Shown here: piece after piece, positions 1 through 45,562 of the stretch | Numbering within the stretch: position 1 is the first letter of the stretch | Layout of the letters: the number at the start of each line of letters is the position of its first letter | Origin: Sphingosinicella sp. | GTDB taxonomy: Bacteria > Pseudomonadota > Alphaproteobacteria > Sphingomonadales > Sphingomonadaceae | Assembly: GCA_016793845.1 (NCBI GenBank) | Contig: JAEULI010000021.1 | Coordinates: forward strand, 1-45,562 | DNA: 45,562 bases | Reading direction: 5' to 3' | Program-made: the position numbers and the translations under genes | The notes under the pieces: generated by a model | What the model was told of the DNA's origin: nothing | Seen by the model: the letters and a program-made list of their open reading frames with translations, nothing else | Database searches by the model: none

Positions 1-853
1 CGCCGGCAACGGGTTTGCCGAGGACGAACAGGTCGGGCAGGGGGCCGTGTGTGCCTGTCCAGCCGCCGGGGCCGGTGGAGATCGTGTGCGTCTCGTCGAA
101 GACCAGCAGCGTGCCGTGGCGGCGGGTTAGGTCCCGGAGCGCTTCGAGGTAGCCGGGATCGGGCAGCACCATGCCGACGTTGGTGAGCGCGGGTTCAGTA
201 AGCACGCACGCGACATCGCCCGGCGCCAGCGCCGCTTCGAGCGCGGAGAGATCGTTGAACTCGATGACGCGCGTGTGTTCGCGCATGTCGTAGACCTGCC
301 CGACGAGGCTGCGGCGAAGCTCGGGTACGCCATTCCTGAGATCGACGAACACGTCATCGACCGCGCCGTGGTAGCAGCCGTTGAAGACGATGATCTTGTC
401 GCGCCCCGTGATGCCCCGGCACCAGCGGATGACGGCGCGATTCGCTTCGCTCGCGGTGGACGTGATCTGCCAGAAGGGGAGGCCGAAGCGCTCTGCGAGC
501 AGGTCGCCGACCGCGACGGCATCTTCGGTCGGCAGCATGAAGGTGAGGCCCTGCGCGCCTTGCCGTGCGATCGCGGCGGCGACTGGCACGGGGGAGTGGC
601 CGAACATCGAGCCGGTGTCGCCAAGGCAGAAATCGTCGTAGACGTGGCCGTCGACGTCCCACAGGCGTGAGCCCTCAGCCCGCGCGGCGAAGAGCGGGAA
701 GGGCGTGCCCCAATCGAGCATCCAGTGGAACGGCACACCGCGATGCCAGTGCCGCGCGGCATCCTTCGCGAGCGCAGCGGAGCGCGGGTTCGCGGCAGTG
801 AAGCGCGCGGTCTCGTCCGCGATCATGCGGGCGATGGCGGCGCGCGCGCTCAC
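1..853 (-). CDS. class-III aminotransferase (GSA-aminomutase-like), 3' end cut by window
   Basis: PLP-dependent fold-type I aminotransferase of the HemL/class-III group, usually annotated as an aspartate aminotransferase family protein. About 284 N-terminal residues are visible. They include the substrate-side segment FWQITSTASEANRAVIRW, the FNGCYHGAVDD stretch expected near the PLP phosphate, FDETHT (the Asp that contacts the pyridine nitrogen) and LGKPVAG, whose Lys should form the Schiff base. The start is taken as GTG, which overlaps the stop of the upstream FAD oxidase by three bases, so the two are translationally coupled. As the third gene after a glutamine synthetase and a PuuB-like oxidase, it probably removes an amino group from a product of amine catabolism. 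The substrate is not evident from sequence, and a true hemL role is unlikely in this context. Confidence 0.85.
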   Translation of the reverse strand, partial: MSARAAIARMIADETARFTAANPRSAALAKDAARHWHRGVPFHWMLDWGTPFPLFAARAEGSRLWDVDGHVYDDFCLGDTGSMFGHSPVPVAAAIARQGAQGLTFMLPTEDAVAVGDLLAERFGLPFWQITSTASEANRAVIRWCRGITGRDKIIVFNGCYHGAVDDVFVDLRNGVPELRRSLVGQVYDMREHTRVIEFNDLSALEAALAPGDVACVLTEPALTNVGMVLPDPGYLEALRDLTRRHGTLLVFDETHTISTGPGGWTGTHGPLPDLFVLGKPVAG

Positions 854-2124
854 AGCCGGTCCCTCAGCGCATACCAGAGCATTCCGGCGACATAGAGTGG
901 GTGGCGCAGCAGCGGCCCGCCCGGGAAGGGCTTCACGGGCAGCGACGCGAACAGGTCGAAACGCTCGGCGGTGCCGCGCATCGCCTCCGTGATCAGTTCG
1001 CCCGCGAGGGTGGTGAGCAGCACGCCGTGGCCCGAATAGCCGTGCGCGTAGAAGATGTTGCCCTTGTGGCCGAAGTGCGGAAGCCGGTTCATGGTGACGC
1101 CGACGAGCCCGCCCCACGCATAGTCGATGCCGATGCCTTTGACGCTTGGGAACGCGGCCTCCATGTAAGGCCGCACGAACCCGGCGACGTCGCGCGGCGG
1201 GCGCGGCGTGTATTTTTCGCCCCCGCCGAAGATCAGGCGGTTGTCGGCGGAGAGGCGGTAGTAGTTGAGGACGAAGCGGCTTTCGGAGATTGCCGCGCCT
1301 GACGGGATGAGCGCGCGGGCGCGGTCCTCGCCGAGCGGTTCCGTCGCGATATTGTAGTTCGCGACCGGCATCGTGTAGCGGCCGAGGTCGGCGTCGACCT
1401 CGCCCATGAAGGCATCGCAGGCGAGGACCACGTAGCGCGCGGAAACGCTGCCGTGCGCGGTTTTGACGGTGGGGCGGTCGCCACCTGTGACATGGGTGAC
1501 GGGCGAGCCTTCATAGAACTGGACGCCGGCCGCGCGCGCGGCTTCGGCGAGGCCGAGCGCATAGTTCAGCGGATGGAGGTGGCCGCCCGCCGAATCGTAG
1601 ATGCCGCCGTGATAGCCCTTCGCGGAGACGATCCCGGCGGTCTGCTCGGGAAGCACGAGCTGCGCGGCGTCGTAGCCCATCACATAGTCGAGGCATTCAA
1701 GCTCGCGCTCCATGGCGGCGAGGTCGGCGGGTTTGCAGGCGGCGGTGAAGTGGCCGTGGCGGAGATCGCAGGCGATGCCGTGCCGGGCGATGCGATCGTG
1801 GACGCGCGCCCGCGCCGTATTGCCCACGCTGAAAAGCCGCTGGGCGGTTTCCTGGCCGAAGCGCTCCACGAGATCGGTGGCGGACCAGCGCAGGCCGGGG
1901 ATCATCTGGCCGCCGTTCCGACCCGAAGCGCCCCAACCGATACGGTGCGCCTCGACGAGGGTGACGGCGTAGCCGGCTTCGGCGGCGGAGAGGGCGGCGG
2001 AGAGGCCGGTGTAGCCGCCGCCGACGACGCAGACGTCTGCGGCCGTGCTGCCGGCAAGCTGCGGCTGGGCCGGGAAGGCGTTTGCGGTCGCGGCGTAGTA
2101 CGACGGCGCGTGCGGTTCTGCCAA
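850..2124 (-). CDS. FAD-dependent oxidoreductase, PuuB (gamma-glutamylputrescine oxidase)-like
   Basis: A 424-residue DAO-family flavoenzyme. The dinucleotide-binding motif VVGGGYTGLSAALSAAEAG lies at about residues 33-51, followed by GWGASGRNGGQ, typical of PuuB/OrdL-type oxidases. The C-terminal segment YAHGYSGHGVLLT is the second FAD-contacting region of this family. The family oxidises gamma-glutamylated amines or related secondary amines to an aldehyde with release of ammonia and peroxide. The start is TTG, two bases after the glutamine synthetase stop, with GAGGG about eight bases upstream. It overlaps the following aminotransferase, so the three genes form one operon. The PuuA-like neighbour supports a gamma-glutamylputrescine-like substrate, but which amine is used is inference. 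Confidence 0.88.
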   Translation of the reverse strand: MAEPHAPSYYAATANAFPAQPQLAGSTAADVCVVGGGYTGLSAALSAAEAGYAVTLVEAHRIGWGASGRNGGQMIPGLRWSATDLVERFGQETAQRLFSVGNTARARVHDRIARHGIACDLRHGHFTAACKPADLAAMERELECLDYVMGYDAAQLVLPEQTAGIVSAKGYHGGIYDSAGGHLHPLNYALGLAEAARAAGVQFYEGSPVTHVTGGDRPTVKTAHGSVSARYVVLACDAFMGEVDADLGRYTMPVANYNIATEPLGEDRARALIPSGAAISESRFVLNYYRLSADNRLIFGGGEKYTPRPPRDVAGFVRPYMEAAFPSVKGIGIDYAWGGLVGVTMNRLPHFGHKGNIFYAHGYSGHGVLLTTLAGELITEAMRGTAERFDLFASLPVKPFPGGPLLRHPLYVAGMLWYALRDRL

Positions 2125-2126
2125 GA

Positions 2127-3476
2127 TCAGACCCTCAGCAGGAGGTGTTCGCGCTCCCAGGAACTGATCACCGACTGATACGCGTACAGCTCCGATTCCT
2201 TGATCGCGTAGAACACGTCGAAGAAATCCTCGCCGAGGTGATTACGCACGGCCTTGCAGTGGCTGAAGCGATCGAGCGCGCTTTCGAGCGTGCGCGGCAG
2301 GGTGCGCGCGCGGTTGTAGGCGCTGCCCTGCATGATCTTCGGCGGCTGCATCCGCTCGGTCATGCCGACATAGCCGCAGATGAGCGATGCCGCGATTGCG
2401 AGATAGGGGTTCGAATCCGCGCCGGGGAGGCGGTTTTCGATGCGGCGGTTCTTCGCGTCCGAAACCGGGATTCGCAGGCCGCAGGAGCGGTTGTCGCTGC
2501 CCCACTGCACGTTGATCGGCGCGTCGCTATCCGGCCGCATCCTGCGGAACGAGTTGACGTTCGGCGCGAACATCGGCGTGATCTGCGGCAGCAGGCGGAC
2601 GAGGCCGGCGATGTAGCTGCGGAAGAGCGCGCTGTCGCGGCCCTGCGGCGTGGTGAACAGGTTGCGGCCCGTATCGCTATCGAGCAGCGACTGGTGGATG
2701 TGCATCGAGCTGCCGGGCTGGTCCGACATCGGCTTGGCGAGGAAGGTGGCGTAGACGCCGTGCTCCAGCGCTACGTGCCGGACGATGCGCTTGAAGAGCA
2801 GCACCTGATCGGCGAGCGCAAGCGGATCGCCGTGGACGAAGTTGATCTCGAGCTGCGCGGCGCCGGACTCGTGGATCATCGTGTCGATGTTGAGCTCGGC
2901 CTTCTCGCAGAAGTCGTAGATGTGCTCGATAATGTCCTCGAACTCGCCGAGGGCTTCGAGACCATAAGGCTGGCTCGCGGTTTCCGAGCGGCCCGAGCGG
3001 CCGGCAGGCGGCGTGAGCGGAAAGTCGGAATCGAGGTTCTTCGAGACGAGATAGAATTCCAGCTCCGGCGCGATCACCGGCTTCCAGCCGCGCCGCTCAT
3101 AGAGGTGCAGAACCTTCTTCAGGATCATGCGCGGCGCGATGGCGAGGGGCTTGCCCTCGCGCGTGAAGGCGTCGGCGATCACATAGGCGGTCGGCGTCTT
3201 GAAACCCGGCGCCTCGCGGATCGTCGTCGGGTCCGGCACCATCACCATGTCGGGATCGTAGTCCGGGATGATGGAATTGATATCGTCCGGATATTCGCCC
3301 GTGACGGTGACCGTGTAGACGCTGCCCGGAATGCGGAGCGTCTGGTCCGTAAGCGACTTCAGGAACTTGCCCGCGGGCAGAACCTTGCCGCGCTGAATGC
3401 CGTTCATGTCGGGGACGATGCACTCGACCTCGCTGATACCGCGTTCGTTGATCCAGTTGGTAATTTCGGCTGACAT
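2127..3476 (-). CDS. glutamine synthetase family protein, PuuA-like
   Basis: A 449-residue member of the GlnA superfamily, of the gamma-glutamylpolyamine synthetase type rather than housekeeping GlnA. It shows the N-terminal beta-grasp segment VECIVPDMNGIQRGK, the metal/ATP region APELEFYLV (about residue 140), ESGAAQLEINF (about 205), SSMHIHQS (about 255) and a C-terminal NPYLAIAASLICG segment. The reaction expected is ATP-dependent gamma-glutamylation of an amine. The open frame continues far upstream, but ATG at 3476 gives the canonical short N-terminus MSAEITNWINERG. An alternative ATG at 3518 would add 14 residues. It heads the operon with the FAD oxidase and aminotransferase. A perfect inverted repeat at 3556-3572 lies about 80 bases upstream and could be its operator. 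Confidence 0.9.
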   Translation of the reverse strand: MSAEITNWINERGISEVECIVPDMNGIQRGKVLPAGKFLKSLTDQTLRIPGSVYTVTVTGEYPDDINSIIPDYDPDMVMVPDPTTIREAPGFKTPTAYVIADAFTREGKPLAIAPRMILKKVLHLYERRGWKPVIAPELEFYLVSKNLDSDFPLTPPAGRSGRSETASQPYGLEALGEFEDIIEHIYDFCEKAELNIDTMIHESGAAQLEINFVHGDPLALADQVLLFKRIVRHVALEHGVYATFLAKPMSDQPGSSMHIHQSLLDSDTGRNLFTTPQGRDSALFRSYIAGLVRLLPQITPMFAPNVNSFRRMRPDSDAPINVQWGSDNRSCGLRIPVSDAKNRRIENRLPGADSNPYLAIAASLICGYVGMTERMQPPKIMQGSAYNRARTLPRTLESALDRFSHCKAVRNHLGEDFFDVFYAIKESELYAYQSVISSWEREHLLLRV

Positions 3477-3555
3477 GATCGGATAAACCCCCGTCTGGCC
3501 TCCATACTGCGCGGGCATTAGGCACTTGGCCAGAGGGATTTGCTGGAGCAGGGGG

Positions 3556-3572
3556 TATCGGTTTTTCCGATA
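3556..3572. promoter_or_regulatory. inverted repeat between divergent glutamine synthetase and sulfotransferase genes
   Basis: TATCGG, five T, CCGATA: a perfect 6-bp inverted repeat with a 5-base centre in the 156-base divergent intergenic region. Its place, 80 bases from one start and 61 from the other, suits an operator. A hairpin in the sulfotransferase leader is the alternative. Which protein would bind is unknown; the BetI-like regulator at 9335 is one candidate by proximity only. Confidence 0.4.
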
Positions 3573-3632
3573 GGCAGTAAGCCCTCGACTGGCGGCTTGA
3601 CCGGAAACGCGCGGCTCAGCACGTTCAGGCGC

Positions 3633-5405
3633 ATGTCGACCGCACCGAACCTGCACGAGCGCGCCGAACGCGCCCGCACCTTCCTGAAAACACATCCCGG
3701 CAACGCCGATGCCCTGCGCGCGCTCGGCGCTGCGCTGCGCGGCATGGGTGAAGACACGGCCGCCGAGGAGGCCGAACTGGGCGCGATCCAGGCTTCGACG
3801 CGCGACCCGGTGCTTGTCGAGGCCGCCGCTGCGCTCCTCGACAACAATATCCCGATCGCCGAACGCATCCTGCGTGCGCGGCTGAAGGAAAAGCCGACGG
3901 ACGTCGCGGCGATCCGCATGATGGCGGAGATCGCCGGGCGGCTCGGGCGCTACGGGGATGCCGAAAAGCTGCTGCGCCGCGCGCTGGAACTGGCGCCCGC
4001 GTTCGTGGCGGCGCGCGCCAACCTTGCGACCGTGCTGTACCGGCAGAACAATCCCGCCGACGCCGTTGCGGAGCTCGACCAGCTGCTGGCGGGCGACCCC
4101 GACAATGCGGCGCACCGCAACCTCAAAGCTGCGGCGCTTGGGCGGATCGGCGGCTATGAGGAAGCGATCGCGCTTTACGAATCCGTGCTTGCCAGCCACC
4201 CGGCGCAGCCGCGCGTGTGGATGAGCTATGGCCACGTGCTGAAAACCGTGGGCCGGCAGGCGGATTCGATCGCCGCCTACCGCAAGGCGATCGAACGCGC
4301 GCCGGGGCTCGGCGAGGTGTGGTGGAGCCTTGCCAACCTGAAGACCGTGCATTTCACGGATGCCGACATCGCGGCGATGCAGGGTGCGCTGGAAGGCGGC
4401 GGCATCAGCGAGGACGATCGCTTCCACCTGCATTTCGCGCTCGGCAAGGCGCTGGAGGATGCGAAGGATCACGCGGGCTCGTTCGGTCACTATCTGAAGG
4501 GCAACGCGCTGCGGAAGGCGATGCTCGATTATGATTCCGGCGAAATCAGCAGCCTCGTTCGCAGCGCGGCGGCGATGATGGATACGGCGTTCTTCGCCGC
4601 GCGCGGCGGGCAGGGCAATCCTGCGCCCGATCCGGTTTTCGTCCTTGGAATGCCGCGCGCGGGATCGACGCTGATCGAGCAGATTCTCTCGTCGCACCCG
4701 ATGATCGAGGGGACACAGGAGCTGCCGGACATCGCGGCGATGGCGCGGCGGCTCGGCGGCCGCAAGATGCGCGACGAGGAGACTGCCTATCCCGCGTGCC
4801 TTGGGGACCTGCCCGCCGAGGCATTCGCCGAACTCGGTGCCGAATATCTGGAACGCACGCGCATCCACCGCAAGACCGACAGACCACTGTTCATCGACAA
4901 GATGCCGAACAACTGGGCGCACGCCGGCTTCATTCACCTGATCCTCCCGAACGCGAAGATCATCGATGCCCGCCGGCATCCGCTCGGCTGCTGCTTTTCG
5001 AACTTCAAGCAGCATTTCGCGCGGGGGCAGGGCTTCAGCTACGACCTTTCCGACCTCGGCCGTTACTATCGCGATTATGTGGCGATGATGGCAGTGATCG
5101 ACGACGCGCTTCCGGGTCGTGTGCACCGGGTTTTCTACGAAGACATGATCGAGGATACGGAAGGCGAGGTGCGGCGGCTGCTGGATTATGTCGGCGTGCC
5201 GTTCGATCCCGCGTGCCTGCGTTTCTTCGAAAACGAGCGCGCCGTGCGCACGGCGAGTTCCGAACAGGTGCGGCGCCCGATCAACCGCGAAGGCATGGAG
5301 CAATGGCAGGCGTTCGCGCCGTGGCTGGAACCCCTGAAGGCGAGTCTGGGGCCCGCGCTCACGGCGTATCCGGAGGTGCCGCAGGTCGCTTCGCTGTTGC
5401 AATAA
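3633..5405 (+). CDS. TPR-repeat sulfotransferase
   Basis: A 590-residue protein with an N-terminal TPR array (about residues 5-260, for example YGDAEKLLRRALELAPAF and EEAIALYESVLASHPAQP) followed by a Sulfotransfer_3-type domain. The PAPS-binding 5'-phosphosulfate loop is visible as GMPRAGSTLIEQIL near residue 337. Further on are DKMPNNWAHAGFIHLILPNA and DARRHPLGCCFSNFKQHF, with the conserved Arg and Ser expected for 3'-phosphate contact. The family transfers sulfate from PAPS to an unidentified acceptor. The open frame reaches back to 3540, but ATG at 3633 starts the helical TPR region directly. No signal peptide is seen, so it is probably cytoplasmic. It precedes a TonB-dependent receptor by 120 bases on the same strand. 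The acceptor is unknown. Confidence 0.85.
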   Translation: MSTAPNLHERAERARTFLKTHPGNADALRALGAALRGMGEDTAAEEAELGAIQASTRDPVLVEAAAALLDNNIPIAERILRARLKEKPTDVAAIRMMAEIAGRLGRYGDAEKLLRRALELAPAFVAARANLATVLYRQNNPADAVAELDQLLAGDPDNAAHRNLKAAALGRIGGYEEAIALYESVLASHPAQPRVWMSYGHVLKTVGRQADSIAAYRKAIERAPGLGEVWWSLANLKTVHFTDADIAAMQGALEGGGISEDDRFHLHFALGKALEDAKDHAGSFGHYLKGNALRKAMLDYDSGEISSLVRSAAAMMDTAFFAARGGQGNPAPDPVFVLGMPRAGSTLIEQILSSHPMIEGTQELPDIAAMARRLGGRKMRDEETAYPACLGDLPAEAFAELGAEYLERTRIHRKTDRPLFIDKMPNNWAHAGFIHLILPNAKIIDARRHPLGCCFSNFKQHFARGQGFSYDLSDLGRYYRDYVAMMAVIDDALPGRVHRVFYEDMIEDTEGEVRRLLDYVGVPFDPACLRFFENERAVRTASSEQVRRPINREGMEQWQAFAPWLEPLKASLGPALTAYPEVPQVASLLQ

Positions 5406-5525
5406 TGTGACGCCCGGCCAGCAATATGACATCTGTATAACAAAGCCGCGGGACCCGAATTGACCGCTGTTCCACGCACGTTCACCATTCCGCCCGGGAC
5501 AGCAAAAGCTGAGAGGGGGAAAAGG

Positions 5526-7937
5526 GTGCACCTGCGAAATCATGTGACGATCAGGGCTGCAGTCGCCAGTGGCGTGCTGCTTGGCTCCACCATGCTGACG
5601 GCACCGGCGCTTGCACAGGAAGCGCAGGACGTTATCGGCGACACTATCATCATCACGGCGCAGAAGCGCGAGGAAAACCTGCAGGACGTGCCGATCGCGG
5701 TCGTCGCGCTCGGAACGGCGAAATTGCAGCAGCTTCAGGTGCAGGATTTCGACGACTACGCACGCTACCTGCCGAGCCTGTCTTATCAATCGCTTGGGCC
5801 GGGCTCTTCGAACGTCTATTTCCGCGGCGTCGCCTCGGGCGAGAATGCGAACCATTCGACCTCGCTGCCGTCGGTCGGCATGTATCTCGACGAGCAGCCG
5901 ATCACGACCATCCAGGGCAACCTCGACATCCACATCTACGACATCGCGCGTGTCGAGGCGCTCGCGGGTCCGCAGGGCACGCTCTATGGGGCGTCGAGCC
6001 AGGCCGGTACGGTGAAGATCGTGACCAACCGTCCGGACACGAGCGGCTTCTACGGCGCAGTCGATGCCGAGGTGAACACGATCGCGCACGGCGAGGAAGG
6101 CTATGTCCTCGAAGGCTTCATCAACGCGCCGCTTTCGGACAATGCGGCGGTGCGTGTCGTCGGTTGGTACGACAAGGACGGCGGCTACATCGACAATATT
6201 CCGGGCTCGCTGACCTTCCCGACTTCGGAGATTACCTTCAACAACGCACCGTACGTGGAGGATGACTATAACGACGTCGAGACCTACGGTGGCCGCATTG
6301 CGCTCGAGATCGATCTCAACGAGAACTGGACCGTACTGCCGACCCTGATGGGCCAGAAGCAGAAGAGCTATGGCTCGTTCGCTCAGGAGTCCGGGCTCGG
6401 CGAGCTGCAGGTGCAGCAGTTCAATCCGGAGCGCTACAACGACCGCTGGTTCCAGGCCGCGCTCACCATCGAAGGCAAGATCGGTAGCTGGGATCTGACC
6501 TATGCGGGCGCTTACATGAAGCGCAAGATCAACAGCGAATCCGACTATGTCGACTACGCGTATTTCTATGATGCGCTCTACGAAGCCGGGGGTTCGTTCT
6601 ACGACAACGACGATAATCTGGTGAACCCGAACCAGTACATCATCGGCATCGATCGCTTTACGAAGCAGAGCCACGAACTGCGCATCGCCTCACCGGCCGA
6701 TAAGCCGCTGCGCTTCATCGGCGGCGTGTTCTATCAACGCCAGTCGCACAACATCGAGCAGAACTACATCGTCGACAACATTGCCGATGCGATCACCGTG
6801 CCGGGCACGGACAGCAATATCTGGCTGACCAAGCAGCTGCGCATCGACCGCGACTACGCGGCGTTCGGTGAAGTTTCCTACGACCTGACGGAGAAGCTGA
6901 CGCTGAGCGGCGGTATCCGCGTCTACAAATACAAGAACTCGCTCGAAGGCTTCTTCGGATACAGCGACGGCTTCAGCAGCCGGACGGGTGTTGCGGCGTG
7001 TTTCCGGGATGGGAACGACGAGATTCTTCCCCCGACGATCAAGGGCAGCCCCTGCACCAACCTCGACAAGACGACGTCGGACACGGATTTCATCCACAAG
7101 CTGAACGCGACCTACAAGCTGACGGACGATGCGCTGGTCTACGCGACATGGTCGCGCGGTTTCCGGCCGGGCGGCGTCAACCGGCGCGGTACGCTGCCGC
7201 CATACGGGGCGGATGAGCTCGACAACTATGAGCTTGGCTGGAAGACGACGTGGGCGGGCGGTGCGTTCCGCTGGAACGGCGCCGTCTATTACGAGAAGTG
7301 GTCCAACATCCAGCTCTCGTTCCTTGGCGCGAACGGCCTTACCGAGGTCCGCAACGCCGGTGACGCGCGCATCTGGGGTATCGAAAGCGACATCTTCATC
7401 CGCGCATCGGAGGGCCTGACCTTCAACGCGGGCTTCAGCTACAACGATGCGCAGAGCACCACGGATTTCTGTCTCATCGCCAACCCGCAGTTCGATTGTA
7501 CGCTGGCGGGGCCGGACGAGGAGGAGAACGCATTGCTGGCGCCTTCCGGCACGCGTCTCCCGGTCTCGGCGAAGTTCAAGGGCAATGCCTTTGCGCGCTA
7601 CGAATTCCCGGTGGCAGATCTCAAGGCGCATTTCCAGGGCGGCCTCGTTTACGAGGGCAAGCGCACCAGCGATCTTCGCCTTTACGAGCGCGGCATCGTG
7701 GGTTCGCTCCCCTCCTACACGACAGTGGACGTCAGCGCGGGCGTGACCAACGGATCGTGGACGGTGGAACTCTACGCCCGCAACCTGTTCGACTCGCGCG
7801 GACAGGTGACGCGCACGATCCAGTGCGGCGAAAGCGTTTGCGGCGATCCGGACGGCGTGACCGATATCGGCGGCAAGTTCTACACGATCGTGACGACGCC
7901 GCGGACGATCGGTCTCAAGGTCGGCACCAAGTTCTGA
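5526..7937 (+). CDS. TonB-dependent outer-membrane receptor
   Basis: An 803-residue outer-membrane receptor. The signal peptide ends at APALA-QEAQD. It is followed by a TonB-box-like DTIIITAQKREENLQDVP, a plug domain with FRGVASGEN and GPQGTLYGASSQAGTVKIVT, and a long barrel ending in a terminal Phe (LKVGTKF). The start is GTG at 5526 because it is preceded by GAGAGGGGG at good spacing. A TTG 22 codons upstream would extend the signal peptide without need. The family imports scarce large nutrients such as siderophores, vitamins, glycans or peptides using proton-motive force through TonB-ExbBD. The ligand is not readable from sequence. Its neighbours (permease, peptidase, amine-catabolism operon) argue for an amine- or peptide-containing ligand, which is inference. 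Confidence 0.93.
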   Translation: MHLRNHVTIRAAVASGVLLGSTMLTAPALAQEAQDVIGDTIIITAQKREENLQDVPIAVVALGTAKLQQLQVQDFDDYARYLPSLSYQSLGPGSSNVYFRGVASGENANHSTSLPSVGMYLDEQPITTIQGNLDIHIYDIARVEALAGPQGTLYGASSQAGTVKIVTNRPDTSGFYGAVDAEVNTIAHGEEGYVLEGFINAPLSDNAAVRVVGWYDKDGGYIDNIPGSLTFPTSEITFNNAPYVEDDYNDVETYGGRIALEIDLNENWTVLPTLMGQKQKSYGSFAQESGLGELQVQQFNPERYNDRWFQAALTIEGKIGSWDLTYAGAYMKRKINSESDYVDYAYFYDALYEAGGSFYDNDDNLVNPNQYIIGIDRFTKQSHELRIASPADKPLRFIGGVFYQRQSHNIEQNYIVDNIADAITVPGTDSNIWLTKQLRIDRDYAAFGEVSYDLTEKLTLSGGIRVYKYKNSLEGFFGYSDGFSSRTGVAACFRDGNDEILPPTIKGSPCTNLDKTTSDTDFIHKLNATYKLTDDALVYATWSRGFRPGGVNRRGTLPPYGADELDNYELGWKTTWAGGAFRWNGAVYYEKWSNIQLSFLGANGLTEVRNAGDARIWGIESDIFIRASEGLTFNAGFSYNDAQSTTDFCLIANPQFDCTLAGPDEEENALLAPSGTRLPVSAKFKGNAFARYEFPVADLKAHFQGGLVYEGKRTSDLRLYERGIVGSLPSYTTVDVSAGVTNGSWTVELYARNLFDSRGQVTRTIQCGESVCGDPDGVTDIGGKFYTIVTTPRTIGLKVGTKF

Positions 7938-7959
7938 TACCGCGCGGCGGGAGCTTCGT

Positions 7960-9297
7960 ATGAACGCCAAAGCTCCCGCCGTCCGGCCGCTCGGTTTCTG
8001 GATGGCGCTCGCGCTGGTCATGGGCAACATGATCGGCTCGGGCGTTTTCATGCTGCCCGCGAGCCTCGCACCCTTCGGCTGGAACGCCGTGTTCGGCTGG
8101 GTGCTGACCATCGGGGGGGCGCTCTGCCTCGCCTATGTGTTCGCGACGATGGCGCGCGAGATGCCGCACGCGGGCGGGCCGCACGGTTTCGTGGAAGCGG
8201 CGTTCGGGCATCTGCCCGCGTTCCTCATCAGCTGGTCTTACATCATTTCCATTCTGGTCGGCGTCGCGGCGCTGGCGACGGGCGGTGTCAGCTACCTCAC
8301 CGCGTTCGCGCCGGACATTGCAGCGACGGCGGGCGCCCCAGCCGTGCTTGCCGTGTCGCTGCTCTGGGCGCTTATCATTCTCAACACGCGCGGGGCGGGC
8401 GCCGCCGGGCGCTTCCAGTTGCTGACGCTCGGGCTCAAGCTGCTGCCGCTCGCCCTCATCGTGGGGATCGCGGCCGTGGTTCTTATGGGCGGGGCGGAGC
8501 CCGCGACGCCCTATGTGCCCGAGACGATCTCGATGACTGCAATCAGCGCGACCGCCGCGCTGACGCTGTGGGCGATGCTCGGCTTCGAATCCGCCTGCGT
8601 GCCGCAGGACAAGGTCGACCGGCCGCAGACCACGATCCCGCGCGCCACCATGGCGGGCACATTTATCGTGGGCCTCATCTACTTCGCGGTCTGCACGGCG
8701 GTGATCATGCTGATGCCCGCGGATGTGGTCGCCAATTCGAACGCGCCGCTCGCGGACGTGATCGCCGGCTACTGGGGAACGGGCGCCGGAATCGCCGTGG
8801 CGCTGTTTGCCGCGGTGAGCGCGATCGGCGCGATCAACGGCTGGATTCTTATACTGGGCGAGTATCCGCTCGCCATGGCGCGGAAGGGCGATTTCCCGCA
8901 CCTCTTCCGCGACGTGAACGCACGCGGCACGCCGGTGCGCGGCATCCTGATCGGCGGCGCGCTCATCACGGTGCTGGTGCTTTCGAACTATACGCGCAGC
9001 ATGGCGGGCCTGTTCACGTTCATGGCGCTGCTCTCCACCTCCGCGACGCTCGTGCTCTACTTCGCGGGGGCTGCCGCGGCGGTCCGGCTGATGCTGAAGC
9101 GGCGGCTGACGACCACGCCGCTGCTCGCCGTTCTGACATCGCTCGGCCTCATCTATGCGATATGGGCGTTTCAGGGCGCAGGGGCCGAAGCGAACGGCTG
9201 GGCGCTCGTGCTGCTGATCGCGGGGCTTCCGGTCTATCTGCTCGTGCGCCGTCAAAAAGCAGCACAAGGTGTACAACAGGGCGCGACAAATGGTTAA
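7960..9297 (+). CDS. APC-superfamily amino acid / polyamine permease (AdiC/PotE-like)
   Basis: A 445-residue inner-membrane protein with about twelve hydrophobic helices. Helix 1 carries the unwound substrate-binding motif MIGSGVFMLPASLAPFG. Helix 6 contains WAMLGFESACVPQDKVDRP, which resembles arginine/agmatine and putrescine/ornithine antiporters of the APA group. It should move an amino acid or polyamine across the inner membrane. The ATG is preceded by GGCGGGAG and lies 22 bases after the receptor stop, so the two are likely co-transcribed. With the glutamine-synthetase/oxidase/aminotransferase operon nearby, it is a good candidate for the amine importer of that pathway. The true substrate remains inferred. 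Confidence 0.88.
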   Translation: MNAKAPAVRPLGFWMALALVMGNMIGSGVFMLPASLAPFGWNAVFGWVLTIGGALCLAYVFATMAREMPHAGGPHGFVEAAFGHLPAFLISWSYIISILVGVAALATGGVSYLTAFAPDIAATAGAPAVLAVSLLWALIILNTRGAGAAGRFQLLTLGLKLLPLALIVGIAAVVLMGGAEPATPYVPETISMTAISATAALTLWAMLGFESACVPQDKVDRPQTTIPRATMAGTFIVGLIYFAVCTAVIMLMPADVVANSNAPLADVIAGYWGTGAGIAVALFAAVSAIGAINGWILILGEYPLAMARKGDFPHLFRDVNARGTPVRGILIGGALITVLVLSNYTRSMAGLFTFMALLSTSATLVLYFAGAAAAVRLMLKRRLTTTPLLAVLTSLGLIYAIWAFQGAGAEANGWALVLLIAGLPVYLLVRRQKAAQGVQQGATNG

Positions 9298-9303
9298 CGC
9301 GCC
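9280..9303. promoter_or_regulatory. inverted repeat spanning the permease stop, upstream of the TetR gene
   Basis: GGCGCG, twelve bases, CGCGCC: perfect 6-bp arms around the permease stop codon, ending 31 bases before the start of the TetR-family gene. It could be an autoregulatory operator or a GC-rich hairpin in the mRNA. No T-run follows, so it is not a canonical intrinsic terminator. Confidence 0.25.
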
Positions 9304-9334
9304 GATATAGGAGCCTCGCAGCTTTGGGAGGGTA

Positions 9335-9964
9335 ATGTTGGCACGCGCGCAGTTTCAACGGCTGGATCCCGATTTTCGGCGCCAAAGCCTGATCGAGGCG
9401 ACCGCGCGCTGCCTTGCCCGCTACGGTATCGGCGGCACCTCCGTGCGGGTGATCTGCGCGGAGGCGGGTGTTTCGGCGGGGTTGCTGCGCCACTATTTCG
9501 CGGGGATCGACGAGCTTGTCGCCGAAACCTATGCCGACGTTGGCGACACGCTCGTGGCGAACATGATCGCGGCGGCGGACAAGGCGGGGCCGGACCCACG
9601 CGAGCAGCTGCGCGCCTTCGTGATGGCAAGCTTCAAGCCGCCGATTGCCGATCCGGACCTTCTCGCGACGTGGCTCGCTTTCTGGAGCCTCATCAAGAGC
9701 GACCCACGTATCCGCGAGCTTCACACCGAAAACTACGCGAGCCACCGGCGGCCGGTGGAGAGGATGGTCGCGGAAATCCTGGGGCCCGAGGCGAGCGATG
9801 TGGACGTGCGGCTGACGGCTGTCGGCGTGACGGCACTCGTGGACGGGCTCTGGCTGGAAATCTGCCTCGATGCCTCGAGCTTCACGCCCGAAGAGGCGTC
9901 GCGCATTGCCGACAAGTGGCTGAACACGCTGGTCGGCGACCCGCTGAAAGTGCTTGCCGACTGA
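9335..9964 (+). CDS. TetR/AcrR-family regulator, BetI-like
   Basis: A 209-residue one-component regulator. The N-terminal helix-turn-helix is clear in ATARCLARYGIGGTSVRVIC followed by EAGVSAGLLRHYFAGIDEL (about residues 20-62). The C-terminal half (WLAFWSLIKSDPRIRELH and a WLEICLDASSFTPEEA segment) is of the BetI/TetR_C_6 type, which commonly binds small amine- or choline-like ligands. The ATG is preceded by GGGAGGG. It sits directly after the permease and is probably in the same transcript. By position it may control the permease, receptor and divergent amine-catabolism genes, but no operator has been demonstrated. Confidence 0.88.
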   Translation: MLARAQFQRLDPDFRRQSLIEATARCLARYGIGGTSVRVICAEAGVSAGLLRHYFAGIDELVAETYADVGDTLVANMIAAADKAGPDPREQLRAFVMASFKPPIADPDLLATWLAFWSLIKSDPRIRELHTENYASHRRPVERMVAEILGPEASDVDVRLTAVGVTALVDGLWLEICLDASSFTPEEASRIADKWLNTLVGDPLKVLAD

Positions 9965-9979
9965 CGCACCGATTTCTTA

Positions 9980-9996
9980 CACCTGTAAAACAGGTG
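9980..9996 (+). promoter_or_regulatory. perfect inverted repeat overlapping the M20 peptidase ribosome-binding region
   Basis: CACCTGT, AAA, ACAGGTG: 7-bp perfect arms with a 3-base centre, 16 bases after the TetR stop and 13 before the peptidase start. The right arm runs into GGTGGGAG, the probable Shine-Dalgarno sequence. A folded RNA would therefore partly occlude ribosome binding. As DNA it could be an operator. No T-tract follows. Confidence 0.45.
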
Positions 9997-10009
9997 GGAG
10001 ATTCTTCGA

Positions 10010-11380
10010 ATGCTGAAAACCGGAACTTCGTTCGTCCTCGCGGCCCTGCTGGCGGCTGCCCCGACGCTGGCCGCAACCCCCGCGCAGATCGACGGCGCCA
10101 AGGCCATGCTCGGTAAATCGATCGCTATTCCGACCGTCGCGGGACGTGGGCAGGTGCCGGTGTACGCGGCCTATCTGGCGGATGAACTGAAGAGCGCCGG
10201 TTTCAAGGACAGCGAGATCAGCATCGAGCCGCTCGGCGAAACCGCCTCGCTGATCCTGACGTGGAAGGGCGCGGGCAAGAAGAAGCCAATCGTGCTCAAC
10301 GCGCACATGGATGTGGTGGAGGCGAAGCGCGAGGATTGGGAACGCGACCCGTTCGTGATGGCTGAAGACGGCGGCTACCTGTTCGGGCGCGGTATCAGCG
10401 ACAACAAGTTCGATGTCGTGATGCTCGTGCAGACGCTGATGAGCCTGAAGCGCGAGGGCTTCAAACCTTCCCGCGATATCGTGCTGTTCCTGACCGGCGA
10501 CGAGGAAACCGCGCAGAAGACCGTGGCGGCGATCGCGCCCCGCTACAAGGACGCGGCGATGGTGCTGAACGGCGACGGCGGCGGCGGAACGCTCGGCGCC
10601 GACGGCAAGCCGCTCTACTATACGATGCAGACGGCGGAGAAGACTTACGCCGACTACAAGCTGACCGTGACCGACCCGGGCGGCCATTCGAGCGCGCCGC
10701 GCGCCGAGAATGCGATCCTGATGCTGGGCGCCGCGCTGAAACGGATCGCCGATGCGCCGTTCCCTGCCGAAACCAGCGAGACGACACGCGCCTATTTCGC
10801 GGCGTCGGCGAAGCGGACTCCGGGCGAGGCGGGCGAGGCGATGGCACGCTTCGCGGCCAACCCGAACGATACGGCTGCGGCGGATATCCTCGCGAAGTAC
10901 CCCGAGCACATCGGGACGACGCGGACGACCTGCGTGCCGACGATGATAAACGGCGGCCACGCCGAAAACGCGCTGCCGCAGCGCGCAGTCGCCAACATCA
11001 ACTGCCGCATCTTCCCCGGCACGGCGCCGGACGCGGTGCGCCAGCGGCTGCAGCAGCTAGCGGGCGACACGGTGGTGGTGACGCTGCCCGAGCCGTTTCC
11101 GCAAAGCTCCACATCGCCGCTGCTGCCCGAGCTGGACGCGGCGCTGCGCAAGGCCGTGGACGGACGCGCGAAGGGGCTCTCGATCATCCCGAGCATGTCG
11201 GCGGGCACGACCGACAGCCTGTTCTTCCGCGCCTCCGGCATCCCGAGCTACGGGGTTTCGGGCTTGTTCATGAAGCCGGATGACGAATACGCCCACGGTC
11301 TCAACGAACGGGTGCCAGTGAACGCCATCGGGCCCGCGCTCGATCATTACCGGACGTTGATCGTGACACTCGCTCGCTAG
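10010..11380 (+). CDS. secreted M20-family metallopeptidase
   Basis: A 456-residue zinc-dependent M20/M28-clan hydrolase with an N-terminal signal peptide (LAALLAAAPTLA, cleavage probably near residue 21), so it is periplasmic or exported. The metal ligands are visible: LNAHMDVVE (His99, with Asp101), GRGISDNKFD (bridging Asp), LTGDEET (catalytic/metal Glu165-Glu166), NGDGGGGT, and the C-terminal HGLNERVPV His. PGGHSSAPRAENA marks the start of the dimerisation domain. The family cleaves dipeptides or peptides or deacylates amino acids. Downstream of the receptor, permease and TetR genes, it may release amino acids for that permease, which is inference. The inverted repeat at 9980-9996 overlaps its ribosome-binding site. 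Confidence 0.9.
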   Translation: MLKTGTSFVLAALLAAAPTLAATPAQIDGAKAMLGKSIAIPTVAGRGQVPVYAAYLADELKSAGFKDSEISIEPLGETASLILTWKGAGKKKPIVLNAHMDVVEAKREDWERDPFVMAEDGGYLFGRGISDNKFDVVMLVQTLMSLKREGFKPSRDIVLFLTGDEETAQKTVAAIAPRYKDAAMVLNGDGGGGTLGADGKPLYYTMQTAEKTYADYKLTVTDPGGHSSAPRAENAILMLGAALKRIADAPFPAETSETTRAYFAASAKRTPGEAGEAMARFAANPNDTAAADILAKYPEHIGTTRTTCVPTMINGGHAENALPQRAVANINCRIFPGTAPDAVRQRLQQLAGDTVVVTLPEPFPQSSTSPLLPELDAALRKAVDGRAKGLSIIPSMSAGTTDSLFFRASGIPSYGVSGLFMKPDDEYAHGLNERVPVNAIGPALDHYRTLIVTLAR

Positions 11381-11395
11381 ATCGCTCTTCGCTTT

Positions 11396-11447
11396 GCGGT
11401 CTATGGCCCCAGTGGTACTGTCATCGGGGCATTTCTGGACAGACCGC
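11396..11447 (+). promoter_or_regulatory. two-tier inverted repeat abutting the FkbM gene start codon
   Basis: GCGGTCT (11396-11402) is complementary to AGACCGC (11441-11447). Just inside it, ATG-G-CCCC (11403-11410) pairs with GGGGCAT (11426-11432), leaving one bulged G and an 8-base asymmetric loop. The outer arm ends one base before the ATG at 11449. No good Shine-Dalgarno sequence is present, so this structure may control translation of the methyltransferase or be the edge of an inserted segment. Confidence 0.4.
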
Positions 11448-11448
11448 G

Positions 11449-12198
11449 ATGAAGACGTTTCTGAAACGGGCCTTCACGGACACGCTGCGTCGGCGTGAGT
11501 ATGAGTTGAAGGATGTCCAGCATCCTTTGCGGAAGGCGCCTGCGTTTTTCCGGGCAATGACCCCCAAGGGTCTCAGCCCCGGAACCGTGATCGATGTGGG
11601 TGTCGGATACGGCACCCCATGGTTGATGGACGGCTTTCCGGATGCGTACACGGTACTCGTGGAGCCCAATGAGGGATTTCGGGAACCCATCGATCAACTG
11701 ATGGCTCCCCGCCGGGGGGAAGTTCATTTCGCGGCTGCAGGGCGCGCTGCGTCTGAAATGGTGCTCAACCTGAATGTGCGCCGTCCGACCAGTTCCACGA
11801 TGTCGAAGCCATCGACACGTCAGGTTGACGAGTTCGCACGCCGCGGATGGACGCGCGAGACGCGCACCGTGACCGTGCCGGTCAAACGCCTGGATTCGTT
11901 CGACCGAACAGCATGGCCGAAACCTTACCTTCTGAAAGTCGACTCGGAGGGTTTCGAGCTGGAGGTGTTGGCGGGGGCGACGGGTCTGTTGCCGGATGTG
12001 CAATGCCTCATCGCCGAGGTTTCCGTGGCAGAGCGGTACGAGGGTGGATACGATTTCGCGACTTTCATCTCGGCGCTGGACGATTACGGTTTCCGAATGT
12101 TCGACATCACGGACATGCTCCAGTTCGGACGCAGCGGCAGACTTTCGACGATCGATGCGGTTTTCGTACCCAAAGGTTCGGCGCTTCTCGGTGCGTGA
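11449..12198 (+). CDS. FkbM-family SAM-dependent methyltransferase
   Basis: A 249-residue Rossmann methyltransferase. The SAM motif I is VIDVGVGYGTPWL, with VLVEPNEGF as the acidic residue that binds the SAM ribose. The FkbM signature is seen as VKRLDSF, then LLKVDSEGFELEVLAGA and LIAEVS. The family O-methylates polyketides, glycans or lipids; the substrate here is unknown. It stands alone between the M20 peptidase and an ABC exporter and is flanked by strong inverted repeats on both sides. By eye its codon choice is less GC3-biased than its neighbours. Both facts hint at separate acquisition, which is inference. Confidence 0.88.
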   Translation: MKTFLKRAFTDTLRRREYELKDVQHPLRKAPAFFRAMTPKGLSPGTVIDVGVGYGTPWLMDGFPDAYTVLVEPNEGFREPIDQLMAPRRGEVHFAAAGRAASEMVLNLNVRRPTSSTMSKPSTRQVDEFARRGWTRETRTVTVPVKRLDSFDRTAWPKPYLLKVDSEGFELEVLAGATGLLPDVQCLIAEVSVAERYEGGYDFATFISALDDYGFRMFDITDMLQFGRSGRLSTIDAVFVPKGSALLGA

Positions 12199-12202
12199 GT
12201 GC

Positions 12203-12232
12203 AGACGGTTTTGCGTTCGCTGAAAACCGTCT
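12203..12232. repeat. 10-bp perfect inverted repeat between FkbM and ABC-transporter genes
   Basis: AGACGGTTTT (12203-12212) and AAAACCGTCT (12223-12232) are perfect reverse complements around a 10-base loop. It begins five bases after the FkbM stop and ends 11 bases before the ABC ATPase ATG. Neither strand has a T-run after the stem, so it is not a textbook intrinsic terminator. It may be a transcript-end stabiliser, an attenuator, or an operator. Confidence 0.5.
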
Positions 12233-12243
12233 AAACACATCGC

Positions 12244-13179
12244 ATGTCCGTGCTTTCCATTTCCGGCCTTTCCAAAACCTACGCGGGCGGCTTCACGGCG
12301 CTGAAGTCGGTCGACCTTGAAATCCGCAAGGGCGAGATCTTCGCGCTGCTCGGGCCGAACGGCGCAGGTAAGACGACATTGATCTCGATCGTCTGCGGAA
12401 TCGTGACGCCCACGGCGGGTACGGTGATTGCCGATGGGCATCATATCCAGCGCGACTATCGTGCGGCACGGATGAAGATCGGGCTGGTGCCGCAGGAACT
12501 GCACACCGATGCGTTCGAAACCGTGTGGGCGACGGTGAACTTGAGCCGCGGCATGTTCGGGCGGGCGCCGGACCCGGCGCTGATCGAGCGGATCCTGAAA
12601 GACCTGTCGCTTTGGGAAAAGCGCAATTCGAAAATCCTCGAGCTGTCGGGCGGCATGAAGCGCCGCGTGATGATCGCGAAGGCTCTGAGCCACGAGCCGG
12701 AAATCCTGTTCCTCGACGAGCCGACCGCGGGTGTCGACGTGGAGCTGCGGCGTGATATGTGGAACCTCGTGCGCGGGCTTCGCGAGCGCGGCGTCACCAT
12801 TATCCTCACCACGCACTACATCGAGGAGGCCGAAGAGATGGCCGACCGCGTGGGCGTGATAAACAAGGGCGAGCTGATCCTCGTGGAGGACAAGGCTGCG
12901 CTGATGAAAAAGCTCGGCCGCAAGACGCTGACGCTGAACCTTACCGAGCCGCTCGCCGCGCTTCCGCCGGAGCTGGGCGAGTGGAGCCTGAAGCTGAAGG
13001 CGGACGGCAACGAGATCGAGTATGAATTCGACGCGAACGCTGAGCGCACGGGCGTGCCTTCGCTGCTGCGGCGGATGAGCGATATCGGGCTCGGCTTCAA
13101 GGATCTGAATACGGAGCAGAGTTCACTCGAGGATATTTTCGTCGGCCTTGTGACGGAACGGCAGGAGGCGCGGTCATGA
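12244..13179 (+). CDS. ABC-2 type transporter ATP-binding protein (YadG-like)
   Basis: A 311-residue ABC ATPase. Walker A is GPNGAGKTT, the signature is [16 protein letters not shown], Walker B is [12 protein letters not shown] and the switch His lies in [10 protein letters not shown]. The roughly 80-residue C-terminal extension is typical of the CcmA/YadG exporter class. It energises the membrane permease encoded next, whose ATG overlaps this stop by four bases. Substrates of such pairs are rarely predictable; drug, lipid or polysaccharide export are possible. No convincing Shine-Dalgarno sequence precedes the ATG, and a 10-bp inverted repeat sits just upstream. Confidence 0.92.
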
Positions 13180-13943
13180 TCTTCAACCGCCACGCCGTGT
13201 GGGCGATCTACAAGTTCGAGCTGGCGCGCTTCCGGCGCACGGTCTGGACGAGCCTCATCACCCCCGTGATCACGACGACGCTCTACTTCATCGTGTTCGG
13301 CTCGGCGATCGGCTCACGGATGCAGGAAGTGGGCACGGTGCCTTACGGCGCCTTCATCGTGCCGGGGCTGATGCTGCTGACGATGCTGACCGAAAGCATC
13401 TCCAACGCTTCGTTCGGCATCTACATGCCGAAGTGGTCGGGAACGATCTACGAGTTGCTCTCTGCGCCGATTTCGGCGTTCGAGACCGTGCTCGCCTATG
13501 TGGGGGCGGCGGCGACGAAATCGGTGATCCTCGGCATCGTGATCCTCGCGACCGCGAACCTGTTCGTGGACATCGACATCGTGCATCCGCTGTGGATGCT
13601 GCTGTTCATGGTGCTGCTCGCCGTGACGTTCTGCCTTTTCGGCTTCATCATCGGTATATGGGCGAAGAGCTTCGAGCAGCTGCAGATCATTCCGCTGCTC
13701 GTGGTGATGCCGCTCACATTCCTTGGCGGCGCCTTTTATTCGATCGACATGCTGCCCGCCGCGTGGCGCACGGCAACGCTGTTCAACCCGATCGTCTATC
13801 TGATGAGCGGGTTCCGCTGGAGCTTCTTCGGCAAGGGCGACGTGAGCGTCGAACTCAGCCTGATGGCGATGTTCGGCTTCCTGACGCTCTGTCTCGCGAT
13901 CGTCTGGTGGATCTTCCGGACGGGTTACCGGCTGAAGAGCTGA
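13176..13943 (+). CDS. ABC-2 type transporter permease (YadH-like)
   Basis: A 255-residue inner-membrane protein with about six hydrophobic helices and the ABC-2 signature region ([25 protein letters not shown]; the conserved LGGAFY-type segment is diagnostic of YadH/DrrB-like permeases). It pairs with the ATPase encoded upstream through an ATGA overlap and should form the export channel as a dimer. Its last 19 bases overlap the 3' end of the convergent RND pump gene, so transcripts from the two sides are antisense there. Confidence 0.9.
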
Positions 13944-16900
13944 GCGAAGGGTCTGCGCCGCCGCCGTCTGCGCGGGCGCGCCAGCAGCAGGTACATCACC
14001 GGCGTGACGATGCGGCTGAGCAGCGTCGAGGAGATGAGGCCGCCGATGATGACCCACGCCAGCGGCGAATAGAGCGCCGAACCGCCGAGCGCGAGCGGGA
14101 GAAGACCGCCGATCGCCGTGACCGAGGTGAGTAGCACCGGCAGGAAGCGGATCTCGCCCGCCTGCTCGATCGCCTCGCGCAGCCCGACGCCGCGGGCGCG
14201 AAGCTGCGACGTGAAATCGACGAGCAGGATCGAGTTCTTGATCTCGATGCCGATGAGCGCGACGAAGCCGATGATGCCCATGTAGCTCATCGGATAGCCT
14301 GTGAGCAGCAGCGCGATGATGCCGCCGAACATGCCGAGCGGGATGACGCCCGCGACCACGGCAACCTCGCGGAAGCGGCCGAATTCCGCAACGAGCACGG
14401 CCATGATGCTGAACACGGCGAGGAGCAGGATGCTGCCGATACCATCGAAGCTCTGCGCGCTTGCCTCTGCCTCGCCGCCGATGCCGAGGGCGTAGCCCTG
14501 CGGGAGTGTGAGGCTTTGCAGGCGCTCGACGACATCCTTGTTGACGCGGGAGGTAAGGTAGCCGGCCTCGGTCCACGCGGTGACGGTGATGTTGCGTTCG
14601 AGCTGGTAGCGATCGATGCGCGGCGGCACGCTCTTCAGATACGGATTGGCGACCTCCGCGAGCGGGATCGCGCTGCCGCTGCTGGTGGTGACGTAGACGG
14701 ATTGCAGCGCGGAAACGGGCTGCCGCTCTTCCATGGGAAGCCGAACGACGACGGGATAGGTATCGCCTTCGTCGTCGCGGAAGCTCGCCGCTCGCTCACC
14801 GGCGATGGCGAGACGCAGCGCGCGCCGGGGCTCGCCCGGCGGCACGCCGAGCAGCGCGGCCTTGTCCGCATCCAGCCCCAGGTCGAGGTCGACGCGGTCG
14901 ACCGCGAGGGGATTGTCGATATCGCGCGTGCCGGGTGTGGCGCGGATGATCTTCGCAACTTCGCCGGCGATCATCTTCAGGACGCCATTGTCCGGGCCGC
15001 TGATGCGGATGGCGATCGGCGCGTCGATCGGCGGGCCGTTCTCGAACTTGCGGACCGTGATGCGGGCGTCGGGATCGATGCTGAACTTGCCGCGCAGGCG
15101 ATCGAGCATCGCGTCGCTCTCTCCCGCGGTCCATTCGTTCATCACGACAAACACCGCGCCCTTGCGCGATTCCTCGGTGAGCGAACGCACGTTGTAGTAG
15201 ACCTGCGGGTTGCCCGCGCCGCTGTTTTCCATGAACGCGGCGACGCTGGTTTCTTTCGCCACTTCGTCCGCGACGCGGCGCACGACGCGGTCGGTCTGGG
15301 CGACGCTCGTCCCTTCGGGGGTTTCGACCTCCACCATGAAATAGGGCGCGTCCGACGCCGGGAAGAGCTGCCAGCCCGCGACCGGGATGAGGCCGAGCGC
15401 ACCGATGCACAGCGCCATAGAAATCGCGAGCGTGCGGTGCGGCTTTTCGAGTGCGTAATGCAGGACGGGCCCGTAAAGCCGGTGGATGCCGCGGGTGAGC
15501 GCCTTCAGGATCGGGTTGCCTTCAGGATCATCGTCGCGGCGCAGAACGCGGCTGGCGAGAAACGGGATGATGGTGAGCGAGACGACGAGCGAGGCTCCGA
15601 CCGTGTAGATGACGGCAAGCGGCAGCGAACGCGTGAATTCGCCCGCGCCGCCGGGGAGGAATACCAGCGGCAGGAAGGCGAACAGCAACACCCCCGTGGA
15701 GCCGAACACGGCGGCGGTGATTTCCTTTGTGCCGGAAAGCGCGGCGGCGGTGCGCTCCGCGCCCATGCGCAGGTGGCGGGAGATGTTCTCCGTCACCACG
15801 ATCGAATCGTCCACGATGAGCCCGAGCGCGAGGATGAAGCCCGACACGGAAAGCTGGTTCAGCGAAAAGTTGAATACGTGCAGCAACAGCACTCCGGTCG
15901 CGAGGCTGAGCGGGATCGAGATCATCACGATCAGCGAGGCGCGCGGGCCGAGCGGCAGCAGCGTGATGAGGACGAGGCCGAGCGCGATGCCGAAATCGCG
16001 CGCGAGCGTATCGAGTCGCGAGCGGATGTCGCGGGACTGATCGAAGCCGAGTTCGAGCTTGATGTCGGGCGGAAGCTGGCTGCGCGCCTGCGCGAGCGCG
16101 GTCTCGATCTCCTTGCGGATGCCGAGGACGTTGCCGTTTTCCTTCTGCATGGCGGTGACGAACACGGCGCGCTTGCCGTTGAAGCGCGTGATGTGCGTGT
16201 GTTCGGCGGTGGACCAGTTCACTTCGGCGACATCGCCGACGCGCACCAGTGTTCCGTCTTCGGCGCGGACCGGCACCGCGCGAATCTCGGCAAGGCCGCG
16301 ATAGGCGCCGCCGGCGTCGACGTTCAGGCGGTGCTCGCCCGAATGGACGGCGCCCGCGGGCAGATCGACGCCGCCGCTCTGAAGCGCAGTGACGAGCGAC
16401 GAGGGGGAAATGCGCAGCTCGGCGAGGCGCCCGCCATCGATGGCGATGCGGACCTCGGGGTTCGGCAGGCCGTAAATCTCGGTGGAGCGGATGCCGTCGA
16501 CACGCGAGAGGCGCTCGGACAGGTCGGTCGCGTATTTCTCCATGCGCCGCCACGAGGCGGAATCGCTGACGAGCGCGAGCTGGACGACGGCGGCATCGCT
16601 GGTGCGGACTTTGAGGTACTGGAGGCTGGCAAGGCCGGAGGGCAGGCGATCGCGGATGGCGCCGATCTCGCGCACGACCTCGTCGAAATGCTGCTCAGGA
16701 TCGCCGCCCCATTCGAACTCGGCGGTGATGACGGAGGCGCCGTCCTTCGAGGTGGAATCGACGTCGACGATGCCGTCGAGGCCCTTGATCACTTCCTCGA
16801 TCGGCTTTGCGACCGTTTCTTCCATGTCCTGCGCATCGGCGCCGGGCTGCGAGGCGACGACGAGCACGACGGGGATCGGCAGGTGCGGATCGACGGCGCG

Positions 16901-16999
16901 CGGGATGTTCAGGAAGGCGTAGATGCCGAGCGCGGCAAGCAGCGTGAAGAGAACGAGCGTCAGCTGCCAGCGGCTGACGGCGAAGCCGGCGAGGTTCAT
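13925..16999 (-). CDS. RND efflux pump, inner-membrane transporter subunit
   Basis: A 1024-residue AcrB/HAE1-class proton-driven transporter. It has the N-terminal helix followed by [17 protein letters not shown], the porter-domain repeat pattern, and the TM4 proton-relay motif [19 protein letters not shown] with its Asp pair. A second set of helices near the C-terminus includes [14 protein letters not shown]. Family length is about 1020-1050, so it is complete. The ATG overlaps the stop of the adaptor gene by the ATGA tetranucleotide. It should work with that adaptor and an outer-membrane channel; no TolC-like gene is present in the window. The substrate is unknown. Confidence 0.94.
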
Positions 17000-18045
17000 G
17001 TGCCGGAAACGGTCGGGGTGACGCGGCTGCCGTCGGTAAGCTGGCTGATCCCGGTGACGGCGATGCGTTCCCCGGCCTTGAGACCGGCGAGAACCGCGAC
17101 GCCCCGGTCATTCATGGCGCCCGTGACGATGCGGCGCGGCTTCACGCGCTTGCCGCTCTCATCGAGCACATAGACGAAGGCTTCCCCCGCGCGCGCTGCG
17201 AACACGGCGCTGCTCGGCACGAGCATCGTTTCCGGGCCACCGCCGCGCATGGAGAGCGTCGCGTGGCCGATCTGGCCCGACCTCAGTGCCGGATCGGGCG
17301 GGAGCGCGAGTTCGACCGCGAAGGTTCCGGTGCGGTCGTCGGCGCGGCCGGCGACTTCGATGATGCGCGCGGCGCGGGGGGCGGGGCCGAGTGCCGCGAT
17401 ATCGATGGGAATACTGCCGGTGCGGATGATGCCCGCGGCCTGCACATCAGTGATAGGGACGCGCAGCACGAAGCCGTCGCGATTGTCGCCGAAGCTGATC
17501 ACCGGCGTTCCGGCGTTCACGACCTGGTTCACCTCTGCGGAGCGGCGGAGGATATGGCCGTCCGCAGGCGCGACGATGCGGGCGGTGCTGGCGGCGAACT
17601 GCGCGGACGTGGTTGCAGCGGCGGCGGCGCGATAGGCGGCTTCGGCGCTGTCGAGCCGGGCGCGGGTGAGCCAGCCCTTGGCGAACAGGTCGCGGGCGCG
17701 GGCGAGATCGGCCTGCGCGCGGGTGCGTTCGGCGGCAGCAGCGGCAAGGTCTGCGCCGACGGTCGTGGTGTCGAGCGCGGCGAGGAGCTGGCCTTTCCGC
17801 ACACGGTCGCCTTCCTCCACCGCGATGGCGGCGATGCGTCCGGGTGTCGTAAAGCCGAGATCGATTTCGCGGCGCAGCCGCACGGTTCCGACCGCGCGGA
17901 AGGTGTCTGCACTTTCCACGGGCCGGGCTTCGGTTACCCGGATCGGCACGGGCGCGGCTTCGGACGGCTTTGCAGCCTCATCGCTCGCCGAACATGCGGC
18001 GAGACCAAGGAAGAAGGCCGCTGCGAAGGGCCGAACGGAATTCAT
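16996..18045 (-). CDS. RND efflux periplasmic adaptor (HlyD/AcrA family) lipoprotein
   Basis: A 349-residue membrane-fusion protein. Met at 18045 is followed by a short hydrophobic segment and a lipobox LGLAAC, with Cys18 as the likely acylated residue; a start nine codons further upstream is possible. The biotinyl-lipoyl-like half IAAIAVEEGDRVRKGQLLAALD leads to an alpha-helical hairpin rich in Ala/Arg (about residues 90-140). The beta-barrel and membrane-proximal domains follow (GERIAVTGISQLTDGSRV). It links the RND transporter, encoded next with a 4-base overlap, to an outer-membrane channel. The upstream 110-base intergenic stretch is relatively A+T-rich and should hold the operon promoter; TAGAAT on the minus strand is a possible -10 box. 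Confidence 0.92.
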   Translation of the reverse strand: MNSVRPFAAAFFLGLAACSASDEAAKPSEAAPVPIRVTEARPVESADTFRAVGTVRLRREIDLGFTTPGRIAAIAVEEGDRVRKGQLLAALDTTTVGADLAAAAAERTRAQADLARARDLFAKGWLTRARLDSAEAAYRAAAAATTSAQFAASTARIVAPADGHILRRSAEVNQVVNAGTPVISFGDNRDGFVLRVPITDVQAAGIIRTGSIPIDIAALGPAPRAARIIEVAGRADDRTGTFAVELALPPDPALRSGQIGHATLSMRGGGPETMLVPSSAVFAARAGEAFVYVLDESGKRVKPRRIVTGAMNDRGVAVLAGLKAGERIAVTGISQLTDGSRVTPTVSGT

Positions 18046-18155
18046 AGCGGCTGATCCACTTCCGAGTCGCACTCAGACGCAATACTGGACTGGTGATTCT
18101 AAAGGAAGATAGCCTCTAAAAATCTTAAACGATACGCTTCTGCATCAATGCGTTG

Positions 18156-19826
18156 CTAGCGCGCGGCGCTTGGCGGTTCGGCCAGCGTATCGGGAACGAG
18201 TTCAACGCTTCTGAGCGCGCTGCGGCCGTATTCATCCTCTGCCGCGTTCTGGATCGTGCCCGAGGTGGCGCTGCGCGAAGCGACCTTGATGCCGCGTTCT
18301 CCGAGGGCGGCGGCAACGGCGGCAGCGCGATCCTCTGCAAGCTTGTCGCGCGCGTCGCCGCTGTCGGCCTCTCCGCTTGCGACGCGGCCGTTGACGAGGA
18401 CGGTGGTGATCCCCCAGCGCTTCAGTGCCCACGCGGCATCCACCACGGCCTCGACGCCCTTCGGCGACAGCGTGGCAGCGTCTTCATCGAACGGAATGAG
18501 CGGGAGCTGGCCGACCGGCGGAACCACCATTACCGTCCAGCCCGGGTGGCGGACGGCGACACGGGTTTCGAGCGCGCGCCAGGCGGGGAGGCGGATGCCC
18601 GGCATCGCTTCGGCCGTCATCGAGGCGAAGCGGCGGGCAAGATCGACGTTCACGGCCGAGGGTGACTGCGCGCCGAGGATGGCGAGCTCGGCGGCAACCT
18701 GCTGCGCATCGGCTTCCGTGGCCTTGCGCAGCGATTCGCCCTGCGCGCGCTTCGCGGTTTCCAGTTCGCGCTGCTCGCGTTCCTTGAGCGTCGCATCGCT
18801 GTCGACGAGGATCTGCGCCAGATTGATCGCAACCGGTTCGTCGAGACGCGCACGCAGGCGCGCGCTGATCTGCTGATCGGCATCGTAGCGGCGCTGCGGC
18901 GTCTGCACCGTGGCGCGGGCGACGATCGGCTCGGCGGAGAAATCCATTTCGAGCTGCGAAACGCGCGCGTCCGGACCGAAATAGGCGCCGATGGCTTCGC
19001 GCGTCAGGCGGCTCGCCAGCGCTTCCCACGCGATCTGGTGCAGCGAGAACAGCAGCGGCACCGACAGCACGGCGAAAATCCCGAGGATGCCGATGGTCTG
19101 GATGCGCGTGGAACGGTCGGACATGGCCGTGCCGAAACCGTACATCTTGGCCATCACCGCCGCGCTCAGCGCGATGGCGAGCAGGTTGGTCATGAACAGG
19201 CCGAGCGCCCCGAAGAACACGGTGCCGTTCAGCGTTGCAAGGCCGTAGCCGACGACGGCGAGGGGAGGCATGAGGGCGGTGGCGATCGCAACGCCGACGA
19301 TCGTCTCGCCGCGCCCGCGAATGACGGCATAGGCGCCCGCGAGCGCCGAGAAGATCGCGACGAGCAGATCGAAGAAGTTCGGTCGCGTCCGCGCGAGGAT
19401 TTCGGAGGTGACCGCCTGGAGCGGCGACAAATAGACGACGAGGGCGCAAAACGCGACCGCTGCGGCGACGCCGATTCCCAGTGTCGTCAGCGCGAGCTTC
19501 GCTTCGGCGAGGTTGAAGCGCGCAAGGCTGAAGCCCAGCGCCATGATCGGACCCATCAGCGGTGAGATCAGCATGGCGCCGATCACCACCGCCGGCGACG
19601 AAAGCAGCAGACCGAGCACGGCGATGCCCGCCGACATGATGAGCATGAAGCCGAAGCGGGCGGACCAGTGCGCCTCGCCATCCAGCTTCGCGGCGACGTC
19701 TGCGTGATTGACCGAGCGCACCACGGAACGCCGCCAGTAGGCGCGCTGGCGGCGCCACAATGTCGATGCGTGGTGAAGCGTTCTATCGATGCGGGCCTTC
19801 ACGCCCGTGCGCGTCTTGCTATCCAA
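18156..19826 (-). CDS. DUF389 membrane protein with OmpA-like C-terminal domain
   Basis: A 556-residue protein. Residues about 55-270 form hydrophobic helices with the DUF389 hallmark SSPAVVIGAMLISPLMGPIM. A soluble part follows, with a charged coiled-coil-like stretch (DATLKEREQRELETAKRAQ). The last 110 residues match the OmpA/MotB fold pattern: IPFDEDAATLSPKGVEAV, then a DKLAEDRAAAVAAALGERG helix and a RSALRSVELVP end. The Asp of the usual GHTD motif is replaced (NGRV) while the Arg of the helix is kept, so peptidoglycan binding is uncertain. The start is TTG, overlapping the previous gene's stop by 8 bases; a GTG eight codons later is an alternative. DUF389 function is unknown. It belongs to a coupled operon with an SLC13 permease and a DUF815 ATPase. 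Confidence 0.82.
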   Translation of the reverse strand: MDSKTRTGVKARIDRTLHHASTLWRRQRAYWRRSVVRSVNHADVAAKLDGEAHWSARFGFMLIMSAGIAVLGLLLSSPAVVIGAMLISPLMGPIMALGFSLARFNLAEAKLALTTLGIGVAAAVAFCALVVYLSPLQAVTSEILARTRPNFFDLLVAIFSALAGAYAVIRGRGETIVGVAIATALMPPLAVVGYGLATLNGTVFFGALGLFMTNLLAIALSAAVMAKMYGFGTAMSDRSTRIQTIGILGIFAVLSVPLLFSLHQIAWEALASRLTREAIGAYFGPDARVSQLEMDFSAEPIVARATVQTPQRRYDADQQISARLRARLDEPVAINLAQILVDSDATLKEREQRELETAKRAQGESLRKATEADAQQVAAELAILGAQSPSAVNVDLARRFASMTAEAMPGIRLPAWRALETRVAVRHPGWTVMVVPPVGQLPLIPFDEDAATLSPKGVEAVVDAAWALKRWGITTVLVNGRVASGEADSGDARDKLAEDRAAAVAAALGERGIKVASRSATSGTIQNAAEDEYGRSALRSVELVPDTLAEPPSAAR

Positions 19827-21537
19827 ATCCTCTACTCAACAGCCAGGCCGCAACACCGATGACGATGACCGAAACGCCCACCCCCATCCGCGCATAATCC
19901 GAGAACCGATAGCCGCCCGGCCCCATGACGAGCAAGTTGTTCTGGTGCCCGATGGGGGTGAGGAAGTCCGACGACGCGCCAATCAGCACCATGATGAGGC
20001 CCGCATCGGGCGAGAATCCAAGATGCTCGGACATCTGGATCGCGAGCGGCCCCATGATGATCGCCGTCGCCACGTTGTTGAGGAGCGCGGAGAGGAGCAG
20101 CGTCGCCGTGCCGATCGCCGCGAACGTGACGAACACGCTCGCATCGCCGAGCCACGCGCTCAGCCAGTCCGACAGGATGGTGACCGCGCCTGTGGATTCG
20201 AAGCTCTGCCCGACAGGGATCATCGCGGCGAGCAGGACGATGACGGGCCAGTCGATCGCGCGGTAGACTTCCGGGGACGGAATGAGACGCGTTGCCGCTA
20301 GGATGCCAGCGGCGGCGAAGAAGGCGATCGCCGGTGAAAGATCGAAGGCCACGATGCCCACGATCGCAGCGGCGAAAATGCTGACGATCGCCGCAGCGCG
20401 GCGCGGCTCCACGGGCGGCGTGTCGAGCCGGCCGATTTCGAGCAGGCGCTCGTTCGCGATGAAGGCGCCGAGCTGATCCGCCGGACCGTGGATGAACAGC
20501 TGGTCGCCGGGCTGGATTTCCATTTCCGAAAGCGGCAGCCGCTCGTGCGCGGCGCGCGGCCCAGCCGCGACGACGCGGAGTTGCTGTCCGCTCCGCCATG
20601 TGACCGCTTCATACCTTTGGCCGATCAGGAAGGAACCGTGCGCGACGACTGCCCGCACCGTCGTGGCGTCGGGAGCCGGGCTTCGGGCAACGACCGGGAA
20701 GGTGTCGGTGGCATCCGAAAGTTCCCAAGGGTCCTTGCGGCTGAGGACGAGCACGCGGCGCCGATCGCCCCCGATTGCCTGTGAAATGCTGTCGAAGCTC
20801 GCAAGGAGACGGCTGCCGGCCTTGCGGAGCGTGGCGCGCAGGTCCGCCTCGCCGGTTTCCACGGGCACATCGAGTTCGAAGATGCGCCAAGGGTTGGCCA
20901 TCGCCCGCACCGGCGCGCGCGCATTGGGCAGCAGGCGCCAGCCGATCACCGCCATGTAGAGCAGCCCCGCCGCCGCCACGCAGCTTGCCACCGGGGTCAT
21001 CTGGAAAAAGCTGAACGGCTCGCCGAGCGCATTTTGCCGGATCGACGACAGAATGAGGTTCGCGGGCGTGCCGATCAGCGTCGTCATGCCGCCAAGGATC
21101 GTCGCGAAGGCGAGCGGCATCAGCACCGCCGACGGAGAGCGGCGCGAATCGATGGCGACCTGCGTGGCGATCGGCATGGTGATGACGAGCGCAGCGATGT
21201 TGTTCATGAACGCCGACAGCACGGCACCGACCACCATCACGATCGCAAGCCGGACGGGGAAAGGGGCTTGGCCGGGGATCACCCGGCGCGTGAATGCCGC
21301 CGCCACGCCGCTTAGCTCGACCGCGCGGCCGACCACGAGCACGGCGGCAACCGCGATCACCGCCGGATCGGAAAAGCCGGCAAGCGCCTCCTTCGGGCTG
21401 ATGATGCCGAACACCAGCGCGGCGAGCAGCGCGGTGACGGCGACGAGGTCGTGCCGCACCTTTTCGCTGATGAACAGCACCAGCGAGAGGGCGAGAATCG
21501 TCGAGCTGACGAGCGCCGGTTCGAAGGAAAAGCTCAG
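19819..21537 (-). CDS. SLC13/CitT-like permease with central RCK_C (TrkA-C) domains
   Basis: About 572 residues. Two helix bundles (residues about 5-190 and 365-570) surround a soluble centre with two TrkA-C-like units, such as VVAHGSFLIGQRYEAVTWRSG followed by EIQPGDQLFIHGPADQLGAF. Each bundle holds a paired transport motif: FMNNIAALVI with IGTPANLILSS in the first half, LLNNVATAIIMGP with ASSDFLTPIGHQNN in the second. This architecture is that of sodium/anion (dicarboxylate or sulfate) symporters. No ATG is well placed: CTG at 21537 overlaps the ATPase stop, while GTG at 21585 or codons further upstream in the same frame are alternatives. The start is therefore uncertain. Its stop overlaps the DUF389 gene start. 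Confidence 0.85.
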   Translation of the reverse strand: MSFSFEPALVSSTILALSLVLFISEKVRHDLVAVTALLAALVFGIISPKEALAGFSDPAVIAVAAVLVVGRAVELSGVAAAFTRRVIPGQAPFPVRLAIVMVVGAVLSAFMNNIAALVITMPIATQVAIDSRRSPSAVLMPLAFATILGGMTTLIGTPANLILSSIRQNALGEPFSFFQMTPVASCVAAAGLLYMAVIGWRLLPNARAPVRAMANPWRIFELDVPVETGEADLRATLRKAGSRLLASFDSISQAIGGDRRRVLVLSRKDPWELSDATDTFPVVARSPAPDATTVRAVVAHGSFLIGQRYEAVTWRSGQQLRVVAAGPRAAHERLPLSEMEIQPGDQLFIHGPADQLGAFIANERLLEIGRLDTPPVEPRRAAAIVSIFAAAIVGIVAFDLSPAIAFFAAAGILAATRLIPSPEVYRAIDWPVIVLLAAMIPVGQSFESTGAVTILSDWLSAWLGDASVFVTFAAIGTATLLLSALLNNVATAIIMGPLAIQMSEHLGFSPDAGLIMVLIGASSDFLTPIGHQNNLLVMGPGGYRFSDYARMGVGVSVIVIGVAAWLLSRGFG

Positions 21538-22376
21538 CCGAGCCGCACGCCGGCCTCGCCGGCGACCTCCTGCACGTATTGCCACGCGACGCGGCCTGAA
21601 CGCCCGCCGCGCCCGGTCGCCCATGTGACGGCGGCCTGCGGATCGATATCGAGGCCGTAGGCGCGGCCGTAAGCCTCGACCATCGCCAGATACGTCGTCT
21701 GGTCGCAGGCGTGGAAACCGAGCGACAGGCCGAAGCGGTCGGCGAGTGCGAGGCGGTCGTCGAGCACGTCGCGGGCGTTGATGCTGTTTGCGAGTTCGTT
21801 TTCGCGCATCTCGCGCGGCACGATGTGGCGGCGGTTCGAGGTGACGTAGAAGCGGCAATTGTCCGGCCGCGCTTCGATGCCGCCTTCGAGAACGGAGCGC
21901 AGGCGCCGGTACTGGCGCTCGTCCGTATCGAAGCTGAGATCGTCGCAGAACAGCACGAAGGCGCGATCGAGCTTCGCGAGGCGGCGCAGCAGCAGCGACA
22001 CGTCGGCGATATCGTCGCGTTCGATCTCGACGAGGGCGATGGCCTCGCCCGCCGCCTGCAGATGCGCGACGGCGGACTTCACGAGGCTCGACTTGCCCAT
22101 GCCGCGCGAACCCCAAAGCAGGATGTCGTGCGCGGGCAGGCGTTTCGCCAGCCGCTCAGTGTTGCGGAGCAGGGCTTCGCGCTGCGCATCGATGCCGACG
22201 TAGCGGTCCAGCGGCTGCGCGCGGAGCGTCGCGACCGGCCGCAGCGCACCGTGATCCCAGGCGTAGGCGGGGGCATCGGGCGCCTCCCCGATGGCGGCCG
22301 GTGCGGGTGCGATCCGATCCAGCGCATCGGCGATGCGTGATAAAAGGCTGATTTCAGAGGATTCAGGCGTTTTCAT
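21534..22376 (-). CDS. DUF815 family AAA-type ATPase
   Basis: A 280-residue P-loop ATPase. Walker A is GSRGMGKSSLVKS (about residues 110-122), Walker B is FVLFCDDLSFD, and a sensor-like YVTSNRRHIVP follows. The pattern RPVATLRAQPLDRYVGIDAQRE before the P-loop is characteristic of DUF815, an AAA family whose role is not established. ATG at 22376 is preferred over an upstream frame extension because MKTPESSEISLLSRIADALDR is the natural N-terminus. It is the first gene of a three-gene operon with the permease and the DUF389 protein. It diverges from yajC with only 72 bases between them. Confidence 0.88.
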   Translation of the reverse strand: MKTPESSEISLLSRIADALDRIAPAPAAIGEAPDAPAYAWDHGALRPVATLRAQPLDRYVGIDAQREALLRNTERLAKRLPAHDILLWGSRGMGKSSLVKSAVAHLQAAGEAIALVEIERDDIADVSLLLRRLAKLDRAFVLFCDDLSFDTDERQYRRLRSVLEGGIEARPDNCRFYVTSNRRHIVPREMRENELANSINARDVLDDRLALADRFGLSLGFHACDQTTYLAMVEAYGRAYGLDIDPQAAVTWATGRGGRSGRVAWQYVQEVAGEAGVRLG

Positions 22377-22403
22377 TGCGTCTCGCTCTTGCATTTGTAT
22401 AGT
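22376..22403 (+). promoter_or_regulatory. candidate promoter of yajC-secDF
   Basis: TATAGT at 22398-22403 is a good -10 box, 16 bases after a weak TTGCGT at 22376-22381. It would start transcription about 40 bases before the yajC ATG. The assignment is by eye only. Confidence 0.35.
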
Positions 22404-22448
22404 CGCGCGCCAAATCGCAGCCACACGCTTTCGAAAGCAAGGGTCTCA

Positions 22449-22796
22449 ATGCTCATTTCTCCAGCCTATGCGCAAGCCGCGGGGGCAGCGCCGGGAGGCG
22501 GCGCGGCTTTCCTGAACGCCATCATGCCGTTCCTGCTCATCATCCCCATCTTCTACTTCCTGCTGATCCGTCCGCAACAGCGGCGCCTGAAGCAGCACCG
22601 CGAGATGATCTCGAACGTGAAAAAGGGCGACACGGTGGTGACCGCCGGCGGCCTGATCGGCAAGGTCGTGAAGGTGACCGACGACGAGGTCGAGGTCGAG
22701 CTTGCAGCCTCCACGAAGGTTCGCGTCGTGAAATCGACGCTTTCCGAGGTTCGCGCCGCCGGGACCGGCAAGCCCGCCAACGACACGGCCGCCTGA
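22449..22796 (+). CDS. yajC: preprotein translocase subunit YajC
   Basis: A 115-residue single-pass inner-membrane protein. An alanine/glycine-rich N-terminus leads to the membrane helix FLLIIPIFYFLLIRPQQRR and then to the conserved cytoplasmic VKKGDTVVTAGGLIGKV segment. YajC associates with SecDF and the SecYEG holotranslocon to help export. ATG at 22449 gives the typical short N-terminus MLISPAYAQA, while the open frame begins 20 codons earlier. secD follows after 16 bases, so yajC-secD-secF-Mth938 form one operon. Confidence 0.95.
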   Translation: MLISPAYAQAAGAAPGGGAAFLNAIMPFLLIIPIFYFLLIRPQQRRLKQHREMISNVKKGDTVVTAGGLIGKVVKVTDDEVEVELAASTKVRVVKSTLSEVRAAGTGKPANDTAA

Positions 22797-22812
22797 AGGT
22801 TGACCCCGCGCC

Positions 22813-24405
22813 ATGCTTGAATTCTCCAAGGTGAAGATCTGGTCGATCATCGCCGTACTCGTTGCGGGCTTCATCTTCGCGATCCCCAACGCCTTCCCTG
22901 AAGAGCAGGTTCAAGCCTGGCCGAGCTGGGCGCCCAAGAAACAGATGAACCTCGGTCTCGACCTCAGGGGCGGGAGTCACATCCTGCTCGAGGCGAATGC
23001 CGACGGTCTTGCGCGCGCCAACATCGACAAGATGGAGGAAGACGCGCTTTCCGAACTGCGCCGTGCCGAAGGTGGCGCGATCGCGGTGGGCGATGTCAGC
23101 AATCGCGGCGGGCGCGTGAGCTTCCTCGTCCGCAATGTGGACGATGTCGACCGCGCGGTGGATTTGCTGCGGAACCTGTCGATGCCGATCGGCGTCACCG
23201 GGCAGCGCAGCTTCAACGTCGAGGTGGCGGACGGCAACCGCATCGTGCTGACGCAAACATCGGCGGGTCGCACGCAGGCGATGGAGAGCGCGATGACGCA
23301 GGCGGTGGAGGTGATCCGCCGCCGCATCGACGAACTCGGCACGCGCGAGCCGACGATCATCCGGCAGGGCAGCCAGCGCATCGTCGTGCAGGTGCCGGGG
23401 CTTCAGGATCCGTCCGCGCTGAAACAGCTTCTCGGCAAGACCGCGCAGCTCGAGTTCAAGCTTGTCGACATCACTGCCGACCCGGCGGACGTTGCGGCGG
23501 GCCGTGCGCCTGCGGGCAGCCAGATCCTGCAGATGGCGGATACCGGCCAGCCGATCGCGGTGAAGCGCCGCGCGATCATCACCGGCGACCAGCTGATGGA
23601 CGCGCAGCAGACGCTGCAGCAGGGCCAGTGGGTGGTGAGCTTCCGCTTCGACAGCGCGGGCGGGCGCCGCTTCGCGCGCACCACGCAGGAGAACGTCGGC
23701 AAGCCGTTCGCGATCGTGCTCGACAACCGTGTGATCAGCGCGCCCAACATCAACGAGCCCATTCTTGGCGGATCGGGCGTCATTTCCGGCAGCTTCAACG
23801 CTGAGAGCTCGAACGAGCTGGCGATCCTGCTGCGCTCGGGCAAGCTTCCGGTGGAACTCAAGGTCGTCGAGGAACGCACCGTCGGCCCCGACCTCGGCGC
23901 CGACTCGATCCGCGCCGGCACGGTCGCTTCGCTGGTCGCGGTGCTCGCCGTGGGCGTGTTCATGCTCGTGACCTACGGGCGGTTCGGCGTCTATGCGAAC
24001 ATCGCGCTGGTGCTGAACGTGGTCCTGATCCTCGCGGTCATGTCCCTGACCGGCGCGACGATGACGCTGCCGGGCGTCGCGGGCATGGTGCTTACCATCG
24101 GTGCCGCGGTCGACGCCAACGTGCTCATCAACGAGCGTATCCGCGAGGAACGCCGCAAGGGCAGGAACGTGAGGGCGGCGGTGGAAACGGGCTTCAAGGA
24201 AGCCAGCCGCACGATCTGGGACGCGAACACCATGAACCTGATCGTTGCCGCCGTGATGTTCGCGTTCGGCTCCGGCCCGATCAAGGGCTTCGCGGTGGTG
24301 CTCACCATCGGTATCGTTACGTCCGTGTTCACGGCTGTGACCGTTGCCCGCCTGTTTATCGTCAACTGGCTGAACCGTAAGCGGCCAACCACCATCACGA
24401 TCTGA
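22813..24405 (+). CDS. secD: protein translocase subunit SecD
   Basis: A 530-residue RND-superfamily component of the Sec system. The N-terminal helix is followed by the D1 motif GLDLRGGSHILLEAN. The periplasmic P1 head contains the Gln/Arg-rich VEVIRRRIDELGTREPTI segment. The C-terminal six-helix domain has the D4 motif GAAVDANVLINERIREE. SecDF uses proton-motive force to pull proteins through on the periplasmic side. It is complete and followed by secF after 13 bases. Confidence 0.97.
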   Translation: MLEFSKVKIWSIIAVLVAGFIFAIPNAFPEEQVQAWPSWAPKKQMNLGLDLRGGSHILLEANADGLARANIDKMEEDALSELRRAEGGAIAVGDVSNRGGRVSFLVRNVDDVDRAVDLLRNLSMPIGVTGQRSFNVEVADGNRIVLTQTSAGRTQAMESAMTQAVEVIRRRIDELGTREPTIIRQGSQRIVVQVPGLQDPSALKQLLGKTAQLEFKLVDITADPADVAAGRAPAGSQILQMADTGQPIAVKRRAIITGDQLMDAQQTLQQGQWVVSFRFDSAGGRRFARTTQENVGKPFAIVLDNRVISAPNINEPILGGSGVISGSFNAESSNELAILLRSGKLPVELKVVEERTVGPDLGADSIRAGTVASLVAVLAVGVFMLVTYGRFGVYANIALVLNVVLILAVMSLTGATMTLPGVAGMVLTIGAAVDANVLINERIREERRKGRNVRAAVETGFKEASRTIWDANTMNLIVAAVMFAFGSGPIKGFAVVLTIGIVTSVFTAVTVARLFIVNWLNRKRPTTITI

Positions 24406-24418
24406 TCGGACCCAGCAC

Positions 24419-25369
24419 ATGCGGCTCCTGAAACTTGTTCCGGACAACACCAACATCGGCTTCGTGCGGATGCGCTGGGTGGCGTTCGCCGTCACGCTGG
24501 TCCTGACGCTCAGTTCCATCGCGCTTCTGATGACGCGCGGCCTCAACCTCGGCGTCGACTTCGTCGGCGGTCTGATGATGGAGGTGAAATTCGAGCAGCC
24601 CGTGAAGCTCGATGAGCTTCGCGCCACAGTCGATGGTCTCGATTACGGCTCCTCGGCGCTGCAGAACTTCGGCGGGCCGGATACGGTGCTCGTGCGCCTG
24701 CCGCTGCCGCCCGGCGACGATGCCGCCGTTCAGAAAGTCGTGCAGAAGGTGCAGGCCGCGATCAGCGAGAACCACAAGGATGCTTCGTTCCGGCGCGTCG
24801 AGACGGTGAGCGGCAAGGTTTCCGACGAGCTGATCCGCGACGGCATCATCGCCATCGTGCTTTCGATGGGCGCGATCGCGCTGTTCACGTGGTTCCGATT
24901 CGAATGGCATTTTGGCGTCTCGACCATTGTGGCGCTCATCCACGACGTGACGGTGACGCTCGGCTTCTTCGCGCTGACCCAGCTCGAATTCGATCTCAAC
25001 ATCGTCGCGGCCGTGCTCACAATCATCGGCTATTCGCTGAACGACAAGGTCGTCATCGACGACCGCATACGTGAGAACCTGCGCAAGTACCGGCAGATGG
25101 ACATCGGCCCGCTGATCGACCTTTCGGTGAACGAGACGCTGTCTCGTACCTATGCGACGACGATGGCGCTGACGCTGGCGCTTGGCTCGCTGCTGCTGCT
25201 CGGCGGCGACGTGCTGTTCGGCTTCACCGCCGCGATGCTGCTCGGCATCGTCATCGGCACCTACTCTTCGGTGTTCGTGTCGTCTTCGCTGCTGATCTCG
25301 CTCGGCGTCGGGCCGCACACGTTCGCACCGGCCGACACGGGTGCCGCCGAAAAGGTCGGCAGCCGCTAG
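24419..25369 (+). CDS. secF: protein translocase subunit SecF
   Basis: A 316-residue partner of SecD with six membrane helices. The D1-like motif GVDFVGGLMMEVKF lies after the first helix. The cytoplasmic-side D4-like motif reads YSLNDKVVIDDRIRENL, and RTYATTMALTLALGSLLLLGG lies in the later helices. The length is normal for the family. It ends four bases before the Mth938-like gene. Confidence 0.97.
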   Translation: MRLLKLVPDNTNIGFVRMRWVAFAVTLVLTLSSIALLMTRGLNLGVDFVGGLMMEVKFEQPVKLDELRATVDGLDYGSSALQNFGGPDTVLVRLPLPPGDDAAVQKVVQKVQAAISENHKDASFRRVETVSGKVSDELIRDGIIAIVLSMGAIALFTWFRFEWHFGVSTIVALIHDVTVTLGFFALTQLEFDLNIVAAVLTIIGYSLNDKVVIDDRIRENLRKYRQMDIGPLIDLSVNETLSRTYATTMALTLALGSLLLLGGDVLFGFTAAMLLGIVIGTYSSVFVSSSLLISLGVGPHTFAPADTGAAEKVGSR

Positions 25370-25373
25370 GCAC

Positions 25374-25745
25374 GTGCCGCTCGAGCTACAGACCGGCCCG
25401 CGCGGCGTTCACCGTATCGATGCGATCCGGGGCGGCAGGTTCGTTGTCGCCGGGGAGCCGCGCGCTGGAAGCATCCTGATCTGGCCGGGCGGGATCGAGG
25501 ACGCGGGCGATGCGCTCACGGTCGAGGCCTTCGCGCCTCTGCTCGCGCTCGATCCGGCGCGGGAGGTTCTGCTTGTCGGCACGGGCGCTGCGCTGCGCTG
25601 GCCCGATCAGGACCTGCTCGACGCGCTCGCCGCGAAGGGGGCGGGGGTCGATGTCATGACGTCGCAACTCGCCGCGCGCACTTACAACGTGCTTGCCGGG
25701 GAAGGGCGCCTCATCGGCGCGCTACTGCTGGGCCTCGGGGCCTGA
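25374..25745 (+). CDS. Mth938-like domain protein (DUF498, NDUFAF3-related)
   Basis: A 123-residue protein of the COG3737/DUF498 family, with the conserved SILIWPGG near the N-terminus, EVLLVGTGAALRWP in the centre and a C-terminal AARTYNVLAGEGR. The start is taken as GTG four bases after the secF stop; no ATG is available in frame except one inside secF. Placement directly after secDF is common in Alphaproteobacteria, and the mitochondrial homologue NDUFAF3 assists assembly of respiratory complex I. A role in membrane-protein or complex I assembly is therefore plausible, but that is inference. Its last 24 bases overlap the convergent glycosyltransferase gene. Confidence 0.85.
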   Translation: MPLELQTGPRGVHRIDAIRGGRFVVAGEPRAGSILIWPGGIEDAGDALTVEAFAPLLALDPAREVLLVGTGAALRWPDQDLLDALAAKGAGVDVMTSQLAARTYNVLAGEGRLIGALLLGLGA

Positions 25746-26897
25746 AACCAGCCCGTTGAGGTGCGCGTGGAGCGTATCGGTGTTGGTTTTCCAGTCGAAA
25801 CGCAGCGCTGAAGCGCGCACGGCCTCGGGTGACGGTGGCGTTTCCAGCATGGCGCGGATCGCTTCGGCGAAAACTGCGGGCTGGGCATCGTCGATGAGCG
25901 TGCCGGCTTCGGTGCGGTCCACGACCTCGGCGGCGGCGCCGACGTTCGCGGTGACGACGGGCGTGCCGCTTGCGAGCGCCTCGACCCACACGTTGGCGAG
26001 GCCTTCGCTCGACGAGGCATGAACGAAGACGTCCGCCGCCGCCATCAGGGCGGGCATGTCGGCGTGGTGCACCCCGCCGAGCAGGCGGACGCGCGCGGAA
26101 AGGCCACGCTCGGTGATCAAAGCCTCAAGTTTTCGCCGTTCGCGCCCTTCGCCTGCGATGAACAGCTTGGCATCCGGCAGCAGCTCCGCCGCGCCGATCA
26201 CGAGGTCGAAGCGTTTGAGCGCCACAAGATTGCCGACAGCGAGCAGCAGCGGCCCCGAAACGCCGAGCGACGCCTTCGCGGCGGTGCGGTCCACGGGGCG
26301 AAAACGATCGAGCTCGATGCCCGTGCGGTGCACGCGAATCTTTGCTTCCGGCATTCCGATGGCGACCATGTCGGCCTTCAGCGATTCGGAGACCGCGAGC
26401 AGGCCGTCCGCCGCATTTGCCGCATCCACCATCATCTTCCGCGCGGCGGGGCGCTGGCCCCACAGGCGGATGTCCGACCCCCGCGCCTTGATGGAGACCG
26501 GAATCTCGAACGCATGGCACAGCCGCACGGCGGCGGGGCCATCCGGCCAGAAGAACTCGCAGTCGATCACATCGGGGCAGAAGCCGTCGGCGATGAGATC
26601 GAGGAGCACGCGCCGCCCGGCCCGATACGCAAGCACGGGGTTGAAACGCCAGCCAACGGCGGGGAGCAGCGGAAAACGCGGCCAGAAAACCGGGATGCCG
26701 TTATGCTCGCCCTGTCCCGGCACGCGCGTGAGCGCCGCGTAAGGACCGACCGGCAGGAACATGCCGACGGGCGCGAGAACTTTCAGGTCCACATCGCTGC
26801 GCGCGGCGAGGCGTGCTGTCTGCCGCTCGACGAATCCGCCGAAATTTGGCTGTACCGCGTTGGGGTACAGCGAGGAGAAGGTGAGGACGTTCAGCAC
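25722..26897 (-). CDS. GT4-family glycosyltransferase
   Basis: A 391-residue GT-B retaining glycosyltransferase. The N-terminal acceptor domain begins MLNVLTFSSLYPNAVQPNFGG. The donor domain contains LLAVGNLVALKRFDLVIGAA, LFIAGEGRERRKLE and the EX7E motif in SSSEGLANVWVEALASGTPVV. Such enzymes build exopolysaccharide, LPS or glycolipids; the sugar is not predictable. The start is GTG. It is divergent from bamD and convergent with the Mth938-like gene, so it is probably transcribed alone. Confidence 0.9.
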   Translation of the reverse strand: MLNVLTFSSLYPNAVQPNFGGFVERQTARLAARSDVDLKVLAPVGMFLPVGPYAALTRVPGQGEHNGIPVFWPRFPLLPAVGWRFNPVLAYRAGRRVLLDLIADGFCPDVIDCEFFWPDGPAAVRLCHAFEIPVSIKARGSDIRLWGQRPAARKMMVDAANAADGLLAVSESLKADMVAIGMPEAKIRVHRTGIELDRFRPVDRTAAKASLGVSGPLLLAVGNLVALKRFDLVIGAAELLPDAKLFIAGEGRERRKLEALITERGLSARVRLLGGVHHADMPALMAAADVFVHASSSEGLANVWVEALASGTPVVTANVGAAAEVVDRTEAGTLIDDAQPAVFAEAIRAMLETPPSPEAVRASALRFDWKTNTDTLHAHLNGLVSGPEAQQ

Positions 26898-26983
26898 GGC
26901 GTCATGCTGATAGCGTCAGTATCCCGCGCCTGCCAACCCATCAGCGCTTGGCGCACCGTTCGCGACCCGTTAAGGAGTGCCGC

Positions 26984-27781
26984 ATGACAGCTTCGTCCCG
27001 TACCGGCCGCAGGGCCGGCCGTGCCCTCCTGCTTCTCGTTGCCGCCGGCCTCGCGCTGTCGGCCTGTGCCGGCAAGAAGGGGCCGAACGTCTCCGATCGC
27101 AGCTATATCGCGCGCGACGTGGAGACGCTCTACAACTTCGGCAAGGATACGCTGAACAAGGGACGCTACAAGCAGGCGGCGCTGATCTTCGACGAGGTGG
27201 AGCGCCAGCACCCCTATTCGACATGGGCGCGCCGCGCCCAGCTGATGAGCGGTTTTTCGTACTATCTGGCGAAGGATTATCAGCAGGCGATCCTGTCTTC
27301 GCAGCGCTTCCTGTCGCTGCACCCCGGCAACAAGGACGCCGCCTATGCCTACTACCTGATCGCGATCAGCTATTACGAGCAGATCGCCAACGTGCAGCGC
27401 GACCAGAAGATCACCGATCAGGCGCTTTCCGCGCTGACCGAAGTGACGCGCCGCTTCCCCGATTCGCCCTATGCGTCGGACGCACGAATGAAGATGGATC
27501 TTGCCCGCGATCACCTCGCCGGCAAGGAAATGGAAATCGGCCGCTTCTACCAGCAGCGCCGCCAGTTCATCGCGGCTGCCTCGCGCTTCCGCAACGTCGT
27601 CGACAAGTACGACGTGACGAGCCACACGCCGGAGGCGCTGCACCGGCTTGTGGAGGTCTATCTCGCGCTCGGCCTGCGGGACGAGGCGCGGAAGACGGCG
27701 GCGGCGCTCGGGTACAACTATCCCGGATCGAAGTGGTACGAGCGCAGCTTCGCGCTCGTCGAACGCTACACCACCGGCTGA
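26984..27781 (+). CDS. bamD: outer membrane protein assembly factor BamD
   Basis: A 265-residue outer-membrane lipoprotein. The signal peptide ends in the lipobox LALSAC with acylated Cys28. Five TPR-like repeats follow, such as ALIFDEVERQHPYSTWARRA, a hallmark of BamD/ComL, and VTRRFPDSPYASDARMKM. BamD docks onto BamA and recruits unfolded barrels. ATG at 26984 is chosen because TAAGGAG precedes it at proper spacing; the open frame begins 12 codons earlier. recN follows after 10 bases. Confidence 0.95.
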   Translation: MTASSRTGRRAGRALLLLVAAGLALSACAGKKGPNVSDRSYIARDVETLYNFGKDTLNKGRYKQAALIFDEVERQHPYSTWARRAQLMSGFSYYLAKDYQQAILSSQRFLSLHPGNKDAAYAYYLIAISYYEQIANVQRDQKITDQALSALTEVTRRFPDSPYASDARMKMDLARDHLAGKEMEIGRFYQQRRQFIAAASRFRNVVDKYDVTSHTPEALHRLVEVYLALGLRDEARKTAAALGYNYPGSKWYERSFALVERYTTG

Positions 27782-27791
27782 GGCGGCTGGC

Positions 27792-31552
<3,761 letters not shown>

Positions 31553-31671
31553 TGCCCTGCGGCACGTGCGCGCATCCCTGGGCCAGTCACATAGATGACG
31601 TTTTTTTATGGACATGGTAAAAACAGTTCGTAACCTGCTGGCGTTTCGGCAGAACCGGGGGGCTGTTGGAC

Positions 31672-32907
31672 ATGAGTGGCTTTGTTGCCGCCGCGACGCA
31701 TCCTGAGTCAGGTGTGCTCGATGTTACGGCGAACGACTTGTACGGCGAGGGCCGCTGGCCCGAGGTGTTCGCGCGCCTGCGGCGCGACGATCCCGTGCAT
31801 TTCTGCCCCACCAGCTTCTACGGGCCGTATTGGTCCGTCACGCGCCACGCCGATATCGCGCATGTCGAGGCGCTGCCGCAGCTCTTCTCGTCGTCGTGGA
31901 CGCACGGCGGCATCACTATCCTGCACAACGATCCCGACATCCAGCTGCCGATGTTCATTGCGATGGATCGGCCCGAGCACACCGCGATGCGGCGCACCGT
32001 TTCGCCCGCGTTCAGCCCGAGTGCCCTCACCGACCATTCCGCCGCGATCCGCGCGCGCACGGCGGCGCTGCTCGACAGCCTGCCGGTGGGCGAGGCGTTC
32101 GATTGGGTGGACCGGGTTTCGACCGAGCTCACCACGCAGATGCTGGCGACATTGTTCGATTTCCCGTGGGAAGATCGCCGCCTGCTCGCAACATGGGCAA
32201 ACTGGGCGGGCGATTTCCGGGCTGCTGTGAGTCCGGCGCTGCGCCGCAAGCGGCAGCGCGTCCTGCAGCAGATGGTCGACTATTTCGGGCGGCTGTGGGG
32301 CGAGCGGCGGAATGCCGGGCTGGCGCCCGACCTGCTGTCGCGGATGATCCATTCGGACGCGATGTCCAACCTTCGGCCGCAGGAGTTTTGCGGCAACCTG
32401 ATGCTGCTCGTGATCGGTGGCACCGATACCACGCGCAACTCGATGACCGGGCTCGTCGTCGCGCTCGATCAGTTTCCCGAAAACCGGGCGCTGCTGGATG
32501 CGGACCGCGGGCTCGTCGTCAACGCTGTGTCCGAACTCATCCGCTGGCAGACGCCGCTGTCGCACATGCGGCGCACGGCGACGGAAGACACGGAGATCGG
32601 CGGCAAGATCATCCGCAAGGATGACAAGGTTGTGCTGTGGTACAACAGCGCGAACCGCGACGAGGCCGTGTTCACAGATGCAGACCGCTTCGATGTGACG
32701 CGCGCCAACGCGCGCCGCCATCTCGCCTTTGGCTTCGGTATCCACCGCTGCGTCGGCGCCCGGCTTGCCGAACTACAACTCTACATCCTTCTCGAAGAGA
32801 TGCTGAACCGTGAAATGCGGGTAACGCCGCTCCACGCGCCAATGCGGATTCCGTCGCCCTTCGCGAACGGCTACCGCAAGCAGATGGTGATGATCAACCG
32901 ATCCTAG
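31672..32907 (+). CDS. cytochrome P450, CYP153-like (first of tandem pair)
   Basis: A 411-residue soluble bacterial P450. The I-helix oxygen motif is GGTDTTRNSMTG, the ExxR motif lies in SELIRWQTPLSHMRR, and the haem-thiolate loop is FGFGIHRCVGARLAELQ with Cys360. Many segments (DPVHFC, GPYWSVTRHADI, LPMFIAMDRPEH, TTQMLATLFDFPWEDRR) resemble CYP153 alkane terminal hydroxylases, although CYP153 usually has GGNDTTRNS and CVGNRLAE. The role would be hydroxylation of alkyl chains with electrons from a ferredoxin and reductase, neither of which is encoded nearby. ATG at 31672 is two codons after an in-frame TTG. The upstream 119 bases include a T7 run. Confidence 0.9.
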   Translation: MSGFVAAATHPESGVLDVTANDLYGEGRWPEVFARLRRDDPVHFCPTSFYGPYWSVTRHADIAHVEALPQLFSSSWTHGGITILHNDPDIQLPMFIAMDRPEHTAMRRTVSPAFSPSALTDHSAAIRARTAALLDSLPVGEAFDWVDRVSTELTTQMLATLFDFPWEDRRLLATWANWAGDFRAAVSPALRRKRQRVLQQMVDYFGRLWGERRNAGLAPDLLSRMIHSDAMSNLRPQEFCGNLMLLVIGGTDTTRNSMTGLVVALDQFPENRALLDADRGLVVNAVSELIRWQTPLSHMRRTATEDTEIGGKIIRKDDKVVLWYNSANRDEAVFTDADRFDVTRANARRHLAFGFGIHRCVGARLAELQLYILLEEMLNREMRVTPLHAPMRIPSPFANGYRKQMVMINRS

Positions 32908-32916
32908 CGTTTTGGA

Positions 32917-32932
32917 GCGCGTTACGACGCGC
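32917..32932. repeat. hairpin with TACG loop between the two P450 genes
   Basis: GCGCGT, TACG, ACGCGC: perfect 6-bp arms closed by a UNCG-type tetraloop, ten bases after the first P450 stop. A pyrimidine-rich stretch (ATCCTTTCCTTCATTCTCCC) follows. The stem could end or stabilise the first transcript. The pyrimidine stretch is partly complementary to the purine-rich Shine-Dalgarno region of the second P450 gene. Confidence 0.45.
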
Positions 32933-32983
32933 ATCCTTTCCTTCATTCTCCCGCCTGCGGGGGTGAGGAAGGGAGGCTTCGCC

Positions 32984-34219
32984 ATGGCGACCAAAGTGGC
33001 GGCGGGGATCAGCGATCTCGCCGCGATCGATCCGGCGGACTACCGCTATTTCACCGAGCGGACATGGCCCGCGCTGTTCGCGCGGCTGCGCGCCGAAGAC
33101 CCGGTGCATTACTGCACGGAAGGCATGTTCGCGCCTTACTGGTCGGTGACGCGCTACAAGGACATCGTGCATGTCGAGGCGCTGCCCGACATTTACTCCT
33201 CGTCGTGGGAATATGGCGGCATCACTGTGCTCGACGCGCTCGACCAGGAACTGAAGTTCCCCATGTTCATCGCAATGGACCGGCCGCAGCATACCGCCGA
33301 GCGGCGCGTGGTGGCACCGGCGTTCACGCCGAGCGAGATGCAGCGGCTCGCCGGGCCGATCCGCGAACGGACGGCGGTGCTGCTTGACAGTCTGCCGGTG
33401 GGCGAGACCTTCGACTGGGTCGACCGGGTTTCGATCGAACTCACCACGCAGATGCTCGCCATCCTGTTCGACTTCCCGTGGGAGGACCGGCGGCTGCTCA
33501 CCAAGTGGTCGGACTGGGCGGGCGACGTGCAGGCGGCCGCCGATCCGGCGATGCGCGAGGAGCGCACGCGCATCCTTTACGAGATGGGCGCCTATTTCCA
33601 CGGGCTGTGGCAGGCGCGCCTCAATGCGCCGCCCGCACCCGATCTGCTTTCGATGATGATCCATTCCGAAGCGCTCTCGAAGATGGACGAGCAGGAGTTC
33701 ATCGGCAATCTCGTCCTGCTGATCGTGGGCGGCAACGACACGACCCGGAATTCGATGACCGGGCTGGTTCGGACCATGCACGAATTTCCGGCCGAGTGGG
33801 CGAAGCTGAAGGCGGACAAGAGCCTGATCCCCAATGCAGTTTCCGAGCTGATCCGTTGGCAGACGCCGCTCGCGCACATGCGGCGTACGGCGAAAGAGGA
33901 CACCGAGCTTGGCGGCAAGATCATCCGCAAGGGCGACAAGGTGGTGATGTGGTACATCTCCGCCAACCGCGACACTGAGGTTTTCGAAGACCCGGACCGT
34001 GTGGACTTTGCCCGAGAAAATGCGCGGCGGCACCTGTCGTTCGGCTACGGCATCCACCGCTGCGTGGGCGCGCGTCTGGCCGAATTGCAGCTTTCGATCC
34101 TGATCGAGGAAATGCTCGCGCGTGGCATGGATGTCGAAGCGGTCGCACCGCCGGTCCGCGTGCCCTCGCCGTTCATCAACGGCTACAAGGAGCAGATGGT
34201 TCGCATCACGAAGGGTTAA
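32984..34219 (+). CDS. cytochrome P450, CYP153-like (second of tandem pair)
   Basis: A 411-residue P450, the same length as its upstream paralogue and alignable with it without obvious gaps; the haem Cys is residue 360 in both. The I-helix motif is GGNDTTRNSMTG, as in classical CYP153. The ExxR segment is SELIRWQTPLAHMRR and the haem loop FGYGIHRCVGARLAELQ. Other CYP153-like stretches are DPVHYCTEGMFAPYWSVTRY and RVSIELTTQMLAILFDFPWE. It probably hydroxylates an alkyl chain at or near its end. ATG at 32984 follows GGGAGG at correct spacing; the frame is open for 24 codons upstream. No redox partner is encoded in the window. Confidence 0.9.
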   Translation: MATKVAAGISDLAAIDPADYRYFTERTWPALFARLRAEDPVHYCTEGMFAPYWSVTRYKDIVHVEALPDIYSSSWEYGGITVLDALDQELKFPMFIAMDRPQHTAERRVVAPAFTPSEMQRLAGPIRERTAVLLDSLPVGETFDWVDRVSIELTTQMLAILFDFPWEDRRLLTKWSDWAGDVQAAADPAMREERTRILYEMGAYFHGLWQARLNAPPAPDLLSMMIHSEALSKMDEQEFIGNLVLLIVGGNDTTRNSMTGLVRTMHEFPAEWAKLKADKSLIPNAVSELIRWQTPLAHMRRTAKEDTELGGKIIRKGDKVVMWYISANRDTEVFEDPDRVDFARENARRHLSFGYGIHRCVGARLAELQLSILIEEMLARGMDVEAVAPPVRVPSPFINGYKEQMVRITKG

Positions 34220-34236
34220 CAAGCATTTAGCATGAA

Positions 34237-34255
34237 CTATGCGCTGAGTGCATAG
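34237..34255. promoter_or_regulatory. inverted repeat upstream of the 50-codon gene
   Basis: CTATGC, GCTGAGT, GCATAG: perfect 6-bp arms with a 7-base centre in the 125-base region between the second P450 gene and the small gene. It lies about 90 bases before the small gene start, where a regulator site or the 3' hairpin of the P450 transcript could be. Confidence 0.3.
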
Positions 34256-34344
34256 ATGTTAGGATATTTCAGCGGCTACTCAGTGATGCTGCACTGCACC
34301 ATATGTCTCCCTGTCGCCACTAGGGGCGGCAACAGGAGGCTTAC

Positions 34345-34497
34345 ATGATCTACGCATATGCAAAGGCCGCCACGATGGCGTTCCCGCAGGATGGGCAGAC
34401 GGTGCAGCCGACCAAGCTTCGTGAAGCGCGCAGCCTCGCTGGACTTTTCAGCGATCGCGGCCGCGACATGCAGCTGTTCCACGCCTGGCGCCCGTAA
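34345..34497 (+). CDS. small hypothetical protein, 50 residues
   Basis: ATG at 34345 is preceded by a near-ideal Shine-Dalgarno sequence, CAGGAGGCTTAC. The frame runs 50 codons to TAA with GC-biased third positions like those of neighbouring genes. The product starts MIYAYAKAATMAFPQDGQ and ends GRDMQLFHAWRP. It has no signal peptide or membrane helix, and it is basic towards the middle (TKLREARSLAGLFSDRGRD). No family is recognised. It stands alone between a P450 gene and the convergent prmA, nine bases from the latter's stop. The strong ribosome-binding site is the main evidence that it is real. Confidence 0.6.
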   Translation: MIYAYAKAATMAFPQDGQTVQPTKLREARSLAGLFSDRGRDMQLFHAWRP

Positions 34498-34506
34498 CCA
34501 CGGGCC

Positions 34507-35397
34507 TCAGGCTCTGAGGAGCCGCAAGGTCGGCCACTCGCCGATGACGGTTCTGGAGACCGGCGCGACACCGCAATTGCGGTACGCCGCTTCAACCGCT
34601 TCGGCCTGACCCGCGAGCAACCCGGCGAGGACTAACGTCCCGCCGGGCGCAAGCGCCGCCGCGATGGACGGCGCCATTTCAATGAGCGGTCCGGCGAGGA
34701 TATTCGCCACGACAAGATCGAACGGCCCGCGTGCGGCAAGCGCCGCATCTTCAAGGCCGTCGGCCACGTAGAGCGCGATCTCGCCCGCTTCCTCCCCGAT
34801 ATTCACACCGTTGATCTCGACATTCTCGCGCGACACCTTGATCGCGACGGGGTCGATGTCGCTTGCCGTGCCCTTTGCGTCCGGCCACGTCTTTGCAGCA
34901 GCGAGCGCGAGGATCGCGGTGCCGGTGCCGAGATCGAGCACGTTTTTCGGCACGAAATCGAGCGCATCGAGCGTGAGCAGGCAGCCCGTGGTCGTCGCGT
35001 GCTGGCCGGTGCCGAAGGCGAGGCCCGCTTCGATCTGAAGGCCGATGCGGCCCGGCGGCAGTTTTTCCGCATCCGCCGCGGTGTGGACGAAGAAGCGCCC
35101 CGCCTCGACCGGATCGAGCCCCGCCTGACTGAGCGTAACCCAGTCCTCATCATCCAGCTCGACGAGCGTGTATGCGCCCTTCGCACTCGGCAGTAGCGCC
35201 GAGACGGCCTCGATCAGCGCCTGGGGCGGGTGCTCCTCGGTGTAAACATCGAGCTGCCAGTCATCGGGCTTCGATTCATCGGGCTCGCTCGTCATCACGA
35301 CGGGCGGCGGATCGAAGTCGGCAAGCTCGGGCACGTCTCCGGTAAAGAGATCCGCCTCGGCGCGCTTGCAGGCGAAGGTGAGTTTCCATGTCGTCAT
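34507..35397 (-). CDS. prmA: ribosomal protein L11 methyltransferase PrmA
   Basis: A 296-residue SAM-dependent protein methyltransferase. The N-terminal L11-binding domain starts MTTWKLTFACKRAEADLF. The linker motif is GLAFGTGQHATTTGCL, SAM motif I is VLDLGTGTAILALAAA, and the catalytic-site motif VVANILAGPLIEMAP matches the NI/LA-type motif of PrmA. It trimethylates L11 (uL11) in the cytoplasm. ATG at 35397 is preferred to an open-frame extension of 27 codons that lacks family features. It is convergent with the small gene. Confidence 0.94.
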   Translation of the reverse strand: MTTWKLTFACKRAEADLFTGDVPELADFDPPPVVMTSEPDESKPDDWQLDVYTEEHPPQALIEAVSALLPSAKGAYTLVELDDEDWVTLSQAGLDPVEAGRFFVHTAADAEKLPPGRIGLQIEAGLAFGTGQHATTTGCLLTLDALDFVPKNVLDLGTGTAILALAAAKTWPDAKGTASDIDPVAIKVSRENVEINGVNIGEEAGEIALYVADGLEDAALAARGPFDLVVANILAGPLIEMAPSIAAALAPGGTLVLAGLLAGQAEAVEAAYRNCGVAPVSRTVIGEWPTLRLLRA

Positions 35398-35454
35398 AGC
35401 GTTGCGGAATAGGCCGCGCCGGGGCGGGTGGCAATGTTTCGACGAACGGCTCTT

Positions 35455-35473
35455 GGCAGCCGCGGACGCTGCC
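35455..35473. repeat. inverted repeat upstream of the DUF885 gene
   Basis: GGCAGC, CGCGGAC, GCTGCC: perfect 6-bp arms with a 7-base loop in the 116-base divergent region between prmA and the DUF885 gene, 40 bases before the latter's start. It may be an operator or leader hairpin. The high GC makes chance occurrence possible. Confidence 0.25.
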
Positions 35474-35513
35474 GTCATGCTCCGCGCATAGTGCTCCCGA
35501 CGAGGCTGAAATC

Positions 35514-37220
35514 ATGAAACTTCGTACGCTTCTGCCGCTTCTGCTTGTCGGCATTGCCGCCTGCGACTCCGCACCCAAGGCGCCTCCGAAGGCGGACTGG
35601 AAAGCGTTTTCCGATGCCTATATCGAGGCGACGTTCAAGGCCGATCCCTACTTCGCGGTCTATCAGGGGCGGCACGAGTACGACGGTATCCTGCCGGACT
35701 GGTCGAAGGCGGGCATCGATGCGGAGATCGCGCGGCTGAAGGCGGCGCTTGCCGATGCCGAGGCGATCGATCCCGACGGCCTCGCCGACGCCGAGCGCTT
35801 CGAGCGCGACTATCTGATCGCGGTGACGCGCGGCAGCCTGTTCTGGCTGGAGACGGCGCGCTGGCCCTATCGCAATCCGGCCTTCTACACCGACGGTGGG
35901 CTTGATCCCAACGTCTACGTGGCGCGGCCTTACGCGGCGCCGGACGTGCGCCTGAAGGCGTTCGTGAAATACGCGAACGCGCTCCCCAAGGCCGCCGAGC
36001 AGATCAAGGCGAACCTCACCGGCCCGATGCCGCGCACGTACATCGATTATGGCCTCGCGGCTTTCAACGGCTATGCCGATTATTTCGCGAAGGACGTGAA
36101 GATGGCCTTCGCCGAGGTGAAGGACGAGGCGCTTCAGAAGGAACTGGACGCGGCGAGCAGCACGGGTGCGAAGGCGATGCGCGATCTTGCCGCGTTTATG
36201 GAAGCCAAGCGTGCCGGCCAGACCGAGGACTTCGTGCTGGGGCCGGAGACTTTCGCGGCGATGGTGCGCGAGACCGAGGGCGTCGACATCAGCCTCGATG
36301 AGCTCGAACGCATCGGCGAGGCGGACCTGAAGCGCAATCAGGCAGCGCTGAAATCGGCCTGCGACAAGCTCGCGCCCGGCAAGTCCATCCCCGATTGCAT
36401 GGCGGTGGTTGCGAACGACAAGCCCGTGGGCGGTCCGGTCGCGGAGGCACGACGCCAGCTTCCGGATCTGAAGGCGTTTCTGGTGAAGGCCGACCTCGTG
36501 ACCATTCCGGGCACGGAGGAGGCGCTTGTCGAGGAATCGCCGCCGTTCAACCGTCAGAACAGCGCCTATATCGACATTCCGGGACCGTATGAAAAAGGTC
36601 TGCCCTCGGTCTACTACATCTCCCCGCCCGATCCTTCCTGGCCGAAAGACGTGCAGGACGCCTTCGTTCCCGGCAAGCTCGACCTCCTGTTCACCTCGGT
36701 GCACGAGGTGTGGCCGGGGCATTTCCTCAATTTCCTGCACGCGAACCGCGCGAAATCGCAATTCGGCAAGGTGTTCGTCGGCTATGCCTTCGCGGAAGGT
36801 TGGGCGCACTATACCGAGGAAATGATGTGGGAAGCGGGGCTCGGGAACGGCGACCCGGCCACGCATGTCGGTCAGCTTTCAAACGCGCTGCTGCGCGATT
36901 GCCGCTATCTCTCCGCGATCGGGATGCACGCGCGCGGCATGAGCGTTGAACAGTCCCGCCAGATGTTCCGCGACCAGTGCTATCAGGACGAAGGCAACGC
37001 CCGCCAGCAATCGGCGCGCGGCACATACGATCCCGCCTATCTCAACTACACGATGGGCAAGCTGCTGATCCGCAAGCTCCGCGAGGACTGGACGGCATCA
37101 CGTGGCGGCCGCAAGGCGTGGAAGGCTTTCCACGACGAGTTCCTCGGGTATGGCGGGCCGCCGATCCCGCTGGTGCGCAAGGCGATGATGAAGGAGGCCG
37201 AGGCGAAGGCGGTGTTTTGA
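35514..37220 (+). CDS. DUF885 family lipoprotein, putative metallopeptidase
   Basis: A 568-residue DUF885 protein. The signal peptide MKLRTLLPLLLVGIAAC carries a lipobox with Cys17, so it is probably anchored in the periplasm. The C-terminal half contains FTSVHEVWPGHFLNFLH and, about 30 residues later, GYAFAEGWAHYTEEMMWEAG. This is the His-Glu...His and Glu arrangement seen in DUF885 proteins and related to M3-like gluzincins. Peptidase activity is therefore plausible but untested by sequence alone. It is transcribed divergently from prmA and is convergent with uvrD, seven bases apart. Confidence 0.88.
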   Translation: MKLRTLLPLLLVGIAACDSAPKAPPKADWKAFSDAYIEATFKADPYFAVYQGRHEYDGILPDWSKAGIDAEIARLKAALADAEAIDPDGLADAERFERDYLIAVTRGSLFWLETARWPYRNPAFYTDGGLDPNVYVARPYAAPDVRLKAFVKYANALPKAAEQIKANLTGPMPRTYIDYGLAAFNGYADYFAKDVKMAFAEVKDEALQKELDAASSTGAKAMRDLAAFMEAKRAGQTEDFVLGPETFAAMVRETEGVDISLDELERIGEADLKRNQAALKSACDKLAPGKSIPDCMAVVANDKPVGGPVAEARRQLPDLKAFLVKADLVTIPGTEEALVEESPPFNRQNSAYIDIPGPYEKGLPSVYYISPPDPSWPKDVQDAFVPGKLDLLFTSVHEVWPGHFLNFLHANRAKSQFGKVFVGYAFAEGWAHYTEEMMWEAGLGNGDPATHVGQLSNALLRDCRYLSAIGMHARGMSVEQSRQMFRDQCYQDEGNARQQSARGTYDPAYLNYTMGKLLIRKLREDWTASRGGRKAWKAFHDEFLGYGGPPIPLVRKAMMKEAEAKAVF

Positions 37221-37227
37221 GGGCAGG

Positions 37228-39519
37228 CTAGCCCTGCACCTCAACAAAGCTGTCCAGCACCCGCTTTTCGCCTGCGTGGTCGAACGCGACTTCGAGCTTG
37301 TTGCCCTCGATTCCCTTGATCGTGCCGCCGCCGAATTTCTGGTGGAAGACGCGCATCCCCACGTAGAGGTCGCGGCGAGGGGCGGCGCCGACGGTGACCG
37401 AGACGGGCTTCGCGTCGATCTGTGTCGCGGCGCGGGTGGGGCGGCCGTAGGTTTGGGCGCGTTGCCAGCCGGGGCCGTGGCCGCGCTGGGTGGCGCGATG
37501 GACGTCGGCGAAGGGATCGCGCTCGTCGAGCGCGGCGCGCCAGAGCGAAGCGCCGCCGGAGAGCGAGGTTTCGGCCTCGATGTGCTCGCGCGGGAGTTCG
37601 CTGACGAAGCGTGAGGGGATGGACGAGGTCCACTGGCCGTAGACGCGGCGGTTCGCGGCGTGGAGGATCGTCGCTTCCTGCTTTGCGCGCGTGATGCCGA
37701 CGTAGGCGAGGCGGCGTTCTTCCTCCAGGCTCTTGAGCCCGCCTTCGTCGAGCGAGCGCTGCGAGGGGAACACACCTTCCTCCCAGCCCACGAGGAAAAC
37801 GTGATCGAATTCGAGGCCCTTGGCGCCGTGGAGCGTCATGATCGTGACCTTGGGCTCGTCGCGCGCTTCCTCGTTGTCCATCACGAGGCTGACGTGTTCG
37901 AGGAACGCCTCCATCGATTCGAACGCTTCCATCGCGCGGGTGAGCTCGAGCAGGTTTTCGACGCGGCCCTGCGCCTCGGTGGAGCGGTCGGCCTGCCACA
38001 TGGCGAGGTAGCCCGATTCCTCGATGATGATGCGGGCAAGCTCCGGGTGGGGCATCTTGTCGGCGAGATGCCCGCGCCAGCGGCGGAAATCCTCGGAAAG
38101 CTGCGCGAGCGCCTTGCGCGCAGCGGGCGGGATTTCGCTGGTGCCGGCGATGTCGGAGGCGGCGACCGACAGCGGGAGTCCGGCGGCGGACGCGAACTGG
38201 TGCAGGCGCTGAAGGCTCTTGTCGCCGAGACCGCGCTTCGGCGTGTTGACGATCCGCTCGAAGGCGAGATCGTCGGCGGGCTGGCTGACGACGCGGAAAT
38301 AGGCGAGGGCGTCGCGGATTTCGAGCCGGGCGAAGAAGCGCGGTCCGCCGATGATGCGGAACGGGATGCCGACGCGCACGAAGCGCTCCTCGAACTCCAG
38401 CATCTGATACTGGGCGCGCACGAGGATCGCGACGTGGTCGGCGGAGACGCCCCGGCGCTGGAGGCTTTCGATCTCCTCGCCGACGCGGCGGGCTTCTTCA
38501 GGCCCGTCCCACACGCCGAGCACGCGGACTTTTTCGCCGCTGTCCGCCTCGGTCCACAGCGTCTTGCCGAGCCTGTCCGCGTTCTGCGCGATGAGGCCGC
38601 CGGCCGCGCCGAGGATGTGGCCGGTGGAGCGGTAGTTCTGTTCGAGGCGGATCACCTTTGCGCCGGGGAAATCCTGCTCGAAGCGCAGGATATTGGCGAC
38701 CTCCGCGCCGCGCCATGAGTAGATCGACTGGTCGTCGTCGCCCACGCAGCAGATGTTCTTGTGCTTCTGCGCGAGTAGGCGCAGCCATAGGTATTGCGAG
38801 ACGTTGGTGTCCTGATATTCGTCGACGAGGATGTAGCGGAAACGCGTCTGGTACTGCTCCAGCACATCGCGGTGCTTCGCGAAGATGGTGAGCATGTGGA
38901 GCAGCAGATCACCGAAATCGGTGGCGTTCAGCTCGACGAGCCGTGCCTGATAGGCGGCGTAGAGTGCGCCCGCCTTGCCGTCCGCGAAGGCCCACGTTTC
39001 GTCCTTGGGGAGCGATTCGGGTGTCCAGCCGCGGTTCTTCCACTTGTCGATGAGCCCGGCGAACTGGCGCGCGGGCCAGCGCTTCTCGTCGAGATCGGCG
39101 GCGGTGATGATCTGCTTCAGCAGGCGAATCTGGTCGTCGGTGTCGAGGATCGAAAAATTCGATTTGAGGCCGACAAGCTCGGCGTGGCGGCGGAGCATCT
39201 TCGCGGCGACGGCATGGAAGGTGCCGAGCCAGCCCAGCCCCTCCGACACATCGCCGATCACGCTGTGCATCCGCTCGCGCATCTCGCGCGCCGCCTTGTT
39301 GGTGAAGGTGACTGCGAGGATTTCGGATGGCCACGCGCGCTGCGTGTAGATGATGTGGGCGAGCCGCGAGGTGAGCGCGCGCGTTTTCCCCGTTCCAGCG
39401 CCTGCCAACATCAGCACGGGGCCTTCCGTCGTCAGCACGGCGTCGCGCTGCGGTGCGTTCAGGCCGCTGAGATAGGGCGGTTCATCGCGGGTCGAGGTGG
39501 GAACAGATACACTCATCAT
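37228..39519 (-). CDS. uvrD: UvrD/PcrA-type superfamily 1 DNA helicase
   Basis: A 763-residue 3'-5' helicase of repair and replication. Walker A is AGAGTGKTRAL (about residues 39-49), motif Ia AVTFTNKAAREM, motif II LVDEYQDTN, motif III DDDQSIYSWRGA, motif IV VIRLEQNYRST, motif V TIMTLHGAKGLEFDHVF and motif VI RLAYVGITRAK. The C-terminal YVGMRVFHQKFGGGTIKGIE segment is the Tudor-like domain that lets PcrA/UvrD bind RNA polymerase. Two adjacent ATGs (39519 and 39516) are possible starts. It is convergent with the DUF885 gene and divergent from the AsmA-family gene. Confidence 0.95.
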   Translation of the reverse strand: MMSVSVPTSTRDEPPYLSGLNAPQRDAVLTTEGPVLMLAGAGTGKTRALTSRLAHIIYTQRAWPSEILAVTFTNKAAREMRERMHSVIGDVSEGLGWLGTFHAVAAKMLRRHAELVGLKSNFSILDTDDQIRLLKQIITAADLDEKRWPARQFAGLIDKWKNRGWTPESLPKDETWAFADGKAGALYAAYQARLVELNATDFGDLLLHMLTIFAKHRDVLEQYQTRFRYILVDEYQDTNVSQYLWLRLLAQKHKNICCVGDDDQSIYSWRGAEVANILRFEQDFPGAKVIRLEQNYRSTGHILGAAGGLIAQNADRLGKTLWTEADSGEKVRVLGVWDGPEEARRVGEEIESLQRRGVSADHVAILVRAQYQMLEFEERFVRVGIPFRIIGGPRFFARLEIRDALAYFRVVSQPADDLAFERIVNTPKRGLGDKSLQRLHQFASAAGLPLSVAASDIAGTSEIPPAARKALAQLSEDFRRWRGHLADKMPHPELARIIIEESGYLAMWQADRSTEAQGRVENLLELTRAMEAFESMEAFLEHVSLVMDNEEARDEPKVTIMTLHGAKGLEFDHVFLVGWEEGVFPSQRSLDEGGLKSLEEERRLAYVGITRAKQEATILHAANRRVYGQWTSSIPSRFVSELPREHIEAETSLSGGASLWRAALDERDPFADVHRATQRGHGPGWQRAQTYGRPTRAATQIDAKPVSVTVGAAPRRDLYVGMRVFHQKFGGGTIKGIEGNKLEVAFDHAGEKRVLDSFVEVQG

Positions 39520-39585
39520 GCGCTGTGATAATCTCTATGGTGCTGTCTTGGCCAGCGTGAAGAACATTTTGTGAACGGAAGCGCA

Positions 39586-42500
39586 ATGCGGAAGACGTGG
39601 ATCGGTTTCGGTGCAGTGGCGGGAACGGCGGCGGTCGTAGCGATCGTGCCCTATTTCATCGACTGGAACTGGTTCAAGCCGCAGCTCGTCACGGCCGTGG
39701 AGGAGGCGACGGGCTATGACGTGGAGGTGGCCGGAGACATCGGCTTCTCGTTGCTGCCGAGCCCGCGCCTTTCCGCCGAGGGGCTGACGGTTACGGGCTT
39801 TGGGCCGAGCCGCGAGCCGCTGGTGAAAGCGGAAAAGCTCTCCGCCGCCGTCGCCTTCCTGCCGCTGCTCTCGAAGCGGGCGGAGGTGAAGTATATCGCG
39901 CTCGAAACGCCCGTCGTGCGCATCATCAGCTATGCCGACGGCACCAGCAACTGGTCCGATCCCGCCAAGGCGGAGTCGGACTCGTCTGGCGGGGAACTCT
40001 CGATCGAGGATTTCCGCATCGAGAAGGGCACGTTCATCATGCAGTCGCCGGAGGGCGAGCCGACGCGGGTGGACGATATCGACATGAACGTCGCCATCGC
40101 AAGCGCGGCGGGACCGTACACGGTGGAAGGTTCGCTGCGCTACGGCGCGATGCCGGTGACGCTGAAGGCGGACTACGAGCAGGGCGGCCTCAAGCTCGAT
40201 GCGACGCTCGCAAAGGCCGGGACGATCGCCTTCGTGGGCCGAATCGGCGAGGCGGAGGGTGATGCCGCGACGCCGATTTCGGGCAGGCTCACCGTCAGTG
40301 GCGAAAAGCTCGGCGACATGCTTGCCGCGTTCAGCGGAGAAGAGGCGTCCAAGGCGCTCGCCTACGCCAAGCCCGTTCAGCTCAAGGCCTCGATCGAGGG
40401 CACGGCGGACCAGCTTCGCATCGCTGATGTCAGCGGAACGGTGGCGGGATCGAAATTCGGCGGTGCGTTCGATGTGGAGCGTGGCGCTCGCACCGCGATC
40501 AGCGGCCGGCTGATCATCGATGCGCTGAACGCGGCGGACTGGATGTCGGACGAAAAGAAAGACGAAAACAAGGAGCCGTTCGAGCTTCCTGAGACGATCG
40601 ACGCCGATGTGCTCGTGCGCGTGAACGATGCGCGTTACGACACGATGCAACTTGGCGCGGTGAACGCGCCGGTAAAGCTCGCGAACCGGGTGGTGACGCT
40701 CGGCGATACAAGGCTCGCGCTCGCGGGTGGGGGCAGCGCTGTTTTGCGCGGTATCTTTGATGCAGCGGATGGCGACCCGCGCTTCCGGGGCCGCTTCGGC
40801 ACAAGTCTACCGCGCCCGGCGCAGACGCTCGCGGCGTTCGGGACGGACGGCTACACGTCGCTGCCGCCCGCGACGCTCGGCGGCACGATCGAATATCGCG
40901 ACGATGCTGTGACGCTCGGCGACCTGCGCGGAACGCTGGACGGCAAGACCGTGGGCGGCAAGGTTCACTACCCGCTGGGAGAAACGCTGCCGATCGACGT
41001 GACGCTCGGCCTGCAAGGGCTGAACTGGGATCGCGTGGTTTCCAAGCCATCGACGAGCGCCAAAGCGGGCGATGCTTTCGCGCGCACCGTGAATTTCGAT
41101 GTGCGGCTCGGCGAACTGCTGATGGGCGGCAGCCGCTATGGCGGCATCACCGCGAAGGGCAGCTACGCGGCCGACAAGGTGACGCTGGCGCAGGCGGTGG
41201 TACAGGAGGCGCTCGGCTTCGGGATCACGGCGAAGGGTAGCATCGACAAGCTCTCGGCCGACCGCCGCGCCGACCTTGCGCTCGGGCTTGCGGGTGAGGG
41301 TGTGAAGGGCGCGATCACGGTGAAGGGGCCGATGTCGAAGCTCGATGTCGGCGGCGCGGTCACCTATGCGGGCGCGGAAATCGGCCTCAACGGCTGGGTG
41401 CGGACGGAGCCGGACGTTGCCTATCAGCTTGCCGCTTCGGCGAAAGCCCCGGAGGCAGGCGTGGTGCTCGCACGGCTTCAGGACGAGCCGCGCGGGGCGA
41501 AGCTCGGGCCTCTCGATCTCGGGATGCAGATCGCAGGCGCGGGCGACGTTGCGAAGATCACCGGAATCGCAGGCAAGATCGGCGGCATGACGCTTTCGGG
41601 CGACGCGTCCGTCAACACGGGCGGTTCGGTGCCGGTGGTGAACGCCGTGCTGAAAGCGGGCGTCGTGCCCGTGCTCGCGCTGATGGGCGACGACGGTACG
41701 GGTGCGGCGGAGGCGGCAAGCGGGAAGGGCGCGCGCTGGTCTTCGGAGCCGCTGTCGTTCGACTGGATCCGGAATTTCGATGGCCGCATCGCGCTGACGG
41801 CGGAGCGGGCGAACTACGATGCCTATGTGCTCGAGAAGCCTTCGCTCGCGCTCGTCAGCAAGGGCGGGACGCTGAATATCGAAGGCTTGAAGGGTGGCCT
41901 CTATGGTGGCGCCTTCACAGCCTCCGGTACGCTCACATCGGGCGACGCGCAGGGCATGGCGCTGAAGGTCGCGCTGAGCGGTGTGCCGGTGGAGCCGTTC
42001 CTGAAGGCTGCGATGGCGAGCGCGCCCGCGACCGGCACGTTCGACATGACCGCGAACGTCACCGCGCGCGGCCGTTCGCAGAAGGCGCTGATGTCCTCCC
42101 TTGCCGGGCCGGTCAGGCTGGCCGCGACGAACGGCGTGATCCGCAAGGTGAACCTGAAAGCGCTCGACGAGGAACTGAACGATCTGCGCTCGCTCGACAG
42201 TTTCGCCCGTTTCGCGGGTACGGCGCTGAAAGGTGGCGAGACGCAGTATCGCACGCTCGCGATCGATGCGACCGGCAAGGGCGGGCGCTTCAACATCGAC
42301 ACGGTGACGAGCGACATGGACGGCGGCAGCGTCACCGCGAAGGGCTATGTCGACATGGGCGCGTGGTACGCGGACAGCGTTGCCACGATCCGCCTCGGCA
42401 GCCACAAGGATGCGCCAGCGATTCCCGCCACCATCAAGGGTTCGCTGCCCGTGCCGGAGGTGAAATACGCGCTCGGGCCGCTGCAAACGTGGTTCGGCAA

Positions 42501-42720
42501 GCGCATCGCACTCGTTGGCATCAAGGCGGCGGTGGGCGGCGACAAGCTCGATCTCGGCACGCTTATCGGCGGCAAGAAACAGCAGGCCCCAGCCATTGCG
42601 GAAGGCGAAGCACCCGCCGAAGCCGCGCCGCAGAAGAGCGTGGAGGATGAACTCGGCACTGCGCTCGGCAAGGGCATCGGCAAATTGTTCGGGAAGAAGA
42701 AACCGGCCGAGGAGCAGTAG
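39586..42720 (+). CDS. AsmA-family protein
   Basis: A 1044-residue envelope protein. One N-terminal membrane helix (WIGFGAVAGTAAVVAIVPYF) is followed by the conserved AsmA start FIDWNWFKPQLVTAVEEATGYDV. A long beta-rich region then leads to the C-terminal AsmA_2-type segment, including TNGVIRKVNLKALDEELND. The family (AsmA, TamB, YhdP) spans the periplasm and is implicated in lipid transport and outer-membrane homeostasis. ATG at 39586 is chosen; a GTG five codons earlier is possible. The tail is Lys/Glu/Ala-rich. It is convergent with rsmD, five bases apart. Confidence 0.9.
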   Translation: MRKTWIGFGAVAGTAAVVAIVPYFIDWNWFKPQLVTAVEEATGYDVEVAGDIGFSLLPSPRLSAEGLTVTGFGPSREPLVKAEKLSAAVAFLPLLSKRAEVKYIALETPVVRIISYADGTSNWSDPAKAESDSSGGELSIEDFRIEKGTFIMQSPEGEPTRVDDIDMNVAIASAAGPYTVEGSLRYGAMPVTLKADYEQGGLKLDATLAKAGTIAFVGRIGEAEGDAATPISGRLTVSGEKLGDMLAAFSGEEASKALAYAKPVQLKASIEGTADQLRIADVSGTVAGSKFGGAFDVERGARTAISGRLIIDALNAADWMSDEKKDENKEPFELPETIDADVLVRVNDARYDTMQLGAVNAPVKLANRVVTLGDTRLALAGGGSAVLRGIFDAADGDPRFRGRFGTSLPRPAQTLAAFGTDGYTSLPPATLGGTIEYRDDAVTLGDLRGTLDGKTVGGKVHYPLGETLPIDVTLGLQGLNWDRVVSKPSTSAKAGDAFARTVNFDVRLGELLMGGSRYGGITAKGSYAADKVTLAQAVVQEALGFGITAKGSIDKLSADRRADLALGLAGEGVKGAITVKGPMSKLDVGGAVTYAGAEIGLNGWVRTEPDVAYQLAASAKAPEAGVVLARLQDEPRGAKLGPLDLGMQIAGAGDVAKITGIAGKIGGMTLSGDASVNTGGSVPVVNAVLKAGVVPVLALMGDDGTGAAEAASGKGARWSSEPLSFDWIRNFDGRIALTAERANYDAYVLEKPSLALVSKGGTLNIEGLKGGLYGGAFTASGTLTSGDAQGMALKVALSGVPVEPFLKAAMASAPATGTFDMTANVTARGRSQKALMSSLAGPVRLAATNGVIRKVNLKALDEELNDLRSLDSFARFAGTALKGGETQYRTLAIDATGKGGRFNIDTVTSDMDGGSVTAKGYVDMGAWYADSVATIRLGSHKDAPAIPATIKGSLPVPEVKYALGPLQTWFGKRIALVGIKAAVGGDKLDLGTLIGGKKQQAPAIAEGEAPAEAAPQKSVEDELGTALGKGIGKLFGKKKPAEEQ

Positions 42721-42725
42721 GACGG

Positions 42726-43268
42726 TTACAGCGCCCGGAGCAAATGGAGGCACGCCTTGCCGACGTTTCGCACTGCATCCACCGCATAGCCTTCCGATGC
42801 CAGCGTTTCGTCGCGGCTGGTTTCCACGCTGATCCATGCGCCGGGGGCGAGCCAGCCGCCCTGTCGCAATGCTGCGAGCGCCTGTTCCGCGAGACCCTTG
42901 CCGTAGGGTGGGTCAAGGAGCACGAGATCGTGCGGTGCAACGGCTGTGCCCGGCGCATCCGCGCTTCGCGCCAGCACGTCGGTGCGATCGGCGGCGCCGA
43001 GCTTGGTGATATTGGTCTTGAGCGCGGCGAGCGCAGCGCGGTCCGTCTCGATGAACGTCGCGTGGGCCGCCCCCCGCGACAGGGCTTCAAGCCCGAGCGC
43101 GCCGGTGCCCGCGAACAGATCGGCGACGCGCAGGCCCTCGAACGTGCCGAGGCGACTCGTCAGCATCGAAAACAAGGTTTCGCGTGCCCGGTCTGCCGTG
43201 GGGCGTGTTTCGGCGCCCGCGGGCGCGACGAGCGGGCGGCCGCGCCATGCGCCGGCGATAATTCTCAT
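42726..43268 (-). CDS. rsmD: 16S rRNA (guanine-N2)-methyltransferase RsmD
   Basis: A 180-residue methyltransferase for G966 of 16S rRNA. It starts MRIIAGAWRGRPLVAP, typical of RsmD, followed by RPTADRARETLFSML. SAM motif I is VADLFAGTGALGLEALSRGA and the N-methyltransferase motif is LVLLDPPYGKGL. ATG overlaps the stop of the upstream pseudouridine synthase gene by four bases, so the two ribosome-modification genes are translationally coupled. Confidence 0.95.
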   Translation of the reverse strand: MRIIAGAWRGRPLVAPAGAETRPTADRARETLFSMLTSRLGTFEGLRVADLFAGTGALGLEALSRGAAHATFIETDRAALAALKTNITKLGAADRTDVLARSADAPGTAVAPHDLVLLDPPYGKGLAEQALAALRQGGWLAPGAWISVETSRDETLASEGYAVDAVRNVGKACLHLLRAL

Positions 43269-44380
43269 TTGCCGGGAAGGCGGCTCCGGAACCCCGAAAC
43301 GATGTCGTCGGGCACCTGCTCAACGCCGCGTACCGGAAGCTCGCCCAGTTCGAACGGGCCGTAGCTGACGCGAATCAGACGTGCAACCTTGAGGCCGAGA
43401 TGCTCCAGCACCTTGCGGACCTCGCGATTCTTGCCTTCGGTGATCGTGATCACGAGCCACGCATAGGCGCCCGACTTGTGCTCGATATCGGCATTGATCG
43501 AGCCGTAGCGCACGCCTTCGATGGTGACGCCCTCGGCAAGCGCTTCGAGCGAGCGGGCGTTCACGCTGCCGAACACGCGCACGCGATAACGGCGTATCAG
43601 CGCGTTCGCGGGCAGCTCCATCGCGCGCTTGAGTTCGCCATCGTTGGTGAGCAGCAGCAGGCCTTCGGTGTTCATGTCGAGGCGGCCGATGGTGACGAGG
43701 CGGGGCAAATCCTTGGGCAGCAGGTCGTAAATCGTGGCGCGGCCCTTGGGATCGCGCGCGGTCGTCAGGCAGCCGGTCGGCTTGTGGAAGAAATAGAGGC
43801 GCGTCGCGCTCGCAGCGGCGACGGGGTTTCCGTCCAACGTGACCTGGGCGAGCGAGGTGAGGTTGAGCGCGGGCGAAGTGAGCACCGTGCCCGCCACCGA
43901 AACGCGCCCTTCCGCAATCATCCGTTCGATATCGCGGCGCGAGCCCACGCCTGCGCGCGCGAGCAGCTTGGCAATGCGCTGCGGCGCACCCGGACGATGC
44001 GCGGCCGGCGCTGCAGCGCTTTCCGAGCGACGCGTGGGGCGCTCATCCGTGCGCCGCGAGGGGCGTCCATCTGCGCGTCGGGAAGGCCGGTCATCGGCCT
44101 CGAACCGGCGGCCTGGGCGCGGCCCACGCTCGCCGGGCTTTCCCGTCCGTTCATTAGCGCTGCGTTCCATGGGCGTGCGTTCGCGGGGCGTGCGTTCACG
44201 AACGGGCCGTCCGGTACCGCGCTCACCAGCGCGTTCCGCAGCGCGCGGACCATCGGAAACGCGGTCGTGGTCCGCCGGGCGGCGCGGACGCTGGGGTTTG
44301 CCGTCCAATGGCGGCCGGGCAGGGCCACCGGCTTTTGATGGACGGCGCGGCGGACCGGAGCGGCGAGGGGGTTTCGTCAT
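43265..44380 (-). CDS. rluB: rRNA pseudouridine synthase, RluB/RsuA family, with long Arg-rich N-terminal extension
   Basis: A 371-residue protein. The first 130 residues are low-complexity and rich in Arg, Pro and Gly, with near repeats such as RPSRRADGRPSRRTDERP and RERTPRERTPMERS. Then comes an S4 RNA-binding domain (RIAKLLARAGVGSRRDIERM) and the catalytic domain with the active-site Asp in TIGRLDMNTEGLLLLTNDG, followed by the family segment EGKNREVRKVLEHLGLKV. It isomerises a uridine in 23S (RluB) or 16S rRNA; RluB is the more usual assignment for this length. ATG at 44380 gives MTKPPRRSG. It is transcribed just before rsmD and divergent from tRNA-Leu. Confidence 0.9.
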   Translation of the reverse strand: MTKPPRRSGPPRRPSKAGGPARPPLDGKPQRPRRPADHDRVSDGPRAAERAGERGTGRPVRERTPRERTPMERSANERTGKPGERGPRPGRRFEADDRPSRRADGRPSRRTDERPTRRSESAAAPAAHRPGAPQRIAKLLARAGVGSRRDIERMIAEGRVSVAGTVLTSPALNLTSLAQVTLDGNPVAAASATRLYFFHKPTGCLTTARDPKGRATIYDLLPKDLPRLVTIGRLDMNTEGLLLLTNDGELKRAMELPANALIRRYRVRVFGSVNARSLEALAEGVTIEGVRYGSINADIEHKSGAYAWLVITITEGKNREVRKVLEHLGLKVARLIRVSYGPFELGELPVRGVEQVPDDIVSGFRSRLPGK

Positions 44381-44449
44381 GCCGATCACCTGAACCCGCA
44401 GCGAACAATTGGCAAGCCCGCCACTTTCGGCTAGTGGCATCCCGCCCGG

Positions 44450-44534
44450 GCCCCTGTGGCGGAATTGGTAGACGCGCTCGACTCAAAATCGAGTTTCGCA
44501 AGAAGTGTCGGTTCGAGTCCGACCGGGGGCACCA
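44450..44534 (+). tRNA. tRNA-Leu (anticodon CAA)
   Basis: A complete 85-base class II tRNA with encoded CCA. The acceptor arms GCCCCTG and CGGGGGC pair, and the D arm is GCG...CGC. The anticodon arm is CTCGA-CTCAAAA-TCGAG, giving anticodon CAA for UUG codons. A long variable arm of 13 bases follows, then the T arm GTCGG-TTCGAGT-CCGAC. Such tRNA 3' ends are frequent integration sites for mobile elements, and the DNA composition changes just after it. Confidence 0.96.
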
Positions 44535-44575
44535 GAGACCGTCCGTGGACATCCATTTTCGTCCGACAAGTGACT

Positions 44576-44614
44576 GGTTTTGCTTATCATTTTTTGTTTC
44601 ATGAAAAGCAAACC
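44576..44614 (+). repeat. bulged hairpin 40 bases downstream of tRNA-Leu
   Basis: GGTTTTGCTT (44576-44585) pairs with AAGCAAACC (44606-44614) with one bulged T; the loop contains a T6 run. It may end the tRNA transcript, but the T-run lies inside the loop and not after the stem, so it is not a canonical intrinsic terminator. Confidence 0.3.
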
Positions 44615-44675
44615 CGGCGAAATCGCACACTGCTATCCGCTCTCCAAGGCGCCTCTGGTGCAAATGATTGCCTTT

Positions 44676-44696
44676 TGAAGGGTGTGACGCCCTTCA
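44676..44696. repeat. 7-bp hairpin in the intergenic region
   Basis: TGAAGGG, TGTGACG, CCCTTCA: perfect 7-bp arms and a 7-base loop. No T-tract follows on either strand, so terminator function is doubtful. Its role is unknown. Confidence 0.35.
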
Positions 44697-44940
44697 GCCG
44701 TTCAATCACGCAGAGCGGCATGTTTACCCCCTCTGTGCGCGGGGTGGATATTGGGTGAGCGCGCGACCTCCGCTCGGACTGTCTAGACTGACTTGACGGC
44801 TATTCAGGTCCCATGGGCTTGGCCTTCGGCTCCAAGTCAGCCAACGCATCAGTGTTGGGAGCAATTTTCAAAGGCACCCTAAGGCTCGAGTTGTCACCGT
44901 CCAAAAAGAAATCCCCTGGTATGGGCAGGTGCTCTTAAGA

Positions 44941-44961
44941 ATATACCAATTGGTATATAAT
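44941..44961 (+). promoter_or_regulatory. 18-bp perfect palindrome overlapping a TATAAT promoter box
   Basis: ATATACCAATTGGTATAT (44941-44958) is a perfect palindrome with no spacer, and TATAAT (44956-44961) starts inside its right half. This is the usual geometry of an operator for a dimeric repressor such as a TetR- or MarR-family protein, blocking the space between the -35 and -10 boxes. No strong -35 hexamer is seen upstream. The promoter points to the monooxygenase gene 70 bases further on. The cognate regulator is not in the window. Confidence 0.6.
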
Positions 44962-45030
44962 TCGATCGCGCTTATGCGCTACGGCACTGTTCTGCGTTGA
45001 CATGTTGTCATACTGAATAGTAGATTAAAT

Positions 45031-45562
45031 ATGCGTAACCCTCATTCGAGATGGTGGCGCAGCAAGAGGAAAAAGAGATTGGAACAAATTGCCGATAGGC
45101 CTCCGGTAGGCATGGGCATCGACTATGCCAAGCTTCGCGCCGGCGTCGATCACGGAAATATACCTTCTCTTCTCATGTGTCTTTTCCAGATGACCGGTGA
45201 CGCCAAGTGGTTAGAGGAGCCGTTCGCGCCCAAGCGGGGCAAAGGCCTTGACGACAATGATTCGGCGGGGCTTCCGGATGCGCCTCAGCAGCTGATTCGA
45301 GATGCAGCTTACGAAGCGATAGTGGCTTGGCTGAATGGGCAGGATTTTGCGCTGTCTCGCCCTTCTAACGCTCAGCTGGCGCACATGCTGAGCGTTGCCA
45401 TGGTCGAGGACGTTCCGAATGAATATGGCGATGTCATCGCCGCGACAATGAGGCTTGAAGGGGAGGCTTCAGTGCCGCGTCCCCGGCGGCCGTTGAGTGC
45501 TATCGTGATTGGCGCAGGCGTTTCCGGAATATGCGCGGCGATCAAGCTCGCCGAGATGGGCA
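45031..45562 (+). CDS. Baeyer-Villiger monooxygenase, 4-hydroxyacetophenone monooxygenase-like, 3' end cut by window
   Basis: The first 177 codons are visible. An N-terminal extension of about 150 residues (IPSLLMCLFQMTGDAKWLEE, QLIRDAAYEAIVAWLNGQ, LAHMLSVAMVEDVPNEYGDV) precedes the FAD-binding motif AIVIGAGVSGICAAIKLAEM. Such an extension is characteristic of HAPMO-type flavin monooxygenases, which insert oxygen next to a carbonyl using NADPH. ATG at 45031 lacks a good ribosome-binding site. TTG at 45079, behind AAGAGGA, and ATG at 45112 are alternatives. Codon use is less GC3-biased than in the housekeeping genes. The palindrome at 44941-44958 probably controls it. Confidence 0.82.
   Translation, partial: MRNPHSRWWRSKRKKRLEQIADRPPVGMGIDYAKLRAGVDHGNIPSLLMCLFQMTGDAKWLEEPFAPKRGKGLDDNDSAGLPDAPQQLIRDAAYEAIVAWLNGQDFALSRPSNAQLAHMLSVAMVEDVPNEYGDVIAATMRLEGEASVPRPRRPLSAIVIGAGVSGICAAIKLAEMG

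Follow-up and report, generated by a model that had tools for sequence, protein, structure and literature searches.

A permease–DUF389 gene pair beside a DUF815 ATPase gene in Sphingosinicella, with a predicted channel-like fold for the DUF389 membrane core

The window is a 45,562 nt stretch of contig JAEULI010000021.1 (assembly GCA_016793845.1) from Sphingosinicella sp. Three open reading frames on its minus strand, whose codons were re-read, encode a DUF815 ATPase, a permease and a DUF389 protein (Table 1). The permease and DUF389 frames overlap by 8 nt (19819–19826). The MFP gene, which has a conserved upstream region of its own, probably forms a separate unit. A promoter scan found none, and terminator-like sites number 5 against an expected 3.5.

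Table 1. Coordinates of genes and domains at the locus
Feature	Position	Strand	Remark
DUF815 AAA-type ATPase	21534..22376	-	ATG 22376 to TGA 21534
SLC13/CitMHS permease	19819..21537	-	likely CTG start; stop TAG 19821-19819
TrkA_C (RCK_C)-like stretch of permease	20458..20655	-	below Pfam cut-off in the window protein
DUF389 protein, 556 aa	18156..19826	-	TTG 19826 to TAG 18156
DUF389 membrane core, residues 40-236	19119..19709	-	predicted FNT/aquaporin-like fold
OmpA/Pal-like C-terminal domain, residues 436-547	18186..18521	-	predicted fold
RND periplasmic adaptor (MFP)	16996..18045	-	open frame reaches 18072
RND efflux permease	13925..16999	-	partner of the MFP gene
yajC-secD-secF	22449..25369	+	divergent from DUF815; recurrent DUF815 neighbour

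The sequence-only reading described three genes that overlap at both junctions. These genes and overlaps are confirmed, and four of six Sphingosinicella genomes, counting that of the window, share the gene order. The arrangement exceeds chance, since both this order and the TTG overlap recur in three other genomes of the genus (G147, G148 and G149). The permease and DUF389 frames are open and conserved in the window, G147 and G149. The permease frame is split in G148 (S. soli, locus L145), the nearest named relative, and a second split permease frame is found at L148. Two further genomes of the genus, G150 and G151, retain DUF815 on one side and MFP-RND on the other, but a TetR gene occupies the site of the permease and DUF389, which are both absent there. 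A small tree places G148, which has the pair, beside the outgroup (support 0.73), and G150 and G151 between G148 and the other three genomes (support 0.97). These positions would make it more likely that the pair was replaced by TetR in G150 and G151 than that it was gained late.

The first junction has no ATG, GTG or TTG start for the permease. The nearest in-frame candidates are an ATG at -29 codons, a GTG at -16, a CTG at 21537 and a GTG at +19. The ATG is present only in the window and G149. The CTG is part of a CTGA that gives a 4-nt overlap with the DUF815 stop. It is probably the permease start, because the called starts of homologues lie about 4 codons downstream of it. The proposed overlap of the ATPase stop with the permease start region would thus probably be made by the CTG.

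The permease matches the CitMHS family of Pfam (E 9.1e-68), has NN motifs in both halves and is homologous to VcINDY, a solved DASS transporter (E 4e-19; profile E 9e-18). It resembles the SLC13/DASS transporters in this domain and in detectable homology, but it does not reach the cut-off of the NCBIfam DASS model TIGR00785 (98.4 vs 198.6 bits). Regulatory RCK_C domains, in the plural, had been assigned to it. The window protein has one TrkA_C match, which is below the Pfam cut-off (20.1 vs 27 bits), but 13 of 15 aligned members have the stretch (E<=0.01; best 1.1e-12). It is located between the two transport halves. SAC1-like SLT transporters have an intracellular loop bearing TrkA-C (PMC8780407), a possible counterpart of this stretch, whose score in the window protein is under the cut-off. 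Viral contigs bearing the permease were not confirmed.

Outside the genus, the permease and DUF389 are repeatedly found together. DUF389 is within 5 kb of the permease in 9 of 15 close orthologues (8 of 14 genomes, 8 genera), where about 0.06 loci would be expected by chance, in Poisson values that ignore shared ancestry. Ten of the 14 genomes have DUF389 at all, and it is linked in 8 of these; in G230 and G056 both genes are present and unlinked. Permease orthologues in G155, G276, G224 and G388 are without DUF389. Eight of the nine linked loci also have NhaP or NhaA (Na+/H+ antiporters) or ClC, five have MscS and five have DUF2254. The two genes keep company under several arrangements, and at several loci DUF389, NhaP and SLC13 genes are chained by 4-nt overlaps, with gene ends from the gene calling of this analysis. 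NhaA is at most 5 kb from DUF389 in 5 of 41 genomes vs 0.23 expected, with three of the five cases in one genus, and is also near DUF389 in 9 of 80 named loci. In 61 of these 80 loci the query transporters have no match (E 1e-15; flanks up to 10 kb). Nineteen further DUF389 loci, 17 from outside the family and two that are additional copies within it, include a single SLC13 match (26.9% identity), and the DUF389 gene beside it is too distant for tblastn. Ion-transporter linkage was not seen at the 17 loci outside the family with the queries used. Gene c83, at the L089 copy, has no match in Pfam, NCBIfam or PDB. This comparison of gene neighbourhoods shows that the permease and DUF389 are a real pair, and that in part of the Sphingomonadaceae they make up the two-gene core of a module for ion transport.

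DUF815 displays a different distribution. The protein matches its Pfam family strongly (E 1e-87; 293.8 vs 23.8 bits), and Walker A (GSRGMGKS) and Walker B (VLFCDD) are intact. When the 30 best-matching DUF815 loci are compared with flanks of 1.5 kb, yajC-secD adjoins the gene in 12 and the permease in one, the window's own. No DUF815 was found outside the genus within 10 kb of the permease or DUF389 when the listed positions were compared by hand; the shortest distance, 16 kb, separates DUF815 and a partial DUF389 match in G062. Linkage of all three genes beyond the genus was likewise not found, either in the listed positions or among the 30 best DUF815 loci, and the overlap of DUF815 with the permease is seen in this genus only. 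DUF815 looks like a housekeeping neighbour of yajC-secDF that is outside the permease–DUF389 module. Since DUF815 is unlinked and the other two are linked, the usual unlinking of homologues that would speak against a joint function holds for DUF815 and is false for the permease and DUF389. The joint function proposed for three genes is therefore retained for two of them, and an envelope-coupled, regulated transporter remains a fair reading of the pair.

The DUF389 protein matches PF04087 over the whole domain (E 3.3e-38; 131.3 vs 23.9 bits), and all 19 aligned family members match this model at E<=0.01. The protein does not reach the NCBIfam thresholds for TIGR00271 or TIGR00341, and it differs from the family these models describe in a longer C-terminal part that ends in an OmpA-like domain. 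The prediction is an N-in topology with seven transmembrane helices and a periplasmic C-terminal part. The conserved part is the membrane core, with 50 of 243 columns invariant across 67 DUF389 sequences. The OmpA label given earlier to the protein is weak by sequence: the match is just under the Pfam cut-off (26.4 vs 27.2 bits), and PF00691 is matched by only 3 of 19 family members. The fold itself is predicted, and the modelled domain resembles YfiB (Z 12.7). OmpA/Pal domains have a peptidoglycan motif of Asp and Arg. Unlike these domains, the DUF389 C-terminal domain has Ala at the Asp position; the Arg is kept.

AlphaFold2 models of the DUF389 protein have pLDDT values of 88.4 (full length) and 82.4 (core only). 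In a structure search with the core, the best 50 rows are all formate/nitrite (FNT) channels or aquaporins (Z 9.1–11.6), although Z values below about 13 may reflect an arrangement common in helical proteins. The FNT channels align over 185–200 residues (Z 9.8–11.6, rmsd 3.8–4.9) and the aquaporins over about 168 residues (Z 9.1–10.6, rmsd mostly 3.2–3.8 A). The best FNT match in Foldseek is weak (E 0.33). ZnT/YiiP rows in a first Foldseek run (E from 5e-3) have query TM-scores of 0.10–0.20 and rmsd of about 12–24, and were taken as chance. The core also has a weak sequence repeat, positions ~59–107 vs ~154–202 (TM1-TM2 vs TM4-TM5), with a score reached by none of 100 column shuffles, but weak by the hhalign measure (probability 15%, P 0.0018). 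The two repeat units correspond to the two halves of the hourglass, and this fits since such a fold requires a two-fold repeat.

The likeness to the FNT family (PF01226: FocA, NirC, HSC, PfFNT) consists of a predicted six-helix hourglass, a broken TM2 and the weak two-fold repeat. FNT structures are described (PMC5525234) as having breaks in TM2 and TM5, a pseudo two-fold axis and a central S-loop histidine, H209 in FocA. In DUF389, TM2 is broken in the models, but TM5 is continuous in both the full-length and the core-only model. The 67 DUF389 sequences have no invariant or nearly invariant His and thus no equivalent of H209, and the seventh helix and periplasmic domain are additional. PF01226 has no match in the protein or in aligned family members. 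Sequence homology to FNT was rejected: a 127-row DUF389 profile (102 rows used) compared by hhalign with 28 FNT sequences and controls gives P 0.36 for FNT vs 0.42 for the same sequences reversed. The controls from eight other membrane families range over P 0.07–0.5, and several of these unrelated families score better than FNT (NhaP 0.07, NhaA 0.11, SLC13 0.18). The profile has no match to PDB sequences at E 10. The aquaporins (MIP) are of the same predicted fold class, with Z up to 10.6 at 3.3 A. Two NPA motifs are a feature of that family. NPA is absent from the window protein, where the repeats read SPLM (88–91) and MPPL (186–189) instead. From these models we read DUF389 as a putative channel of the hourglass fold, to which a further helix and a degenerate periplasmic domain of OmpA type are added.

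The best overall explanation, which we favour by a modest degree, is that the SLC13-type permease and DUF389 form an ion-transport core in which DUF389 would be an hourglass pore, and that DUF815 is incidental. This core is often extended by NhaP, NhaA, ClC, MscS and DUF2254 proteins, and DUF815 happens to precede it in this genus, where translation of the pair is most likely coupled to that of DUF815 at the CTGA junction. A DUF815 ATPase that powers or remodels a permease–DUF389 envelope complex would instead make all three genes cooperate. The overlapping order within the genus and the intact Walker motifs are consistent with this, but the 30-locus comparison and the G150 and G151 loci speak against DUF815 as part of a joint function, and DUF815 is present in 91 of 147 genomes vs 41 for window-type DUF389. 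Such cooperation is largely refuted and very improbable. We also consider it improbable that the permease and DUF389 lack a joint function, being chance neighbours or a drifting remnant whose expression is an accident of position after DUF815. The split permease frames and the presence or absence of the pair at one site within the genus are consistent with such drift, but the pair recurs in 8 other genera, where its frames overlap or lie close together, and its frames remain open in three genomes of the genus.

An alternative for DUF389 alone is that it is an accessory or scaffold subunit of the adjoining ion transporter, a cell-wall anchor or sensor and not a pore, with the FNT/aquaporin match due to a common helical arrangement. 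The OmpA/Pal-like fold, the varied transporter partners, the weak Foldseek E value and the absence of FNT sequence homology are consistent with a scaffold. Conservation, however, lies in the membrane core and not in the C-terminal domain, the sequence repeat coincides with the hourglass halves, and the best 50 rows of the structure search are of a single fold class, so that a scaffold role is rather unlikely. For the pore reading, the models predict a broken TM2, a repeated second half and a seventh helix that puts the Pal/OmpA-like domain in the periplasm. The permease, controlled through RCK_C, would import an anion together with Na+, and the antiporters would return Na+. DUF389 may let a small solute, a weak acid or water cross passively, and the cell wall may be where it is positioned or gated. 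Together these proteins could balance Na+, anions and turgor. More tentatively, and at somewhat less than even chances, DUF389 may represent a third branch of the hourglass fold beside FNT and aquaporins, which in part of the Sphingomonadaceae has a Pal-like domain and forms the passive component beside Na+/H+ antiporters and a Na+-coupled anion permease, in one operon that sets the Na+/anion/turgor balance.

No described function for DUF389 was found in the literature searched, where the name rarely appears as a whole word. The fold hypothesis and the recurrent ion-transport partners make its function testable by flux assay and by salt or pH phenotypes. The contrast between the DUF815 overlap, seen in one genus only, and the recurrent company of the permease and DUF389 illustrates that gene overlap may arise as a local accident. 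DUF389 is present in bacteria and archaea, in 5 of 14 control genomes; these five include Synechococcus elongatus, Methanocaldococcus jannaschii and Haloferax volcanii.

By gene neighborhood, the permease and DUF389 genes belong together. When 397 family genomes are searched with the permease (E <= 1e-120), 18 of them give matches, and the orthologues outside the genus are found at 15 loci in 14 genomes. DUF389 is on the same strand and within 5 kb of the permease in nine of these 15 loci (8 genomes, 8 genera; L089 included), against a chance expectation of about 0.06, which is approximate and takes no account of common descent. DUF389 is present anywhere in 10 of the 14 genomes and linked in 8 of the 10; in G230 and G056 it is located away from the permease.

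The sequence-only reading had proposed that DUF815, the permease and DUF389 form an overlapping three-gene operon with a probable joint function. The linked loci outside the genus support this for the permease and DUF389, but DUF815 shows no linkage there. Among 147 genomes of the order, 91 have DUF815 (E <= 1e-20), 70 have the permease (E <= 1e-40) and 41 have a protein similar to the window's DUF389 protein (E <= 1e-20). Listed positions, compared by hand, place no DUF815 gene of another genus less than 10 kb from a permease or DUF389 gene; the closest one, in G062, has a partial DUF389 match 16 kb away. In the 1.5-kb flanks of the 30 best DUF815 loci, own included, yajC and secD adjoin DUF815 in 12 and the permease in one, which is the window's own. 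DUF815 is apparently a neighbor of the pair and not a partner.

Features in the window and in compared loci
Feature	Location	Position	Remark
DUF815 AAA-type ATPase	window	22376-21534	minus strand
SLC13/CitMHS permease	window	about 21537-19819	minus strand, after DUF815
CTGA, likely permease CTG start and DUF815 stop	window	21534-21537	overlap
DUF389 protein	window	19826-18156	minus strand, after permease
Inverted repeat GAGT-3 nt-ACTC	window	18064-18074	just upstream of MFP gene
Split permease frame	S. soli (L087 and L145)	G148:C27:11598-13348	frameshift or sequencing error
Split permease frame	L148	11494-13093	frameshift or sequencing error
c83 membrane protein	L089	7354-8562	~403 aa; homologues in L246-L251
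DUF2254 membrane protein	L250	4756-6156	DUF389-NhaP-SLC13 cluster
DUF2254 membrane protein	L246	6157-7431	DUF389-NhaP-SLC13 cluster
DUF2254 membrane protein	L147	12774-14177	DUF389-NhaP-SLC13 cluster

The overlap described between the permease and DUF389 is present: the last 8 nt of the permease gene are also the first 8 nt of DUF389, whose TTG start recurs in three other genomes of the genus (G147, G148 and G149). The window has no ordinary permease start codon near the DUF815 stop. In-frame candidates common to the four genomes with the pair include GTG at codon -16, CTG at 0 and CTG/GTG at +18/+19; an ATG at -29 is found in the window and G149 only. The CTG at 0 overlaps the DUF815 stop and is present in all four Sphingosinicella genomes with the pair. 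In 13 of 14 permease homologues the start is called just 5' of a conserved N-terminal stretch (in the exception, L244, it is inside the gene), by a gene caller that accepts ATG, GTG and TTG only; the window CTG is ~4 codons upstream of this point. Five loci (L159, L246, L247, L250 and L251) have a called start that shares 4 nt with the end of the gene before it. A start at GTG +19 would cost the protein half of its first helix, and with GTG -16 it would gain a leader rich in Arg. For these reasons the permease likely starts at CTG 21537, presumably by reinitiation after DUF815.

DUF389 precedes the permease in eight of the nine linked loci, with a CPA1 Na+/H+ antiporter between them in five; G160 has the order of the window. 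NhaP, NhaA or ClC is present in eight of the nine, the membrane protein c83 in seven, and MscS and DUF2254 in five each; L253 is the one locus with none of these. Four-nt gene overlaps recur. The L089 copy of c83 has no match in Pfam, NCBIfam or PDB. DUF2254 in the clusters is often accompanied by MscS channels.

The permease may be associated with the MFP-RND efflux pump as well. None of the three genomes of genus g61 has DUF389, and two of them carry, directly 3' of the permease, an MFP-RND pair with 47-63% identity to that of the window. This arrangement, with the same range of identity and without DUF389, is seen in L242 and L245 (G155, G224).

Within Sphingosinicella, five of six genomes have a protein similar to the window's DUF389 protein; the G151 copy is distant (47%) and at another site. 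G150 and G151 have the same MFP-RND flank as the window and also the DUF815-yajC-secDF flank (split across two contigs in G150), with a TetR-family gene (PF00440, PF14246) between flanks in place of the permease and DUF389. The region 5' of the MFP gene is largely similar with or without the pair, less so in G148, and MFP-RND therefore looks like a separate unit. A small tree with modest support places G148 beside the outgroup and G150 and G151 between G148 and the remaining genomes, a position that favors replacement of the pair by the TetR gene in the G150/G151 lineage. The short inverted repeat upstream of the MFP gene is also found in G147, G149, G150 and G151. The window lacks the TetR gene that G150 and G151 have here, and the repeat is possibly an orphan operator.

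In 80 named loci retrieved by the DUF389 alignment (the top 80 of 570), genes within 5 kb of DUF389 encode SLC13 (9, a count that takes in L145 of the same genus and three weak matches of <30% identity), NhaA (9), NhaP (5), ClC, MscS, a Kch-type channel, BCCT and c83 (3 each) and DUF2254 (2). The first transporter query set has no match anywhere in the locus for 61 of these 80, about half of which bear names of Erythrobacteraceae. NhaA is within 5 kb in 5 of 41 order genomes with DUF389 versus 0.23 expected, three of the five being one genus. Nineteen further DUF389 loci (17 outside the family, two second copies in family members) have one SLC13 match and no other queried transporter. Since matches elsewhere are sparse, the link with ion transporters is, as far as sampled, a feature of part of Sphingomonadaceae. 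Some genomes may be represented by both a named and an unnamed locus, which makes the counts interdependent.

The DUF389 membrane core is strongly conserved, with 50 of 243 columns invariant in 67 sequences. Modelled at full length with AlphaFold2, the protein reaches a mean pLDDT of 88.4, and the structure of residues 35-236 aligns with FNT channels and aquaporins (Z 10.3-11.1). The core was also folded alone (40-282; pLDDT 82.4). Of 999 chains aligned to it by VIA-align, 141 reach a Z of at least 8, and the best 50 consist entirely of FNT channels (Z 9.8-11.6) and aquaporins (Z 9.1-10.6). Foldseek is weak, with the hydrosulfide channel HSC on top (E 0.33) and unrelated proteins close behind. 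The sequence adds another hint: TM1-TM2 (VIGAMLISPLMGPI) aligns with TM4-TM5 (IVGVAIATALMPPL) at a score reached by 0 of 100 column shuffles; by hhalign the repeat has a probability of 15% (P 0.0018). Such a pseudo two-fold repeat is described for FNT and MIP channels in PMC5525234. Several features speak against this reading: TM5 is unbroken in the models, DUF389 has no conserved histidine, unlike FNT, and no NPA motif, unlike aquaporins, and its profile similarity to FNT is not above the level of control families. Titles and abstract openings from searches on DUF389 and its family ids (TIGR00341, TIGR00271, PF04087), DUF815, DUF2254, SLC13/TrkA-C, the FNT/aquaporin fold and Sphingosinicella antiporters gave no published function or FNT-like fold for DUF389.

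By sequence, no more than 3 of 19 DUF389 members match OmpA. In the model, residues 436-547 align with Pal/OmpA domains at Z values of up to 12.7. The N-terminus is rich in Lys and Arg (12 within the first 55 residues), and the C-terminal domain would lie in the periplasm, carried there by a seventh helix. In the alignment, the motif for peptidoglycan binding lacks its Asp, which makes cell-wall binding doubtful.

The permease is homologous to VcINDY (E 4e-19), and 13 of 15 members have a TrkA_C-type regulatory stretch, a likeness to the SLT sulfate transporters as presented in PMC8780407. Most likely, the permease would carry out Na+-coupled anion uptake, as its homology suggests, the antiporters would return Na+, and DUF389, judging by its predicted fold, would serve as a pore through which a small solute passes passively.
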